Assembly (NCBI GenBank): GCA_017640785.1
Contig: JAEPPZ010000001.1
Span: 124,001 to 188,000, forward strand
Length of the DNA: 64,000 nucleotides
Reading direction: 5' to 3'
DNA from: Balneola sp.
GTDB lineage: Bacteria; Bacteroidota; Rhodothermia; Balneolales; Balneolaceae
Under the pieces are notes generated by a model. It was given only the letters and a program-made list of their open reading frames with translations. It searched no databases and was not told the DNA's origin. Each line of letters starts with the position of its first letter. The first letter of the stretch is position 1. This document shows positions 1 to 64,000 of this stretch, piece by piece. A program made the translations under genes and the position numbers.

Positions 1-219
1 TGCCTTCTCTTTGATCTCTTCTTCTAATAACAATCTATTTTTCTCGTTAATAGCTTTACTATCTTTTATTCCATCGATCTTAATCCCTTCTTCGAATATG
101 ACACCCGCAGCTACTACCGGACCGCATAAACATCCCCTGCCTACTTCATCCAGCCCCATAATTCTTTTAAAGCCTTCACTCCATAGTTCTTCCTCAATCT
201 TTGTGCGGTTAGAGTTCAT
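1..219 (-). CDS. rnhB: Ribonuclease HII, 5' part (gene runs off the window edge)
   Basis: Cleaves the RNA strand of RNA-DNA hybrids, including single ribonucleotides left in DNA. I read 73 codons from an ATG at 217-219 down to base 1 with no stop, so the C-terminal two thirds is outside the window. The fragment holds the family signature [18 protein letters not shown], which contains the first catalytic Asp and Glu, and a later KDSKAI motif typical of the substrate-binding GRG region. It is divergent from the VWA gene with only about 70 bases between the starts. Identification is firm from the signature; nothing can be said about the missing end. Confidence 0.9.
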
Positions 220-291
220 AACAAATATTTAGTAGTTTAATAATGATGGAACTGTTTAAAGATAAGATGTATTTAAATAGTAAAATAAGAT

Positions 292-1401
292 ATGAATTTT
301 AAATACACACAATGGGATGAGCGTTTTGGCAAAGGTGGAAATAAATCTCCCTTTGAAACACTTTGGAATCTATTTCAAGAACTTCTGACGATTTCAAGTG
401 GTGATGTGGCTCAAGCTCTAAGATGGCTCACCGAACTAGACAAAGAGTACCGAATTACTGACCAGTTTGATGAGGATTATTCATTGGGTGATTTTATGGA
501 TGATCTAAAAGATCGGGATTACATTGAGCAGGATGATGAAAATCAGATTGTGATTACCAGAAAAACCGAAAGAAGCCTCCGTCAAAAATCTCTTGAAGAA
601 ATATTCAAAAATCTGAAAAAAGGTGGAATGGGTTCTCATAAAACTCAACACACTGGAAAAGGGTTAGAACGCCAACCGGAAACAAGAAAATGGAATCCCG
701 GAAGCGATATCGGTCAAATTGATTCTGTAGGTACTATGCTGAATATGTTAAATCATAGTTCTATCGATAATGTTAATCTTCAGGAAGATGATATTTCAGT
801 ATACGACACAGATCATTACACCTCAGTGTCAACAGTGCTTCTGATCGACATCAGCCACTCGATGATACTTTATGGTGAAGACAGGATTACACCTGCTAAG
901 AAGGTGGCTATGGCCTTATCAGAACTCATACTAACAAGCTATGCAAAGGACTCACTAGATATCATAGTTTTTGGAAATGAAGCATGGGAAATTAATATAG
1001 AAGACTTGCCCTATTTAAAAGTAGGTCCATACCACACAAATACTTTACAAGGGTTAGAAAGAGCCCGGCATCTTTTGCAGAGAAAGAAATTTTCGAATAA
1101 ACAGATCTTTATGATCACTGATGGAAAGCCTTCTTGTATTATTGAAAATGGGAAACTCTACAAAAATAGCTTTGGATTAGACCGTAAAATAGTAAATAAA
1201 GTTTTGGATGAAGCTGTAAAATGCAGAAGAGAACAGATTCCAATAACCACCTTTATGATAGCCAGTGATCCATATCTTCAAAGCTTTGTAAGAGAGATGA
1301 CTGAAGCGAATAAAGGAAAAGCATATTTTGCATCTTTGGACGAATTGGGTGGATATATTTTTGAAGATTATATTGAGAATAGAAAAAAGAATGTAAAATA
1401 A
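292..1401 (+). CDS. VWA domain protein (CoxE / Mg-chelatase D-like)
   Basis: 369 residues without a signal peptide or membrane segment, so cytoplasmic. The C-terminal half (about 180-360) is a von Willebrand A fold with a complete metal-ion-dependent adhesion site: DISHS at 186-190, a Thr near 249-251 and TDGKP at 276-280. The N-terminal half is helical, charged and not recognised, with a Gly/Lys/Arg-rich linker around 108-135. Related stand-alone VWA proteins often work with a MoxR-type AAA ATPase in assembly or metal insertion, but no such ATPase is adjacent here, so the partner is unknown. It converges on the skp cluster and shares a bidirectional terminator with it. Confidence 0.75.
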   Translation: MNFKYTQWDERFGKGGNKSPFETLWNLFQELLTISSGDVAQALRWLTELDKEYRITDQFDEDYSLGDFMDDLKDRDYIEQDDENQIVITRKTERSLRQKSLEEIFKNLKKGGMGSHKTQHTGKGLERQPETRKWNPGSDIGQIDSVGTMLNMLNHSSIDNVNLQEDDISVYDTDHYTSVSTVLLIDISHSMILYGEDRITPAKKVAMALSELILTSYAKDSLDIIVFGNEAWEINIEDLPYLKVGPYHTNTLQGLERARHLLQRKKFSNKQIFMITDGKPSCIIENGKLYKNSFGLDRKIVNKVLDEAVKCRREQIPITTFMIASDPYLQSFVREMTEANKGKAYFASLDELGGYIFEDYIENRKKNVK

Positions 1402-1402
1402 A

Positions 1403-1432
1403 AAAGCCACTGCTTTTATAAGCAGTGGCTTT
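1403..1432. terminator. Bidirectional rho-independent terminator
   Basis: A perfect 13-bp stem (1403-1415 with 1420-1432) with a 4-base loop begins two bases after the VWA stop codon. It has A residues on the left flank and T residues on the right, so it can end the plus-strand VWA transcript and the minus-strand skp transcript arriving from the other side. Confidence 0.85.
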
Positions 1433-1458
1433 AATGTGTTTATGAAATAAAATTCAGA

Positions 1459-1995
1459 TCAAATACCCAACTGAACCATTACGGCATCTGTAATATCATA
1501 CTGAGCAGCATATGTCTGAGAAGCATAAAGAATGATCCTTTCTCCGTTGCTGGTTGTTATATTAAGAACATAGGAAAGACCTTGTGTCTCAGCGACAGCA
1601 TTAATTGCAGAACCAATTTGGCTTTGTAAAGGTCCAAGTAGTTCATTTTGCTTGTCCTGAATATCTTGCTGAGCTTTTCTAGTTGCTTCATTCAGTGCTT
1701 CACTCATTTTCTGCAACTCTTCTTCTTCTTTTTCTTTAGCGGTTGCAGATATTACATCTTTCTTTTGTTCGTAAACATTAACTGCATTTTGGAACTCAAC
1801 TTCTTTCTGCTGGATCTCTAACGATTTTCTATCTGCAAAGTTCTTTAGTCTTTGCTGAACAGCTTTCATTTCCGGCATTCTGTTCAGAATAGCTTGCGGA
1901 TTTACGAAACCAATTTTTAATTCTTGAGCTTGAGTATTTCCTGTTAATAATAACGTGAAAAGTAATCCTAACCCTATTGAAAACTTCTTTAACAT
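1459..1995 (-). CDS. Skp/OmpH-family periplasmic chaperone, third paralogue
   Basis: 178 residues with a Sec signal peptide (hydrophobic run 8-18, cleavage after TQA near 23) and a long charged coiled coil at about 50-115, the tentacle structure with which Skp holds unfolded outer-membrane proteins. The start of the mature protein has the IGFVNPQAIL pattern and the C-terminal end has the small beta body. It is the last gene of the bamA-skp-skp-skp run, 10 bases after its neighbour, and ends at the shared terminator. Family assignment is secure. Which paralogue does the main chaperone work is not visible. Confidence 0.85.
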   Translation of the reverse strand: MLKKFSIGLGLLFTLLLTGNTQAQELKIGFVNPQAILNRMPEMKAVQQRLKNFADRKSLEIQQKEVEFQNAVNVYEQKKDVISATAKEKEEEELQKMSEALNEATRKAQQDIQDKQNELLGPLQSQIGSAINAVAETQGLSYVLNITTSNGERIILYASQTYAAQYDITDAVMVQLGI

Positions 1996-2005
1996 GATTC
2001 TTTAT

Positions 2006-2524
2006 TTATGATTGTTTTAATTTTTCTAATACTAATTCAGTAATATTCATTTGATCGTCTGAAGCATAAAAAATAAAAGCCCCTGAATTCATTGAGCCTT
2101 CATTCAAAACCAGATCCAAACCCAGTGAGTCTGCTACTGTTTTAATGGTAGCATAAACTTTGTTTTCTATGGGTTGCAGCAAAGTAACCTGACGTTGCTG
2201 AACTTCATTTAAACTTTTTTGACGCTCCTCTTCAAAGTCTTTATTCTTTTCAATCAACTCTTGTTCTTTTTGCTGTCTTTGTTCAAGAGACATAACATCC
2301 TTAGCTGCACTGTAATCTTCAAGCTCTTTTTGTAAAGCTAAAGCTTGAATCGCTAATAATGAATCTTTTCTTTCGAGCAAATCACCAATTTCTTGATTGA
2401 TAGATTGTACTTCAGGGAGTTGTGAAAGTATCACTTCAGGGTTTGTATACCCTATCTTAACCTGAGCTTCAGCTTGAAAGCTAAAGAGCATTAAGAATAA
2501 AGCTAATACTGATAATTTCTTCAT
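2006..2524 (-). CDS. Skp/OmpH-family periplasmic chaperone, second paralogue
   Basis: 172 residues: signal peptide ending near AEA (about residue 20), then VKIGYTNPEVIL, a Glu/Lys/Gln-rich coiled coil (about 45-110) and the conserved C-terminal body with LLQPIENKVYATIKTVADSLGLDLVLN. It sits between the other two paralogues with about 20 and 10 base gaps, so all three probably share one mRNA with bamA. Sequence similarity among the three is only moderate, which suggests old duplications that have diverged rather than a recent amplification. Confidence 0.85.
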   Translation of the reverse strand: MKKLSVLALFLMLFSFQAEAQVKIGYTNPEVILSQLPEVQSINQEIGDLLERKDSLLAIQALALQKELEDYSAAKDVMSLEQRQQKEQELIEKNKDFEEERQKSLNEVQQRQVTLLQPIENKVYATIKTVADSLGLDLVLNEGSMNSGAFIFYASDDQMNITELVLEKLKQS

Positions 2525-2544
2525 TTATTTCTTATCAATTTTAA

Positions 2545-3081
2545 TTATTGTTCTATTTCTATCCCAAGTTCTAATAAAACTTGTTCATTTATATTCCATT
2601 CACCACGAGCGTAAACCATATATATATCTCCTGATCTGTCAAACACAAAATCAAAACCATTTCTTTGTGCTACAGATCTTACAGCCGCAAAAACTTGCCT
2701 TTGGATAGGTTCTAACAGTTCTTTTTGCTTTTTAAAGTATTCACCATTAGGTCCAAATTTTTGCTCTATAAAACTATCTAACTCTTTCTTCTTGGAATTT
2801 ATTTCCTGAATTTTTTCCTTTTTTATCTCTTCAGTATATAATATTTCCTTTGCTGTAAAGTCTTTTTCGAGGTTATCTATCTCTAATCGCATGCTTTGAA
2901 TTTCATTTTTCCAACCATCACTTTGAATCTTAAGGCGCTGTTCAATACCTACATATTCAGGAATTTTAGAAAGAACGAAATCTGATTCATAATATCCTAT
3001 TTTTTGATCTTGCGCAGTAGCAACAATTGTAATCAATACAAATATAAATACAGAACAGATATTTTTTAAAAGCTTACTCAT
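2545..3081 (-). CDS. Skp/OmpH-family periplasmic chaperone, first paralogue
   Basis: 178 residues with a signal peptide ending near VATA (about residue 23), the IGYYESDFVL start, a charged helical arm, and the segment KFGPNGEYFKKQKELLEPIQ that is typical of the OmpH gene following bamA in Bacteroidota-like genomes. Its ATG overlaps the bamA stop by one base (TAATG), so translation is probably coupled to BamA. Role: holdase delivering nascent outer-membrane proteins to the BAM complex in the periplasm. Confidence 0.88.
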   Translation of the reverse strand: MSKLLKNICSVFIFVLITIVATAQDQKIGYYESDFVLSKIPEYVGIEQRLKIQSDGWKNEIQSMRLEIDNLEKDFTAKEILYTEEIKKEKIQEINSKKKELDSFIEQKFGPNGEYFKKQKELLEPIQRQVFAAVRSVAQRNGFDFVFDRSGDIYMVYARGEWNINEQVLLELGIEIEQ

Positions 3082-5573
3082 TAAAAAGGAGCTCCAATGT
3101 TAAATAAGAATTCCCACTCTCCGGCAGTTACAGAAGGTGAAGTTCCTTCAATACCATCAAACCTGTATCCGTAACTCAAATCAACTAATCCCAAAATCGG
3201 TAAAAATAATCGAACTCCAAATCCTGCAGATCTTTTTAGTTCAAATGGATCATACTCAGAAAAAGTCAGGAATGAGTTCCCTGCATCCATAAAGGTATAT
3301 GGAATTAATTGCAGTTGTTCGTTTTGTACAGCCGGGTAACGCATCTCTAAGGTAAACTTGTTAAATATACGCCCACCTACCTGCACACCGTCTTCAAACG
3401 GAGCAATACTTTGATTAATACCACCGGGATAACCTCTCATATCAATATTGTCATAAAGAAAACTCTGACGTTGCTGAAGTTGAGTTCCTCCTAATAAAAA
3501 TCTTTGGAAATCACTTCTACTAGACTTTGTAAAATAACCGATATAACCAAAATCGGCAGTACTTGAGAGAACTAATTTTTCAATTATTGGGAAATGATTC
3601 TGATAATAAGATTTGATCTTATAGTAATCCAAGAAACCGGCTACAGGTAAAGCAACTTCACCGCTTAATCCAATTTTTGACCCTAGGGTTGGAGAAATCG
3701 GGTTGTCTACGGAGTTTCTCTCTATCAGCTGCTCAACAGTGATAGAATTCGATATACCTGAAGTTTGAAAACTTGAGCTGCTGTTAACATCATACAGTTG
3801 ATATCCAAAAGTAGTTCGAATAGAGAAGTAATCATCAGGCCACTTTAATCTTTTTCCGATTGAAACACTTCCTGAAAAAAGCTCACTTTTCCCTGCGCCA
3901 TATCTTGAATTATTGATCAGGTTATAAGAAAAGTTGATACCTAATGATGTTGGTTTTCCACCTAACCACGGTTCAACAAAATTTGTTGAATAACTCTGGT
4001 ACCCTTGTCCCGTGACCTGCACACCTAAAGATAGTTTTTGACCATCTCCTGATGGTATAGGATTCCAGCCTCCTTTTTCAAATGCTCTTTTGATTGAGAA
4101 GTTGTTAAAGTTAACTCGTGCCGAAATAATAGCCCCAATAGACTGCCCTCCGTATCCACCGGAAAATTCGAAATTATCAGTAGAAACTGATTCATCTAAA
4201 TTGTAGTTGATATCAACAGTCTTGTTGGCTCTGTCCGGTAATACATCCGGTTGTAGGTTTTGCGCATCAAAATATCCCAAAGTTCCAACTTCCCGAATGG
4301 TTCTGATAATTGCTTCCCTGCTATACTTATTACCGGGAACCGTACGAAGAGTTCTTCTGACTACATCATCATGCGTTTTAGTATTTCCGGAAAAGGATAC
4401 TTCATTTATAGTAGCGATCTCATCTTCAAATATATCGATATGAATATCTAAAGAATCTTCAGCTACTTTATCAATTGTAGGAATAGGACGAAAGAACAAA
4501 TAACCAATATTTTGATACAGAGACGTAACATCGGTACTATTCTGATTAATATTTAGATTATCTTCGAATTTAGATTGATCAAAAACATCCCCTTTCTCAA
4601 AATCTAATGCTAAAGAAAGTTGTTCATCTGTATAAACTGTATTTCCATCCCATGTAATATTTCTGATCTTGTATTGGGGACCTTCTTCAATATTAATGGT
4701 AACACCAACGCCATCCAGGTCTTTTACATAGTTATAGATAAAAACAGAGTCGCTAACCACTCTTACATCGGCGTATCCATTTTCTCTGTAGAAAGCTAAA
4801 ACCTTAGCAATACCTTCATCAAAATCAGACTGCTTATATACTTTTTTTGTCAGAAACTTCCACCACTTGTCTTCTTTAAGTGGTTTCATCTTCTTTGTTA
4901 GTTTTTTGTCAGAAAAAGCTTCATTCCCTTCGAACTTAATATCTTTTATCTCTAAACGAGTCCCTGCGTCAATATCAAATACAAGAACAGCTCTGTTTTC
5001 AAGATTTTCGGCTTCTTCAATTCTTGCATCAACTTTTGTGTACCAATATCCCTTTTCTTTGTAAAATCTATGAATTGTATTTTTTGCCTTAGCAATTACA
5101 CCATCAGTAATAGCTGCTCCTGGAGTTATTAAGATGATATCTTTCAAATCTCTTCTTTGAGATCTTTTTACCCCTTCAATTTTAACCTCTATTAAACGAG
5201 GTTTTTCGGTCACTTTTATTATCAGGCTTATTTCTGATAATGTAATCTCTTCAATAAAGATCTCTACGTCTGCAAATAAACCTGAACGAAACAATCTTTT
5301 TATTGCTTCAGAAATATCATCGCCCGGATATGTAATTGTTCTTCCGGCAGTTAATGAGCTTGCATTGATTATGAATTGCTCTCTGGTGCTTTCATTTCCC
5401 TCAACCGTAATAGATTTGATAGTATACTCTTCAGGTGTATTTTGAGTTGGGTCAGTAATCTCGAAAGTATCTTGCGCCTTTAACTCATTAATAAATGTAC
5501 CTATAACTAATACACAAACTGAGGCAATAAATATTCTTTTCAACAAACTATATACTTCTTTTTTAAGGTTCAC
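3081..5573 (-). CDS. bamA: Outer membrane protein assembly factor BamA
   Basis: 830 residues. An N-terminal signal segment is followed by repeated POTRA domains (first about residues 51-125, with YTIKSITVEGN, and further ones to about 440), then an Omp85 16-strand barrel to the C-terminus. The last residue is Phe, the usual C-terminal signal for barrel insertion. The barrel lid motif region shows GGTQLQQRQSFLYDNIDMRGYPGG-like sequence (about residues 700-720; RGYP is the VRGF/Y equivalent). It inserts beta-barrel proteins into the outer membrane. It overlaps uppS by 4 bases upstream and skp by 1 base downstream, so these form one translational unit. Confidence 0.93.
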   Translation of the reverse strand: MNLKKEVYSLLKRIFIASVCVLVIGTFINELKAQDTFEITDPTQNTPEEYTIKSITVEGNESTREQFIINASSLTAGRTITYPGDDISEAIKRLFRSGLFADVEIFIEEITLSEISLIIKVTEKPRLIEVKIEGVKRSQRRDLKDIILITPGAAITDGVIAKAKNTIHRFYKEKGYWYTKVDARIEEAENLENRAVLVFDIDAGTRLEIKDIKFEGNEAFSDKKLTKKMKPLKEDKWWKFLTKKVYKQSDFDEGIAKVLAFYRENGYADVRVVSDSVFIYNYVKDLDGVGVTINIEEGPQYKIRNITWDGNTVYTDEQLSLALDFEKGDVFDQSKFEDNLNINQNSTDVTSLYQNIGYLFFRPIPTIDKVAEDSLDIHIDIFEDEIATINEVSFSGNTKTHDDVVRRTLRTVPGNKYSREAIIRTIREVGTLGYFDAQNLQPDVLPDRANKTVDINYNLDESVSTDNFEFSGGYGGQSIGAIISARVNFNNFSIKRAFEKGGWNPIPSGDGQKLSLGVQVTGQGYQSYSTNFVEPWLGGKPTSLGINFSYNLINNSRYGAGKSELFSGSVSIGKRLKWPDDYFSIRTTFGYQLYDVNSSSSFQTSGISNSITVEQLIERNSVDNPISPTLGSKIGLSGEVALPVAGFLDYYKIKSYYQNHFPIIEKLVLSSTADFGYIGYFTKSSRSDFQRFLLGGTQLQQRQSFLYDNIDMRGYPGGINQSIAPFEDGVQVGGRIFNKFTLEMRYPAVQNEQLQLIPYTFMDAGNSFLTFSEYDPFELKRSAGFGVRLFLPILGLVDLSYGYRFDGIEGTSPSVTAGEWEFLFNIGAPF

Positions 5574-6400
5574 TTATTTTCGTTTTTCAATAAACGGGCG
5601 GCTAACCCCTTTTCGTCTTCAGGTAAATTAATTTTTCCAAACCTGCGATCTCTGCTTTGGTAAGAATTGATAGCTTTATATAACTCATCACGTCTGAAAT
5701 CAGGCCAAAACTGTTCCGTTATGTACAATTCGGAATATGCCAACTGCCATAATAAAAAGTTGCTTATTCTATACTCACCACTCGTTCTGATAATTAGATC
5801 CGGGTCAGGTACTTCTGCAGTTGATAAATGATCTGCAATCATTTGGTCATTTATAAGCGCTGGATCTAAACGACCTTCTTTAACATGTGTAGCAATTTTT
5901 TTTACAGCTTCTGTAATATCCCACCTTCCTGAATAACTTAAAGCCAAACACAATTGAAGACGATCATTGTCCTCAGTTAGTTCTATAGCTTCCTTTAATT
6001 GTTTCTTACAATTGTCAGGAAAACGATCGGTTTGACCTATAGTTACTAATCTGATATTGTTTTCGTGCAGGTTGTCAGCTTCTTTCCTCAAAGATGAGAC
6101 TAACAGCCTCATTAATCCACGAACTTCTGCAGAGGGTCTTCCCCAATTTTCAGTGGAAAAAGCATATAAGGTTAAATATTTAACCCCTAGTTGTGCACAG
6201 GACTCCGTGATATCTCTTACTGAATCTACACCTACTTTATGGCCATGCAAACGAATACTGCCCTTGCTACGCGCCCAGCGACCGTTTCCATCCATGATAA
6301 TAGCAATGTGCTCAGGAATCTCACCGGACTTCTTTAGTTCCAGTTGTTTTTCCTGATCTGCTTTAGTCTGTTCAGTATTTGTTAGTGTAAATTTTTTCAA
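5570..6400 (-). CDS. uppS: Undecaprenyl diphosphate synthase (isoprenyl transferase)
   Basis: 276 residues. Condenses isopentenyl diphosphate units in cis onto farnesyl diphosphate to make the C55 lipid carrier for peptidoglycan and O-antigen. The catalytic motif MDGNGRWA is at 36-43 (Asp37), followed by the LRLHGH-type substrate site, and near the C-terminus RTSGEYRISNFLLWQLAYSE. About 25 extra polar residues precede the usual start; the ATG at 6400 is the only upstream start in this frame, but an internal start cannot be excluded. Its stop overlaps the bamA start (ATGA). Confidence 0.93.
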   Translation of the reverse strand: MKKFTLTNTEQTKADQEKQLELKKSGEIPEHIAIIMDGNGRWARSKGSIRLHGHKVGVDSVRDITESCAQLGVKYLTLYAFSTENWGRPSAEVRGLMRLLVSSLRKEADNLHENNIRLVTIGQTDRFPDNCKKQLKEAIELTEDNDRLQLCLALSYSGRWDITEAVKKIATHVKEGRLDPALINDQMIADHLSTAEVPDPDLIIRTSGEYRISNFLLWQLAYSELYITEQFWPDFRRDELYKAINSYQSRDRRFGKINLPEDEKGLAARLLKNENK

Positions 6401-6470
6401 AAATTATAGTAGATTTTCAAGCCTTAAAAAATAGGCTAATAATCACCATATATCAAGGCTAGAAATGCTT

Positions 6471-6941
6471 TCACTTATTTAATTCTTGTTGTAGAGATAT
6501 CATTTCTAAAACAGCTAACGCAGCTTCTGCACCTTTGTTTCCTTTGTCCGCAACTCTTTCCAGAGCTTGTTTAGTATCATCAGTAGTTAAAACTCCGAAA
6601 GCAATTGGTTTTCCGGTGCTTAAATTGAGATTTGTAATACCCGTTGTTACTGCATCGCAAACATATTCAAAATGAGGTGTTCCTCCCCTAATTACAACAC
6701 CGAGAGCAATAACCCCATCCAGATCTCTTGATTCTAAAAGGCTTTTTACTGCCAATGGAAGTTCAAAAGAACCCGGACAACGAGCTACAACTATATCTCC
6801 ATCAGGGATTCCGTTCCCATTCAATGCTTTAATAGCACCATTTAGCATTCTTTCAGTAATGGAAGAATTCCATCTTGAAACAACAATTCCAACCTTCGCA
6901 GACGATGGTTTAGTATTTCCTTCTATATAATTAATACTCAT
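6471..6941 (-). CDS. ribH: 6,7-dimethyl-8-ribityllumazine synthase
   Basis: 156 residues, normal length. Condenses 5-amino-6-ribitylaminouracil with dihydroxybutanone phosphate, the penultimate step of riboflavin synthesis. Visible are GSFELPLAVK (58-66), the phosphate and catalytic region GGTPHFEYV with His90, and GVLTTDDTKQA. No other rib gene is nearby and I see no FMN riboswitch upstream. It starts one base after the PHP gene stop, so it is carried in the envelope operon; a 70-base gap with room for a promoter separates it from uppS. Confidence 0.95.
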   Translation of the reverse strand: MSINYIEGNTKPSSAKVGIVVSRWNSSITERMLNGAIKALNGNGIPDGDIVVARCPGSFELPLAVKSLLESRDLDGVIALGVVIRGGTPHFEYVCDAVTTGITNLNLSTGKPIAFGVLTTDDTKQALERVADKGNKGAEAALAVLEMISLQQELNK

Positions 6942-6942
6942 C

Positions 6943-7797
6943 CTATTCTTTAACTAAAATGGTTTGTTTTCTTTGATCGGTCATTCGTTTCATTGATTCG
7001 ACATTCTTATTTGCGATTGCTACTATGCCAACGTTGCTATGCCCCGTTTCAATGCCACCATGATAATCACTTCCACCTGTTTTAAGAAGTGATCTCTGAT
7101 CACATAATTTTGTATAAAATTCTTGCTTTCTGTAATTATGGCTTGGATGAATGCATTCTAAGCCATCAACTCCAAGTTCAATAAATTCTTCGATTTCTTG
7201 TTCAGAATATAATTTACCGGGATGAGCTAAAATAGCTGCTCCACCAACATTCTTTATCATTTGAATCGCTTTTTGAGAATCAGGATAACTATTTTTTATA
7301 TCACCCAATTTTTCATTGCTCAAATATAATTGAAATGCTTCATTAAAGTTAGAAACATAGCCTTTCTCAATTAAGATCTTGGCAATATGCGGTCGTCCTA
7401 GGTTTCCCCCGTCAGCTTCTGCCCAAACCTCATCATAACTGATATCGATTCTTTTCGAATTTAATGTTTTAACTATTCCTTTAATTCGAGTTTGTCTTGA
7501 GCTTTTTTGGCTCTTCAAAAAATCGTCGAAGTAATTTGTTTCTGTTTCAAAATAGTAAGCTAAAATATGAGCCTCTTTCCCATTAAATAACGTTGTTACT
7601 TCTACACCGGGTATTAGCTCGATCCCTGCCTTATCCGCAATTGGTTTCGCAATTTTATAACCTTCAAAAGTATCATGATCCGTAATTGAAACAGCCCCTA
7701 AATTCTTCATCTCAGCAAGCTTAATTACCTCCTCCGGAGATAGGCGCCCATCTGAACATATTGTATGTATATGTAGATCTGCTTTTTGTGGCATCAA
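6943..7797 (-). CDS. PHP-domain phosphoesterase (YciV / RNase AM-like)
   Basis: 284 residues with the four PHP metal-binding motifs: ADLHIHTICSDG (6-17), SITDHDTFEG, an AILAHPGK motif and TGGSDYHGG near 240. Length and motif order match the YciV group, which hydrolyses 3',5'-nucleoside bisphosphates and trims RNA 5' ends; some relatives are histidinol phosphatase-like, so the substrate is uncertain. Cytoplasmic. The ATG overlaps the ctp stop by 4 bases. The function of this gene within an envelope cluster is not obvious. Confidence 0.82.
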   Translation of the reverse strand: MMPQKADLHIHTICSDGRLSPEEVIKLAEMKNLGAVSITDHDTFEGYKIAKPIADKAGIELIPGVEVTTLFNGKEAHILAYYFETETNYFDDFLKSQKSSRQTRIKGIVKTLNSKRIDISYDEVWAEADGGNLGRPHIAKILIEKGYVSNFNEAFQLYLSNEKLGDIKNSYPDSQKAIQMIKNVGGAAILAHPGKLYSEQEIEEFIELGVDGLECIHPSHNYRKQEFYTKLCDQRSLLKTGGSDYHGGIETGHSNVGIVAIANKNVESMKRMTDQRKQTILVKE

Positions 7798-9434
7798 TTA
7801 CTGCCTTTTAGCAAGGAATCAATTTGCTGAGGATTATTTATGAGATCCACAGCAGCATTAAGTTGTACATCCTTAGACAAAGAAGCATTAGTTCGGGCTG
7901 TTTGACCACCAGTCCTTGACTTCAATTCCAGCCAGATCATTTTCTCAATAAACTCCTTGCTATTGTTTAGCTCTTGCTCTTGTTGAAGATCTATAAATTT
8001 CTGAAGTTCCCGGATCTTAATTTCCGCTCCCTCAACTCCGGCAAGGTCTTTTCTGATCACTTCCAGATAATCTTCTGTTTCATTAGCAAACTCAAAATCT
8101 ATTTTATCCAGATAGAGTTTAAACTCATTGAAAATTCCTTCTGGTATATCATCGAAACCGGCATTGGAATTGTTTGCGAAATACTCAGTGCTGAAATCAA
8201 AAATAGCCCCCTTTTGTAGCAAGGATATTTCAATCAGGTTTGGTTCTTCGACTTCTACAACAATATCGGGTTCAATACCTCTGCCTTCGTTAACAGTTCG
8301 TCCATTCTTGGTCTTGAATACATTCGATGAAGCTTCCCTTTTTACAACCCCTGAATTGCGGCCTTCATGTGTATAATCAATAGACTGAATACTTCTGCCA
8401 CTGGGTATATAATAACGAGCTATGGTTACTTTCATAGAGGTATTGTAAGGAAGTGGTTTAACGATCTGTACTAATCCTTTTCCAAAGCTTTGCTCACCTA
8501 CAATAACTGCGCGGTCCAGATCCTGCAACGCACCTGATACAACTTCCGAAGCACTTGCACTTCCTCCATTAACCAATACAACTACCGGTTGATCAAAGAA
8601 AATTGGTTCAGTTGTAGAAAATGTCTGATTATACTCAGCAATTCGCCCCCTGTTCTCCACTACCATCAATCCGGGTTCAACAAATTTATCTATGATGGAG
8701 ACAGCTTCTTGCAAAATCCCACCCGGATTATCTCTCAGATCCAGTACTAAACCTTTTAGCTCAGCCTGTTCTTTTAGTTCTATAATTGAAGTTCGTATTT
8801 CATCAGCAGACCTTAATCCAAATTGACTTAATTTTATATATCCAATTTGCTTATTACTTCCGATCAATGTTTGATGTGATACATTCTTTACTTCGATCCT
8901 TTGTCTTGTAAGTTCAAAATCCAGTGCTTTTTCTACACCAAATCGCTTTATGGAAATATCTACTTTTGAACCGACCTCACCAATAGTTAGTGTTTGAATT
9001 TCTTCCGGTTTTAAACCCATTGTAGAAATGCCATCTATTTCTATAATCTCATCACCTGCTCTTAAACCACTTCTTTCTGCCGGCCCGCCTTCTGTAGGCG
9101 CTATTATAACAACTTTTCCATCCCTGTAACCTGCTTCAATACCAATTCCTGCATAATTTCCACGGGATAGTATTTCAGCTTGTTCATTTTGTGCTTCGTT
9201 ATAAATAACGGTGTAAGGATCCAGGGTTTCTAACATTGCATCCAATCCGATACGCATCAACTTTTCCGGATCTATTTCATCCACATAATCCAAAGCAACA
9301 TTTTCGTAGGTTTTACTAAAGATTGAAAAGTTTTTTTTTATTAAAAAGTAGATATCAGTTTGCTGGGCTTGAACCAAACTGGTTGCCAACCCACCAAAAA
9401 AGAAAATGTAAATAAGAAAAAATGCCTTTTTCAT
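7794..9434 (-). CDS. S41 carboxy-terminal processing protease
   Basis: 546 residues with a signal peptide (cleavage near QAQ, residue 24). A PDZ domain lies at about 92-165, followed by the S41 protease domain: LDLRDNPGG (231-239), the nucleophile region GSASASE (291-297) and the general-base Lys319 in FGKGLVQ. The C-terminal 150 residues are a helical extension typical of the Bacteroidota group. It cleaves C-termini of periplasmic substrates, often cell-wall enzymes, which fits the adjacent lytic transglycosylase gene one base upstream. A second S41 protease of different length is at 50.6 kb. Confidence 0.9.
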   Translation of the reverse strand: MKKAFFLIYIFFFGGLATSLVQAQQTDIYFLIKKNFSIFSKTYENVALDYVDEIDPEKLMRIGLDAMLETLDPYTVIYNEAQNEQAEILSRGNYAGIGIEAGYRDGKVVIIAPTEGGPAERSGLRAGDEIIEIDGISTMGLKPEEIQTLTIGEVGSKVDISIKRFGVEKALDFELTRQRIEVKNVSHQTLIGSNKQIGYIKLSQFGLRSADEIRTSIIELKEQAELKGLVLDLRDNPGGILQEAVSIIDKFVEPGLMVVENRGRIAEYNQTFSTTEPIFFDQPVVVLVNGGSASASEVVSGALQDLDRAVIVGEQSFGKGLVQIVKPLPYNTSMKVTIARYYIPSGRSIQSIDYTHEGRNSGVVKREASSNVFKTKNGRTVNEGRGIEPDIVVEVEEPNLIEISLLQKGAIFDFSTEYFANNSNAGFDDIPEGIFNEFKLYLDKIDFEFANETEDYLEVIRKDLAGVEGAEIKIRELQKFIDLQQEQELNNSKEFIEKMIWLELKSRTGGQTARTNASLSKDVQLNAAVDLINNPQQIDSLLKGSN

Positions 9435-9435
9435 A

Positions 9436-11424
9436 CTACTGTTTACTTATTTTCAACACCTGACCAACTACAATGGTAGATCCTGAAATACCATTTAAAC
9501 TTCTTAATGAAGATATACTCACTCCAAAGCTTTCTGCTATTTCGCCCAAAGTATCATTCTTTCTAACGGTATAGGTTTTATATCCATTTGCCGAAACGGA
9601 AGCAGAAGCTAGTAAAATATTCTCGCCTCTTCTTTGCTTTCTTTCCAATTCCTGTTTCTGGCTGTAACTCATCGAGTTTACTTTTGAATAATGATCTCTA
9701 TTCTTTGAAGGCACATAAATTGTTAAATTCTGTCCCACACGAATTGTGTTTCCAATACCATTCCAGGCTCTTATCTCGAAAGCTCTGACATCATACCACT
9801 CTGCAATGTGACCAACGGTATCACCTGTCTTTACTTTATATGTTAGCTTAGAAGAGTTAGAAGGTGTACTCGAAGGGGTTGAAGTAGAACGTGATCGGCT
9901 TGTATTTGTAATATTTGTAGGTCGATTTGCAGAAATTTTACCCGCACTTCCTGCCGGTAATGGAATTACAAGTTTTTGTCCGGGATGGATAACATTTGAA
10001 AGGTTATCATTGCTTGCGTAAATACCACGAACCGTTGTACCATACTTTTGGGCAATTAATCCAATAGATTCTCCTCTTCTAACTGTATGTACAGTCATAT
10101 CCTGAGCTCTGTTCTCTTTCGGGATTTCTTTATAGGCGATCAGGAATTCTTCCTTTTTCCCAGTTGGTATCTTCAGAGGATATTTATTTCCCGGAGGAGT
10201 AGCCCATCTCAAAAGTTCAGGGTTAAAATCTTTCAATTCATCCACAGAAATTCCTGTTGCTTCAGCAAGAGCATCTAAGGGCATTAAACCATCCACTTCA
10301 ACAACATCATAACTGTATGGTTCTCCTTCATACTTCCTTTCAAAACCAAATTCTTCAGGATTTAATCCGATCATGGCCGTTGCAATAAAACCAGGAACAT
10401 ATCCTCTGGTTTCTCTTGGCAGATAAGGATACGCTTCCCAATAATCTTTTTTCCCGCCTGCTCGTGAGATAGCACGATTTAAACCCCGAGGACTAATGTT
10501 GTAGTTTGCCATTGCTAAATGCCAATCTCCCCAAATATCATAAAGATCTCTTAAGTGGCGTGCAGCAGCGCGAGTTGCTTTTTCAGGGTCTCTTCTTTCA
10601 TCAACCCACCAGTTCACTTCCAGTCCATAAACCCTTCCTGTTGCTGCAATAAATTGCCACATACCAACGGCTGCAGCCCAACTTCTTGCTTTAGGATTCA
10701 AACCACTTTCAATAAAAGCCAAATATGCCAACTCAGAAGGTACTTTTTCTTCTTTAAAAATTTTCTGGATCATCGGCATATACGTTTCAGAACGCTGTAA
10801 CCAAAGTTCCATCACTTCAGGTCTTTTAAGAGTATAGTACACCAAACTGTTTGTCACATATCTATTTTGGATAAGCGGGACATCTGTTTTGGTTAACATA
10901 ACATCTTTTGGAAAATCAAAGTCTTCGTTCAAATAAGCATCGTCATCAGCGAAAAGCTCTTCCTGGATTGCGAATATTTCACCTTGAGCTTCATTTGCTG
11001 ACTCTGAAATTCCATAGAATTGTCTGTATTCTGAAATCACGGCTCTTGAAAGCTCCACAAATCTACGGTCAGATCTTAGTTCAGGGTAGTCATCCAGCAA
11101 TGCTTGAGAAGCATTTACCGCATCATTGATATGAGTTTCTGCTTCCAGTGGATTATCATCTAATTGTGATTCCAAACTCAACACATGTAATTGATAGATG
11201 TCCGTTATTCTTCTAAGAATATCCTTTTGAAAAGAATCTAGCTCAATAGTTATGGGATCCCTTTCAGGTTTTGATTCGATAACCTTGTTTTCCAAAGGAT
11301 TTGGAACTGTTAAAAGACGCAACGGCATCTTTTCAGTCTTAATCAATGTACTGTCTTGTGCAAAAACAGATGTAGTACACAACAATAGTGCACCACAAGA
11401 AATCTTTGTAAAAATCTTATGCAT
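9436..11424 (-). CDS. MltD-like membrane-bound lytic transglycosylase with three LysM domains
   Basis: 662 residues: signal peptide (cleavage near FAQ, 23), a helical spacer, a goose-lysozyme-like SLT domain with catalytic Glu239 in AFIESGLNP and the AAVGMWQF motif (251-258), then three LysM peptidoglycan-binding repeats at about 438-485, 526-572 and 614-660, separated by Ser/Thr-rich linkers. It cleaves the glycan between MurNAc and GlcNAc with formation of a 1,6-anhydro end. The signal peptide has no clear lipobox, unlike E. coli MltD, so it may be soluble periplasmic or loosely attached. First gene of the envelope cluster. Confidence 0.9.
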   Translation of the reverse strand: MHKIFTKISCGALLLCTTSVFAQDSTLIKTEKMPLRLLTVPNPLENKVIESKPERDPITIELDSFQKDILRRITDIYQLHVLSLESQLDDNPLEAETHINDAVNASQALLDDYPELRSDRRFVELSRAVISEYRQFYGISESANEAQGEIFAIQEELFADDDAYLNEDFDFPKDVMLTKTDVPLIQNRYVTNSLVYYTLKRPEVMELWLQRSETYMPMIQKIFKEEKVPSELAYLAFIESGLNPKARSWAAAVGMWQFIAATGRVYGLEVNWWVDERRDPEKATRAAARHLRDLYDIWGDWHLAMANYNISPRGLNRAISRAGGKKDYWEAYPYLPRETRGYVPGFIATAMIGLNPEEFGFERKYEGEPYSYDVVEVDGLMPLDALAEATGISVDELKDFNPELLRWATPPGNKYPLKIPTGKKEEFLIAYKEIPKENRAQDMTVHTVRRGESIGLIAQKYGTTVRGIYASNDNLSNVIHPGQKLVIPLPAGSAGKISANRPTNITNTSRSRSTSTPSSTPSNSSKLTYKVKTGDTVGHIAEWYDVRAFEIRAWNGIGNTIRVGQNLTIYVPSKNRDHYSKVNSMSYSQKQELERKQRRGENILLASASVSANGYKTYTVRKNDTLGEIAESFGVSISSLRSLNGISGSTIVVGQVLKISKQ

Positions 11425-11526
11425 ATTTGTCTGTAGTTTTTAACTCAATAAAAGTAGTAAATAAATGCCATAATTAAAGAAAAAAGGCACTTTTAATCCT
11501 CGGTTGTCAACACAATTCGAGAAACG

Positions 11527-13248
11527 TTATTGTTTCGAAGAAATAGATTTTTCGAACTTATTTTCCTGACCAGTCCAACCCTGAACAACCGGCCATCTTC
11601 TACCTGATCCAAAAGCTTTAGCTGACATTTTTAAACCGGGCGCCGACTGATATCTTTTGTGCTCATTGATATCAACTAAACTAAGAATTTTATCAACCAG
11701 TTTTTCTTCAAAACCTTTGTTAATGATCTCCTCTCTTGAAAGCTGTTGCTCAAGGTAGTATTCAAGAATAGTGTCCAAAGTTCCGTAATCAGGTAAAGAA
11801 TCTGAATCTTTTTGATCTGGCCTTAATTCGGCACTTGGTTCTTTCTCAATTATAGAATTTGGGATCACTTCTTTCTGATAATATCTCTGGTTTAACCACT
11901 TGCACATTCCGTACACTTCTGTTTTATACAGATCTGAAATGATGCCCAGGCCGCCCGCCATATCGCCGTATAAAGTACAATAGCCTACCGCCGTTTCTGA
12001 TTTATTTCCTGTATTCAATAGCATATAACCAAATTTATTAGCCATGGCCATCAGCAAATCTCCTCTGGTTCTACTTTGAAGATTTTCTTCAGCTACATTA
12101 AATTCTGTTCCTTCAAAAACCGGTTTCAGCTGATCCAAATAAGAATCATAAATTGATTTTATAGCAATTTTATGCAACTTAATTCCCAGATTTTGAGCAA
12201 GAGTTTCAGAATCAGAAACACTTCCATCTGAAGAAAATTCGGAAGGCATTGTAACTGCTATTACATTTTCAGCACCAAGCGCTTCTTTAGCGATTACTGC
12301 AACCAAGGCTGAGTCAATTCCTCCACTCAATCCAAAAATTACTTTCATTGCCGCTTTAGATTTTCTTAAATAATCCTGAACGCCAAGCACCAAGCCATTG
12401 AACATACTTTCAATACTTTCAGGCGCATCTAGTCGATCCGACGTATCTCCAATAACATCCACTTCTTTAGTTGATGGATCGAATTCAACATCGATGTAAG
12501 TACTCGCAAATCTTTTGGCTCTACTTTTTATCTCACCATTTTTATTGAGTGCCAGAGAATCCCCATCAAAAATAAGTTCGGTATTTGCACCAACCTGATT
12601 CACATAAAACAAAGGGATGTTCAGTTCATCTGCATGCTTCTGAAGCATTTCTACCCGGCTTATCGGTTTTGTTTTTGTAAATGGAGAAGCAGACACATTT
12701 ATAATAGCTTCTGCACCTTTTTTCGCCAATTCTTCGGCTGGATTAACTGAATACGTATGGTAATTGATCTCATTATCATTATACCAGATATCTTCACAAA
12801 CGGTAATTCCAAAAGAAACACCATTTATCGAGATCGGCTCGAACTCATTACCAGGTTCAAAATATCTGAGATCATCAAAAACATCATAAGTTGGTAATAG
12901 TGCTTTATGAACTCTGCCTATTTCCTTCCCATGTTGAGCCACAATTGCTGAATTGAATATCTTTCTGCCTATTCCATTATTTTCTGAAATTGAACCGAAT
13001 ATAACTGCAGTTTCTCCTGTAGATTCAATCAGTTCATTATTAATCCGGTAGCAAGACTCACGAAATACAGCCCTTTCAAGAAGGTCTTGTGGAGGATAGC
13101 CACAAACTACCAATTCCGGCAAAATCAGAATATCAATTCCATCTTCAGAAGCTTGTAATATTGCTTCTGTGATCAACTTTTTATTCCCGATCAGGTCACC
13201 AATGGTGGGATTAAGTTGTGCTAAGCGTATTGTAGAAGATTTTTTCAT
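11527..13248 (-). CDS. nadE: Glutamine-hydrolysing NAD+ synthase
   Basis: 573 residues, two domains. The N-terminal nitrilase-type amidotransferase (about 1-265) has the triad Glu45 (LPELVVCGYPP), Lys115 (VHKALLPTYDVFDD) and Cys151 (TVCEDIW). The C-terminal ATP-pyrophosphatase synthase has the P-loop SGGIDS near residue 300 and GNKSE downstream. It amidates nicotinate adenine dinucleotide to NAD using glutamine. It is a single gene, with about 100 bases to mltD on one side and 75 bases to the response regulator on the other. Confidence 0.94.
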   Translation of the reverse strand: MKKSSTIRLAQLNPTIGDLIGNKKLITEAILQASEDGIDILILPELVVCGYPPQDLLERAVFRESCYRINNELIESTGETAVIFGSISENNGIGRKIFNSAIVAQHGKEIGRVHKALLPTYDVFDDLRYFEPGNEFEPISINGVSFGITVCEDIWYNDNEINYHTYSVNPAEELAKKGAEAIINVSASPFTKTKPISRVEMLQKHADELNIPLFYVNQVGANTELIFDGDSLALNKNGEIKSRAKRFASTYIDVEFDPSTKEVDVIGDTSDRLDAPESIESMFNGLVLGVQDYLRKSKAAMKVIFGLSGGIDSALVAVIAKEALGAENVIAVTMPSEFSSDGSVSDSETLAQNLGIKLHKIAIKSIYDSYLDQLKPVFEGTEFNVAEENLQSRTRGDLLMAMANKFGYMLLNTGNKSETAVGYCTLYGDMAGGLGIISDLYKTEVYGMCKWLNQRYYQKEVIPNSIIEKEPSAELRPDQKDSDSLPDYGTLDTILEYYLEQQLSREEIINKGFEEKLVDKILSLVDINEHKRYQSAPGLKMSAKAFGSGRRWPVVQGWTGQENKFEKSISSKQ

Positions 13249-13288
13249 TGCTGAAAGATAGTGCTGATTATAACAAATGGCGAAAAAT

Positions 13289-13306
13289 TGATCTTATCTA
13301 AGATCA
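13289..13306. promoter_or_regulatory. Short palindrome upstream of nadE
   Basis: An 8-bp perfect inverted repeat, TGATCTTA and TAAGATCA with two bases between, lies 41 bases upstream of the nadE start and just past the response regulator stop. The loop is too small for a good terminator, so an operator is as likely. No regulator is identified. Confidence 0.3.
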
Positions 13307-13322
13307 GATTTAATGAATTGCA

Positions 13323-13706
13323 TTAAGCACGTTGAAATGACTCAATATCTTTATTGATTGAGGCTGTAATTTCTCCAACTTCAAAAGGTTTTTGTAAGTA
13401 GCTGCAAATTAAACCTGATTCAAGAGCCTCTTCGATTTCCGGTATTTTATGATATCCTGACAGGATATTAAACGGACAAGCTTTATAAAACTCCTGGGCT
13501 TTTCTGATAAACTCTAGTCCGTTCATTCCGGGCATCTTCATATCTGAAATTATCAAATCGAAAGAGTCATCTTCTGACAATATCTCCAATCCTTTCTCAG
13601 GACTTCTTGCTGTAACAATTTCGAAATTCTCTGCTAATAAATTTTCAAACAAAAACAGGTTCATTGCTTCATCATCAACGTAAAGCACTTTTTTCAAGTT
13701 TGACAT
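13323..13706 (-). CDS. Single-domain response regulator
   Basis: 127 residues, receiver domain only. Acidic pocket Asp11/Asp12, phosphoacceptor Asp55 in IISDMKMPGMNG, switch Ser83 in ILSGY and Lys106 in LQKPF are all present. There is no output domain, so it acts by protein contact or as a relay rather than by binding DNA. Its start is directly adjacent to the stop of the histidine kinase (13707), so the two are co-expressed and probably cognate. Confidence 0.9.
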   Translation of the reverse strand: MSNLKKVLYVDDEAMNLFLFENLLAENFEIVTARSPEKGLEILSEDDSFDLIISDMKMPGMNGLEFIRKAQEFYKACPFNILSGYHKIPEIEEALESGLICSYLQKPFEVGEITASINKDIESFQRA

Positions 13707-16700
13707 CTAAGTTTTTGGTATCTCTTTTTTGAATTCTAATTTTACAGTTGTTCCTTTATCGACAATTGAATCAATTTCTATATCGCCGTTTAATTCTTTT
13801 ATAATGTTGTAGACAATAGATAAGCCTAATCCCGTACCTTTTCCTTGTTCTTTTGTGGTAAAGAAAGGATCAAAAATCTTATTCAGCAATTCATCAGGAA
13901 TTCCACAACCTGAATCCGTTATAGAAATTATTGTTTTGTCTTCTGTTTCTTTTGCTGAAATTGATATTTCTCCATCGCCTTCTATGGCATGAATTGAGTT
14001 GGTTATCAGATTAGAAAAAACCTGATATAATTTACCTTCATTACCAATGATAAATATATCCTTATTTGCATACTCACGAGATACATTTATTCTGTTTTTC
14101 AGATCATGATCCAGAATCGTAAGTGTGTCATCTATGACTTTATTTAAAAATACTTTGTTGTTGATCTTATCCGAAGTAGTAGTAAATGCACCTAGACTTT
14201 TTGTAATGTTCATGATCTTATCTACTCCCAGATCTATGCCAACCAGAACAGTCTCAAAGGTCTCTTTGTCTTTAATTAAAATTTCAGAATTATTCTGTTC
14301 TGTGATCTGCTTTATAATTTCTTTTCCGGACTTTATATAGTTTAACGGATTGTTTATTTCATGTGCAATACCTGCTGTTAGCACCCCCAAAGCAGCCATT
14401 TTCTCTGTTTGCACCAATTTAGTATGCGCTTCTTCAAGGTTTTTATATGCTTCCTTTAAGTTTCGGTTTTGCATATCTATTTCTTCTGTTCTTCTACTAA
14501 CCAATTTTCTTAGGGTCTCTCTTTGCTTGATCAGATAAAGAACCCTTAGTCTGTATATAAAATATCCAATAGCGATTAAGCTCAGAATACTCAAAAGTAT
14601 GAACCAGGGTTCCTGATAAAATGGTTTTTTAATTAAAAAACTTACTGCTTTCTGTTCGCTCCAATCTCCTGATTCAACTCTGCCTTTTACCAAAAGCGTA
14701 TATTTTCCCGGATTTAGATTTGTATATCGAATCGGACTATTTGAAATATCTGATGTTAAATTCCAGCCCTCTTCAAAACCTTCCAACTTATATTGAAATG
14801 ACATTGCATCTTCATTAAAGAATGAGATAGCTCTGAATTTCAATTCAACGCTATTCTCATCATAGCTTATTGATCTATCAGATTGTTCAGTAAGTATTGT
14901 ACCCTCAAGTGTCCTGAACTCTTTAAGCTCAATATTTGGGATAAAATCTGTATTTATTTCCTCACTATTTTCTAAGACTGAAACCCCGGCATCGGTCCCT
15001 ATCCAAATATCTCCTTTTGTATCTTCAACTAAAGCATTTCTATTAATTTCGTTACCGATCAATCCATTTCCTTTATTGTACTGGATTAATTCCTTGCCAT
15101 CTGTTTTAAAAATACCGTCGTTTGTACCAACCCATAAATTGTTTTCGGAATCTCTCATTATTGAGTAAGCCGGATTTCTGCCAAGTTCTAAAGCATCATA
15201 TCTGACTATTTTTCCTTCTTTTAATTTCCCTAAACCCGCTTCGGTAGCTACTAAGTACTCATCATTCCATATCTCAATATCATAAGTACTATTTAATGAT
15301 TGCTCATCTACAACATATTTTTGAGTGTATGTACCATCAGTAATATAAACTCCCTGGCTGGATAAAATGGCTAGCTTGTCATTTTCAATTGTGACAAGGT
15401 TTCTTATCCCATCAAAATAGCCAAAAAGCTGTAGTTTTTGATCTGTAATTTTATAAACTGAATTAGAATTAGCTACTAACAAATCGCCTTTATATAAGCT
15501 TAATGAAGTAACTACATTGTTCAGAATTTTGGAATCGTATGGCCGGATCTTACCATTTTTAATGCTGATCAATCCACCATTTGAAAGTGCTAAGAAAATT
15601 CGTCCGTCATTTGTTTGCTCCATATCTAAAATTCTGGTAACAAAGTTTGGATACCGATTCCTTAGATCTATGGAAGTTATTCTCCCTTTATCATAGAAGT
15701 TTAAAGCCCTTGGATTGGCAAGTACAATACGCCCGTCAACACCTTCAAGAATACTGCTTACTTCATCTTCAATCAGGTTTGTATTACTGTTAAAGTTTCT
15801 AAATCTCATTAAGTTGAACTTGAATAGCCCTCTGTTATCACCAACCCAGTAGTTATTTTCGGCATCAACGAAGATCTGGTTACTTAACAAATTTTGCTGA
15901 CGTGCTAATACTTTGAGAGGTTTCCAATCGCCGGTCTCTTCATCAACAAATGAAGCAACACTAAAACTGCTGTAATAGATTCGTCCATTTTCATCTATTT
16001 CTAAGCTGTATTTTTTAAAACTTGATTCTGAGAAAATTCCGAGCTCATCTGAGATCAACTCATAATTTTCTTCTGTTATTTTCCCAATCCAGTTTAGTCC
16101 CAACAAGTAATAAGAGTTGTTGTGTTTATTGATAGTGAGAACATTCTTGCTCTGAAAATCGAACTCATTCAATTTGCTATAAACAATCTCATCCCCCTCT
16201 AATGTAAAAACACCTTCTTTTGTAGTTATATAGAGTTGGCCTTCTATGTCAACAAAATTATTGATCAAAGCTTCTTTTCCATCAATACTTAACTCTGTAA
16301 GCTTCCAATCAGAGCGGTCATCAAATAAATGGTAAACTTGATTTTTAAAGCCAAGGAAAACTTCATCATTTGCTGTTTTGAAAGAAAAGGAGGCTCGGTA
16401 ATTTGGCCAGGAATCCGGAGTTTTTACTTCTGTCCATTCATTGTTTGTATAGTATTGGACGGTCAGTCCTTCTTTATTATAGCCTGCAACCCAGATTCTA
16501 CCACGACCATCTTTTTGTATATAAGAGTGTTCTGTAAATGGCAATCCCAATGAATCGGGAAACAAATACCATTCAGAAGCATCGTAAGTTGTTACTCCCC
16601 TTGAGGTTATAAACCACATTACCATATTGTCTGCCTGGGAAATCGAATAAACCGAATTCGAAGGCATTCCATCCGTTGTAGAATATGTTTTTGCGGGATA

Positions 16701-16877
16701 GAACTGACCGAGAAGTGTCGTAGGGACTAGCCAACTTGTAAATACGATTAAGAAAAAAGAATAGCGAAATTTCACATCAAAAATATTTGAAAATTGTGAC
16801 CAAAGGTACAACGAATCTAAACGAAAGGCGATGTAATTATTAAGCGTAACCAAACTTAAACCAACATTATAATTCAA
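13707..16877 (-). CDS. Hybrid-like two-component sensor histidine kinase with beta-propeller sensor
   Basis: Up to 1056 residues. A periplasmic two-bladed-propeller sensor (Reg_prop repeats such as IWVGTDAGV and LWVGTNDGIF, about 60-660), a Y_Y_Y domain (about 680-770), one membrane helix (about 775-795), a coiled linker and a HisKA/HATPase kinase: phospho-His839 in AGIAHEINNPLNY, N box near 955-962, DSGCG at 988 and GKGTGLGLS. The listed ATG gives 34 extra residues before a convincing signal peptide; a GTG at 16773-16775 (VKFRYSFFLIV) is a better start. The Y_Y_Y architecture in Bacteroidota often senses glycans. Here no DNA-binding output is fused; the adjacent receiver protein is the likely partner. 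Confidence 0.88.
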   Translation of the reverse strand: MNYNVGLSLVTLNNYIAFRLDSLYLWSQFSNIFDVKFRYSFFLIVFTSWLVPTTLLGQFYPAKTYSTTDGMPSNSVYSISQADNMVMWFITSRGVTTYDASEWYLFPDSLGLPFTEHSYIQKDGRGRIWVAGYNKEGLTVQYYTNNEWTEVKTPDSWPNYRASFSFKTANDEVFLGFKNQVYHLFDDRSDWKLTELSIDGKEALINNFVDIEGQLYITTKEGVFTLEGDEIVYSKLNEFDFQSKNVLTINKHNNSYYLLGLNWIGKITEENYELISDELGIFSESSFKKYSLEIDENGRIYYSSFSVASFVDEETGDWKPLKVLARQQNLLSNQIFVDAENNYWVGDNRGLFKFNLMRFRNFNSNTNLIEDEVSSILEGVDGRIVLANPRALNFYDKGRITSIDLRNRYPNFVTRILDMEQTNDGRIFLALSNGGLISIKNGKIRPYDSKILNNVVTSLSLYKGDLLVANSNSVYKITDQKLQLFGYFDGIRNLVTIENDKLAILSSQGVYITDGTYTQKYVVDEQSLNSTYDIEIWNDEYLVATEAGLGKLKEGKIVRYDALELGRNPAYSIMRDSENNLWVGTNDGIFKTDGKELIQYNKGNGLIGNEINRNALVEDTKGDIWIGTDAGVSVLENSEEINTDFIPNIELKEFRTLEGTILTEQSDRSISYDENSVELKFRAISFFNEDAMSFQYKLEGFEEGWNLTSDISNSPIRYTNLNPGKYTLLVKGRVESGDWSEQKAVSFLIKKPFYQEPWFILLSILSLIAIGYFIYRLRVLYLIKQRETLRKLVSRRTEEIDMQNRNLKEAYKNLEEAHTKLVQTEKMAALGVLTAGIAHEINNPLNYIKSGKEIIKQITEQNNSEILIKDKETFETVLVGIDLGVDKIMNITKSLGAFTTTSDKINNKVFLNKVIDDTLTILDHDLKNRINVSREYANKDIFIIGNEGKLYQVFSNLITNSIHAIEGDGEISISAKETEDKTIISITDSGCGIPDELLNKIFDPFFTTKEQGKGTGLGLSIVYNIIKELNGDIEIDSIVDKGTTVKLEFKKEIPKT

Positions 16878-16897
16878 GCATCGGCTTTAAATTCCAA

Positions 16898-16930
16898 AAA
16901 AGGGAGACTTTTAATCAAAGCCTCCCTTTT
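16898..16930 (-). terminator. Terminator after the tricorn-like protease gene
   Basis: A 9-bp stem (16898-16906 with 16922-16930) contains a further CTTT/AAAG pairing inside the loop and carries T residues on both outer sides. It lies 27 bases after the stop of the minus-strand protease gene, before the kinase gene is reached from the other end. Confidence 0.75.
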
Positions 16931-16956
16931 CAATTTTGTTACTATGAAGTTAATTC

Positions 16957-19900
16957 TTACTCATCCACTTCTTTCATTAATTCTTCAATTGCTCTTTCCA
17001 ATTGTTGATCGCGACCTGAGTTTATAACTCCAGGCATATTCTTAACCTTAACATCCGGTTCGGTTTGTAGATTTTCCATCCAGCGACCGGCTTTATCTTT
17101 AGCACTTACAGGTACAACTCCCCAGTATCCACCATTTGGCAAACCCTCCCATCCTGCAAAACTACAGGTTCCCGGAACAGGCATTCCTAAGGTGATCCCG
17201 ATCTTCAGATCCGTATAACCCTGAGCGTAACAATGACCGTCAGAATAATTGCTTTCGTTGAACATAGTTAGTGTTGGTTTTGTCCAACGAGAAGTCGGCT
17301 CACCCCCAACTACTTTTGCAGCTGTAGCGTAAGTGATGAATTCTTCACCCGTAAAGAACATTGCAAGATCGGCAACTAAGTCGCCACCACCATTAAATCG
17401 GGTATCCACGATGATTCCTTTTGCTTCCAGATATTTACCCAACATATCTTCGTAAATATCGCGATAAGGACCGTCTCCCATTCCGGGAATGTGAACATAT
17501 CCTAGCTGACCTTTACTCTTTTCAGCTACTTCTTCTTCATTCATTCTAACAAATCGATCGTATAACAATCCACGTTCTGCTCCTAAAGAAATTGGCTTTA
17601 CGGTAACTTGTTTAGCATTTTTACCTTTGCTGTCAGTGATTTCAAGAAGCGTAAATTTGTTTGCTTTTCTGTTCAGATAACTTGCCATATCTCTATTTGC
17701 TGAAACTGTTTCGCCGTCAATTTTCTGGATGATCATTCCTTCTTCGATCGCTAAAGCTTCTTTATCCAATGGACCACCATCAATAACTTCTGTGATCTTG
17801 ATTCCGTCCCCTTTATGATCGTAATCCCAGAATATTCCAAGAGAAGCTGTGGCATCACCGTTTTCAATATTGTTGCTATATCCTGCGCCGGCGTGAGAAA
17901 CATTCAATTCGCCCAGCATTTCTGATAGTACTTCTGCAAACTCGTATCCATTGGAAGTATGAGGAATATATTTCTGATATTCTTTATAAAGCATATCCCA
18001 ATCATTTCCGTGGAAAGTTGGCTCATAGAAAATATTCTTGGTTCTTATGTACACGTGCTCGAACATTTTTTGCCTCTCTTTGTCCGCATCGTATTCCATT
18101 TCTCCGGAAATTGAAATTCCTTTTGTACTTCCGCCGGAAAGATCCACTTTTGAAATTCTTCCACTGCTCAACAGATAAAGGTTTTCCATTCCTTTATCCC
18201 AAACCAAGCTGCCGCCACCGGTATTCAAGCCGATCAACTTTTTTGTGTCCCGAGTTCTGAGCTCCGTTTCCCAAAGATCGTATCTTCCCTCAAATCTAGA
18301 TAAGTAATATAGTTTCTCCCCATCTTTTGAAAGTGTTGCATCCGAAAGATTACTGGAATGAATGGTAAGTTTAGCTTTTCTGTCCTTCATTCCATCCCAG
18401 TCAAATTCCAAAGATTTCACTTCCTCTTTCTTTTCGTCTTCTTTTTTGTCTTCGGATTCTTCTTCCTTCTTATTCGCTTTTTCGATCTCTTGCATCAACT
18501 CATAATCTTCTTTACTCATGCGGAATTTATCCCAGGCATCCTGATCAAAAAACATTGCATACACATCTGATTGACTGCTTCCACTGGTGGCATAACTTTT
18601 CAATCCGTCACGGTTACTAAACCAGATCATCTGCTTACCTTCATTCATCCATTTAGGTGAATAATCGTAATAACCACTTTCTGTCAAGTTGATTCTTTCC
18701 TTGCCATCTGCTGATAAAAGCAACACTTCACTGTTGTTCAATAGCTTATTCCAATCAACCAGCAACCATTTGCTATCCGGACTCCAGGTAAAATATTTGT
18801 CTCCATCCCGCATATGAAACAGATCTTCCGGAGTAAGCAGATCTACCGTATTACCTGATTCCACATCCTGAATACGAAGCGTTCTTCTTCCGGCGATATA
18901 GGCTAATTTCTTTCCATCCGGAGAATACTCAGGCAGGTAATTGTCTTCTTTAGCTTCAACTACTGCTTCTTCTTTCAAAAGTGTTGAAGCAAAGAAAAAT
19001 GGCTCTTCTTCTCTTACTTTTTCTGATTTGTAGATGCTCCACTTTCCGTTTCTTTCGCTGGAATACACTAAACTTTTCCCATCCGGAGTGAAAGTGATAA
19101 ATCGCTCAGTTTCAGGAGTGTTGGTAATTCTTTTGGTAAGTGAACCATCGATTGAAGTCACGAATACTTCTCCACGGGCAACGAATGCAATTTCTTTTCC
19201 ATTGGGATGAACTGCCATTTCCTGAACACCACCGTTGATAGTGATGAACTTATCAGAATTACTCTTTTCCTGAGTTCTGATGTTCACGTTCACTTTCTTT
19301 GGTTGCTCACCTTCTTTCATGGTGTACAACTCACCATCATATCCGAAAGAAAGCGTTCCATTTCCCATGCTCAGAAAACGAACCGGATGAAGATCAAAAT
19401 TGGTTAACTGAGTATTTTGTGAAGGATTTGCCAACGATAGTTTGTGGACATTAAAATTGCCGCTTTCCTCACTCAGGTAATACAGCGATTTTTCATCTGA
19501 ACTGTAGATCGGCTGACGATCTTCTCCTTCAAAACTGGTGATCATTTTATGAGCTTTACTCTTGGTATCGTAGGTCCAGATATCTCGTGTGATGGAAGAA
19601 GTGTGATGTTTTCTCCACTCATTCTCTCCTCCCTTTTTATCATGATAGACCATTTGCGATCCATCCTTATTAACCTGAACAAACTCAGCAGGAACGGTAA
19701 AGATCTGATCTATTCTTCCACCGTTTATGGGAACAGAATACAATTCAGGTTGAGATCCTGTCGGGTATTGACGATGTTCTTTAGTGTCCATTCGAAGCGC
19801 TCCGAAAACAATATTCTTTCCATCTGCCGAAAAAGTAAAAGGCTTTTCATCATTGGAATGAAAAGTCAATCTATTTGCAGCTCCGCCTTGAGCGCTCATC

Positions 19901-20175
19901 ATATAGATATCAAAATTTCCGTAACGATCGGATGCAAAAGCAATGGACTTACCGTCTTTGCTCCAAACCGGCATATAATCGTGAGCTTCATGGAAGGTTA
20001 GTTGAGTGGCATCTCCACCGGATGAAGCTACTGAATATAAATCTCCTTTATAGGTAAAGACGATGGTTGAGCCATCAGGAGAAATAGTTTGATAGCGAAT
20101 CCATTGTGGATTGGTTTGTGCAAAAGTGATGCTTGAGAATAGTAATACAAAACAAGCGGACAGTATTGATTTCAT
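16957..20175 (-). CDS. Tricorn-like S41 protease with PD40 propeller repeats
   Basis: 1072 residues with a signal peptide (cleavage near FAQ, 20), so periplasmic or exported. Two sets of WD40-like PD40 blades (about 20-330 and 335-700, repeating SPDGK and W-SKDGKSIAF patterns) are followed by a core helical domain, a PDZ domain (about 760-840) and an S41 protease domain with FNGGGDLV and the nucleophile Ser978 in NYSDGH. The organisation matches tricorn proteases, which degrade peptides produced by larger proteases. An acidic Lys/Glu-rich insertion lies near 545-575. It stands alone between two terminator-like structures. Confidence 0.88.
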   Translation of the reverse strand: MKSILSACFVLLFSSITFAQTNPQWIRYQTISPDGSTIVFTYKGDLYSVASSGGDATQLTFHEAHDYMPVWSKDGKSIAFASDRYGNFDIYMMSAQGGAANRLTFHSNDEKPFTFSADGKNIVFGALRMDTKEHRQYPTGSQPELYSVPINGGRIDQIFTVPAEFVQVNKDGSQMVYHDKKGGENEWRKHHTSSITRDIWTYDTKSKAHKMITSFEGEDRQPIYSSDEKSLYYLSEESGNFNVHKLSLANPSQNTQLTNFDLHPVRFLSMGNGTLSFGYDGELYTMKEGEQPKKVNVNIRTQEKSNSDKFITINGGVQEMAVHPNGKEIAFVARGEVFVTSIDGSLTKRITNTPETERFITFTPDGKSLVYSSERNGKWSIYKSEKVREEEPFFFASTLLKEEAVVEAKEDNYLPEYSPDGKKLAYIAGRRTLRIQDVESGNTVDLLTPEDLFHMRDGDKYFTWSPDSKWLLVDWNKLLNNSEVLLLSADGKERINLTESGYYDYSPKWMNEGKQMIWFSNRDGLKSYATSGSSQSDVYAMFFDQDAWDKFRMSKEDYELMQEIEKANKKEEESEDKKEDEKKEEVKSLEFDWDGMKDRKAKLTIHSSNLSDATLSKDGEKLYYLSRFEGRYDLWETELRTRDTKKLIGLNTGGGSLVWDKGMENLYLLSSGRISKVDLSGGSTKGISISGEMEYDADKERQKMFEHVYIRTKNIFYEPTFHGNDWDMLYKEYQKYIPHTSNGYEFAEVLSEMLGELNVSHAGAGYSNNIENGDATASLGIFWDYDHKGDGIKITEVIDGGPLDKEALAIEEGMIIQKIDGETVSANRDMASYLNRKANKFTLLEITDSKGKNAKQVTVKPISLGAERGLLYDRFVRMNEEEVAEKSKGQLGYVHIPGMGDGPYRDIYEDMLGKYLEAKGIIVDTRFNGGGDLVADLAMFFTGEEFITYATAAKVVGGEPTSRWTKPTLTMFNESNYSDGHCYAQGYTDLKIGITLGMPVPGTCSFAGWEGLPNGGYWGVVPVSAKDKAGRWMENLQTEPDVKVKNMPGVINSGRDQQLERAIEELMKEVDE

Positions 20176-20272
20176 TGATCCCGTATTAGTTTATAAAAAT
20201 GAAAATGCTTACGAATGTAGGTAAAAATTTTGAGTGAGGAGTGTAAATAGTTTTGAAGCTAAATCTAAAAAC

Positions 20273-20329
20273 CATCCCTCGGATCAAGCCGAGAACCGTC
20301 GGCTTGATCATCTCCCTTCGAATGGAGAT
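20273..20329. repeat. Double-hairpin intergenic repeat, copy 1
   Basis: Starts CATCCCTCG and contains an 11-bp perfect stem (GATCAAGCCGA, 20282-20292, with 20299-20309) and then a second near-perfect palindrome (20312-20327, one mismatch). It begins 24 bases beyond the stop codon of the TPR lipoprotein gene (minus strand). A second copy with the same spacing to a stop codon is at 21293-21349. Confidence 0.85.
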
Positions 20330-20352
20330 TGACCCTGTTGAACTACAACTAC

Positions 20353-20979
20353 TTATTCCTTTCGTAAAATCTCTTTTAGAAATTGTTCTTTTTCAAATTC
20401 ATAGAAAAAATACTCCATGTATAACACACTATTATCATCAGGATATTCTTCTTTCAGCTTTTCAAATTCTAGCAGAGCCTTCTCTTCATTCTCTACAAAA
20501 AAATAAATAAATGCTTTATTGACCTTACTATTTATTACATACTTTCCTTCTTCAATCCTTTCATCATAAGCATGTAACGCTTTTTGAAACCATGCCTGAG
20601 ATTCCTGAACCTTCCCATTATATTCATATATATATCCAATGAATGTATAACCTTCAGCATAAAAAGGAATTAATTGAACTGCTTCTTTCATCAGTTTTAA
20701 TGCTTCTTCTTCACGATTCAGAGTTAAAAGAATCTCAGTTTTATTTGAGTAGAATGCACTATTTTTTGGATCTATCTGTATAGCTCTACTTAATTCCTTT
20801 AATGATAATTCAAGAGAATCTTTATCATTTATCAAACCCAGGTTATAGTTATTAAATCTCTCGATAGCTTTTTCATTTAGTTCTAAAGCAACAGGATCTA
20901 TAGCAAGTTTTATTTTTGAATCCGAAGCGGATTTCGTACAACTAACTAAAACAATTAATATAAAATAAAGGATTCTCAT
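20353..20979 (-). CDS. TPR-repeat lipoprotein
   Basis: 208 residues. A lipoprotein signal peptide with lipobox LVSC (Cys14) is followed by two to three tetratricopeptide repeats (about 58-150, for example AIQIDPKNSAFYSNKTEILL and EAVQLIPFYAEGYTFIGYIY). TPRs mediate protein contacts; no enzymatic motif is visible, so the specific role is unknown. It is monocistronic, with repeat copies following it and an unusual structured gap before it. Confidence 0.75.
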   Translation of the reverse strand: MRILYFILIVLVSCTKSASDSKIKLAIDPVALELNEKAIERFNNYNLGLINDKDSLELSLKELSRAIQIDPKNSAFYSNKTEILLTLNREEEALKLMKEAVQLIPFYAEGYTFIGYIYEYNGKVQESQAWFQKALHAYDERIEEGKYVINSKVNKAFIYFFVENEEKALLEFEKLKEEYPDDNSVLYMEYFFYEFEKEQFLKEILRKE

Positions 20980-21062
20980 TTAGTGGTATACGCTCTTTAA
21001 TAAACTCATTAAATATAATTCCTAATTCTCATGAATCAATAGAATTAATTAAATCAAAAACC

Positions 21063-21254
21063 GACCTTAGAATTATTGACTGAAAAGTGAAAAGATGTGT
21101 GAGCGTATCCGCAGGATGAATAAATCCTTCAGGTGAAGATTTAGTAAATGTATCTAACGAACGAAGACCTTTGGATTTATTCAGCGAACGCAACTTGAAC
21201 CCGTCGATAATTCTTAGTCTTGACCTTTTGTTACTTTTGGGTCAAGCCAAAAGT
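21063..21254. repeat. Large imperfect palindrome in the gap before the TPR lipoprotein gene
   Basis: The 392-base gap 20980-21371 has no credible gene. Within it, 21063-21080 pairs imperfectly with 21203-21219, nested around a perfect 10-bp pair (GAATAAATCC at 21118-21127 with 21173-21182). It is followed by an 8-bp hairpin (ACTTTTGG, 21233-21240, with 21247-21254). The arrangement looks like a miniature palindromic repeat or a structured RNA; coding potential is poor. Confidence 0.5.
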
Positions 21255-21292
21255 AGGTTTATGAATTAAAAAATAATTTAGTCTCCTTAAGA

Positions 21293-21349
21293 CATCCCTC
21301 GGATCAAGCCGAGAACCGTCGGCTTGATCGCCTCCCTTCGAAGGGAGAT
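21293..21349. repeat. Double-hairpin intergenic repeat, copy 2
   Basis: Same element as at 20273-20329: an 11-bp stem (21302-21312 with 21319-21329), then the perfect 16-bp palindrome CTCCCTTCGAAGGGAG (21332-21347). It lies 23 bases beyond the stop of the symporter gene on the minus strand, so each copy sits just 3' of a minus-strand gene. Confidence 0.85.
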
Positions 21350-21371
21350 TTATCTAATGTTGCTAGAAAAA

Positions 21372-23135
21372 CTACTTCGGATACCTAATTCCCTCTACCA
21401 TTTCCTGAACGTCTTCCGGTGGATCGGGATAAAATGATTTAACGCTTAGCGCTACAATCAGATTGATCAACATTCCGAAGGTTCCGATTCCTTCCGGTGA
21501 AATGCCAAACCACCAGTTTTCAGGAATATTCAATTCGGGAAATGCGATCTTGAAATAGATAATGTAAGCCAGAGTGAATATGAGTCCTGCAATCATTCCG
21601 GCAAGAGCTCCTTGCTTGTTCATCTTCTTGTAGAAGATTCCCAGAATAATAGCAGGGAAAAATGAAGCAGCAGCTAATCCGAAGGCAATAGCCACAACCT
21701 GGGCTACAAACCCCGGGGGATTAATTCCAAAATATCCTGCTACAACAACCGCCACAGCAGCCGCAATTCGTGCATATCGTAATTCAGCTTTATCGGAAAT
21801 ATCTTTGTTGAACTGCTTCTTGATCAGATCATGAGACACCGACGTTGAGATCACCAAAAGTAATCCCGCTGCGGTGGAAAGTGCTGCTGCTAATCCACCT
21901 GCCGCAACCAAAGCTGCTACCCAAGCCGGTAAACCTGCTATCTCAGGATTAGCCAATACCATGATATCCCGATCTACATATAACTCGTTGTTGTTTGCCG
22001 TCACTTCATTAGAGATCATCACCTGATTATTGGCTCCTCTTCTGATATCCAATCCATCTCTGATAATATCCGGTGCTCCGACAATAGCTGCTCCCGGTGC
22101 ATAATTGATAATTCCATCCTCGTTTTTATCTACCCAATTTAACAGCGCCGTTTCTTCCCAAGTGCTAAACCAAGGAGGCATTTCTTCATACGGTTGTTCG
22201 CTTACTGTTTCGATCAGGTTTGTTCTGGCAAACACCGCAATTGCAGGAGCGGTTGTGTACAGGATCGCAATAAAGATCAGTGCATATCCTACAGAAATTC
22301 TAGCGTCTTTTACTTTGGGCACGGTAAAGAATCGAACGATCACGTGTGGAAGTCCGGCGGTTCCTACCATCAATGCAACGGTTATAAAAAATACATCCTG
22401 CATGCTTTTGGTACCCGAAGTGTATTCAGCAAAACCTAATTCTTTATGCAATTGATCAAGTTTATCCAGTAAATACATTCCTGAACCATCCGTTACTGTA
22501 GAACCAAATCCAATTTGAGGAATCGGACTTCCGGTTAACTGCATCGAAATGAAAAATGCAGGAACCATAAAGGCAAAGATCAACACGCAATACTGAGCAA
22601 CTTGCGTGTAGGTAATTCCTTTCATCCCCCCCAACACAGCGTAAAAGAAAACGATTGCCATTCCGATGATCACTCCCCAAAAAATATCTACTTCCAGGAA
22701 TTTTGAGAATACAAGTCCAACGCCACGCATTTGTCCTGCTACATACGTGAATGAAACGATCAAAGCACAAATTACAGCAACCGTTCTTGCGGTATTTGAG
22801 TAGTAACGATCACCAATAAAATCAGGGACTGTAAATTTCCCGAACTTCCTGAGATACGGAGCTAATAGTAAAGCCAGCAACACATAACCGCCGGTCCAGC
22901 CCATCAGATAAACGGTTCCGTCGTAACCCATGAAAGAGATCAATCCCGCCATAGAAAGAAATGAAGCGGCCGACATCCAATCTGCTGCTGTTGCCATTCC
23001 ATTTGTTAATGGATTAACGGCTCCTTCAGCTATATAAAATTCACTGGTTGATCCGGCTCGGGACCAGATCGCAATTCCGATGTAAAGGGCAAAGGTTATT
23101 CCAACAAGAATATAAGTCCATACTTGAACATCCAT
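21372..23135 (-). CDS. Sodium:solute symporter (acetate/ActP-like, VC_2705 type)
   Basis: 587 residues and about 13 predicted membrane helices. Family features include SMAGLISFMGYDGTVYLMGWTGGYVLL near the N-terminus, GGMKGITYTQVAQYCVL mid-protein and the sodium-site region AAALSTAAGLLLVISTSVSHD. A periplasmic loop of about 80 residues (around 310-395) is longer than in ActP. It imports an organic acid, commonly acetate or pyruvate, with Na+. It overlaps the DUF4212 gene by one base (TAATG); this gene pair is a standard two-component transporter arrangement. Substrate unproven. Confidence 0.88.
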   Translation of the reverse strand: MDVQVWTYILVGITFALYIGIAIWSRAGSTSEFYIAEGAVNPLTNGMATAADWMSAASFLSMAGLISFMGYDGTVYLMGWTGGYVLLALLLAPYLRKFGKFTVPDFIGDRYYSNTARTVAVICALIVSFTYVAGQMRGVGLVFSKFLEVDIFWGVIIGMAIVFFYAVLGGMKGITYTQVAQYCVLIFAFMVPAFFISMQLTGSPIPQIGFGSTVTDGSGMYLLDKLDQLHKELGFAEYTSGTKSMQDVFFITVALMVGTAGLPHVIVRFFTVPKVKDARISVGYALIFIAILYTTAPAIAVFARTNLIETVSEQPYEEMPPWFSTWEETALLNWVDKNEDGIINYAPGAAIVGAPDIIRDGLDIRRGANNQVMISNEVTANNNELYVDRDIMVLANPEIAGLPAWVAALVAAGGLAAALSTAAGLLLVISTSVSHDLIKKQFNKDISDKAELRYARIAAAVAVVVAGYFGINPPGFVAQVVAIAFGLAAASFFPAIILGIFYKKMNKQGALAGMIAGLIFTLAYIIYFKIAFPELNIPENWWFGISPEGIGTFGMLINLIVALSVKSFYPDPPEDVQEMVEGIRYPK

Positions 23136-23401
23136 TATGCGTCCTCCTCGTTTACACCGAATTTCATATCTAAACGATTCATCAGGTACACATAGATAAA
23201 TATAAGCACCACAAACACATAGATAGATCCTTGTTGAGCAAACCAGAATCCCAGTTTGAATCCGCCCATTTTAAAATTATTGAGCCATGGTGCGAGTAAA
23301 ATTCCGAACCCGTACGAAACGGTAAACCAAATACTTAATAATATGCTCAGGTACTGGAGATTCTTTTTCCAGTAGCCTTTCAGATCTTTTTCTTGTGTCA
23401 T
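23135..23401 (-). CDS. DUF4212 small subunit of the symporter
   Basis: 88 residues with two membrane helices (about 17-37 and 56-76), a short polar N-terminus and the family segments YWKKNLQYLSILLSIWF and GFKLGFWFAQQGSIYVFV. DUF4212 proteins are almost always encoded directly before an ActP-like symporter and are thought to be a small accessory subunit. It is translationally coupled to the symporter by the 1-base overlap. Its promoter lies in the 180-base divergent region shared with the next gene. Confidence 0.88.
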   Translation of the reverse strand: MTQEKDLKGYWKKNLQYLSILLSIWFTVSYGFGILLAPWLNNFKMGGFKLGFWFAQQGSIYVFVVLIFIYVYLMNRLDMKFGVNEEDA

Positions 23402-23580
23402 ACAACCTTTTTGTTAGTTTCAGAGAGTATGCAGGTTTTAGATAAGCTATGCAATAATTCTTTTTGGTCGGTAAAAACCTGTTTTCTGAACAGCAAACCA
23501 AGTAGTTTGTCCTTTTATTGACAATGATATCTTCCTTTTTGAATATTATCTGAGAATAAGGACAATTAAAATTCACATCT

Positions 23581-23994
23581 ATGAAAAAGCTTTTATTCCT
23601 TTTAGTATCGTTGAGCGTTGGTTCAGTATCTGCTCAGGAAGTATCAATTTTTGATTTCGTAAAAACGGTAGATAATAATAAAGAAGAACTGATCTATTAT
23701 TATGAAAACAATTGGAAAATTCTACGTGATATAGCATTAGAGAGAGATTTTATTGAATCATATGAACTTTTGATAACAGAAGCCGATTCTACTGCTGATT
23801 TTGATGTAATCCTCATCACCAGATATAAAAATGAAAAACAGTATCAACAAGGAGAAGAACGATTCCAGCAAATCATAAAAGAACGCAACAAAGAATATGG
23901 TGGTATCAGATTGCTGAACGAATTAAAACCCGGAGAGTTTAGAAAGAATGTATTTCACAAGATAACCCGAACTAAGTTTTCATCTTTAAAATAG
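23581..23994 (+). CDS. Exported hypothetical protein
   Basis: 137 residues with a clear signal peptide (MKKLLFLLV... cleavage after VSA, about 19). The mature part is predicted alpha/beta with many charged residues and a YKNEKQYQQGEERFQQIIKER helix. I recognise no family; the size and the pattern of a dimeric alpha/beta barrel are possible but not supported by a motif. It is divergent from the DUF4212 gene and precedes a DUF5916 gene with its own promoter, so it is probably transcribed alone. Confidence 0.6.
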   Translation: MKKLLFLLVSLSVGSVSAQEVSIFDFVKTVDNNKEELIYYYENNWKILRDIALERDFIESYELLITEADSTADFDVILITRYKNEKQYQQGEERFQQIIKERNKEYGGIRLLNELKPGEFRKNVFHKITRTKFSSLK

Positions 23995-24033
23995 CCTTAC
24001 TGCATCTTGAATTGAAACAAGTTGTAAACAGGG

Positions 24034-24062
24034 TTGTGCCAATTGATTTTTTTCTATATTTG
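24034..24062 (+). promoter_or_regulatory. Bacteroidota-type promoter for the DUF5916 gene
   Basis: TTG at 24034-24036 and TATATTTG at 24055-24062 separated by 18 bases match the -33 TTG / -7 TAnnTTTG consensus of the primary sigma factor in this group. It lies about 70 bases before the ATG at 24131. Confidence 0.6.
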
Positions 24063-24130
24063 CTTGAATAAATATCTCAGTCAGGTTTGGGGTATCAACA
24101 TTAATATTCAGGACTTCTTAAATCAAAAAA

Positions 24131-26335
24131 ATGATCAGATATAGAATATTCTTTAGCTCACTTTTATGTGCCATTTTGGGGACATCAGCTCTCTTCTCTC
24201 AACAAACTGCTAATCCCGAAAATGAGATAAGAGCAGTATTTATAAGTGAAGCTCCTAAAATTGATGGAGATATCAATGACCTGGTTTGGAAAAGTATTTC
24301 CCCAATCACTAATTTTATACAAGTATGGCCGAATGATGGAGAACCGGCTACTGAAGATTCTGAAGTGCGTATCGCTTATGACAGGGATAACCTTTATTTC
24401 GCATTCAGATTCTACGATAAGAATCCTGAACTGATCAGAGCAAAAAATCTCGAACGTGGAGGCAGAAATGATCGTGATGATCACGCCTATATTGGCCTGG
24501 ACACATTTGGAGATGGTAGGAATGCATATTTATTTGAGATGAATGCACTTGGAACTCAGGATGATGCTACAATTACAGACGAACGCCTCACTATTACCAG
24601 CTTCTCATGGGATGCTGTATTTGTTAGTGAAACTATTATTGACGATCAGGGCTGGACATTGGAAGTTTCCATTCCCTTCAGACAACTGAGATTTCCGGAT
24701 GATGATGAACTAAATTTTGGAATCATGTTATCCCGAACTATAAACCGAAAGAACGAACGCGTTCTTTGGCCCAGAATTGGTTTGGAATATGGAAATTTCA
24801 CATCTCTGGCTGCTGTTTCTCAGTATGGCAAACTTACCGGAATTAAAGATATAAACAGAGGTAAAAATTTAGAGATCAAGCCATACGTAATAGGTGGAGC
24901 TCAGGAAATTCGTCCCGATCTGGCAAATGAAGATACCAATGTTGAATATACTGAAGATATTGGAGTAGATATTAAATATGGAATTTCGTCGAATCTGACC
25001 TTAGACCTTACTGTAAACACTGATTTTGCTCAAGTTGAATCAGATAATGTCCAGCTAAACCTCACTCGTTTTAACTTATTCTTCCCTGAAAAAAGAGAGT
25101 TCTTTTTAGAAAGATCCGGACTTTTTGAACATGGGAATTTACAGAGCACCCAAACTTACTTTTCAAGAAGAATTGGCTTGACCAATGAAATTCTCGCGGG
25201 TGCACGAATGACGGGGCAGATCGGAAAAACATCAATTGGGGCATTAAACATTGAGACTGGAAATAAAATGAAAGATTTTCTGGGTTCAAACTCAACGAAT
25301 AATACTGTGATCCGTTTTAGAAACGACATATTTCCAAGAGCAACTGCCGGTGCTATATTTACAAATACGCAGATCGGGAATGATTATAACAGAGCTTTAG
25401 GAATTGATACTCAGTACCGGTTTGGTAGTGCCAGTCTTTTCAACGCGTGGTTTACAAATGTTTGGGACGATCAGGAACTCTTGAATGATGCTGCCGGACA
25501 TGCTTCAATTCGGTTGAGAAATGATCTGTATTCGGGACAATTATCTTACACTAATGTTGGTGTTAACTATAGCCCCTCTCTTGGTTTTGTTCGCAGACGG
25601 AATATGAGACAATATGATGTAAGAGGAAGTTACAGCCCAACGATACCAAAGGTTGAAACACTTAACAGGATCATTATTAGCGGATTATATGATTATATAG
25701 AAGGCCAGGATGGTGTGAAACAGTCTACAGAATTTGAATTTGGTGGCACGCTTGAATTTCAAAGAAGAGATCGTTTGTCAATGGAATTCAGTAGTCAATT
25801 CGAACGATTATTTGCTCCATTCTCCATTCGACCAAATACTACTATTCAGGCAGGAGATTATACCTTTAATCGTTTTCAAATAAACGGAGAAACAGATTCA
25901 AGCAGAAGATTATTTGCTAATGCAGGCATAGAGTTTGGTGAGTTTTTCAATGGGAACAGAACAGATATAAGTGGTGGATTTGGTTTGAGACAATCACAGC
26001 ACCTTACACTTGAAGGACGCATCAATCATTCTATTATAGATCTGCCTGTAAATAACGGAGAATTTGAAGCTACAACAGTTTCGATGTCTATTTTAGGAGC
26101 CTTCAGCAGAAAACTCTTCACCAAAACATTGATACAGTACGATAATTTCTCACGCAACATTCAAGCTAATCTTCGTGTAGATTGGATCCATACTCCGGGA
26201 AGTGATCTGTTCTTTGTTTATAACACTTCTTACCATCTTACCGGTGATAATGAAGTTCTATTTGATCCGAATAGAGATCTGATAATGAATAATGAGATCG
26301 CAATTGTTAAGCTAACCTATTTGATATTGCTTTAA
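24131..26335 (+). CDS. DUF5916 protein: CBM9-like domain plus outer-membrane barrel
   Basis: 734 residues: signal peptide (cleavage after LFSQ, 24), a CBM9-like carbohydrate-binding fold (about 30-225, with PKIDGDINDLVW and LYFAFRFYD) and a C-terminal barrel of the DUF5916 family (DFAQVESDNVQLNLTRFNLFFPEKREFFLE at about 294-325). The barrel is expected in the outer membrane with the binding domain at the cell surface or periplasm. Ligand unknown. It ends at a strong terminator and has its own promoter. Confidence 0.85.
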   Translation: MIRYRIFFSSLLCAILGTSALFSQQTANPENEIRAVFISEAPKIDGDINDLVWKSISPITNFIQVWPNDGEPATEDSEVRIAYDRDNLYFAFRFYDKNPELIRAKNLERGGRNDRDDHAYIGLDTFGDGRNAYLFEMNALGTQDDATITDERLTITSFSWDAVFVSETIIDDQGWTLEVSIPFRQLRFPDDDELNFGIMLSRTINRKNERVLWPRIGLEYGNFTSLAAVSQYGKLTGIKDINRGKNLEIKPYVIGGAQEIRPDLANEDTNVEYTEDIGVDIKYGISSNLTLDLTVNTDFAQVESDNVQLNLTRFNLFFPEKREFFLERSGLFEHGNLQSTQTYFSRRIGLTNEILAGARMTGQIGKTSIGALNIETGNKMKDFLGSNSTNNTVIRFRNDIFPRATAGAIFTNTQIGNDYNRALGIDTQYRFGSASLFNAWFTNVWDDQELLNDAAGHASIRLRNDLYSGQLSYTNVGVNYSPSLGFVRRRNMRQYDVRGSYSPTIPKVETLNRIIISGLYDYIEGQDGVKQSTEFEFGGTLEFQRRDRLSMEFSSQFERLFAPFSIRPNTTIQAGDYTFNRFQINGETDSSRRLFANAGIEFGEFFNGNRTDISGGFGLRQSQHLTLEGRINHSIIDLPVNNGEFEATTVSMSILGAFSRKLFTKTLIQYDNFSRNIQANLRVDWIHTPGSDLFFVYNTSYHLTGDNEVLFDPNRDLIMNNEIAIVKLTYLILL

Positions 26336-26341
26336 ACAAAA

Positions 26342-26383
26342 ATTTGAACACCACTCTTTTAAAGCTACGAGTGGTGTTCAAAT
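26342..26383. terminator. Bidirectional terminator between DUF5916 and DoxX genes
   Basis: A perfect 15-bp stem (26342-26356 with 26369-26383) with a 12-base loop lies between two convergent genes, with A and T runs on either side. Confidence 0.88.
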
Positions 26384-26388
26384 ATTAT

Positions 26389-26769
26389 TTAATCTTCGAG
26401 GTCTGTATTCGTTTCTAAAAGTTTTGCCAGAGTAAAAGCACCTGCAGCCATTACAAGATCTCTCACTGCTACATCCACATAATGCCATGTAAACAACAAA
26501 GTTAATGCAATAGCGATTAACCAAGTCATTACTAAATAAGCTCCTTCCTTTACTTTATAAAAGACCAAAGCTCCTGCAACGATCTCAATCACTCCTACGA
26601 TCATCATAAATGTGGAAGCTTCAAAAGGAAGAATTTCGATAACAGACGGAGCCAGATAGTGTGTCCAATCAGTTAAAATGTTTGTAAACTTATCTAAACC
26701 TGCCACTATAGGTACGATCCCATAAGTATATTTAAGTATAGATTGAATTTGAGTAGTATTTGAATTCAT
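26389..26769 (-). CDS. DoxX-like small membrane protein
   Basis: 126 residues, four predicted membrane helices (about 9-28, 48-66, 70-90 and 96-116). The GLDKF motif in the first helix and the overall layout match the DoxX/DoxD-like family, some members of which associate with oxidoreductases or respond to oxidative stress. It is divergent from an ECF sigma factor across a 122-base gap with a shared palindrome, which suggests it is a target of that sigma factor or of a common regulator; this is inference. Confidence 0.75.
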   Translation of the reverse strand: MNSNTTQIQSILKYTYGIVPIVAGLDKFTNILTDWTHYLAPSVIEILPFEASTFMMIVGVIEIVAGALVFYKVKEGAYLVMTWLIAIALTLLFTWHYVDVAVRDLVMAAGAFTLAKLLETNTDLED

Positions 26770-26833
26770 AATTATGTTGTTTTTAGTTAAGCTTTCGTTA
26801 GCGTTTACCCTTTAGATTGAAAAATTGAATTCC

Positions 26834-26854
26834 GGTTACATTTTTTTTGTAACC
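26834..26854. promoter_or_regulatory. Inverted repeat between DoxX and ECF sigma genes
   Basis: GGTTACA (26834-26840), seven T residues, then TGTAACC (26848-26854): a perfect 7-bp inverted repeat centred in the divergent gap, 65 bases from the DoxX start and 38 bases from the sigma start. It is a candidate operator for both genes. Confidence 0.4.
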
Positions 26855-26891
26855 ACTTAGCTGATATTTCATCTAATGTGAAAAAGACTTT

Positions 26892-27572
26892 ATGAAAACA
26901 CTTAGAATTCAAGATCACACTACTTACAACTTCTCAGATAATGAGATAGTTAAACGTATTCTGAATGGAGAGAAAGAGCTATACGAGATTCTGGTAAGGA
27001 GGAATAATCAAAAGCTGTTCAGAGTTTTACGCGGATACTTGAAAAATGAGATGGACGTTAAAGACGCTATGCAGGAAACCTACCTGAAAGCGTTCGAAAA
27101 ACTAGGTCAGTTTAACCATCAATCTGAATTTTCTACCTGGCTGATAAGAATAGGTATCAACGAAGCCCTTGCCCGACTTAATTCTTTTAAAAAATCTTTT
27201 GAGCTCATCGATCATTCTGTCCCGCTTTCATCCCAAAGATCTTTCAAAACCAATCACATCCAAGAACTTAACCCTGAAAGAAAAATGATTCAAAAAGAAT
27301 CTGTTGTGTTACTGGAAAAAGCAGTTGATCAGCTTAAACCAAAATACCGGGCTCCTTTCATAATGCAGGAAACGGAAGGAATGAGTGTTAAAGAAATTTC
27401 GCATTGTTTAGATATTACTGAGTCAAACGTGAAAGTTCGTGTTCACCGTGCTCGTACTATGATCAAAGAGTATTTATTTGATCTGTCGATCGATCAAAAC
27501 ATTCTGGAATTTGGCTTTAGTAAATGTGATGAAATCACAGATAAAGTGATGTCTGTAATTTTCGATAACTAA
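26892..27572 (+). CDS. ECF-type sigma-70 family RNA polymerase sigma factor
   Basis: 226 residues. Sigma region 2 (about 18-90, including KNEMDVKDAMQETYLKAFEKL) binds the -10 element and region 4 (about 140-200, with the helix-turn-helix MSVKEISHCLDITESNVKVRVHRAR) binds the -35 element. There is no SnoaL extension. The C-terminal 30 residues resemble the tail seen in sigma factors followed by a zinc-containing anti-sigma gene, but no anti-sigma gene is adjacent; the control mechanism is therefore open. Two hairpins follow. Confidence 0.85.
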   Translation: MKTLRIQDHTTYNFSDNEIVKRILNGEKELYEILVRRNNQKLFRVLRGYLKNEMDVKDAMQETYLKAFEKLGQFNHQSEFSTWLIRIGINEALARLNSFKKSFELIDHSVPLSSQRSFKTNHIQELNPERKMIQKESVVLLEKAVDQLKPKYRAPFIMQETEGMSVKEISHCLDITESNVKVRVHRARTMIKEYLFDLSIDQNILEFGFSKCDEITDKVMSVIFDN

Positions 27573-27606
27573 AACTTAATTACCGTTCACAACAAAGGTT
27601 TTGAAT

Positions 27607-27694
27607 GTGAAGTTTTACCCTAAACTTCACAACTCAGAATCACTCGGTTTTATCCCATAAAAAACCCCGACCCACATTCCGCAGGTCAGGGTTT
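27607..27694. terminator. Hairpin pair between ECF sigma gene and the small zinc-ribbon genes
   Basis: First, a perfect 9-bp hairpin (GTGAAGTTT, 27607-27615, with 27622-27630). Second, AAACCCCGACC (27662-27672) with GGTCAGGGTTT (27684-27694), one mismatch, with a T6 tail on the minus strand. The second can end the minus-strand operon 28322-27814 and the plus-strand sigma transcript. The 241-base gap holds no gene. Confidence 0.65.
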
Positions 27695-27813
27695 ATCCTG
27701 TTCTCCATGAAAGAAATTCATTACAAGCGATCGCTAAGCAATCTGCTTATTTAAACTGTTTTCCATCTCTTCCCCCATAATCCCAACACACTCTTGTAAG
27801 TGAGTGGGCTGTT

Positions 27814-28104
27814 TCATTTTTCTTTCTTTAGAAAATGATTACACGAAGTACATATAATTGCTAAACTCGATTGTTTTGCATCGCACTTCGGACAGTTAAT
27901 AATTGTTTCCTCTTCTTTGGCTTTGTTCTTTATTGAATCGTTGATTATCTGTGCTGTAAGATTTAATTCAGATAAAGCCTTTATTATTTTCTCTTGCTTT
28001 GAATTAGTCCTTATAAGTATCAAAGGAACTGAAATCCACAACAGTAACAAAACAAACATACCAATTGCTATAAGTGTTAATACTATTTCGGACGTTTCAT
28101 TCAT
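27814..28104 (-). CDS. Small membrane protein with C-terminal zinc ribbon
   Basis: 96 residues: one N-terminal membrane helix (about 9-31), a charged coiled segment (33-65) and a C-terminal Cys4 zinc ribbon (CPKC at about 70-73, CTSC at about 86-89). No family is recognised. It overlaps the next small gene by 4 bases (ATGA) and shares its layout (helix, linker, CxxC ... CxxC), so the two may be distant paralogues or subunits of one complex. The orientation would place the ribbon in the cytoplasm. Confidence 0.65.
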   Translation of the reverse strand: MNETSEIVLTLIAIGMFVLLLLWISVPLILIRTNSKQEKIIKALSELNLTAQIINDSIKNKAKEEETIINCPKCDAKQSSLAIICTSCNHFLKKEK

Positions 28105-28322
28105 TCGAAAATATGATCACATTTATTACAGGTTGTTTCATGGAAGGCGTTTTTAGTTGAACACTTTGGGCACGCTTTGATCAGTGTCTTTTCTAAAATA
28201 TACAGTATTTTATCTGATTTGGTATTGATGCCCACCACATAAAAAGGCAGGCAAAATAAAACCAATCCCCAGACTACGCATACAATAATCCAAATTGCAC
28301 CTAATCCTTCTATAAAATCCAT
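28101..28322 (-). CDS. Very small membrane protein with C-terminal zinc ribbon
   Basis: 73 residues: membrane helix at about 9-31, a basic linker and a Cys4 ribbon (CPKC at about 51-54, CNKC at about 65-68). It is the first gene of a two-gene unit with the 96-residue protein. No function can be named. It lies between the sigma factor region and nrdJ, and I see no sign that it relates to either. Confidence 0.65.
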   Translation of the reverse strand: MDFIEGLGAIWIIVCVVWGLVLFCLPFYVVGINTKSDKILYILEKTLIKACPKCSTKNAFHETTCNKCDHIFE

Positions 28323-28370
28323 TATTTACACATTTTTAGTAATTTCTTATATGGATTTAGACTCCTTAAA

Positions 28371-28390
28371 GGGCGGATTGCCATCCGCCC
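28371..28390 (-). terminator. Terminator of nrdJ
   Basis: GGGCGGAT and ATCCGCCC pair over a 4-base loop, beginning 6 bases after the nrdJ stop on the minus strand, followed by a short T run in that direction. Confidence 0.75.
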
Positions 28391-28396
28391 CAACTT

Positions 28397-31300
28397 TTAA
28401 CTACAACCTGAAGTTGAGCCGCAGGTAATACATTTCATACACGTTCCGTTTCGAACCATCGTCATGCTACCGCATTCCGGACAAGCATCACCGGTATAAC
28501 CCAACTGCTTAGCCTTTTCGTAATCTGTTTCGTAGCTGGATCCCGATTTCGCTTTAGCCTGTGGTGCAACGGCATCCACTGTTTGCTTCTGCGGTTCTGC
28601 AACCGGAGCTTTTGCAACAGTTTTAGTCGTTTCCACTACTTCTCCACCAGGCGTTGGACGAAGATCTCGTGTTGAGATCTCATCAGCAGGAACATGAGCT
28701 AAGTCTTCACGACCTAAGTAAGCAACCGCTAATTCACGGAAGATATAATCGATCACTGAAGTACTCATTTTCACATGAGGATTTCCGGTAACCATTCCGC
28801 TTGGCTCGAACTTGGTGAATACAAAAGCATCCACGAATTCTTCTAACGGCACTCCGTGTTGTAAACCAAGAGAGATAGAAATTGCAAAACAGTTCAGTAA
28901 ACTTCTGAAAGCAGCTCCTTCACGGTGCATATCAATAAAGATCTCGCCAAGCTGACCGTTTTCGTACTCACCGGTTCTCAGATAAACGCTTTGTCCACCG
29001 ATCTTAACCTTCTGAGTATATCCTTCTCTTCGGAATGGAAGTCTTTGGCGACGAGCTAAATACTTATGAATAATTCGCTCAGCAACTTCAACAACTTTGT
29101 CTTGTTCTGCTGTTGTTGATCCATCTAAAGTATCCTCTTCTTCCTCTTCCAGTTCTTCAAATACATCAGCCAAACTGTTCAGCGGCTGACTTAATTTTGA
29201 ACCGTCACGATAAAGCGCATTCGCTTTCAACATCATTTCCCATGAAAGCATATATGCATCTTTCATGTCTTCGATGGTAGCTTCGTTCGGAAGGTTGATG
29301 GTTTTTGAAATTGCTCCGGACAAGAATGGCTGAGCTGCTGCCATCATTCTGATGTGACCGCGAGCTGAAATAAATCTTGTTCCTGTTCTACCACATTTGT
29401 TTGCGCAATCAAAAACAGCTAGGTGCTCATCTTTTAAATAAGGAGCTCCTTCCACTGTCATGGTTCCACAAACATAATCATTTGCTTCGGTGATCTGCTC
29501 ACGACTGAATCCTAAATGTCGCAACATATCAAAAGTAACATCGCTGAGTTGCTCTTCAGTGATTTCCAGAACATCTTTGCAGAAATCTTCGCCGAGAGTC
29601 CACTGATTGAAAGCAAACTTTATATCAAAACTACTTGGCAGTGCTGCTTCAACAGCTTCCAGTTTTTCATCGGTAAATCCTTTCGCTTTTAGTGTCTCCG
29701 GATTTATGTGTGGACAACCTTCTAAACTAGCAGCTCCTTTCGCATAATCGATAATGGCTTTGGACTCTTTTGCAGAATAGCCCAATGTCTTTAAAGCTTT
29801 CGGTACACTTTGGTTGATGATCTTAAAATAACCACCGCCTGCAAGTTTCTTGAATTTCACTAGTGCAAAATCAGGCTCAACTCCTGTAGTATCACAATCC
29901 ATAACCAAACCAATAGTTCCGGTTGGTGCAAGTACAGTTACCTGAGCATTTCGGTATCCGTTTTTCTCACCAAGTGCCACTGCGCGATCAGAATTTTCTT
30001 TAGCTGCCTTTAGCAAGTAATCAGGACAAATTGTAGCATCGATTCCCATCGGTTTAACCGTTAATCCTTCATACTCTTCAGGATCAGCATTGTAAGCTGC
30101 TCTTCTGTGATTTCTCATCACACGAAGCATATGCTCTTTGTTTCTTTCGTAACCTTTAAAAGCACCTAATTCACCGGCCATTTCAGCACTGGTTTCATAC
30201 GCTTTCATGTGCATTATCGAAGTGATGGCTCCGGCAGTCGCTATTCCTTCATCACTGTCATAAGGAATTCCCTGAACCATTAAAGCGGCTCCGATATTTG
30301 CATATCCAAGACCTAATGTTCTGAATACATAAGACAGATCAGCAATTTCTTTAGATGGGAACTGAGCCATCAATACTGAGATCTCAAGGACGGTTGTCCA
30401 GATTCTTGAAGCATAGCTAATTGACTCAACATCAAATGTAGTGCATTCTTCATCTTTGAAATATTTCATCAGATTAAGAGAAGCCAAATTACACGCTGTG
30501 TTATCCAAAAACATGTACTCAGAGCAAGGATTACTTGCTTTGATCTCGCCATCTTCCGGGCAAGTGTGCCATTCGTTGATGGTGTCATGATATTGTGTTC
30601 CCGGATCTGCAGAAGCCCAGGCTGCGTAAGCAATCTGATCCCAAAGATCGTTTGCCTCAATCACTTTCATTGGTTCCGGCTCGCGACCTTCTTTCTTCGC
30701 TTTTGCTTTTTCAACTCTCCAGATAAGATTCCACTGTCCGTCGTCTTTAACCGCCTGCATAAACGCATTCGGAACACGGACGGAGTTATTGGAATTTTGT
30801 CCGGCCACAGTAGCATACGCTTCTGAATTCCAGTCAGTGTCGTACGTATCAAACTTAATGTCTGTAACGCCCTGAGCTGCCAACTGAATTACACGTTCAA
30901 TATAGTTAAGTGGAACCTGATCACGTTTTGCCTGACGAATTACTTTTCCAAGCTCTTTATTCTTCAGTGGATCTCGACTCATTGCGCCGTTAAAAGTTCT
31001 GCCTTCGATCTCAACAGGAGTATGGCATAACTTGATAATATCTTTTAAATGCTTTTGCGTGATCTTTGAACCGGAAACCAGAGCCGCAACTTTTTGCTCT
31101 TCCTGAACTTTCCAGTTGATGTACTCTTCTATATCCGGATGATCCAGATCAAGGGTAACCATTTTAGCAGCACGACGAGTTGTTCCTCCAGACTTGATCG
31201 CTCCCGCTGCTCTGTCACCAATTTTCAGGAAGCTCATTAATCCGGATGATTTACCACCACCACTTAAAGGCTCATTGGCTCCACGAATATTGGAGAAATT

Positions 31301-32002
31301 ACTTCCTGTTCCTGATCCATACTTGAAAAGACGAGCTTCACGAACCCAAAGATCCATGATCCCACCTTCATTCACCAAGTCATCATCTACACTCTGGATA
31401 AAACAAGCGTGTGGCTGCGGATGCGTGTAGGAATCTTTTGATTTTGTAAGCTTTCCGGTCTTTGCATCAACATAGTAATGACCCTGAGCCGGACCGTTAA
31501 TTCCATACGCCCAGTTCAATCCTGTATTAAACCATTGCGGAGAATTCGGTGCCGCCATTTGGTTGGCAAGCATATAGCAAAGCTCTTCATAAAACACTTT
31601 CGCGTCTTCCTCTGAATCAAAATAATCGTGCTTCCAACCCCAATACGTCCAACAACCCGCTAGTCTGTTGAAAACCTGCCGACTGTCTACCTCATGTGTA
31701 AATCTGTCTTTTTCGTCCAGCTCTTTCAAGGCTTTTGAATCAGCTTCTGATCTTTGTAACCATTTAGGCACTCCTTTCTCAGAAACTTTTTTAAGCTTGG
31801 CCGGCACTCCTGCTTTACGGAAATATTTTTGCGCTATAATATCAGTTGCAACTTGAGACCAACTGTCAGGAACCTGAACGTCAGACATATGGAAAACCTG
31901 TGAACCATCCGGGTTCTTGATTTCCGAAGTTCGGGATTCAAATTTCATTGAGTCGTATGGGGTCTTCCAATCCGCTTGAGTATAGAAGCGCGTAAATTTC
32001 AT
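28397..32002 (-). CDS. nrdJ: Adenosylcobalamin-dependent ribonucleoside-diphosphate reductase, class II
   Basis: 1201 residues. Reduces ribonucleotides to deoxyribonucleotides with a thiyl radical made from adenosylcobalamin, independent of oxygen. The radical Cys493 and Glu495 are in NPCSE (491-495). A redox pair fits Cys200 and Cys504, since the spacing of Cys493 to Cys504 equals that in the characterised Thermotoga enzyme. [13 protein letters not shown] (149-161) and [11 protein letters not shown] (231-241) are family motifs. The last 30 residues form a CPEC ... CMKC ... C zinc ribbon tail that re-reduces the active site. RBS GGAG is 7 bases before the ATG. It requires B12, and B12 import genes are next to it. 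Confidence 0.96.
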
Positions 32003-32149
32003 TTATTTCTCCGTTTTTTCATTGCTAAAATCTTCTTTGTGTCTTCGGGCTGATAGAGCAGGTTAAACCTTTAAGCCAGGAGCCTATTCTCCTTTAGAAG
32101 TGAGATTTAATATAGATGTGAGGCTTGGAGTGAGCAAGTTAAATCTGAA

Positions 32150-32490
32150 TTACTTTTCCACAAAAAGGAACACTTATCCACATTAATAATTGCCAGATTA
32201 ATTCCCTCGAAAAAAGCAGTGCTATTAATGATTTTTATTGTGATTTATCTAAAAAATAAATCCGCAATAAAATAATAAAATCTTTCTTTAAGCATCTTTA
32301 AAGAAAGATTTTATTAAAATCACGAATTGAAAGTTATCCACATTTATATTATATAAAAATTCATTTTATATATAATAATATTAATAAATAATTAAATTTT
32401 ATATATATTTTTGATAATATTATATACTGAATTTAATATTTAAATATAGTCTATAATTTAATCTTGATTTTTTTACAATAGATTAACTTG
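32150..32490. other. Candidate replication origin (DnaA boxes plus AT-rich tract)
   Basis: The 494-base gap 32003-32496 holds no gene. It contains TTTTCCACA (32154-32162, one mismatch to consensus), TTATCCACA (32174-32182) and TTATCCACA (32334-32342), all on the plus strand; the first two are exactly 20 bases apart. Directly after the last box is a stretch with only about nine or ten G/C in 138 bases (32343-32480), as expected for a duplex unwinding element. Between boxes is a perfect 19-bp inverted repeat (32273-32291 with 32298-32316). Alternatively the boxes regulate nrdJ, as DnaA does for nrdAB in E. coli. Confidence 0.5.
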
Positions 32491-32496
32491 AACTAC

Positions 32497-33543
32497 TTAT
32501 TCCGCTGAAAAATAAAATGCTCCCGGGATAATTCCTGTTGGAAAACTGTCTACCTTTACACCGTTAAGATTGTATTGAATTGCTAACCCGGACTGGGCAA
32601 AATTCTTGGCATCAGCTCCCCAAATAAATTGACCTTCATCCGATGTGGAAAACCCTAATGAATAAAAATTCTTTTCTATAAATGCTGAATCTATAACTTC
32701 AAAAGTATTCATATCAATACTCATTACATTCCCGTTCATCAGGTAAGCAACATCATCCAAATCATTGAGTACCAAATCGCCCGGATGTCCACCAACTTCA
32801 AAACTGGTTACTACTTCAGCTGTTGTACCATTGATCACATAGATCATTCCGGGAGTGTCATCATTAGGATCGCTGAAGTCGCCGTAAGCTCCTGCACAAA
32901 CTACCCATAACTGATCGTTGTCTTGCTTCAAAATACTTACAGGATTATCACCTACCGTAATGGTTCCGGTAACTTCATCTGTAGCCGTATTTATTACACT
33001 GAGTGTATTGCTATTACCAAATCCGCTATTAGCCACGTAAGCACGCTCGCCAACAACAGCTATTCCCTCAGGGTTTGATCCCACTGCAATAATGGAAGCT
33101 TCTTCATTGGTTTCCAGATCGATCACAGAAACCGAATTCCCAAATAGATTTGTAACATACGCTTTGTTTTCGCTTACCTGAACCAGCTCTCTGGGACTGG
33201 CTTCATTCGCAATTCTGATGGTTGCTATCTTTGTCAATGTTTCCTTATCCACCACTTCAATTTTGCTGGAATTATTTACAACCAGATATAAACGATCTCC
33301 AATTTCCGTAGCGCTGTAAAGTATATCTCCTATTGGTGAACCATTTTCATTTTCATATTGGTTTTGAGATACTTCGCCTGTTACAGGATCATAAGCAGTG
33401 ATACTTGCATTGGCTTTTCCAAAATTTCCTTCATTCAGAACAAATACTCCGTTCAAAGTTGTTCCTGAATCTGAATCACTTTTCTTACAAGCTGCAGTTA
33501 GGGATATTATTATTACAAATGCGATCAGCAGTGGTCTTTTCAT
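32497..33543 (-). CDS. BtuG-like surface beta-propeller lipoprotein (cobalamin capture)
   Basis: 348 residues: lipoprotein signal peptide with lipobox TAAC (Cys19), then seven YncE/DUF5074-type beta-propeller blades (repeats such as SPRELVQVSENKAYVTN and VGSNPEGIAVVGERAYVAN). In Bacteroides, BtuG is a surface propeller lipoprotein that binds cobalamin very tightly and passes it to BtuB. Location directly after a TonB receptor under a cobalamin riboswitch supports that role here. It overlaps the receptor by one base (TAATG). Other propeller functions are possible without the context. Confidence 0.8.
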   Translation of the reverse strand: MKRPLLIAFVIIISLTAACKKSDSDSGTTLNGVFVLNEGNFGKANASITAYDPVTGEVSQNQYENENGSPIGDILYSATEIGDRLYLVVNNSSKIEVVDKETLTKIATIRIANEASPRELVQVSENKAYVTNLFGNSVSVIDLETNEEASIIAVGSNPEGIAVVGERAYVANSGFGNSNTLSVINTATDEVTGTITVGDNPVSILKQDNDQLWVVCAGAYGDFSDPNDDTPGMIYVINGTTAEVVTSFEVGGHPGDLVLNDLDDVAYLMNGNVMSIDMNTFEVIDSAFIEKNFYSLGFSTSDEGQFIWGADAKNFAQSGLAIQYNLNGVKVDSFPTGIIPGAFYFSAE

Positions 33544-35441
33544 TAGTTATCGTTTTTATGTTTTATAGTTAGTGTTATTAAAAAATTTCTGAGTGGTTGC
33601 GGATACAGGCGCACTACTTCATACTGCTCATCCAGAATATTATTCACCTGCATACTAAGATCGAGTTGTGTTTTCCTGATGGTTTTTGAATAATTGATCG
33701 ATGCATCCAGCACGAAGTAGGACGGTTCAGGATCTCGAATGTCATTTTGTTCCGTGGAGTATCTTTCTGAGACCCAGTTGCCGTATAATGATGTTCTCAA
33801 ATCTCCTCTGCTCACTGAAAATGATCCCGAATATTTCCATTTCGGCACATATGGAAGTTGGTCACCGACAGCGGCATCACCTTCAAATCTGGCTTCATCA
33901 ATTGTAGACCTTGTGTAACTCGAAGATTGAGAATAGCTGAATTTATAAGTTCCCACTTCAATTTCTTTGAAAGCAGTCCACTCTACTCCATAACTTAACA
34001 GTGAAAGATAATTCTGAGCTCTGAAGAAAGTTCCACCTCCCGGACTCCATTTAATCCCATTCGAAATATCCATTCTGAAAAAAGTAAGGTTGTGATCTCC
34101 TACATTTTTCCACTGATCTGTTATTCCAATTCCGGCTTCTGTTAAAATTGCAGTTTCCGGCTTCAGATCTTCATTACCACCTTGTGGCCAGTACAGATCA
34201 TTAAAGGTAGGAGCCCTGAAATTCCTTGAAACCAGTGAATGAAAGTATATTTCATCTTCGATGATCTGATAGTTGATCCCAAGCGAAGGACTCACCGCTA
34301 CTCCAAAATCAGAATAGTGATCTACTCTAATCGTAGGGAAAATTCCCAGAGCCTTAGTTGGTGATATTTCCGCCATCAACTGCTCACTTAAAAGATTTCT
34401 GTATTTCTTCTCAGTGTAGTTATTGGTCTTTACTTCTGTAAAATATGCTGATGTAATATTAGTGAATGATACCGCAGACGAAACGTAAACAGTTGCTGCC
34501 CACTCATTATTCAATTCTCTTCCCGTACTTACACTTTCAATATTCCTGTTCGGATCAAAATAGTCGAGTTCGGTTTGTGCCAGATAGGATTTTATTCCGT
34601 GTTGTACATTGCCCTTTCTGAAATGAAATGAATTTACCCAACGATATGCCGAATCATATTGTCTGGAAGTTCCGGAACCGACGAATACATTTTCGGGAAT
34701 TTCATGATCTGATTTCAGATACCAGAATTTTGACTGGAATCTCTTTCCTTCTTTGTTCCATCCGGCTTGCAGTTGAAACTGATCGTTATCAAAAGTCGCG
34801 TGCCTTCGATTTTCTTCCTGCTCCGTATTTCTGTCGTAATATCTGTAGTCGTTCTCATTTTCCTGAATTGACCCGCCTAAACCCAGCGTCCAGTTCCCGG
34901 TTTTAAATCCGATATTCGCGAATGTGATATAATTGGAATTGGAACCTATTGATTGTCCTGCAGAAAATTCTCCGGAATTTATTGAAGAGGCTAATGATAC
35001 TGATCCACTGATACCACTGCCATAAGTTGAACTTCCTGAACCTGAACTGACTTCAACCGACGAAAATGCTCCTGATCTGATCAAGGAAAGATCTAGCACA
35101 CCTAACATAGAATGATTGATGGGCATGCCTTCCCAAAGCACGCGGGTTTGCTCTCCTCCAAAGCCTCTGAATGAAGCTAATGAAACAGCTCCCGGAGCAT
35201 TTGACCGAACAAAAATAGAAGAATATCTGCTTAGTGCTTCACCAAGTGATTGTCCATTTGTATTCGCTAACTGAACCGAATCAATCAATACAGTATGACT
35301 TGGTTGCTTAATAACAGGAATTCTGTAGCGGGTGGATGTAACTGTGATCTCTTTCATTTTCAGAGTATCAGAGACAACCTGCGCCGGTACATTCGCAGAA
35401 AGCCAAAGTGAAACAGCTATAAAAAGGGTTATAAACCTCAT
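33543..35441 (-). CDS. btuB: BtuB-like TonB-dependent cobalamin receptor
   Basis: 632 residues: signal peptide (cleavage near PAQ, 21), a TonB-box-like segment MKEITVTSTR (29-38), a plug domain (about 45-150, with SSIFVRSNAPGAVSLASFRG and the RVLWEGMPIN pattern) and a 22-strand barrel ending near NNILDEQYEVVRLYPQP. It imports vitamin B12 across the outer membrane using TonB energy. The identity as cobalamin receptor rests mainly on the B12 riboswitch in its leader and the BtuG-like neighbour. Confidence 0.85.
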   Translation of the reverse strand: MRFITLFIAVSLWLSANVPAQVVSDTLKMKEITVTSTRYRIPVIKQPSHTVLIDSVQLANTNGQSLGEALSRYSSIFVRSNAPGAVSLASFRGFGGEQTRVLWEGMPINHSMLGVLDLSLIRSGAFSSVEVSSGSGSSTYGSGISGSVSLASSINSGEFSAGQSIGSNSNYITFANIGFKTGNWTLGLGGSIQENENDYRYYDRNTEQEENRRHATFDNDQFQLQAGWNKEGKRFQSKFWYLKSDHEIPENVFVGSGTSRQYDSAYRWVNSFHFRKGNVQHGIKSYLAQTELDYFDPNRNIESVSTGRELNNEWAATVYVSSAVSFTNITSAYFTEVKTNNYTEKKYRNLLSEQLMAEISPTKALGIFPTIRVDHYSDFGVAVSPSLGINYQIIEDEIYFHSLVSRNFRAPTFNDLYWPQGGNEDLKPETAILTEAGIGITDQWKNVGDHNLTFFRMDISNGIKWSPGGGTFFRAQNYLSLLSYGVEWTAFKEIEVGTYKFSYSQSSSYTRSTIDEARFEGDAAVGDQLPYVPKWKYSGSFSVSRGDLRTSLYGNWVSERYSTEQNDIRDPEPSYFVLDASINYSKTIRKTQLDLSMQVNNILDEQYEVVRLYPQPLRNFLITLTIKHKNDN

Positions 35442-35484
35442 GTAATAATTCTTAGATCTTTTTTCCCGAAAGATGCTATGAAAA

Positions 35485-35692
35485 ATTTACGTATTGGCAG
35501 GTCTCCTGGCTTTCCTTGTGCAGCGCCTTCCCGATCCTATTGATCAGTGGCAAAGGTGAGGCTGCGGTTCCGGCTTTTGCCGAAAAGGATTACAGTTGCG
35601 GGAACAGCTTCCGATTTTGCTGAAGATTCAGAATCACGGAATTCCCTTTTAATTCGGAAACGAACTTGTTTCCAAAACCAACACCGTTAATT
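35485..35692 (-). ncRNA. Cobalamin (B12) riboswitch upstream of btuB
   Basis: On the minus strand the leader holds the B12 box AAGCCAGGAGACCTGCC (35496-35512) and the core GCCACTG (35545-35551), with paired flanking arms back to about 35692. These are the conserved elements of the AdoCbl riboswitch. Between it and the btuB start (35441) there is no strong U-tract terminator, so control is probably at translation initiation. High cobalamin should shut off the receptor and the BtuG-like gene. Confidence 0.92.
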
Positions 35693-35736
35693 TTTAAATT
35701 ACAAACAGATCAAATCACAAACAACCCCCTTGAATA

Positions 35737-35876
35737 AGGAATATGGAATATCCAATGTCCAATATCCAACATTCAATTTCCCTTTATCTGTATTTGTATC
35801 CTCAACCCTTTGGAAATTGGTTATTCCTTGTTGGTTATTGGATATTGAGTGTTGGATGTTGGTTGTTGGGTGTTGA
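35737..35876. repeat. Palindromic intergenic element built of CCAAYATCC-like units
   Basis: Left arm rich in CCAATGTCC and CCAATATCC, right arm rich in GGATATTG and GGATGTTGG; a perfect 8-bp core pair is CAATTTCC (35774-35781) with GGAAATTG (35812-35819). Open frames here (both strands) are products of the repeat. Related sequence appears at 60348-60444, 63537-63633 and, as a tandem expansion, at 45364-45454. The rest of the 570-base gap holds the riboswitch. Confidence 0.6.
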
Positions 35877-36011
35877 TAACGCTCTTTTTTACACATTTGT
35901 GATGTTGAGTGAACATTCCATGACTACCTTAGGTTACAGAGAAAGAAAACTGATATGATGTTTAGTTCGTATTAAATAACAGATAAGAAACTTTAACCAA
36001 TTACAGATCTA

Positions 36012-36746
36012 ATGAGATCAATTATAGCAACTTTTTTTCTTGTAGCTTTTTTAAGCTCATTTACTGTCGCTCAGGATTCACTTGTAATTCCGATCACGAG
36101 TTTTAATCCTGCTGACTTTGATGACGATGCAGATGGTAACAAATGGCAGCGACTTACTCTTCCCAAAAAAGACTGGACCGAATATACCTTAGTAACAGAT
36201 GGTGACATTCCTCACATTAAAGCAGTAAGTAATAATTCTGCTTCCGGTTGGAAGTATTTGATCGATATTGATCCCAAGGAATATCCTATCATCGAGTGGC
36301 AGTGGAAAATCGATGGCGTATTAGAAAACGGAGATATGACAGAAAAAGACGGCGATGACTATCCCGCTCGGATCTATATCACCTACGAATACAGCAGAAA
36401 AGATCTCCCATTCGGTGAAAGAATCAAATACGGAACCATGAAAACGTTTACCAGTTTTGATATTCCGCTTCGTTCGATGAATTATGTTTGGGCAAATAAA
36501 GCGAAGATCGGCAGAGTTCAGGAAAACGTATTCACAAATTGGGTACATATGGTTGCTACTGAATCTGGCAATGATAAAGCAGGCACCTGGATTACCTCAA
36601 CAGCTAATGTTTATGATTCGTATAAAGAAGCCTTTGAAGAAGAGCCAAAAAACATTACCGGCGTAGCTATAATGACTGACTCTGATAACTCCAAAGGTTC
36701 GGCTACTGCTTATTATGGAAACATCGTTTTTAAAAAGAAGAAATAG
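36012..36746 (+). CDS. DUF3047 family exported protein
   Basis: 244 residues with a signal peptide (cleavage after TVAQ, 21). The family signature IIEWQWKIDGVL ... DDYPARIYITYEY is at about 94-130, and the protein ends in a basic tail. DUF3047 proteins are periplasmic and of unknown biochemical function; a sugar-binding-like sandwich fold is suspected. It stands alone between the B12 region and the 128-bp repeat array. Confidence 0.82.
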   Translation: MRSIIATFFLVAFLSSFTVAQDSLVIPITSFNPADFDDDADGNKWQRLTLPKKDWTEYTLVTDGDIPHIKAVSNNSASGWKYLIDIDPKEYPIIEWQWKIDGVLENGDMTEKDGDDYPARIYITYEYSRKDLPFGERIKYGTMKTFTSFDIPLRSMNYVWANKAKIGRVQENVFTNWVHMVATESGNDKAGTWITSTANVYDSYKEAFEEEPKNITGVAIMTDSDNSKGSATAYYGNIVFKKKK

Positions 36747-36770
36747 GGTTGGGTACTTGTAAAGTAAATC

Positions 36771-37005
36771 AAACACCAACACGGGCGTAAACGCCCTCCT
36801 GGTTTAAACCTCTCTGATTTCGATCACGACAATTTAAACAAGCAGATCCTTCAGGTTCTGCGGATTCGGTTCGTGATTCCAAACTATTAGTACTATCTAA
36901 ACACCAACACGGGCGTGAACGCCCTCCTAGTTTAAATCTCTTCGATTTCGATCAAGGCAATTTAAACAAGCAGATCCTTTAGGTTCTGCGGATTAGGATT
37001 AGGCT
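36771..37005 (+). repeat. 128-bp-period repeat array, units R1 and R2
   Basis: Two direct units (36771-36898 and 36899-about 37005), each starting AAACACCAAC and holding the palindrome GGGCGTRAACGCCC (36783, 36911), the pair GTTTAAA ... TTTAAAC, and a hairpin CAGATCCTTCAGG-TTCTG. Together with R3-R5 at 37501-37857 they flank the Y1 transposase gene. Unit-to-unit spacing is 128 bases. Confidence 0.88.
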
Positions 37006-37067
37006 TCTATAAGGATTGTTTAGAAAAAGAATTTGATCTCTTGGTAATAGGATTGTTTGCTATGATG

Positions 37068-37430
37068 CTATTCTTGATCATAAATATATTTTCTTGTACT
37101 TACGATGTCTTTTGGACTAACAGAAAATGCTCCGTACCCTTTTTGCCATTTAAAAAACCCTTCTTCATAAAAATTATCGTTAATCCATTTAGATGATCTA
37201 CCTTTTATCCAATTTACGATCTCAGAAATATTTTGGGTTGTTTTCAATCTAAGTAATACATGTACATGATCTTCCATCCCATTTACAGTGTCGATCATTA
37301 TTCCATTTCTGTCAGCTTCATGTTTTATAAACTTGTTTAGCCTGCCTCGAAATGATTTTTTAATTAACGGTAATCTGTCTTTGGAACTCCAAACCAAATG
37401 AACCCAAACACTGGATAAATTATCTGACAT
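37068..37430 (-). CDS. Y1 HUH transposase (IS200/IS605-like or RAYT), cut by an in-frame TAG
   Basis: 120 residues with the Y1 transposase features: the HUH motif in DHVHVLLRL (about 69-77), GYGAFSVSP, and the catalytic Tyr in RKYIYDQE near the end. These enzymes nick single-stranded DNA at hairpins. The frame stops at TAG (37068-37070) immediately after QE, but the same frame continues for 16 sense codons, reading HHSKQSYYQEIKFF, to a TAA at 37020, and these residues match the family's usual C-terminus (QEEHH-K-S). A Glu codon has thus become TAG. It lies in a repeat array whose units have hairpins, so it is probably their cognate transposase. Confidence 0.85.
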   Translation of the reverse strand: MSDNLSSVWVHLVWSSKDRLPLIKKSFRGRLNKFIKHEADRNGIMIDTVNGMEDHVHVLLRLKTTQNISEIVNWIKGRSSKWINDNFYEEGFFKWQKGYGAFSVSPKDIVSTRKYIYDQE

Positions 37431-37500
37431 TTATTTAAGATTATTTTCTCTTTTAGGTAAGACAGTTTCCAAAGCATTCCTTACAAAAAATATTTTTCGT

Positions 37501-37857
37501 CAACCAAACCGGGCGTGAACGCCCTCCTAGTTTAAGCCACTTAGATTTGAATCAAGACAATTTAAACTAGCAGACCCTTCAGGTTCTGCGGATTCCGTTC
37601 AGGATTCCAAACTAGTATTACTATCTAAACACCAACACGGGCGTAAACGCCCTCCTAGTTTAAACCTCTTCGACTTAGACCACGACAATTTAAACAAGCA
37701 GATCCTTCAGGTTCTGCGGATTCGGTTCAGGACTCCAAGCTACTACTACTATCTAAACACCAACACGGGCGTAAACGCCCTCCTAGTTTAAACCTCTTTG
37801 ATTTTGATCATGGCAACTTAAACTAGCAGATCCTTCAGGTTCTGCGGATTCGGTTCA
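37501..37857 (+). repeat. 128-bp-period repeat array, units R3, R4 and R5
   Basis: Three direct units with the GGGCGTRAACGCCC core at 37510, 37639 and 37767 (spacings 129 and 128 bases). R4 (37627-37754) and R5 (37755-about 37857) are near-identical to R1 in the upstream part. All five units point the same way. The surrounding gap (37431-37956) otherwise contains only a terminator hairpin before the efflux operon. Confidence 0.88.
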
Positions 37858-37922
37858 ACGGTTTGGTAAAAGACCCCACCCTTTTTTCTTTGCCTTGTAA
37901 CATCTTTTTTTTTGAGTCGTCT

Positions 37923-37953
37923 AAGCGTTTGTAATCAATTCAAACGCTTTTTT
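37923..37953 (+). terminator. Terminator hairpin directly before the efflux adaptor start
   Basis: AAGCGTTTG (37923-37931) pairs with CAAACGCTT (37941-37949), followed by five T residues; the ATG is at 37957, only 4 bases after the T run. It has the form of a rho-independent terminator in the leader, so it may be an attenuator of the operon or the end of an upstream transcript. No Shine-Dalgarno sequence fits between it and the ATG. Confidence 0.65.
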
Positions 37954-37956
37954 ATT

Positions 37957-39006
37957 ATGAAAATTAAACAACTTGGCTATTTATCCGCAGTATTACTCCT
38001 TACACTTTCAGCTTGCGGAAACGAAGGAAACAATAATGATGAAAATGGTGACGACGAAGAAATCGTGGTTATCCCGGTAGAAGCAACTACCGTATCCCGT
38101 GGAGATATTTCTGCTTACTACTCAAATTCAGCAACTTTAGAAGCCGAACAAGAAGCCTTAGTAGTTGCCAAGGTCAGAGGTATTATAAATCAGGTTTTAG
38201 TTGAAGAAGGCGACAAAGTTAAAGCCGGACAAGTAATTGCTAGGATTGAAGACGAACAGTATAGAATTGAAGCTGAACGGGCCAAATCTAATATGGACCG
38301 TCTGTACAACGACTTCAAAAGAAGTAAGGAATTGTACGACAAACAAGCCATTTCTGTCGAAGAATATCAAAACAAGCAGTTTGAATATGAAGCTCAAAAA
38401 TCAGCTTATGAACTTGCAAAACTGAACCAGGAACACACTTCCATCAAATCTCCAATTAGCGGGGTTATTTCTGAAAGGCTGATCAAAAAAGGAAATATGA
38501 TTGGTACTGATCAGAATGTATATCGGGTAACTGATTTCGATCCTTTACAAGCAATTCTATATGTACCTGAACATGAAATGGCTAAGATCAACAAGAACCA
38601 GCCTGCGGAAATTAAAGTAGATGCATTACCCGGACAGTCATTTAAAGCACATGTTGAGAGAATAAGCCCGATCGTTGATCCAACAACAGGAACTTTCAAA
38701 GTGACCGTTGTCATTGATGAAAAAAGCGACAAACTAAAGCCCGGTATGTTTGGCAGAGTCAAAATTGTTTATGACACCAGACTCAGTACAAAAATGATCC
38801 CTAAAGTTGCTGTGATGTCAGAGGATGAAACTCAAACGGTGTTCGTGGTCAGAGACTCACTTGCTTACAAAAAGATCATCAAAACGGGATATGTAAACGG
38901 AAGCAACATCGAGATCCTGGAAGGACTTGAAGACGGAGAAGTTGTTGTAACAACAGGACAAGGAAGCCTGAAAGACAGCGCAAAAGTTAATGTAGTTCGC
39001 AGCTAA
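37957..39006 (+). CDS. RND efflux periplasmic adaptor lipoprotein (MdtA-like)
   Basis: 349 residues from the ATG at 37957; the longer frame from TTG at 37912 would bury the signal peptide, so I reject it. A lipobox LSAC (Cys20) anchors it. The biotinyl-lipoyl halves (about 60-110 and 170-190), the alpha-hairpin coiled coil (about 95-160) and beta-barrel domains (LQAILYVPEHEMAKI, LKPGMFGRVKIVYDT) are in the normal order for membrane fusion proteins. It bridges inner-membrane pumps to an outer-membrane channel, which is not in the window. It is followed by two permeases, 13 bases apart from the first. Confidence 0.9.
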   Translation: MKIKQLGYLSAVLLLTLSACGNEGNNNDENGDDEEIVVIPVEATTVSRGDISAYYSNSATLEAEQEALVVAKVRGIINQVLVEEGDKVKAGQVIARIEDEQYRIEAERAKSNMDRLYNDFKRSKELYDKQAISVEEYQNKQFEYEAQKSAYELAKLNQEHTSIKSPISGVISERLIKKGNMIGTDQNVYRVTDFDPLQAILYVPEHEMAKINKNQPAEIKVDALPGQSFKAHVERISPIVDPTTGTFKVTVVIDEKSDKLKPGMFGRVKIVYDTRLSTKMIPKVAVMSEDETQTVFVVRDSLAYKKIIKTGYVNGSNIEILEGLEDGEVVVTTGQGSLKDSAKVNVVRS

Positions 39007-39019
39007 TAGGAACTCCGAT

Positions 39020-42000
39020 ATGAAACTCATAGATTTCTCCGTAAAGCGAAAAGTAACTATTTCGATGTTTACAGTGGCGATTCTGTTATTCGGAATTGTC
39101 TCACTTTCTCGCCTGAATGTAAACCTGCTTCCTGATCTTAGTTACCCAACTCTTACTGTTCGCACCGAGTTTGAAGGAGCCGCTCCCATTGAAGTTGAAA
39201 ACCTTATCTCCAAACCAATTGAAGAAGCTGTTGGAGTTGTAAAAGGGGTTAAACTGGTTCGTTCAATTTCCAGAGCGGGACAATCAGATGTTGTTCTCGA
39301 GTTCGCCTGGGGAACCAACATGGATATTGCAAATCTTGATGTAATCGCAAAACTGGATGCTATTCAACTTCCTTTGCAAGCCAAAAAACCGGTAACGCTT
39401 CGTTTTGATCCAACTTTAGATCCTATCATCAGATATGCTTTGTATTATGATGACAGTGAAAAAGAAGATCCGGAAAGTACTGATGACAGAAAAGTTGATC
39501 TGGCTTCTTTTTTAGAGCCAGATGAAGACCTTAATGATCCGGAAGCGATCGCCAGATTAAAGCAACTCCGAATCATTTCCGATGAAATTCTGAAAAAGAA
39601 TCTGGAATCCTCAGATGGTGTAGCATCTGTAAAGATAAGCGGTGGGCTTGAAGAACAAATTCAGGTAAACATTGATCAGGAACGACTAGCCTACCTGAAC
39701 ATTCCCATTGAGACGATCACATCTACTTTAAGTGCGGAAAATATAAATCTATCCGGTGGTCGATTAGAGGAAGGAACACAACAGTATTTAGTAAGAACTC
39801 TGAACGAATTTAAAGATGTAGATCAGATCAGAAATACAGTGCTTACCGTTTTAAATGGAAATGCAGTGTATTTAAAAGATGTGGCTGACATCCGTCAAGG
39901 TTATAAAGAAAGAGAAGCGATTACCCGATTAAACGCTAAGGAAGCAGTAGAGATCGCTATTTATAAAGAAGGCGATGCTAACACGGTAGCCGTTGCTGAA
40001 TCTGCTAAAGAACGAATAAACGAAATTCAGAGAAACCTTCCTTCCGGAATGAAACTCGAGAAAGTATACGACCAATCCATTTTCATTTCATCAGCAGTAA
40101 ACGAAGTTAAAAAAGCGGGTATTATCGGTGGTATTCTTGCGGTTCTTGTTCTCTACTTCTTTTTAAGAAACTTCTGGAGTACCGTGATCATCTCGGTTTC
40201 CATCCCGGTTTCAATTATCGCCACCTTCAACCTGATGTATGGAAATGATATTACACTGAATATTATGTCGTTGGGTGGTATCGCACTTGGTATCGGTATG
40301 TTAGTGGATAATTCTATTGTAGTACTTGAGAATATTGCCAGACATAAAGATATGGGCAAAAATGCTCTGCAAGCAGCCAAAGACGGAGCCAGCGAAGTGG
40401 GAACAGCAGTGATCGCTTCAACACTTACAACAGTTGCTGTATTCTTCCCGTTGGTTTTTGTGGATGGAATTGCCGGACAATTATTCAGGGATCAGGCACT
40501 CACTGTTACCTTTTCATTGATCGCATCTCTTATAGTTGCGGTTACGTTGATTCCGATGATGTCATCCTTAAGTGGCAGGAAAAAAGCAATTACCCCACTT
40601 GAGCTTAAAGAACCAAGAACTTCTGCAGGGAGATTCTTCAGAAAAAGCAGACTGTTCTTTTTCTATACGATACCAACAGCTGTAACTAAAGCCATTCGGG
40701 CGATATTCAATTTCTTTGCCAAGGCTTTAAAATTCTTCTTCTCCCCTTTTGTGTGGGCTTTCGATAAATTCTACCAAGCTTCTGAAGAAGTATATTTAGG
40801 GCTTCTGAAAACATCATTAAACAACAGACTTATTGTGATTGTTGTAGCTATTCTTTGTTTTGGAGGCTCTTTAACTTTGGTACAGAAGATCGGTATTGAA
40901 CTTATTCCGCAGTTATCTCAGGGTGAGTTTAAAGTTGAATTCAAACTTCCTCCCGGAACACCCATCGAACAGACCGATTCCGCTTTAAAAGCAGTTCAGG
41001 AAGCCACAAAGGAAGCTCAGAATGTACAATCTACTTTTGCAGTTGCCGGAACGGGTAACAGAATGGATGCCAATCCTGATCAAGGTGGAGAAAACTGGGG
41101 CGAGCTAAATGTTCTGCTGGCATCAGGAGCTTCTTCTGATACTGAAAGCTCTGTAATGAGTTCTATGAGAAGTTCTCTTCAAGTAGTGCCGGGATTGCAG
41201 TATAAATTTTCCAGACCGTCTCTGTTTTCATTTTCTACTCCTGTTGAAGTTGAAATAAGTGGTTACGATTTAGAACAGCTTAAAGAAGTAAGCGATCAAA
41301 TTGTTCAAAAAATGGATGCCAATTCCCGTTTTGCTGATGTTAAAAATTCCATGCAGATCGGTAGTCCGGAAATTCAAATTCTGTTTGACCGAGATCGCGC
41401 CGCTGCTTTAGGATTGCAAGTGCATGAAGTTGCAGATCGAGTGGTGAGTAATGTTCGCGGTGATGTAGCAACCAGATATTCATGGAGAGATCGTAAAATT
41501 GATGTGTTGGTTAGAGCTCAGGAAGAAGATCGTTCCTCTATTGATGAGATCAAGAATCTGGTGATCAATCCAAACAGTGAACGTTCCATTCCGTTAAGTG
41601 CTATTGCTGAAGTTAAGATTGCAAACGGTCCGGGAGAAATACGCAGAGCTTCTCAGCAAAGAGTTGCTGTTGTAACTGCCAATCTGAATTACGGTGATCT
41701 TGGAGACGCTGCTACTGATGTTCAGCAAATTATTAATGAAACAACGATGCCAAGTGGTGTGTTTGCCCGAATCGCCGGACAAAATGAAGAAATGGGAGAA
41801 TCATTTAAATCTCTGTTATTCGCTCTGGCACTGGCTGTATTTCTGGTTTATTTGGTGATGGCTTCTCAGTTCGAATCTCTGCTTCACCCTTTTATCATCC
41901 TCTTTACTATTCCGCTTGCTTTGGTTGGAGCTATTCTGGCGCTCTTTATTACAGGTACAACTATAAGCGTGGTTGTATTCATTGGTTTGATTCTCCTAGC

Positions 42001-42328
42001 AGGAATTGTAGTAAACAATGCTATTGTATTGATCGATCTGATCAACCAGCTAAGAGAACGTGGTATGGATAAATACGAAGCTATTATTGAAGGCGGAAAA
42101 TCCAGATTACGCCCTATTTTGATGACTACATTAACCACTACGCTGGGACTTCTCCCTCTCGCTATCGGATTTGGCGACGGTGCAGAATTAAGAGCTCCGA
42201 TGGGGATCACGGTAATTGGCGGACTTCTGGTTTCAACTCTACTTACGCTTGTTGTAATTCCGGTGATGTATTCCATCATGGACAGAAAAAATTACGATAC
42301 TCAAACTGAAGCTGTAACGGAGAACTGA
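39020..42328 (+). CDS. RND efflux permease 1 (MdtB/AcrB-like)
   Basis: 1102 residues with the twelve-helix two-repeat architecture of the RND superfamily: helix 1 near 11-31, the large periplasmic porter domain, TM4 motif GIALGIGMLVDNSIVVLEN (about 419-437) where the second Asp of the AcrB pair is Asn, and a C-terminal helical bundle with GIVVNNAIVLIDLINQ. A cytoplasmic/central insertion of about 70 residues (530-600) with Arg/Phe-rich sequence makes it longer than usual. It is paired with a second permease starting one base after its stop. Confidence 0.92.
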   Translation: MKLIDFSVKRKVTISMFTVAILLFGIVSLSRLNVNLLPDLSYPTLTVRTEFEGAAPIEVENLISKPIEEAVGVVKGVKLVRSISRAGQSDVVLEFAWGTNMDIANLDVIAKLDAIQLPLQAKKPVTLRFDPTLDPIIRYALYYDDSEKEDPESTDDRKVDLASFLEPDEDLNDPEAIARLKQLRIISDEILKKNLESSDGVASVKISGGLEEQIQVNIDQERLAYLNIPIETITSTLSAENINLSGGRLEEGTQQYLVRTLNEFKDVDQIRNTVLTVLNGNAVYLKDVADIRQGYKEREAITRLNAKEAVEIAIYKEGDANTVAVAESAKERINEIQRNLPSGMKLEKVYDQSIFISSAVNEVKKAGIIGGILAVLVLYFFLRNFWSTVIISVSIPVSIIATFNLMYGNDITLNIMSLGGIALGIGMLVDNSIVVLENIARHKDMGKNALQAAKDGASEVGTAVIASTLTTVAVFFPLVFVDGIAGQLFRDQALTVTFSLIASLIVAVTLIPMMSSLSGRKKAITPLELKEPRTSAGRFFRKSRLFFFYTIPTAVTKAIRAIFNFFAKALKFFFSPFVWAFDKFYQASEEVYLGLLKTSLNNRLIVIVVAILCFGGSLTLVQKIGIELIPQLSQGEFKVEFKLPPGTPIEQTDSALKAVQEATKEAQNVQSTFAVAGTGNRMDANPDQGGENWGELNVLLASGASSDTESSVMSSMRSSLQVVPGLQYKFSRPSLFSFSTPVEVEISGYDLEQLKEVSDQIVQKMDANSRFADVKNSMQIGSPEIQILFDRDRAAALGLQVHEVADRVVSNVRGDVATRYSWRDRKIDVLVRAQEEDRSSIDEIKNLVINPNSERSIPLSAIAEVKIANGPGEIRRASQQRVAVVTANLNYGDLGDAATDVQQIINETTMPSGVFARIAGQNEEMGESFKSLLFALALAVFLVYLVMASQFESLLHPFIILFTIPLALVGAILALFITGTTISVVVFIGLILLAGIVVNNAIVLIDLINQLRERGMDKYEAIIEGGKSRLRPILMTTLTTTLGLLPLAIGFGDGAELRAPMGITVIGGLLVSTLLTLVVIPVMYSIMDRKNYDTQTEAVTEN

Positions 42329-42329
42329 T

Positions 42330-45300
42330 ATGAGTATGACCGAGATCTCCATAAAAAGACCGGTAACAACCATGATGGTTTTTGTGAGCCTTGTGGTTGT
42401 CGGATTTATTGCTACTCGTTTGGTTCCTCTGGAGTATTTCCCGGACATTTCATTTCCCGGTGCCTCGATTCAGATCCCTTATCCTAATTCTTCTCCAAAT
42501 GAAATTGAAGAACAGGTTATCCGGCCTATTGAAGAGGTACTCGCAACAATAAGTGGCGTTGATCAGATCAATTCCAATGCAGGTGAGAATGAAGGTGGAA
42601 TTAGAATTCAATTTGTTCAAGGAAGTGATATTGATCTTAAAGCTATCGAGATCAAAGAAAAAATAGAAAGTGTTCGTAACCAACTGCCTGACGATTTTGA
42701 ATATTACCAGATCTTCAAATTTCAAGATGGTGGCGGTAATATGCTTCAATTACGTATTTCCAGTGAGCGCGATCTTTCGAATGCCTATGATCTTTTAGAC
42801 CGAAATCTGAAACAACGAATTGAGCGTATTGATGGGGTTGGTCAGGTTACTCTTTATGGTGTGGAAAAGAAAGAGATTAGAATTGAATTACTTGCCAACC
42901 GGCTCCAGAATTATAACATAGATCTGAATGATCTGAATCAACGTTTGAGCAGAGCTAACTTCTCGATCTCAGCGGGTAAGATCAACGATGCTGGATTAAG
43001 ATACAATGTTCGCCCAATGGGAGAATTAACTGAAGTTGAAGATTTTGAAAACCTTGTGATAGGAGAAAACAATCTTCGCTTAAAAGATATCGCAACCGTC
43101 GCATACACCTCTCCTGTTAGAAATTACGCCAGACATTTAGACCGAAAATATGCAATCGGTTTGGACATCGTTAAAGAGTCATCTGCTAATACCGTTGCAA
43201 CAGCTGATCGGGTTCTGAAAGAAATTGAAGAGATCAATGAACTTCCGGAAATGCAGGGGATTCAGATCTATGAAATGGATAATCAAGCCGACGGCATCCT
43301 GAGTTCTTTAGAAGAATTAATGAATGCCGGTGTTTTAGGTGCCGGACTTTCTGTAATCATGCTGTTCTTCTTTCTACGTCAGTTTGGAACTACTTTAATT
43401 GTAGCTACGGCTGTTCCTTTCTCATTAGTAGTAACATTAGGCTTTTTCTACTTCTTAAATATCTCCATCAATATTTTATCGATGACCGGTTTGATACTTG
43501 CCATTGGTATGCTGGTGGATAATGCCGTTGTGGTCACCGAGAACATACACCGGCATCGAAGAAACGGCATGGAACCGTCCAAAGCGGCAGTTCTTGGAGC
43601 AAAAGAGGTAGGAATTGCGGTAACTGCAGGTACATTTACTTCCGTGGTTGTTTTCCTTCCAAATATTATGAACGAAAGTTTTATCGCTCCATACATGTTT
43701 TACATTGGAATGCCGATCATTATTTCATTGATCGCTTCCCTGCTTATCTCACTTACGGTGATACCACTACTTACTTCAAAATTTAAACCCAGATCAAAAC
43801 AAGTAAAACGAACTATTATTGACAAACTTTCGGATAAATATTCTGCGTTCTTAGCTTGGTTCATTGAACGTAGATGGGTCTCCACCATCAGTATAGTTTT
43901 ACTCTTCTTTAGTATAGTAATTCCGATTTTACTTGGTATGAATATCGATATGTTTCCCAATAATCCTGAAAGAGAATTACAGCTCAGATACAATCTGAAT
44001 GGTTCTTACACTTTGGATCGTGTAAAGGAAACCGTAGACAAGGTTGAAGATTATTTGTATGAAAATATGGAAAAATTTGAGATCGAATCTGTTTATACAT
44101 ATTACCAACCGGAATATGCCCAGTCCACGATCATTTTGGTGGATGAAGAAGACGCTGAAAAATCTGTCGAGTTCATCAAAGAAGAGATCGAAAAAGACTT
44201 GCCGGTGGTAACCATTGGAGAGCCTGCTTTTGAATTCAGAAGCAGAAATAACAGCGAATCTATTCGGGTGTATGTTCAGGGTGAGTCCATGGATGTACTT
44301 ACAGAATTAGCCGATCAGGTTGAATGGAGAATTTCACAGGTTGAGGGATTTACTGATGTGAAATCGGATGCAGAACGTGGCAGAGATGAAATCCGTTTAA
44401 CCATCGACTCTGAAAAAGCTAAAACATACGGTTTAAGTTCACAAGCTGTGGCCAGATCAGTTTCAAATGCTGTACGTGGACAAAATCTGCGCAAAGTAAG
44501 AAGTGCTAATTCAGAAATTGACGTAATTCTCGCTCTTCAAAATGTAGACAAACAGTCTGTTGAGGATCTTAAAAATCTTCCAATATCTATTGAAGGTGAC
44601 CGAACAACTTCCCTCTCCACTCTTGCCAGTTTTGAACAAGCTTCCGGTCCGGGAAGGATATTCCGTCAGGATCGTAAAACTTCAATGGGAATTGCAGTTA
44701 ACCTAGAAGAAGGCATGACACCCGACGACGCCCGAAAAGAGCTTCGTGCTATCATGGATCAAATTGTATATCCTGCAGGTTACTCCTGGAGTTATGGCCG
44801 CAGTTTCAGTAACGACGATGAAGCCATGGGAACGATGTTGTTCAATATCGGAATTGCTTTCTTCCTGATCTATTTGGTGATGGCTTCCTTGTTTGAATCA
44901 TTGATGTATCCTACCGCCGTTCTTGCTTGTATACTGTACGGAATTGTTGGAATTTTCTGGTTCTTCTTTTTTACCGGAACCACTTTTGATCTTATGGCGA
45001 TGATCGGAATTCTTATACTGATGGGAATTGTCGTTAACAACGGTATCGTTCTCATCGATCATATCATTCATTTGAGAGAAGAAGGAATGAGTCGTGCCGA
45101 AGCTGTGGTACAAGGTGGAAAAGACCGAATGCGTCCTATTTTAATGACTGCAGGAACAACGGTTCTTGGATTGATTCCACTTTGTATCGGAACTACTCAA
45201 ATTGGTGGCGACGGACCTCCCTACTTCCCGATGGCAAGAGCTATTGTTGGTGGATTGATCTTCTCAACAGTTGTTACTCTGATCGTGCTTCCATCCATTT

Positions 45301-45362
45301 ATATCATCCTGGACGATTTCAAACTCTGGGCCGGAAGAATTGGAGCGAAAGCAAAAGGATAA
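42330..45362 (+). CDS. RND efflux permease 2 (MdtC-like)
   Basis: 1010 residues, complete RND permease: SITEI-type N-terminus, porter loops, TM4 GMLVDNAVVVTENIHRHR (about 391-408), and GIVVNNGIVLIDHII near 895-910. Tandem permeases with one adaptor, as in mdtABC, usually form a mixed trimer, and the immediate juxtaposition suggests equal expression. Substrate is unknown. The ATG is one base after the previous stop. A heptamer tandem repeat starts one base after its own stop. Confidence 0.92.
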   Translation: MSMTEISIKRPVTTMMVFVSLVVVGFIATRLVPLEYFPDISFPGASIQIPYPNSSPNEIEEQVIRPIEEVLATISGVDQINSNAGENEGGIRIQFVQGSDIDLKAIEIKEKIESVRNQLPDDFEYYQIFKFQDGGGNMLQLRISSERDLSNAYDLLDRNLKQRIERIDGVGQVTLYGVEKKEIRIELLANRLQNYNIDLNDLNQRLSRANFSISAGKINDAGLRYNVRPMGELTEVEDFENLVIGENNLRLKDIATVAYTSPVRNYARHLDRKYAIGLDIVKESSANTVATADRVLKEIEEINELPEMQGIQIYEMDNQADGILSSLEELMNAGVLGAGLSVIMLFFFLRQFGTTLIVATAVPFSLVVTLGFFYFLNISINILSMTGLILAIGMLVDNAVVVTENIHRHRRNGMEPSKAAVLGAKEVGIAVTAGTFTSVVVFLPNIMNESFIAPYMFYIGMPIIISLIASLLISLTVIPLLTSKFKPRSKQVKRTIIDKLSDKYSAFLAWFIERRWVSTISIVLLFFSIVIPILLGMNIDMFPNNPERELQLRYNLNGSYTLDRVKETVDKVEDYLYENMEKFEIESVYTYYQPEYAQSTIILVDEEDAEKSVEFIKEEIEKDLPVVTIGEPAFEFRSRNNSESIRVYVQGESMDVLTELADQVEWRISQVEGFTDVKSDAERGRDEIRLTIDSEKAKTYGLSSQAVARSVSNAVRGQNLRKVRSANSEIDVILALQNVDKQSVEDLKNLPISIEGDRTTSLSTLASFEQASGPGRIFRQDRKTSMGIAVNLEEGMTPDDARKELRAIMDQIVYPAGYSWSYGRSFSNDDEAMGTMLFNIGIAFFLIYLVMASLFESLMYPTAVLACILYGIVGIFWFFFFTGTTFDLMAMIGILILMGIVVNNGIVLIDHIIHLREEGMSRAEAVVQGGKDRMRPILMTAGTTVLGLIPLCIGTTQIGGDGPPYFPMARAIVGGLIFSTVVTLIVLPSIYIILDDFKLWAGRIGAKAKG

Positions 45363-45363
45363 G

Positions 45364-45454
45364 AACATCCAACATCCAACATCCAACATCCAACATCCAA
45401 CATCCAACATCCAACATCCAACATCCAACATCCAACATCCAACATCCAACATCC
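45364..45454 (+). repeat. Thirteen tandem copies of the heptamer AACATCC
   Basis: Exactly 91 bases, 13 identical 7-bp units, starting one base after the permease stop codon (45360-45362). It belongs to short tandemly repeated repetitive sequences. Frames through it give meaningless repeated peptides, which I do not count as genes. A different heptamer occurs 12 times at 46284-46367 on the other side of the toxin-antitoxin module. Confidence 0.97.
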
Positions 45455-45479
45455 AAATAGAAGTTTAGTACTTTGACCT

Positions 45480-45504
45480 CGTTCCCAAGCTCTGCTTGGG
45501 AACG
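45480..45504. repeat. Hairpin A: 11-bp perfect stem, CGTTCCCAAGC / GCTTGGGAACG
   Basis: Stem 45480-45490 with 45494-45504 and a TCT loop; the centre reads GCTCTGC. It lies 25 bases inside the heptamer repeat. Similar hairpins with CGTTCC/GGAACG arms occur at 46241-46265 and, with GGTTCC arms and the same GCTCTGC centre, at 60563-60587 and 63843-63867. Confidence 0.9.
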
Positions 45505-45647
45505 CCAGTCGGAAGCTCCTGTCCCCTCTTCATTTAAGTAACAACTCTTGTTAATTCACTTAATTTTAGCCCGACCTACCTTACATTGGTAACCACATTT
45601 CAATTCAGTATATTTATAGTACTTTAAAAAACTTTATATGTACTTTT

Positions 45648-45932
45648 ATGAATATTTCTCTTTCAAAAGATATCGAACCACTATCCGAATTTCGTAAAAA
45701 GTCTGCTGATTTTGTAAAACGACTGAAGAAAGACAAACAACCTATCGTCTTAACTCAACATGGCAAAAGTGCCGCTGTATTGATGGATGTCTCCGAATAC
45801 GAGCGCATTGCCGAAAGAATGGAAATGCTGGAAGATCTGCTGGAAGCAAAACAACAAGTTGAGCAAGGTAATACCTTTACCATTGACGAAGCTAAAGAAA
45901 GGATTGAAAAACATCTTTCTAAATGGAAGTAA
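45648..45932 (+). CDS. Phd/YefM-family antitoxin
   Basis: 94 residues. The N-terminal segment (MNISLSKDIEPLSEFRKKSADFVKRL) and ITQHGKSAAVLMDVSEYERI match the Phd/YefM DNA-binding and dimer fold; the C-terminal tail (about 65-94) would wrap the toxin. It represses its own operon and neutralises the downstream toxin. The upstream 60 bases contain repeated GTACTTT-like words that could be the operator. It overlaps the toxin gene by 10 bases (45923-45932). Confidence 0.88.
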   Translation: MNISLSKDIEPLSEFRKKSADFVKRLKKDKQPIVLTQHGKSAAVLMDVSEYERIAERMEMLEDLLEAKQQVEQGNTFTIDEAKERIEKHLSKWK

Positions 45933-46213
45933 TCTTTACCGATCGTTTTCTTACTCGGGTTGAGGAATGTACGGATTACATTGCTTTGGATCACATTCCG
46001 ACAGCTATAAAGTGGGCGGAAGAGATTTTCCATCATTGTGAACAACTAAGATCACAACCTGGTAGCGGCAGAATGGTACCTGAATTCAATCGTGATGAAA
46101 TCAAAGAGTTTATTCATGGAAATTACAGGCTGGTTTATGAAATAAAGCCTAACTGTATTTATATGCTAACGATCTGGCATACCAGTCAAATCTTACCCGA
46201 AAAGCCATATTGA
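45923..46213 (+). CDS. ParE/RelE-family toxin
   Basis: 96 residues of the RelE/ParE fold: an N-terminal helix pair, then GRMVPEF (about 49-55), the family core IKEFIHGNYRLVYEI (about 61-75) and the C-terminal IYMLTIWHTSQILP. ParE members poison gyrase and RelE members cleave mRNA; the sequence is closer to the ParE/YoeB-like group but the target is not settled. The start lies inside the antitoxin gene, so expression is coupled. A mirror hairpin follows 27 bases after the stop. Confidence 0.85.
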   Translation: MEVIFTDRFLTRVEECTDYIALDHIPTAIKWAEEIFHHCEQLRSQPGSGRMVPEFNRDEIKEFIHGNYRLVYEIKPNCIYMLTIWHTSQILPEKPY

Positions 46214-46240
46214 AACAGACGAAGCATAACCTCAGTACTG

Positions 46241-46265
46241 CGTTCCGAACGGGACGTTCGGAACG
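46241..46265. repeat. Hairpin B: 11-bp perfect stem, CGTTCCGAACG / CGTTCGGAACG
   Basis: Stem 46241-46251 with 46255-46265 and a GGA loop. It has the same length, stem and loop size as hairpin A, in the opposite sense, with the same outer CGTTCC. It lies 18 bases before the CTCACTC heptamer repeat. Confidence 0.9.
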
Positions 46266-46283
46266 AGATGTAAGCAGAGCCTC

Positions 46284-46367
46284 CTCACTCCTCACTCCTC
46301 ACTCCTCACTCCTCACTCCTCACTCCTCACTCCTCACTCCTCACTCCTCACTCCTCACTCCTCACTC
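46284..46367 (+). repeat. Twelve tandem copies of the heptamer CTCACTC
   Basis: 84 bases, 12 identical 7-bp units. Repeat on the distal side of the toxin-antitoxin module, mirroring the AACATCC array at 45364-45454 in unit length, copy number and distance to its hairpin. It is not a CRISPR array: no spacers. Confidence 0.97.
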
Positions 46368-46415
46368 CAAAAAAAATTACATCATTTAATCATTTCAAAG
46401 TATTGGAATCAGCCG

Positions 46416-46786
46416 TATATTTGTATTTATAAAGACGGTTAAATAAAAAGATTTTTACAGAGACTATTTTTTGCACTACGCACTGAATACATATCAATTA
46501 CAAAATGGACAAGAAGAGAAAAACATGCTTCTTGATGCTATTTCTACCGATCTACTTTTATTCTGCACATCAATTTTTGTACTTATAAAGCAGAAACTTT
46601 TCGCTGATATTTCACAACCATCAGCCCCTAAAAAAACAAATTTTCAAGATAATCAGGCCGATGTTACTGCGCTGCCTTTTCAGGTAACATCCTATATACG
46701 CTCATTTTACGATCCGGAGTTAGTACTCAGAATTCGACAGTGGATAGCATGTATTGCAGCTAACGGCCGCTCAAAAAAGAAATTCA
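46416..46786 (+). promoter_or_regulatory. Promoter -7 element and long leader of the RNase G/E gene
   Basis: TATATTTG at 46416-46423 matches the -7 consensus TAnnTTTG; a -33 TTG is not well placed, so this is tentative. The first ATG of the RNase gene is at 46787, which leaves about 350 bases of leader. The gap 46214-46786 has no convincing gene: a frame from 46471 to 46905 overlaps the RNase start and has poor composition. Confidence 0.4.
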
Positions 46787-48520
46787 ATGAAGAATCAAAT
46801 CATAATTCATTCCACCGAGGATCAAGCTCGGATTGCGTTGCTCGAAGACGGAGAGCTCGCTCAATTATTCATCCAATCAGAAGAGAACCAGCGTACAGTT
46901 GGTAATATTCATGTAGCTAAAGTCCATAAAGTGATGAGCGGTATCAAAGCTGCTTTCATCGATATGGGAACTCCTAAAGACGCTTTCCTACACTTCTCTG
47001 ATGCAGGCGACCATTTAGACGAGTACATTGCTATGCTTAATGGCAAAAATGCTATTCCGAATCATGTAAAACCGGATCTGAAGAACAAAGAGAAGCTTGC
47101 TAATCATCAGAAACAAGCACTTGCCGGAAAGATCTTAAGAAACGGTCAGAAACTATTAGTTCAGATCGTTAAAGAACCGATTGGCTCCAAAGGACCAAGA
47201 ATTTCTACCGATATCACCATTGCAGGGCGTTTTTTAGTGTTGATCCCAATGGGTGATTACATCGCTGTTTCCAAGAAAATTTCTAATTACAAAGAGCGTC
47301 GTCGTTTAAAAAATGTTCTTGGTGATATGGTACCGGACGGTTTCGGTGTAATTGTAAGAACCGTTGCTCAGGGCCAGGACGAAAAAGCTATTGAAGATGA
47401 TCTTCGTGATGTTTTAAGAAAATGGGAAAAGATCTTAGACAAGCTTGAAACTGCTAAACCACCTTCTCTCCTGCACCGAGATCTGGACATGACAGAAAGC
47501 CTGATCCGCGATCTTTTTGCAAAGAACTACGAGCGCGTATTGGTTGATGACCCAAAAATGTATCGTCAGCTTAAATCTTATGTAGGTCAGATTGCTCCTG
47601 AGATGGCGCAAAACGTACATCAGTATAAAGGCAAAAAGCATATTTTCGACCAAATGGGAATTGCTGAGGATATCAACTCTATCTTCAATCCAAGAGTGAG
47701 AATGAAGTCGGGCGGTTACCTGATCTTTGAGCAGACAGAAGCGATGTATGTAGTGGATGTGAACTCCGGACCATATGCGGCTAAAGCAAGACAAGAAGAC
47801 AATTCTCTTAAAACCAATCTGGACGCTGCCAGAGAAATTGCTAAACAATTACGCCTGAGAGACATCGGTGGTATTATCGTGGTAGATTTCATTGATCTGA
47901 GAGATGAGAAGAATCGTAAGAAGATCTACGACGAACTAAAGAAAGAATTCCGAAAAGATCCTGCAAAAACCAATATGCTTGGAATGAGTGATTTCGGATT
48001 GGTTCAGATCACCAGACAGCGAATACGTCCAAGTGTGATCAACTCCGTGTCTAAAGTCTGCCCGATGTGTGGCGGAAGTGGTGATGTGATCAGCGATGAC
48101 ACGATCCTTACTGATATTGAAAGCTGGTTAAGTAAATTTAAGCATGCTTCTGAATATCGTGCAGTTGATCTGTATGTAAACCCGTACATGAAGACACTCA
48201 TCAACAAAGGAATGTTCAGCAAGCGTTGGAAATGGATGTCAAAATTGCACATCAAAATTACCTTAGTTGCTGATGAAAGCATTCCATTGAGCAGATTCAA
48301 GGTAACGCTATCCGGTTCTGACGTGGATATTACGGATGTAGTTATGCGTGGAGCTTCGATTGATGAAGCACTCCAACAGGTTGAATATGTTGAGGAAATA
48401 GATCGAGGTAAAGAAGACCTGGAGATCACAAAGAAAAGCAACCATCGAAACAGCGGAAACAGAACGTCAGGAAGTTCTGCCAATTCGAATGGAAATAAGA
48501 ACCATACCCATCAAAATTAG
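46787..48520 (+). CDS. rng: Ribonuclease G/E family endoribonuclease
   Basis: 577 residues from the ATG at 46787; an upstream TTG at 46754 adds 11 residues not seen in the family, so I reject it. S1 RNA-binding domain at about 38-130 (GNIHVAKVHKVMSGIKAAFIDMG), then the RNase E/G domain with VDVNSGPYAAKARQEDN and VVDFIDLRDEKNR, carrying the metal Asp residues, and a Zn-link motif CPMCGGSG. It cleaves AU-rich single-stranded RNA during rRNA maturation and mRNA decay. It ends in a terminator that overlaps its last codons. Confidence 0.93.
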   Translation: MKNQIIIHSTEDQARIALLEDGELAQLFIQSEENQRTVGNIHVAKVHKVMSGIKAAFIDMGTPKDAFLHFSDAGDHLDEYIAMLNGKNAIPNHVKPDLKNKEKLANHQKQALAGKILRNGQKLLVQIVKEPIGSKGPRISTDITIAGRFLVLIPMGDYIAVSKKISNYKERRRLKNVLGDMVPDGFGVIVRTVAQGQDEKAIEDDLRDVLRKWEKILDKLETAKPPSLLHRDLDMTESLIRDLFAKNYERVLVDDPKMYRQLKSYVGQIAPEMAQNVHQYKGKKHIFDQMGIAEDINSIFNPRVRMKSGGYLIFEQTEAMYVVDVNSGPYAAKARQEDNSLKTNLDAAREIAKQLRLRDIGGIIVVDFIDLRDEKNRKKIYDELKKEFRKDPAKTNMLGMSDFGLVQITRQRIRPSVINSVSKVCPMCGGSGDVISDDTILTDIESWLSKFKHASEYRAVDLYVNPYMKTLINKGMFSKRWKWMSKLHIKITLVADESIPLSRFKVTLSGSDVDITDVVMRGASIDEALQQVEYVEEIDRGKEDLEITKKSNHRNSGNRTSGSSANSNGNKNHTHQN

Positions 48521-48537
48521 TACTGATATTTTGATGG
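48508..48537 (+). terminator. Terminator overlapping the end of the RNase G/E gene
   Basis: CCATCAAAAT (48508-48517) pairs with ATTTTGATGG (48528-48537), a 10-bp stem; the loop contains the TAG stop codon. Further T residues follow after 4 bases. Confidence 0.6.
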
Positions 48538-48583
48538 CTTGGTTTTTGCCGATCTTAGCCTAAACTGAATTTAATTTTATACA

Positions 48584-49132
48584 ATGAGTGCATTCAAATT
48601 ACATGCAACAACGGTTGTGGGTGTTATCCACGATGGAAAAGCTGCATTGGGTAGCGACGGACAAGCTACCATGGACAAAACGGTGATGAAATCTACCGTA
48701 AAGAAAGTTAGAAAATTATACGGAGGTAAAGTGCTTGCCGGTTTTGCCGGATCTACAGCAGATGCCTTTACCCTTTTTGAGAAGTACGAAGAAAAACTAA
48801 ACGAATATAACGGCAATATGCAGCGCGCTGCTGTTGAACTGGCTAAAGAATGGAGAAAAGATAAATTCCTTCAAAAGCTGGAAGCATTACTTATCGTTAT
48901 GAATAATGAGAATGCTTTGGTTATCTCAGGTCAGGGAGATGTAATTGAGCCTGATGACAATATTGCCACCATCGGAAGTGGCGGTTCATACGCTCTTTCA
49001 GCGGCCCGAGCAATGAGTAAACACGCTAAGAAATTAACTGCTAAGCAGATCGTTGAAGAATCACTGAATATTGCTGCAGACATCGACATCTATACTAATC
49101 ACAATTTGTCGATCATAGAAATTGAGGACTAA
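48584..49132 (+). CDS. hslV: HslV, ATP-dependent protease subunit
   Basis: 182 residues. Threonine peptidase of the HslUV proteasome-like complex. The conserved HATTVVGV start gives a nucleophile at Thr9 after removal of eight residues, with [12 protein letters not shown] and the [13 protein letters not shown] segment. It forms a dodecamer capped by HslU. The hslU ATG follows the stop directly (49133), so the genes are coupled. HslUV in addition to Clp is common in Balneolales and absent from many gut Bacteroidota. Confidence 0.95.
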
Positions 49133-50542
49133 ATGATGTTAGAAGAAAAGAATTTAACGCCACAACAAATTGTAAAAGAGCTTGATAAATACATTGTCGG
49201 GCAAAAAGCCGCAAAACGTTCTGTAGCAATTGCACTTAGAAACCGCTGGAGAAGATTAAACTCCAGAGAAGAAATCAGAGAAGAGATAGTTCCGAATAAT
49301 ATTTTATTGATCGGGCCTACCGGTGTCGGTAAAACTGAGATCGCCCGCAGACTGGCAAAACTAGCGATGGCTCCCTTTGTTAAAGTGGAAGCTTCCAAGT
49401 TTACAGAAGTTGGTTATGTGGGACGTGATGTTGAATCTATGATCCGTGACCTCACCGATATTGCCGTTAGTATGGTAAAAGCTGAAATGCAGGAACGCGT
49501 TAAAGAAAAAGCTGCTCAAGCTGTTGAGAACAGGATCTTAGATAACCTAATCCCTCCTGTTACCAATAAAGGTGTTGGTTTTAATTCAGGATCAGGAAGT
49601 TCTGATTCAGATTTTGATCCTGCTAAAGCCGGTGACGAAGAATTAAATATGAGAACTCGTGAGCGATTCAGAGAAAAACTTCGCAACGGAGAACTGGAAG
49701 ATCGTGAGATAGAGATCGAAGTAAAAAATACCAAAACTCCAATGATGCAGGTATTCGGTCCGGGCGGAATGGAAGAGATGGGAATGAATCTCCAGGATAT
49801 GCTGGGGAATATGGGTGGTAAAGGCAAAAAAGCTAAGAGAAAACTTCCTATATCCGAAGCAAGAGAAGCCCTTCTGGAAGAAGAAGCAGAAAAACTGATC
49901 GATCATGAATCAGCGGTTCAGGAAGCACTGGAAAGAGTTCAAAAGCAAGGAATTGTATTTATTGACGAGATCGACAAAATTGCTGAGCCATCCACCGGAG
50001 CAGGAAAAAGCGGACCAGATGTAAGTCGTCAGGGTGTTCAGCGTGATCTTCTGCCGATCGTGGAAGGAAGTACCGTTAACACTAAGCATGGAATTGTGAA
50101 AACTGATCATATTCTGTTTGTGGGTTCAGGTGCATTTCATGTATCAAAACCATCGGATATGATTCCCGAACTCCAGGGTCGTTTCCCGATTCGCGTGGAA
50201 CTGAATTCTCTAACTGAAGAAGATTTTGTAAAGATCCTTTCTCAACCAAAGAACGCACTTACCAAACAGTATGAAGCTATGCTGGAAACAGAGGGCGTAA
50301 AAATAGAATTTACCGATGATGCCATTCTCGAACTAGCCAGAATTGCAGCTGTGGTGAATTCTCAAGTTGAAAATATCGGAGCCAGACGTTTGCATACCAT
50401 AATGTCTTCATTATTTGATGAATTACTGTTTGCAGTTCCGGATGACATCAATTCCGGAGAGATCACAATTGATCCAACTTATGTAAGTAAACAACTCGAA
50501 GATCTTGTAAAAGACAAAGATCTGAGCCATTACATACTTTAA
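49133..50542 (+). CDS. hslU: HslU, ATPase subunit of the HslUV protease
   Basis: 469 residues. AAA+ ATPase: Walker A GPTGVGKTEIA (about 62-72), Walker B VFIDEID (about 271-277), the GYVGRDVES pore loop and the intermediate domain (about 130-250) with an acidic, Met/Gly-rich segment (GPGGMEEMGMNLQDMLGNMG). The C-terminal sensor-2 domain ends in SHYIL, the tail that inserts between HslV subunits. It unfolds and translocates substrates into HslV. Confidence 0.96.
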   Translation: MMLEEKNLTPQQIVKELDKYIVGQKAAKRSVAIALRNRWRRLNSREEIREEIVPNNILLIGPTGVGKTEIARRLAKLAMAPFVKVEASKFTEVGYVGRDVESMIRDLTDIAVSMVKAEMQERVKEKAAQAVENRILDNLIPPVTNKGVGFNSGSGSSDSDFDPAKAGDEELNMRTRERFREKLRNGELEDREIEIEVKNTKTPMMQVFGPGGMEEMGMNLQDMLGNMGGKGKKAKRKLPISEAREALLEEEAEKLIDHESAVQEALERVQKQGIVFIDEIDKIAEPSTGAGKSGPDVSRQGVQRDLLPIVEGSTVNTKHGIVKTDHILFVGSGAFHVSKPSDMIPELQGRFPIRVELNSLTEEDFVKILSQPKNALTKQYEAMLETEGVKIEFTDDAILELARIAAVVNSQVENIGARRLHTIMSSLFDELLFAVPDDINSGEITIDPTYVSKQLEDLVKDKDLSHYIL

Positions 50543-50633
50543 TGGGCATTAGAACGGTTTATTTATTACAATCCATCAGAATGAAACATTTTGTTATGCT
50601 GTTTAGTTAGTGTAATGAACAATTGAACTGAAT

Positions 50634-52535
50634 ATGACCTTGAAAAAATTTATCGCCCCACAATTAGTTATCGTACTGATCTTAGCTCTGGTAAAATTCA
50701 CCGGTGCTGATTCTGTTGTTAAATCAACTGCAAACGATGATGAAACAAATATTATCAAATATGCACAAGCAACCCGAAGTATTGTAGCTAATTACTTCAG
50801 CGAAGCTGATCTCGACAAAATGTATAAGGTCAGCATTAAAGAATTTGTTACTCATGTAAAAGATTCCACACTGAAAATTTCGGCGACTCCTGTAGACACT
50901 ACTTTTCCCGGTGTAAAGATAAGATCCATTACGGATGCATTTACCAGTTTTGAAAAAGCTTATTTCTACGTTTCCAATAATACGGAAGGCGAGAATATGA
51001 CCAAATTGACTGAATATGCTATTCGCGGTCTTTTTTCAACTTTAGATCCTCATTCCGTGTATATAGAACCGGATGACAGTGAAAGAGTTCAGGAAGAATT
51101 TGCAGGAAAATTTCAGGGCATTGGCGTTCAATTCAACATCATTCAGGATACTATTACTGTTGTTACTGCGATTTCCGGTGGACCAAGTGATCAACTCGGA
51201 ATCAGATCGGGCGACAGAATTGTAGCTATTGAAGACAGTAATGCAGTTGGTTTTACTAATGAGCAAGTGCTGAAAAATCTTCGTGGTGAAAAAGGCTCTA
51301 AAGTGAAAGTTACTATTGTAAGACCGGGTGTTTCTTCTCCATTATATTTTACGATCGAAAGAGATGATATCCCACTATACACTGTTGACACTTCCTATAT
51401 GCTGGATGATCAAACCGGTTACATAAAGATCAATAGATTTGCGGCTACCACGCATCAGGAATTCATGGAAGCTTCAAAAGAATTGAGATCTCAGGGCATG
51501 CAACGACTCGTGTTGGACCTGCGTGGAAATCCGGGTGGCTATTTAGGACAAGCCATTGCTATTGCAGAGGAATTTTTTCCTAGAGGAACTTCGCTGGTTT
51601 CAACGAAAAGTAAGCACAGTCGATTTGATGGTGATTACTTCTCCAGAAAGGATGGCGAATATCAGGGAAAGCCGGTTATTATTTTAGTGGATGAAGGAGC
51701 TGCTTCTGCCAGTGAGATCGTTTCAGGAGCTATTCAGGATCATGATCGTGGATTAATAGTAGGTAAACGAACGTTCGGAAAAGGATTGGTTCAGCAACAG
51801 TATGAATTGATCGATAACAGCAATGTTCGTGTGACTATTTCAAGATATTATACTCCTTCGGGTCGTCTGATCCAAAAGCCTTTTGTAGAGGGCGGTGGTG
51901 AAGAATACGCTTATGAAATTTATCGCAGACAAAATGCAATGAATGATGCCATTGAGTTTTCAGAAGAAATTCCGGACTCGTTGAAATTCAAAACCGATGC
52001 CGGAAGAACCGTCTACGGTGGTGGTGGAATTGTTCCTGATTATATTATCCCGGATGACACTACCCGTTCCGGATATGTGATCAACTTTGCTATTCGTAAA
52101 AGAGCCGCTTTTGATTACGTGCGATCATATTTAGATGAAAATGGAGATGAGTTTCGTGCACAATGGGAAAGTGATTTTGAAAAATTCCGTACCGATTTCA
52201 CTTGGGATGAAAAAAATATTGCTGAATTCAAAGCTTCATTAATTGACCAAGGACTTGTTATTACTGATACAGTTGACACTCCAAAGTTCAGAAAAGATTC
52301 TCTATTTGTACCTGTTGGTCATTTTGAAGAAGTAGCGTGGATGAGTGAAGGCAGGATGAAAGCTGAACTTGCCCGACAAGTTTGGGGAATGAAGTCCTTC
52401 TACCCTATCGTAAATGATGTGTTCGATGAAACCCTGAAAGAAGCTATGACACTTTGGGATGCCGTTGATCGATTAAGCGCCTTAGCAAAAGGAGAAGCAT
52501 CAACCGGAGTCGGCAATCACAATGATGGAGATTAA
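50634..52535 (+). CDS. S41 carboxy-terminal processing protease, second copy
   Basis: 633 residues. An N-terminal signal anchor or signal (9-26) precedes a helical domain, a PDZ domain (about 160-235) and the S41 domain: RLVLDLRGNPGGYLG, nucleophile region GAASASEIVSGA and GKRTFGKGLVQQQ with the catalytic Lys. A long C-terminal extension (about 480-633) is typical of the group and has a Leu/Lys-rich end. It differs from the 546-residue protease at 7.8-9.4 kb in length and domain insertions, so it probably has other substrates. Confidence 0.9.
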   Translation: MTLKKFIAPQLVIVLILALVKFTGADSVVKSTANDDETNIIKYAQATRSIVANYFSEADLDKMYKVSIKEFVTHVKDSTLKISATPVDTTFPGVKIRSITDAFTSFEKAYFYVSNNTEGENMTKLTEYAIRGLFSTLDPHSVYIEPDDSERVQEEFAGKFQGIGVQFNIIQDTITVVTAISGGPSDQLGIRSGDRIVAIEDSNAVGFTNEQVLKNLRGEKGSKVKVTIVRPGVSSPLYFTIERDDIPLYTVDTSYMLDDQTGYIKINRFAATTHQEFMEASKELRSQGMQRLVLDLRGNPGGYLGQAIAIAEEFFPRGTSLVSTKSKHSRFDGDYFSRKDGEYQGKPVIILVDEGAASASEIVSGAIQDHDRGLIVGKRTFGKGLVQQQYELIDNSNVRVTISRYYTPSGRLIQKPFVEGGGEEYAYEIYRRQNAMNDAIEFSEEIPDSLKFKTDAGRTVYGGGGIVPDYIIPDDTTRSGYVINFAIRKRAAFDYVRSYLDENGDEFRAQWESDFEKFRTDFTWDEKNIAEFKASLIDQGLVITDTVDTPKFRKDSLFVPVGHFEEVAWMSEGRMKAELARQVWGMKSFYPIVNDVFDETLKEAMTLWDAVDRLSALAKGEASTGVGNHNDGD

Positions 52536-52552
52536 TAAGTCTATTTAATTTT

Positions 52553-52586
52553 AAAAACCTTTCTCAAAATCGAGGAAGGTTTTTTT
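52553..52586 (+). terminator. Terminator after the second S41 protease gene
   Basis: AAAAACCTTTCTC (52553-52565) pairs with GAGGAAGGTTTTT (52572-52584) with one T-G wobble and a 6-base loop, then further T residues. Confidence 0.88.
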
Positions 52587-52630
52587 ATGAATCAAATTCT
52601 CTCCTTAAAAATTAAATTTTTTGTTTAATA

Positions 52631-53215
52631 ATGGCTTTACAAGAACAACTCTCAAATAGAAGCAACTCAACTTGCGAGCTCTGTACTTCTGAAGATAGCT
52701 TATCCGTTTACACTCTCCCTCCCGCTGAAGAAGCTACGGAAGAAAATAGCATCTTAATTTGTTCGAATTGCCATAATCAGATCAAAGATCCTGAAGTAAC
52801 AGATCCAAACCATTGGCGATGTTTAAATGAGAGTATGTGGAGTCCTGTTCCTGCGGTACAAGTAATGGCTTGGCGAATGTTAAATCGGTTACGAGGAGAA
52901 GGCTGGCCGGTTGAATTACTAGAAATGATGTATTTAGATGAAGAGACTTTAAAATGGGCAAAATCTTCATCTGAAATTATAGATAACTCAGAACCGGAAA
53001 TTAAACACCTTGATAGTAATGGTGCTGAGCTCCAAGCCGGAGATACAGTAGTTCTGATCAAAGATTTAAATGTAAAAGGTGCTAATTTTACTGCTAAAAG
53101 AGGGACTCCTGTTCGCAATATTTCTTTAGTTTATGATAACCCAGAACACATAGAAGGTCGAGTTGAAGGACAGCAAATAGTAATTCTTACAAAATTTGTG
53201 AAAAAACAGAATTAG
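52631..53215 (+). CDS. PhnA/YjdM family protein
   Basis: 194 residues. N-terminal zinc ribbon (CELC at about 16-19, CSNC at about 44-47) followed by a helical region and the C-terminal PhnA domain (LDSNGAELQAGDTVVLIKDLNVKGANF ... FVKKQN). Named after E. coli yjdM; the old phosphonoacetate hydrolase label for phnA is a misannotation, and its function is unknown. No phosphonate genes are near. It is monocistronic. Confidence 0.88.
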   Translation: MALQEQLSNRSNSTCELCTSEDSLSVYTLPPAEEATEENSILICSNCHNQIKDPEVTDPNHWRCLNESMWSPVPAVQVMAWRMLNRLRGEGWPVELLEMMYLDEETLKWAKSSSEIIDNSEPEIKHLDSNGAELQAGDTVVLIKDLNVKGANFTAKRGTPVRNISLVYDNPEHIEGRVEGQQIVILTKFVKKQN

Positions 53216-53255
53216 ATAACTTTACTATACTTAGATGAAAAGCTATAGTTGAAGT

Positions 53256-54617
53256 TCACTTCACATACACTGTCTTCGTATTCACAAACTCTCGAATTCC
53301 ATACAAGCCCAGTTCTCTTCCGTATCCTGATTGTTTGATGCCACCGAAAGGTAACCTTGGATCAGATTTAACGAAGTCATTCACAAAACAACATCCTGCT
53401 TCCAATTGCTCAGCGGCTATTTTCTCTGCTTTTTCTACATCTGAAGAGTAAATTGAAGCTCCCAATCCGTAAATAGAATCGTTCGCCACTTTTATAGCCT
53501 CTGCTTCGTCCTGAACTTTGATGATCGAGGCAACAGGTCCGAATAACTCCTCATCGTAAGCAGGCATTCCTTTTGTCACATTTTCAAGAATGGTAACCGG
53601 ATAATACGAACCTGCCGCTCCCGGTTTTTCTCCACCTAGCGTACAATCTGCTCCTGCTTCAATACTCTTTTGAACCTGATCGTGCAATCCATCTCTGAGA
53701 TCTTCTCTTGCCATTGGACCGATATCTGTAGTTTCATCAAAAGGATCGCCCACTTTCTTAGTTTCCATCAGTTTTTTGAATTCCGATACAAACTCATCAT
53801 ATACTTCTTCAACTACCACGAATCTTTTAGCAGCAATACAACTTTGCCCGCTGTTTAATAGTCTTGAATTCACGCAACTTTCCGCCGCTTGTTTGATATC
53901 AGCATCGGCTAGGATTATGGAAGGATCACTTCCTCCGAGTTCCAATACTGTTTTCTTTAGCGCTTCACCGGCTTGCGAAGCGACAATTTTCCCAGCTCTG
54001 GTGCTTCCCGTTAATGTCACCGCTGCAATTCCATCATGCTGAACTACTGGTTTCATATTTTCACTTTGGACCAGAATTGTACGAAACAGATCAGAAGATA
54101 TACCTGATCCATGGATGATCTTTTCAATCTCCAGTGCACAACCTGTTACATTTTCGGAATGACTCAGAATTACTGCATTACCCGCCATCAACGCCGGAGC
54201 TGCAAACCTGAACAACTGCCAGAAAGGAAAATTCCACGGCATAATTGAAAGCACTGTTCCCAGAGGATTGAAAGTCACATAGCTTTTTGATGCGTCTGTT
54301 TCAACAGCATCATCCGCAAGAAATTCCTCTGCATTCTCTGCATAATATTCACAAACCCATGCGCATTTTTCTATCTCACCAACTGACTCAGAAAAAGGCT
54401 TCCCCATCTCGGTAGACATTAACTTCCCCAGTCTATCCTTATTCTCTTTCAGTAATTCACTGATCTTATTAAGGTTAACAGAACGATTTGTGAAACTTCT
54501 TTCCTTCCACTGTTTTTGAGCAATGTTTGCCCTGTAAATGATTCCGGAAACTTCTTCAAAACTCATTTCCGAATATTCTTTAATTACTTTTCCGGTCGCA
54601 GGATTGATGGTCTTCAT
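53256..54617 (-). CDS. Succinate-semialdehyde dehydrogenase-type aldehyde dehydrogenase
   Basis: 453 residues. NAD(P)-dependent oxidation of an aldehyde to acid. The general base Glu is in LELGGSDPSI (about 231-240) and the catalytic Cys in NSGQSCIAAKR (about 263-273). A short N-terminus and FGGIKQSGYGRELG near the end place it in the GabD-like group; the physiological substrate is uncertain. It follows the dnaG region on the minus strand with a palindrome between. Confidence 0.85.
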   Translation of the reverse strand: MKTINPATGKVIKEYSEMSFEEVSGIIYRANIAQKQWKERSFTNRSVNLNKISELLKENKDRLGKLMSTEMGKPFSESVGEIEKCAWVCEYYAENAEEFLADDAVETDASKSYVTFNPLGTVLSIMPWNFPFWQLFRFAAPALMAGNAVILSHSENVTGCALEIEKIIHGSGISSDLFRTILVQSENMKPVVQHDGIAAVTLTGSTRAGKIVASQAGEALKKTVLELGGSDPSIILADADIKQAAESCVNSRLLNSGQSCIAAKRFVVVEEVYDEFVSEFKKLMETKKVGDPFDETTDIGPMAREDLRDGLHDQVQKSIEAGADCTLGGEKPGAAGSYYPVTILENVTKGMPAYDEELFGPVASIIKVQDEAEAIKVANDSIYGLGASIYSSDVEKAEKIAAEQLEAGCCFVNDFVKSDPRLPFGGIKQSGYGRELGLYGIREFVNTKTVYVK

Positions 54618-54633
54618 AATGTTGTAAGTTAAC

Positions 54634-54678
54634 AGTTATTTGTTATTTGTATATACTAACAACTAATAACAAATAACT
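54634..54678. repeat. 14-bp palindrome between dnaG and the aldehyde dehydrogenase gene
   Basis: AGTTATTTGTTATT (54634-54647) pairs perfectly with 54665-54678. The right arm reaches the dnaG stop codon (54677-54679). A related palindrome is found before dnaG at 56734-56778. Confidence 0.75.
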
Positions 54679-56695
54679 ATTCCCTTTCCCTTTTCATCTT
54701 GTACTCGAACTTCTTTTCGTTCACAACATTCTCAGATTCGGTTGAAGGATCCGGGTAATAATCGTCAGAATAAGTGGTAGTTAATTTGGTGACTTTCTCC
54801 TGAATAAGCGTTTGAGAAGACATTATTTTCTTTTTCTCTTCCTGAGATTCCGATCTTCCAAATCGCTCAGACAGCTCGGCTATTTTCCTCTTGTAAAAAG
54901 CCAATTCCATAGCTTTGATCGCACTTTTTGCTGTCCTGTACGGATTCTTATCTTTTTCATATTTCAGTCCAACTTTCTCCTCATGCCTCTCGCTTGGAGA
55001 ATATTGCTCCAATAGAACATCACCTACCAATCGTGGAAATGGATCTTGTTTTCCGGAGTAGACCTGAATGGAAATCTCTTTTTCTTCTTTGTAACGATTG
55101 AGGATATCCAGATAAAAAGTCTTTAATTCTTCATCTTCAAAAAGCTTTTCGTTAGTAAATGAGCAAATATACTCGACCATATCCCGGCCGTAAGTGATCA
55201 TTAGTCGGATAAGTTCTTTCTCGAATTGAGGTTTTTTGGATGATAGCGCATGACGACCACCCAAAGCCTTCGGAGTTTGTACTTCGTCTGAAGCAATGCT
55301 ACCGCCCGTCATTCCTTCTTCGTCAACAGTCCTTTGTTCCCTGAACGCTTCCCTCCTTCGATCTCTGAAATCTTCCTGCTGCTTCTGTGCCATCACTCTT
55401 TCCAACTCAGTAAAAAGCTCCCGGTCGCTCCCTTTCCGGTATTGCTGAGTTTTCTGATGAAGATGCTGAACATAGATCTGTCGCTGAATAGACTCTTTGA
55501 TACTGGCAATAGCATGCAAAATTTCAGAAATAACTTTACCGACCTGAACGGGGTTTTTCAATCGCCCTTCTTCATCTGCTTTCAAAAGAAGAAAATCCAC
55601 AAAATCTAAAGCTTCTTTATTCTTTAACTCATCGAAAGACTCCTTTCCAAATTGCTTCACAAATGAATCAGGATCTTCGCCATCCGGAAGCTCCAGCAAC
55701 TGAACTTCCATCCCTTGGGCCAAAGCAATATCAATTCCTCTCTTCATTGCTGCCTGACCTGCATTATCCGCATCGTAGATCATAATGATCTTCTCACCGT
55801 AACGATTCAGGATCTTCATTTGCCCAGGCGTGAGCGCTGTTCCCGAACTAGCTACTACGTTTTTTATTCCGTGCTCATTCAATGTGATCACATCCGTATA
55901 TCCTTCAACCAGAATCACTTCTTTATTCTTACGGATCTCATTCTTTGCAAAGTTAACCCCGTATACAACTTCACTTTTATTGTACACTTTGGTCTGTGCA
56001 GAATTGATGTACTTCGCTGTTTTTTCGTTTCCAAGTACTCTTCCGGCAAAGGCGATCACTTTTCCTGTGGTTCCAAAGATGGGAAACATCAATCGTCCAC
56101 GAAATGTATCGTAAAAACCTTCTCCCCTGTGACTAGGCTTGATCAGATCTGCTTCAACTAAATATTCTTCTGAAATTCCTGCATTCATAGCAGCTTTGTA
56201 AAGATCGCTTCCGCCCGTAGGAGCGTAACCCAATCCATACTTTTTGAACACTTCCCGGTTATAACCACGGTTATCCAGATACTTTAATGCCTTCTCTGCA
56301 TCCGGGTTTTCGATCAGATTTCTGTAAAAATATATTCCGGCAAACTTCAACGCGTGATAAATTCCTTCTTTCTGCTGAAGACTCTCCGACGGTTCAGAAC
56401 TTTCTTCTTCGGGGATAAAAACACCGTAACGATCTGCAAGCTGGCGAACGGCTTCCGTAAAACCGATTCCATCCTGATCCATCACAAACTTGAAAACATC
56501 ACCGGATTCTCCACATCCAAAACATTTGAAAATGCCTAATCTCGGCGTCACATTAAAAGATGGGGTCTTTTCATCATGATAAGGACACAAACCCGTGAAA
56601 CCACTGCCTGAGCGCTTTAGCTTCACATAGTCGCCCACAACCTCCACTATATCAGCGGCGTCACGAACTTCCTCTTTTTTGTCGTCGGTTATCAT
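54677..56695 (-). CDS. dnaG: DNA primase
   Basis: 672 residues. Synthesises RNA primers for replication. CHC2 zinc finger (CPYH ... CFGC, about 37-62), a RNA polymerase domain with the TOPRIM core (ILVEGYTDVITL about 262-273; IYDADNAGQAA about 309-319) and a C-terminal DnaB-binding helical domain. A Gln/Arg-rich linker lies at about 425-460. It is not in the usual rpsU-dnaG-rpoD arrangement. It is flanked by palindromes on both sides. Start ATG at 56693-56695; divergent from sucD. Confidence 0.94.
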   Translation of the reverse strand: MITDDKKEEVRDAADIVEVVGDYVKLKRSGSGFTGLCPYHDEKTPSFNVTPRLGIFKCFGCGESGDVFKFVMDQDGIGFTEAVRQLADRYGVFIPEEESSEPSESLQQKEGIYHALKFAGIYFYRNLIENPDAEKALKYLDNRGYNREVFKKYGLGYAPTGGSDLYKAAMNAGISEEYLVEADLIKPSHRGEGFYDTFRGRLMFPIFGTTGKVIAFAGRVLGNEKTAKYINSAQTKVYNKSEVVYGVNFAKNEIRKNKEVILVEGYTDVITLNEHGIKNVVASSGTALTPGQMKILNRYGEKIIMIYDADNAGQAAMKRGIDIALAQGMEVQLLELPDGEDPDSFVKQFGKESFDELKNKEALDFVDFLLLKADEEGRLKNPVQVGKVISEILHAIASIKESIQRQIYVQHLHQKTQQYRKGSDRELFTELERVMAQKQQEDFRDRRREAFREQRTVDEEGMTGGSIASDEVQTPKALGGRHALSSKKPQFEKELIRLMITYGRDMVEYICSFTNEKLFEDEELKTFYLDILNRYKEEKEISIQVYSGKQDPFPRLVGDVLLEQYSPSERHEEKVGLKYEKDKNPYRTAKSAIKAMELAFYKRKIAELSERFGRSESQEEKKKIMSSQTLIQEKVTKLTTTYSDDYYPDPSTESENVVNEKKFEYKMKRERE

Positions 56696-56733
56696 GATTC
56701 AATTATACGGATTTTGAAATTCAGTTATTGGAT

Positions 56734-56778
56734 AATGGTTATTAGTATTCAACCTTTATCCAATATCTAATAACCATT
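56734..56778. repeat. 12-bp palindrome before dnaG
   Basis: AATGGTTATTAG (56734-56745) pairs perfectly with 56767-56778; TTATCCAA inside can alternatively pair with TTGGATAA. It sits in the divergent gap between dnaG and sucD. Confidence 0.7.
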
Positions 56779-56860
56779 AACTATCCTTAAAAGCGCTTTC
56801 CATTGCCATGCAATGGTGGTATATTCAAGCGCACAAAAATTTGAACGTTAAAGAACAAAA

Positions 56861-57736
56861 ATGAGCGTATTAGTAGGAAATGATACCCGACTGATTGTAC
56901 AGGGTTTTACCGGAAGTGAAGGAAGTTTTCATGCAGGTCAAATGATCGAGTACGGAACAAATGTTGTAGGCGGAGTTACTCCGGGAAAAGGCGGACAAAC
57001 TCACTTAGATCGTCCGGTTTTTAATACAGTTGCTGAAGCTGTTGAAGAAGTTCAGGCAAATACATCCATCATTTTTGTTCCCCCTGCATTTGCAGGCGAT
57101 GCTATTACTGAAGCAGCTTTTGCCGGCATCAAAGTGATCATTTGTATTACGGAAGGAATTCCTGTTAAAGACATGATCGTAGCCAAGCAAGTTGTTAAAA
57201 ATCATGGAGCGGTACTGGTTGGACCAAATTGCCCCGGATTAATTACTCCGGGAGAAGCAAAAGTGGGAATTATGCCGGGAAGTATTTTCTCAAAAGGAAC
57301 TGTTGGTTTGATTTCCAGATCAGGAACGTTGACTTACGAAGCTGTTGATCAGTTGACCAAAGAAGGATTGGGTCAAAGCACAGCAATCGGAATTGGTGGA
57401 GATCCGGTTATCGGAACTACTCACCTTGACGCTGTTAAAATGCTTCAGGAAGATCCTGATACAGAAGCAATTGTATTGATCGGTGAGATTGGTGGTTCTG
57501 CTGAAGAAGAAGCTGCTGAATATATTGCAAAGCATGTCGACAAACCTGTTGTGGCGTTTATTGCGGGATCAACAGCGCCTCCGGGCCGACGTATGGGACA
57601 TGCAGGTGCAATCATCTCCGGTGGTAAAGGAACTGCTCAGGAAAAGAAAAAAGCACTTGCTGCTGCGGGTATTACTGTTGTTGACAGTCCTGCAGAAATT
57701 GGCATTACGCTAAAGAAAATGCTGGAAACTGCTTAA
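56861..57736 (+). CDS. sucD: Succinyl-CoA synthetase alpha subunit
   Basis: 291 residues. Substrate-level phosphorylation step of the TCA cycle; the alpha subunit binds CoA and carries the phosphohistidine. [15 protein letters not shown] (about 15-29) is the nucleotide/CoA fold start, [18 protein letters not shown] (about 123-140), and the active His lies in [17 protein letters not shown] (His248 region). The beta subunit gene sucC is not adjacent, which is different from most bacteria. Promoter: TATATTCA about 45 bases upstream is a weak match. Confidence 0.93.
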
Positions 57737-57767
57737 GATTGGATTATAATGAATAATTCAATGGGTC

Positions 57768-57852
57768 ATCTCACGGCGAATGCCTGAGATATGGATAGCT
57801 TTTAAAGTTTAGTAGTTTTAAAAGAAACCCAGATTCCTGCCTTCGCAGGAAT
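57768..57852. repeat. Two small hairpins after sucD
   Basis: ATCTCA ... TGAGAT with inner GGC/GCC (57768-57790), and ATTCCTGC-CTTC-GCAGGAAT (57833-57852), the latter resembling a widespread REP-like hairpin. They are followed by a proper terminator at 57885-57916. Confidence 0.6.
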
Positions 57853-57884
57853 GACATTACTTAGAGTTTCTAAGGAAGAATTTC

Positions 57885-57916
57885 AAACCTCCGCTCGAAA
57901 GAGTTGGAGGTTTTTT
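57885..57916 (+). terminator. Terminator of sucD
   Basis: AAACCTCC (57885-57892) pairs with GGAGGTTT (57906-57913); CTC-GAAA-GAG forms an inner stem; a T run follows. It lies about 150 bases downstream of the sucD stop, with the two hairpins between. Confidence 0.85.
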
Positions 57917-58003
57917 ATTGTAGTAAACTGTTAAAAAAAGTTACCACCCTCTTCCCTTACTCTTTTCTTGGATATATTCTCGCCAACTAATTTATTAATC
58001 TTA

Positions 58004-59566
58004 ATGAGGGTGAAAGTGAAAAGAACACTTAAACTAATTATGGCTGTTTTTGTGCTAACGAGTACAATGGCAGTTGCACAAACTACTGAAGAAGTAGTTG
58101 ATATGATCGTAAAAGAAGCTAATGAAAATTCTCAACTGGAGAAGTTGGCTCACGAATTACTGGATGTTATCGGACCACGTTTGGTTGGTACTCCGCAACA
58201 ATTGAAAGCTCACAACTGGGCAGTCGACACATTTAATGAATGGGGAATTGAAGCAGAGAAGCAACAATTCGGAGAATGGCGTGGATGGGAGCGCGGAATT
58301 ACTCATGTAGATCTTACACATCCTCGTACTGTAAGTATGGAAGGAATGATCTTAGCCTGGAGCCCCGGAACAAAAAAGAACGGCGTTGAAGCTGAAACAG
58401 TAATTATTCCTGAAGTTGAAAATAAGGAAGAATTTGAAGCTTGGTTGAAAAATGCTAAAGGTAAATATGTATTGGTTTCAATGCATCAGCCAACTGGACG
58501 CCCTGACTATAACTGGGAAGAATTTGCTACAGAAGAATCATTCGAGAAAATGAAAGAAGAGCGTAATGCTGAAGCCAGAGCGTGGAGAGAACGAATCAAC
58601 AACACGGGATACAACTCACGAACCATTATTGCAGCTCTTGAAGAAGCAGGAGCAGTTGGAATCATTCAGTCCAGATGGTCATCAGGATTTGGTGTAAATA
58701 AAATATTTAGTTCTTCAACCAAGAAGATCCCAACAGTAGATCTTTCCCTTGAAGATTATGGATTGCTTTACCGCTTAACTGAATATGGTGATAAGCCAAA
58801 AATTCATGTAAAAGCCACTTCTAAAGATCTTGGTAAAGTTGAAACTTTTAATACCATCGCAACTATTCCCGGAACTGAAAAACCGGATGAGTACATTGTT
58901 CTTTCTGCTCATTTCGATTCATGGGATGGTGGAACCGGAGCTACGGATAACGGTACAGGTTCTATCACCATGATGGAAGCAGCTCGTATTTTGAAAAAAG
59001 TATATCCAAATCCAAAGAGAACCATTATTGTGGGACTCTGGGGAAGTGAAGAGCAAGGTTTGAATGGCTCAAGAGCTTTTGTTGAAGATAATCCTGAAGT
59101 TGTTGAAAACTTACAAGCACTTTTCAATCAGGATAACGGAACCGGACGTGTAGTAAGACTTTCTGGTCAGGGATTTCTGCATTCTTATGAATTCTTAGGT
59201 CGTTGGTTGGAAGCAGTACCAAATGACATCAGCAGACATATTGAGACAACTTTCCCGGGAACCCCGGGTGGTGGTGGCTCTGACTACGCTTCTTTTGTTG
59301 CGGCAGGCGCTCCCGGATTTTCTCTTAGCTCATTAAGCTGGAGTTACTGGAACTACACTTGGCACACAAATCGTGATACGTACGATAAGATCGTTTTTGA
59401 TGATGTTCGTAACAATGCCATTCTAACTGCTGTGTTAACTTATATGGCTAGCGAAGATCCTGAAACCTTCCCAAGAGACAGAGCAGTTCTTCCTATCAAC
59501 CGAAGAACAGGCGAGCAAATGACTTGGCCGACTCCAAGATCAGCAAATAGAGACGGTGGTAACTGA
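58004..59566 (+). CDS. M28-family metallopeptidase (PA domain)
   Basis: 520 residues from the ATG at 58004; the TTG at 57968 would add 12 residues before the signal peptide, so I reject it. Signal peptide MRVKVKRTLKLIMAVF... cleaved after AVAQ (about 26). A PA domain lies at about 100-270. Zinc ligands of the M28 fold are visible: SAHFDSWDGGTGATDNG (His and Asp), GSEEQGL (Glu), NQDNG (Asp) and TWHTNRDTYD (His). Secreted or periplasmic aminopeptidase or carboxypeptidase. Ends at a terminator. Confidence 0.88.
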   Translation: MRVKVKRTLKLIMAVFVLTSTMAVAQTTEEVVDMIVKEANENSQLEKLAHELLDVIGPRLVGTPQQLKAHNWAVDTFNEWGIEAEKQQFGEWRGWERGITHVDLTHPRTVSMEGMILAWSPGTKKNGVEAETVIIPEVENKEEFEAWLKNAKGKYVLVSMHQPTGRPDYNWEEFATEESFEKMKEERNAEARAWRERINNTGYNSRTIIAALEEAGAVGIIQSRWSSGFGVNKIFSSSTKKIPTVDLSLEDYGLLYRLTEYGDKPKIHVKATSKDLGKVETFNTIATIPGTEKPDEYIVLSAHFDSWDGGTGATDNGTGSITMMEAARILKKVYPNPKRTIIVGLWGSEEQGLNGSRAFVEDNPEVVENLQALFNQDNGTGRVVRLSGQGFLHSYEFLGRWLEAVPNDISRHIETTFPGTPGGGGSDYASFVAAGAPGFSLSSLSWSYWNYTWHTNRDTYDKIVFDDVRNNAILTAVLTYMASEDPETFPRDRAVLPINRRTGEQMTWPTPRSANRDGGN

Positions 59567-59599
59567 TCTCTGATCGTCTGATTTAATTTCGTTTTATTT

Positions 59600-59630
59600 A
59601 AAAAGCCTTCTTTTTGAGAAGGCTTTTTTT
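59600..59630 (+). terminator. Terminator of the M28 peptidase gene
   Basis: AAAAAGCCTTCT (59600-59611) pairs with AGAAGGCTTTTT (59617-59628), followed by more T residues; 12-bp stem with a 5-base loop. Confidence 0.93.
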
Positions 59631-59661
59631 ATTTTGTAAACTATTTATTAAACCATTTGCT

Positions 59662-60147
59662 ATGTCGTATAAAATTCCTCCTAAAACTTCCATTGGACAT
59701 GTTCATTTGAAAGTTTCTGATCTTGACCGTTCTCTTGAGTTTTATTGCGGGTTGTTAGGTTTTGAACTCATGACCACCTACGGAGATCAGGCTGCTTTTA
59801 TTTCAGCTGGTGGATATCATCATCATATCGGTTTGAATACCTGGTTCAGTAAAAACGCAGAAGCTGCTCCTAAAAATAGCCCTGGATTATTTCATACTGC
59901 AGTTCTATATCCTTCTAAAAAAGATCTGGCTGAAATTTTTCAACGACTGCAAGATAAAAAGTACCCGATTACAGGAGCCTCTGATCATGGTGTTTCGGAA
60001 GCTCTCTACCTCGATGACCCTGATGGGAATGGCGTTGAATTATATTGGGACAGACCTAAAGAACTGTGGCCTAAAAAAGAAGACGGTTCAGTTGATATGT
60101 TCACAAAACCATTGGATATCAGAAGCTTACTTGCGGAACTGGATTAG
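59662..60147 (+). CDS. Glyoxalase/dioxygenase superfamily (VOC) protein
   Basis: 161 residues from the ATG at 59662. A TTG start at 59614 lies in the preceding terminator and is rejected. Two paired VOC motifs: GHVHLKVSDLDRSLEFYCGLLGFEL (about 12-36) and FHTAVLYPSKKDLAEIFQRL (about 73-92), and GVELYWD at about 127-133; metal ligands would be His in GHVH, His in FHTAV and Glu in VELYW. Similar to catechol-2,3-dioxygenase-type single-domain proteins. Substrate unknown. An uninformative 530-base gap with repeats follows. Confidence 0.85.
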   Translation: MSYKIPPKTSIGHVHLKVSDLDRSLEFYCGLLGFELMTTYGDQAAFISAGGYHHHIGLNTWFSKNAEAAPKNSPGLFHTAVLYPSKKDLAEIFQRLQDKKYPITGASDHGVSEALYLDDPDGNGVELYWDRPKELWPKKEDGSVDMFTKPLDIRSLLAELD

Positions 60148-60180
60148 GCAGGGCTTCCGGCTCAGTTTCCTGCCCCACCA

Positions 60181-60220
60181 CCGGGCGTGAACGCCCTACT
60201 AGCTTACATTTCGTTCTGTG
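60181..60220 (+). repeat. REP-type palindrome variant, copy near VOC gene
   Basis: GGGCGTGAACGCCC (60183-60196) followed by the CTAGCTTACATTTCG-type downstream segment. It is the same core as in the 128-bp array at 36.8-37.9 kb and in the 213-bp elements nearby (60459, 63648). Together eight cores in the window are in the same orientation. Confidence 0.85.
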
Positions 60221-60320
60221 GCTTACGATTTACCCGCCTTCAATCGCTCCGGGATAAATCCCTCGCTGGTGTACCTGAGTAAATCTAACTCACCACCAAC
60301 GTTCCCAATCGAGTTCACCA

Positions 60321-60533
60321 GAGAGGACTCTCTTGAAATTAATTAACCCAATATCCAACGTTGAACAAGGAACACCCAACATCCAGTTACGAACATCACA
60401 TGAATGACAATGGACATTGGATGTTCAGTATTGGGTGTTGGTTTATTGCCTGCACGCCGGGCGTGAACGCCCTTCTAGCTTACATTTCGTTGCGTGATTT
60501 TAAACCAGCAGATCCTTCAGGTTCTGCGGTTTA
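60321..60533 (+). repeat. 213-bp intergenic repeat, copy 1
   Basis: Begins GAGAGGACTC, contains the CCAATATCC-type palindrome (60348-60444), the GGGCGTGAACGCCC core (60459) and the CAGATCCTTCAGG hairpin. It aligns without gaps to 63510-63722 with 7 mismatches (about 97% identity). The two copies bracket the PID-CTERM and T9SS genes. Frames across it are repeat-derived. Confidence 0.92.
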
Positions 60534-60554
60534 TTGTATTCGACAGTTCCAAAA

Positions 60555-60587
60555 CAAAAAAAGGTTCCGACGCAGAGCATCGGAACC
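60555..60587 (-). terminator. Terminator hairpin at the end of the PID-CTERM region
   Basis: GGTTCCGA (60563-60570) pairs with TCGGAACC (60580-60587) with GCTCTGC in the minus-strand loop, then seven T residues on the minus strand. It is the end of the minus-strand transcript from the PID-CTERM and T9SS genes, and a member of the hairpin family at 45480 and 63843. Confidence 0.8.
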
Positions 60588-60677
60588 AGATGTAAATCAG
60601 TGAATACCTGCCCTGCTAAAAAGTGGGCAGTGATTCGGAGATCACTTCGCTACGCTCGTGAATGAGCATGATCTTGT

Positions 60678-60875
60678 TTATACGTCTTCGCTTTCGCTGT
60701 TACGGCCCTTAAGCTTTTTGTAAGCATACGCACCACCTGCAGCGGCAAGTAAGCCTAGCCCGCCGTCAATCGGAGCTTGAGCTGGATTGCTCGGTAAGCC
60801 CGGTTGTGCCATAGCAAGTGACGTTAGTATTAAAGCGATTGTGAGTGTAAGTAGTATTAGAAGAAAATTTTTCAT
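60678..60875 (-). CDS. Small PID-CTERM protein
   Basis: 65 residues: signal peptide (cleavage after AMAQ, 24), a short linker PGLPSNPAQ, then the PID-CTERM motif PIDGGLGLLAAAG (35-47), a hydrophobic stretch to about residue 52 and a basic KKLKGR end. PID-CTERM is a known C-terminal sorting-like domain of Bacteroidota-type genomes, with unknown processing protein. It is encoded just downstream of a T9SS cargo gene on the same strand with 97 bases between. Confidence 0.75.
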   Translation of the reverse strand: MKNFLLILLTLTIALILTSLAMAQPGLPSNPAQAPIDGGLGLLAAAGGAYAYKKLKGRNSESEDV

Positions 60876-60892
60876 AGTAGTATAATTTCGGG

Positions 60893-60975
60893 CTATCAGC
60901 TGTTAGCTATTAGCTTTTAGTTTCCCGTCGGGCACTAAAAGCTAACGGCTAAGCACTCATAGCTAATAGCTGTTA
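60893..60975. repeat. Nested palindrome between the T9SS gene and the PID-CTERM gene
   Basis: TTAGCTTTTAGT (60910-60921) with ACTAAAAGCTAA (60934-60945) and an inner CCCG/CGGG, flanked by AGCTATTAGCT (60905-60915) and AGCTAATAGCT (60961-60971). It occupies most of the 97-base gap and reaches the T9SS stop codon. Confidence 0.7.
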
Positions 60976-63057
60976 TTTAATTAATGTCATTTGTCTGGTT
61001 AGAACTTGGCCCGGAGCCGTTAAGCGGTAATAGTAAATTCCACTTGCTACGCCTGTTGCGTTCCAGGTCAGCTGATAGCTTCCTGCATTTTTCGTCGTAT
61101 TTAGAAGTTCAGCTACCTTCTGTCCCATTACGTTATACACAGTAATGTTTACAGGTCCTGCTTCGCCCACGGAATAATTGATATTCGTCGTTGGGTTAAA
61201 CGGATTCGGATAATTCTGACCTAGCGTAAATTCTGTTGGAGCATCGATCTCATCATCAATACTTACCGAAGTACTTGGTGTAAGTGTGATTCCAAAACGG
61301 GATGACTCATTTGTTGACTTGGATTTCACAACAGATACCGGTGACAGCATAGAGTACATCGTTTTAGGCTTCACTTTTCCTTTAGCTTCCTCAGCTATGA
61401 ACGTGTACGAACTTTCTGTACGTACATTTGTGGTGATTCCGGTTTTGTAATCCGTTAGCGTGATCTCCCAATGCTCCGGCAGATTCTTTAGTTCCGGCCA
61501 GGTTAGTGTGATCTCACCGCCTTTTGGAATCCAGCCTTCTTCAGCTGTTGTAAATGCTTCCACATCCATAGGAATGGTAACTTCCTCATTCAGCTCCGAC
61601 GGCAAGTTGTTAATGCTTAATTGCTCATCACCAACTACTGTGCTGATAGATAAAAACTCTTTAAAATCTAGTGGATCTAAACGGAGGCCGTCGAAGTTGT
61701 CTTTTCCTATCTCGCCTGTGCTCGTAAATGAGAAATGTGCATTTGCAGACAACTCTTCCATTTCTGCCGTCAGCTTGATAGTTGAAGGTTTAACATCCTT
61801 ACGGAAGGTTCCGCCTGTACTCTTATCAGCTTCTTGAATGGTTAATGATGGCGTTGGAGAGCCTGACGTGTTTTGTACCCAAAATCCCTGATAGGTAGCG
61901 ATCAAACCATCGGTAAGATCACCGGTTGTTCCATTCCAGGTATCATAACCGGAATCTGCATTATCATACACATACACCGTTCCGGTAACATCAGTGCGAG
62001 ATATTAAATCCCAATCGATAGTAGAAGCATATGGGTTACCCACTAACGTAAACGCATCGCCTTCGGTATTTAACGTTGGAGAAACATCTCCACTGTTTTC
62101 TGTTCCTGAAAGAGATAATGTTTTTGGGAAACCGGCATCTGCTCCTGAATTGGTGTAATCGTCATCACTATATACAAAGGTGATAAACCCGGTTCCGGCA
62201 GTCATTGTTGCACCAAGATCGGTAGCAGCAGCAAAATTATCTGTACTGGTGTTATATAATTGAACACTGGCCGTTCCGTTCGATACATCAGCGCCGGCAC
62301 CGATTCCTTGTGTCCAAAGATCGCCTAATAAATCATCGTACGTATTATTTGAAGTCGGGGTTGATAACATTCTCCAGCCTTCGGTACCAGTTATTGCAAA
62401 TGAAGGATTTGAACTTACAGTATATGATGCGCTTGGAAATGTAAGATTAGCACTTCCACTAGTATTAAAATTTGCAGAATTTGCTGTAGCAACATTAAGT
62501 TCAGACTTCGTGCCTGAAGTTATACTTTCATCGTATACAGCATTATCAACGTGAGGACTAATGGATAATGCGTTCACACCTTCACGTAAGTTTGGTGGAA
62601 TTGCTGAATTATTGGAACTTGATGCTGTGGAAACAAAGCCACCATTCAAGTCGAGTATGCTTACAAAATTTGTATCAGCTCCATTAACTTGATAAACTAC
62701 AATTTGATCTCCACTGGCTGATAAATTTAAACCTGCATCTTCTTCACTGAATCCATTTACTGGTAATGAAAGATTTGCACCCCATGAAATAATAGTTCCA
62801 GCAGAAATAGTACCAGAAGCAGTGTATTTTATTATACCCTCAGTTTCACGAAATGTACCATTACTAAAAACACCGTTATCTGTAAATAAAAACTCTGTTG
62901 TCGCTTCCAAGTCTTTAAGTATTAAAAAGCTGACTGAGTCTGGAGTATCAGCCTGAAGACCTATAATTGAAATATCTCCAGGTTCCAATATTGTCTGCCC
63001 AAAACTCATCCCTGCCATCAGCATACAGAGTCCGAACGTTAATAAAATGCGTTTCAT
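60973..63057 (-). CDS. Secreted protein with type IX secretion system C-terminal tail
   Basis: 694 residues: signal peptide (cleavage after SFGQ, 21), a lamin-tail-like or adhesion-like N-terminal domain (about 28-165), a large Ser/Thr/Asn/Gly-rich beta region (about 170-600) and a Por secretion tail with NYPNPFNPTTNI (about 613-624), NITVYNVMGQKVAELL and a YYYRL end (about 675-680) before a final KLIK. The tail directs it through the outer membrane by the type IX system. No cohort genes of the type IX machinery are in the window. It probably is a surface or extracellular protein of unknown activity. Confidence 0.88.
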   Translation of the reverse strand: MKRILLTFGLCMLMAGMSFGQTILEPGDISIIGLQADTPDSVSFLILKDLEATTEFLFTDNGVFSNGTFRETEGIIKYTASGTISAGTIISWGANLSLPVNGFSEEDAGLNLSASGDQIVVYQVNGADTNFVSILDLNGGFVSTASSSNNSAIPPNLREGVNALSISPHVDNAVYDESITSGTKSELNVATANSANFNTSGSANLTFPSASYTVSSNPSFAITGTEGWRMLSTPTSNNTYDDLLGDLWTQGIGAGADVSNGTASVQLYNTSTDNFAAATDLGATMTAGTGFITFVYSDDDYTNSGADAGFPKTLSLSGTENSGDVSPTLNTEGDAFTLVGNPYASTIDWDLISRTDVTGTVYVYDNADSGYDTWNGTTGDLTDGLIATYQGFWVQNTSGSPTPSLTIQEADKSTGGTFRKDVKPSTIKLTAEMEELSANAHFSFTSTGEIGKDNFDGLRLDPLDFKEFLSISTVVGDEQLSINNLPSELNEEVTIPMDVEAFTTAEEGWIPKGGEITLTWPELKNLPEHWEITLTDYKTGITTNVRTESSYTFIAEEAKGKVKPKTMYSMLSPVSVVKSKSTNESSRFGITLTPSTSVSIDDEIDAPTEFTLGQNYPNPFNPTTNINYSVGEAGPVNITVYNVMGQKVAELLNTTKNAGSYQLTWNATGVASGIYYYRLTAPGQVLTRQMTLIK

Positions 63058-63087
63058 AAAATTCCCTTTTTGTGAAAGTTTTTAAGT

Positions 63088-63113
63088 TGAGAAAGGTTAC
63101 CAAAACCTTCTCA
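63088..63113 (-). promoter_or_regulatory. Leader hairpin upstream of the T9SS gene
   Basis: TGAGAAAGGTT (63088-63098) pairs with AACCTTCTCA (63104-63113) with one bulged A, 31 bases upstream of the start codon, in the minus-strand leader. Confidence 0.4.
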
Positions 63114-63439
63114 GCACTTCAAGTTTGCAGTATTAACAAACTGTTAGCTTATCTTAAATAAAAAAATCAGTAGAATTTAACAAGTACTGTTTTTATGTGA
63201 TATGAGCATATCTATATACTTTTCATTCCGTCGGAAAATTTAATGTGCACATTGCATTTTTCAGCTTTGACCTTAAAGATTGGAGGTCAATTATTTGACA
63301 TCTTCTCTAAACCTCGAAATACCTTCCCTTCTTTAATTGACCAAATCTGCTTCACCACCAACCATTAGAATCAAGTTCATTAGTGAGGACTTTAGTCCGA
63401 ACAATAAAAGAGCTCCGTGTGCTGACCCACCCCCGTCCC

Positions 63440-63475
63440 TTCCCTAATTTTAGGGAGGGGCGCTCCTTAGGAACA
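63440..63475. repeat. Small REP-like hairpin in the distal intergenic region
   Basis: CCCTTCCCTAATTTTAGGGA-type palindrome (centre at about 63455) is flanked by GGACT/AGTCC words near 63390-63400 that resemble the start of the 213-bp elements. The 874-base gap 63058-63931 holds this, the second 213-bp element and the terminator hairpin; no gene. Confidence 0.5.
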
Positions 63476-63509
63476 TCTCAATAGTTTATAAAACTAAGGC
63501 AAACGTCGC

Positions 63510-63722
63510 GAGAGGACTCTCTTGAAATTAATTAACCCAATATCCAACGTTGAACAAGGAACACCCAACATCCAGTTACGAACATCACATGAGCGACAAT
63601 GGACATTGGATGTTCAGTATTGGATGTTGATTTATTGCCTGCACGCCGGGCGTGAACGCCCTTCTAGCATACATTTCGTTGCATGATTTTAAACCAGCAG
63701 ATCCTTCAGGTTCTACGGTTTA
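63510..63722 (+). repeat. 213-bp intergenic repeat, copy 2
   Basis: Gapless counterpart of 60321-60533 with 7 differences. The GGGCGTGAACGCCC core is at 63648. It sits upstream of the T9SS gene, so together with copy 1 it brackets the gene pair at a distance of 3189 bases (start to start). Confidence 0.92.
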
Positions 63723-63737
63723 AGAATTGAATCGTAG

Positions 63738-63867
63738 TTTCCCTCCTTATCCAAGGAGGGGCGAGCTGCTCCGTACAGAAAATATGGTGATGAACCGGGG
63801 AGGTCCGAGCAACAATGAGCCGTAAAGCTTGAACAAAAAAAAGGTTCCGGTGCAGAGCATCGGAACC
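63738..63867 (-). terminator. Hairpins including the terminator of the hydroxyacyl-CoA dehydrogenase gene
   Basis: A CCTCCTT/AAGGAGG hairpin at about 63744-63761 is followed by GGTTCCGG (63843-63850) with TCGGAACC (63860-63867), with GCTCTGC in the minus-strand loop and eight T residues on the minus strand (63835-63842). The latter is a rho-independent terminator for the minus-strand gene ending at 63932. Confidence 0.75.
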
Positions 63868-63931
63868 AGATAAATAAATCACAACTACCATTCATCAGAC
63901 GGGGCATCTATCAGATCAATATTCTTTAAGT

Positions 63932-64000
63932 TTATTTGTAGTTGTAAAAGCCTTCACCGGTTTTGTTACCGAGTTTTCCGGCATCTACCATTTTTACGAG
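63932..64000 (-). CDS. 3-hydroxyacyl-CoA dehydrogenase, 3' end (starts beyond the window)
   Basis: The last 22 codons on the minus strand read VKMVDAGKLGNKTGEGFYNYK followed by TAA at 63932-63934. The KMVDAGKLGNKTGEGFY motif is the conserved C-terminus of NAD-dependent 3-hydroxyacyl/3-hydroxybutyryl-CoA dehydrogenases. Only this end is present; the gene is cut by the window edge. Confidence 0.8.
   Translation of the reverse strand, partial: LVKMVDAGKLGNKTGEGFYNYK

What the first reader, a model, noticed from the sequence alone, without database searches (positions are those of the whole stretch)
45364..46367. Mirrored repeat cassette around a Phd/ParE toxin-antitoxin module
From the outside in, both flanks have the same three parts: a heptamer tandem array (AACATCC x13; CTCACTC x12), a short spacer (25 and 18 bases), and an 11-bp perfect hairpin with a 3-base loop and CGTTCC arms (45480-45504; 46241-46265), the second inverted relative to the first. 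The two heptamers are different, so simple duplication cannot explain the symmetry. The toxin-antitoxin genes sit inside with no other gene. This looks like a mobile or exchangeable cassette whose ends are recognised by hairpin and/or repeat.
Basis: partly seen in the sequence, partly recalled or inferred. Interest (0 to 1): 0.72.

Follow-up and report, generated by a model that had tools for sequence, protein, structure and literature searches.

The report
Stranded toxin-antitoxin integron cassette between REPs
A small toxin-antitoxin gene pair in a Balneola-type bacterium looks like a symmetrical mobile cassette, but comparison with relatives points to a former integron gene cassette that has lost its recombination sites and now sits between two ordinary dispersed hairpin repeats and two independently varying 7-base repeats.

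Summary
All the described parts are real. Their symmetry comes from three unrelated layers.

(1) Heptamers belong to the chromosomal flanks. At the orthologous site copy number varies (AACATCC 13/6/7; CTCACTC 12/4/1/1/0). They remain where the TA module is absent (G004); the left array is missing where TA is present (G001, G002).

(2) Hairpins are REP elements of a RAYT family, truly inverted to each other. The own genome has at least 51 matches. The same REPs flank RAYT genes as inverted pairs (6 of 18 loci), and TA-less REP pairs exist.

(3) In relatives the Phd/ParE operon is an integron cassette: attC directly adjoins it in 8 of 16 GTDB loci. At the orthologous locus of G001 a decayed attC still follows parE. 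The window's genome has an integron integrase with 13 clustered attC, but no attC remains at this locus.

Best reading: an integron cassette stranded at a rearranging site upstream of RNase G, where REPs and deletions replaced its attC. The 'exchangeable cassette' idea is right about ancestry and unsupported about mechanism. A new member of a known kind.

The parts
42330..45362 (+). RND-family efflux permease gene: left flank, not part of the module
   Evidence: PF00873 2.6e-203; left neighbour also in G004 and G007
45364..45456 (+). AACATCC heptamer array, 13 full units; belongs to the 3' flank of the RND gene
   Evidence: TRF; orthologous array has 6 units in G004 and 7 in G007; G004 has no TA
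45477..45538 (+). REP element, forward orientation (first hairpin 45480-45504; second hairpin truncated)
   Evidence: R2 model 71 bits; alignment A2; this copy was in the training set
45565..45572 (+). relic of the cassette's 5' border (TTTTAGCC, at the place of the attC R' box in relatives); no attC upstream of it
   Evidence: multiple alignment with G043, G047 and G017; attC test negative
45618..45644 (+). AGTAC...GTACT inverted repeat just before phd, well conserved in relatives; putative promoter/operator (inferred)
   Evidence: alignment; function not tested
45648..45932 (+). Phd/YefM-type antitoxin gene, 94 aa
   Evidence: PF02604 2.7e-18; TIGR01552 1.3e-13
45923..46213 (+). ParE-type toxin gene, 96 aa, overlapping phd
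   Evidence: PF05016 1.9e-14
46208..46268 (-). REP element, reverse orientation (hairpin 46241-46265); its inner end joins parE at the shared ATTGAAA
   Evidence: R2 model 31 bits, not in the training set; junction alignment
46281..46368 (+). CTCACTC heptamer array, 12 full units; belongs to the RNase G side
   Evidence: TRF; 4 units in G002, 1 in G004 and G007, 0 in G001
46790..48520 (+). RNase E/G family gene: right flank, shared by all 8 genus members examined
   Evidence: PF10150 1.3e-100

Best explanation
The locus is a Phd/ParE type II toxin-antitoxin operon that entered the chromosome as an integron gene cassette and is now stranded. Its attC sites are gone. It lies inside an inverted pair of REP elements spread by RAYT transposases, and each chromosomal flank happens to carry a heptamer array. 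Mechanism: (a) [shown in relatives, inferred here] the operon with its own leader was once a cassette bounded by attC; (b) [inferred] the integrase, or rearrangement of a cassette array, placed it with other cassettes upstream of RNase G; (c) [seen by comparison] REP elements sit in and around the cassettes, and in G007 a REP pair splits the attC behind parE; (d) [seen as a junction; route inferred] in the window's lineage the sequence behind parE was lost across the shared heptamer ATTGAAA, joining parE to the inner end of a reverse REP; (e) [copy-number difference seen; slippage inferred] the two heptamer arrays grew and shrank independently. The TA pair itself probably works as an ordinary autoregulated toxin-antitoxin (family knowledge, not tested).
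For: attC directly borders this TA on both sides in G043 (L096 1951-2075 and 2710-2834, E 6e-11 and 7e-11). It adjoins the TA on at least one side in 8 of 16 GTDB loci (L231, L232, L234, L235, L238, L239, L243, L244; best adjacent E 1.3e-8 to 0.0043). At the orthologous locus in G001, 62 of 79 columns behind parE match an attC (score 89; best of 300 shuffles 43). attC matches also occur at this locus in G002, G004 and G007. The own genome has an integron integrase (TIGR02249, 432 bits) with 13 attC on the same contig and 4 elsewhere. REPs: at least 51 in G000, 38, 53, 21 and 47 in G001-G004; 6 of 18 fetched Y1_Tnp loci are flanked on both sides by inverted copies, and these 6 plus one found through its REP pair (L219) score as RAYT (NF047646, 93-120 bits). 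Complete REP pairs without TA: G004 C3, C6, C44 and G002 C3. Heptamer copy numbers.
Against: No attC is detectable at the window locus itself: behind parE 117 of 300 shuffles score as high, before phd 150 of 300, and the best R1 hit in the window lies elsewhere at E 0.91. So cassette ancestry here rests on relatives. The weak matches behind parE in G007 (5 of 300 shuffles as high) and the R1 hits in G001 (E 0.007-0.008) are marginal taken alone. G000 and G002 share the parE-REP junction although RNase G identity (G001, G004, G007 99%, G002 97%) places G002 outside, so the order of events is not resolved and gene exchange is possible. In 8 of 16 GTDB loci no adjacent attC was found (R1 is trained on this family, so divergent attC may be missed). 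REP flanking was absent at 9 of the 18 Y1_Tnp loci and one-sided at 3.
Confidence: 0.8

Rival explanations
1. A REP-bounded composite mobile element: RAYT acting on the two inverted REPs moves the TA operon as a unit, as a REPIN that has taken up cargo.
For: Geometry REP-> genes <-REP with 792 bases between outer ends resembles REP-> RAYT <-REP units (679-718 bases, computed coordinates). RAYT genes and REPs coexist in the genome. The REPIN paper speculates that REPINs could take up beneficial DNA (PMC3116915, passages seen).
Against: Only one close ParE copy exists in the own genome, the other three matches being 31-36% identical. In G001 the TA carries the left REP but is followed by attC remains, not by a REP. 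In G007 the REP pair lies behind the TA, not around it. No second TA copy bounded by these REPs was seen; REP matches in G043, G047 and G017 loci were not beside the TA.
Confidence: 0.07
2. One reading: ends defined by heptamer plus hairpin, exchanged as a block.
For: Symmetric order array-hairpin-genes-hairpin-array in this one genome.
Against: Arrays vary separately and stay without the TA in G004; left array absent in G001 and G002 with the TA present. Element loci outside this locus carried a period-7 array in 1 of 24 cases. The two other perfect arrays found in the 400-kb sample (L213, L214) have no significant REP nearby: none in L213, and in L214 only a marginal match (E 0.06) 282 bases away.
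Confidence: 0.02
3. Plain vertical TA locus: the operon was an ordinary chromosomal TA here, unrelated to integrons, and integron copies in relatives were captured from such loci.
For: The window locus shows no attC; 8 of 16 GTDB loci lack an adjacent attC match.
Against: A decayed attC directly behind parE at the orthologous locus in G001 and an attC before it in G002. The TA is absent from RNase G's left side in G003-G006; G003 has it at another locus.
Confidence: 0.1

Closest known systems
Toxin-antitoxin gene cassettes of sedentary chromosomal integrons (e.g. the 19 TA cassettes of the Vibrio cholerae superintegron; PMC11023631, passages seen)
   Same: TA operon with its own leader, attC behind the toxin in relatives, integrase in the same genome
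   Different: At this locus the attC are lost and the operon lies on another contig than the detected integrase (C10 versus C18)
REP/REPIN and BIME elements with RAYT transposases (PMC2817692, PMC3116915; passages seen)
   Same: Dispersed palindromes, inverted pairs, inverted REPs flanking RAYT genes
   Different: Here a TA operon, not RAYT or a short linker, lies between the inverted REPs
Intergenic heptamer repeats of bacteria (e.g. TAACTGA arrays; PMC4679880, passages seen)
   Same: Perfect 7-base tandem arrays between genes, variable in copy number
   Different: Other units (AACATCC, CTCACTC); no position just before start codons
Cassette insertion at non-classical attG sites (Loot et al. 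2024; only its reference entry was seen; content recalled)
   Same: Would explain cassettes outside the integron
   Different: No attG junction could be identified here

Membership tests
Integron gene cassette | attC site at the end of the cassette | tested here: not met
   Window: no attC on either side. Met in G043 and 8 of 16 GTDB loci; decayed in G001
Integron gene cassette | integron integrase in the genome | tested here: met
   G000 C18:74583-75524, TIGR02249 432 bits, open frame
Integron gene cassette | recombination by IntI | not testable with these tools
   Needs an excision/integration assay
Type II toxin-antitoxin, Phd-ParE | adjacent small antitoxin and toxin genes of these families | tested here: met
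   PF02604 and PF05016 above cut-off, overlapping genes
Type II toxin-antitoxin, Phd-ParE | toxicity neutralised by the antitoxin | not tested
   Bench test
REP elements of a RAYT | dispersed extragenic palindromes in many copies | tested here: met
   51 matches in G000; only 150 of 1271 candidates were scored, so a lower bound. Classic REPs often exceed 100 copies (PMC2817692 abstract)
REP elements of a RAYT | same palindrome in inverted pair around a RAYT gene | tested here: met
   6 of 18 fetched Y1_Tnp loci by motif scan, plus L219; all 7 are NF047646 above cut-off
REP elements of a RAYT | paired structure kept by compensatory change | tested here: met
   A2: 25 cells changed on both sides versus 12.5 +/- 2.4 shuffled, 0 of 500 shuffles; but pairs with such change 4 versus 4.2 and further pair types 12 versus 11.6 are not above shuffles
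REP elements of a RAYT | tag tetranucleotide at one end | not tested
   Known from PMC3733652 (listing and abstract start only)
Mobile cassette with heptamer/hairpin ends | same ends around other cargo and precise empty site | tested here: not met
   Flank arrays vary independently; 1 of 24 other element loci held a period-7 array

The most novel reading that the evidence does not exclude
Inverted REPs have captured an addiction module: a TA operon inherited from an integron has become cargo of a REP pair, giving a REPIN-like element that RAYT could move and the TA could keep from being lost, so that two different single-strand hairpin recombination systems (IntI/attC and RAYT/REP) have handed over the same cargo.
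Probability: 0.06. Interest if true: 0.7.

Novelty: new member of a known kind. Interest (0 to 1): 0.36.

Why it matters
It shows how a striking symmetric 'cassette' can be assembled from unrelated repeats. It also gives a case where a toxin-antitoxin integron cassette appears to outlive its attC sites in a chromosomal neighbourhood, documented by intermediate states in close relatives. The intergene upstream of RNase G in this genus is a natural series for studying how cassettes decay and how REP elements meet attC sites. No paper on integrons in this group was found with the terms Balneola+integron+attC or Balneolaceae+integron in the held library.

Tried and rejected
Plain duplication or inverted duplication of the flanks: rejected, because the heptamers differ in sequence and both read on the + strand.

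A described RNA family at the locus: the Rfam scan of the window gave only a cobalamin riboswitch at 35479-35697.

REP elements preferring attC as a target: three copies abut an attC cut at about the same place (G002 C10, G004 C63, G001 C40; seen by eye). A pattern for that junction was found in only 2 of 92 family genomes, with 0 in the reversed control; not pursued.

CGTTCC-arm hairpins by exact pattern: only 5 places in the own genome, and the reversed control also gave 1 place. The exact pattern badly undercounts REPs, which is why a covariance model was built.

Own proteins of the neighbouring insertions: 9 tested; one is a PD40 beta-propeller protein, the other 8 have no Pfam match above cut-off.

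No structure prediction was made; the families are clear from sequence.

Full report
Observation. The sequence features are present at the given coordinates. AACATCC x13.3 is at 45364-45456 and the CTCACTC array x12.6 at 46281-46368. The two perfect 11-bp hairpins are at 45480-45504 and 46241-46265, the only such CGTTCC pairs in the window (0.02 expected). Between them lie phd (45648-45932) and parE (45923-46213). Perfect arrays of at least three units are rare in this genome, and those of 7 bases dominate: in 400 kb of sampled sequence plus the window there were 4 of period 7 (two of them in this locus), 1 of period 6 and none of periods 5 and 8-12; 10 shuffles gave none of period 7.

The heptamers are flank features. 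The RND gene and its AACATCC array are also present in G004 (6 units) and G007 (7 units); G001 and G002 have other left neighbours and no such array. On the RNase G side CTCACTC has 12 units in the window, 4 in G002, 1 in G004 and G007, and 0 in G001. G004 keeps both flanks and has no ParE match anywhere in its genome at E <= 0.001. Copy number thus varies independently of the TA. Heptamer repeats as the commonest class of short tandem repeat, with a slippage explanation, are described in the introduction of PMC4679880 (passages).

The hairpins are REPs. A 121-base stretch of G004 holding both hairpins matched 6 places in the own genome, 10 in G001, 8 in G002, 8 in G004, 3 in G003, and 0 in G005 and in three outgroup genomes. 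Complete two-hairpin copies occur at G004 C3, C6 and C44 and at G002 C3. I fetched 18 loci with Y1_Tnp matches that did not look like IS200. By motif scan, 6 are flanked on both sides by inverted copies of the same element, 3 have it on one side only, and 9 have none; some of the 9 carry other palindromes. Those 6 ORFs and the one in L219 score as REP-associated tyrosine transposase (NF047646, all above cut-off). A model from 26 copies (A2, including copies from these RAYT loci and the window's left copy) found 51, 38, 53, 21 and 47 matches in G000-G004 and none in G005, G023 and G024; only 150 candidates per genome were scored. It matches the window's left hairpin on + and the right one on -. 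Covariation in A2 is partly above shuffles (cells changed on both sides 25 versus 12.5; score 0.208 versus 0.120) and partly not (pairs with change 4 versus 4.2). Inverted REPs around RAYT genes, and REP pairs as the mobile unit, are as described in PMC2817692 and PMC3116915 (passages).

The TA operon is an integron cassette in relatives. The own genome has an integron integrase (C18:74583-75524; 432 bits). A model of the family's attC (26 sites, 11 of them from this genome) finds 17 attC in it, 13 on C18 at 60-73 kb and 4 isolated on C1, C11, C13 and C16. In G043 the TA lies exactly between two attC. Of 16 GTDB loci with a close ParE (several are the same genomes as G001, G002, G003, G007, G017, G047 and G048), 8 have attC adjoining the TA. 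L239 is labelled a cyanobacterium but is a small low-coverage contig and may be contamination (inference). In the window no attC is found on either side.

The orthologous locus shows intermediate states. In G001 the TA has the left REP and is followed by attC remains: 62 of 79 columns identical, score 89 against a shuffle maximum of 43. In G007 a REP pair and further repeats lie between the end of parE and an attC right half, and the toxin gene has an in-frame TGA. In G002 an attC left part runs into the left REP, then TA, then the right REP. In G004 the TA is absent and the two REPs are adjacent. In the window parE runs into the inner end of the right REP at the shared ATTGAAA. G002 shares this junction although its RNase G is more distant (97% against 99%), so the order of losses is unresolved. 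The left neighbour of RNase G also varies: RND permease in G000, G004 and G007; a chorismate mutase/prephenate dehydrogenase gene in G001; a 356-aa protein without a Pfam match above cut-off in G002; an EPSP-synthase-family gene (by length and sequence MurA-like; the name is my recognition) in G005 and, by eye, in G003 and G006.

Interpretation. The most economical account is a stranded integron cassette, REP-invaded and trimmed, between two flanks that happen to carry heptamer arrays. How it came to this site is not shown; insertion at a non-classical site or rearrangement of an array are both possible.

Most novel reading not excluded: the inverted REP pair now carries the TA as cargo (probability 0.06). 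The single close copy, the G001 and G007 arrangements and the absence of a second REP-bounded TA speak against it.

Noticed in passing
window 35747-35875: Degenerate heptamer arrays in inverted orientation (AATATCC then GGATATT-like) beside a cobalamin riboswitch at 35479-35697; similar inverted heptamer pairs at 60350-60445 and 63540-63630.
   Followed up: no
window 60527-60590 and 63830-63870: Further REP matches on the - strand (25 and 20 bits), near a duplicated intergenic block.
   Followed up: no
window 37503-37857: 128-bp tandem repeat, 2.8 copies, just beside an IS200-type transposase gene at 37074-37415 on the - strand.
   Followed up: no
G000 C1:653, C11:18574, C13:97581, C16:238036: Four isolated attC matches away from the integron contig: possible further stranded cassettes.
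   Followed up: no
L145 (G002 C10), L154 (G004 C63), L153 (G001 C40): REP copies abut an attC truncated at about the same position; the junction pattern was found in 2 of 92 family genomes.
   Followed up: partly
L219 (G000 C10:106500-111800): A RAYT gene between inverted REPs lies directly beside a second, distant Phd/ParE pair.
   Followed up: partly
L182, L191, L195, L196, L198: Other Y1_Tnp-matching genes lie near different palindromes, suggesting more than one RAYT/REP family in the genus.
   Followed up: no
G007 C14:147125-147412: The orthologous parE carries an in-frame TGA, so the toxin looks inactivated there.
   Followed up: no
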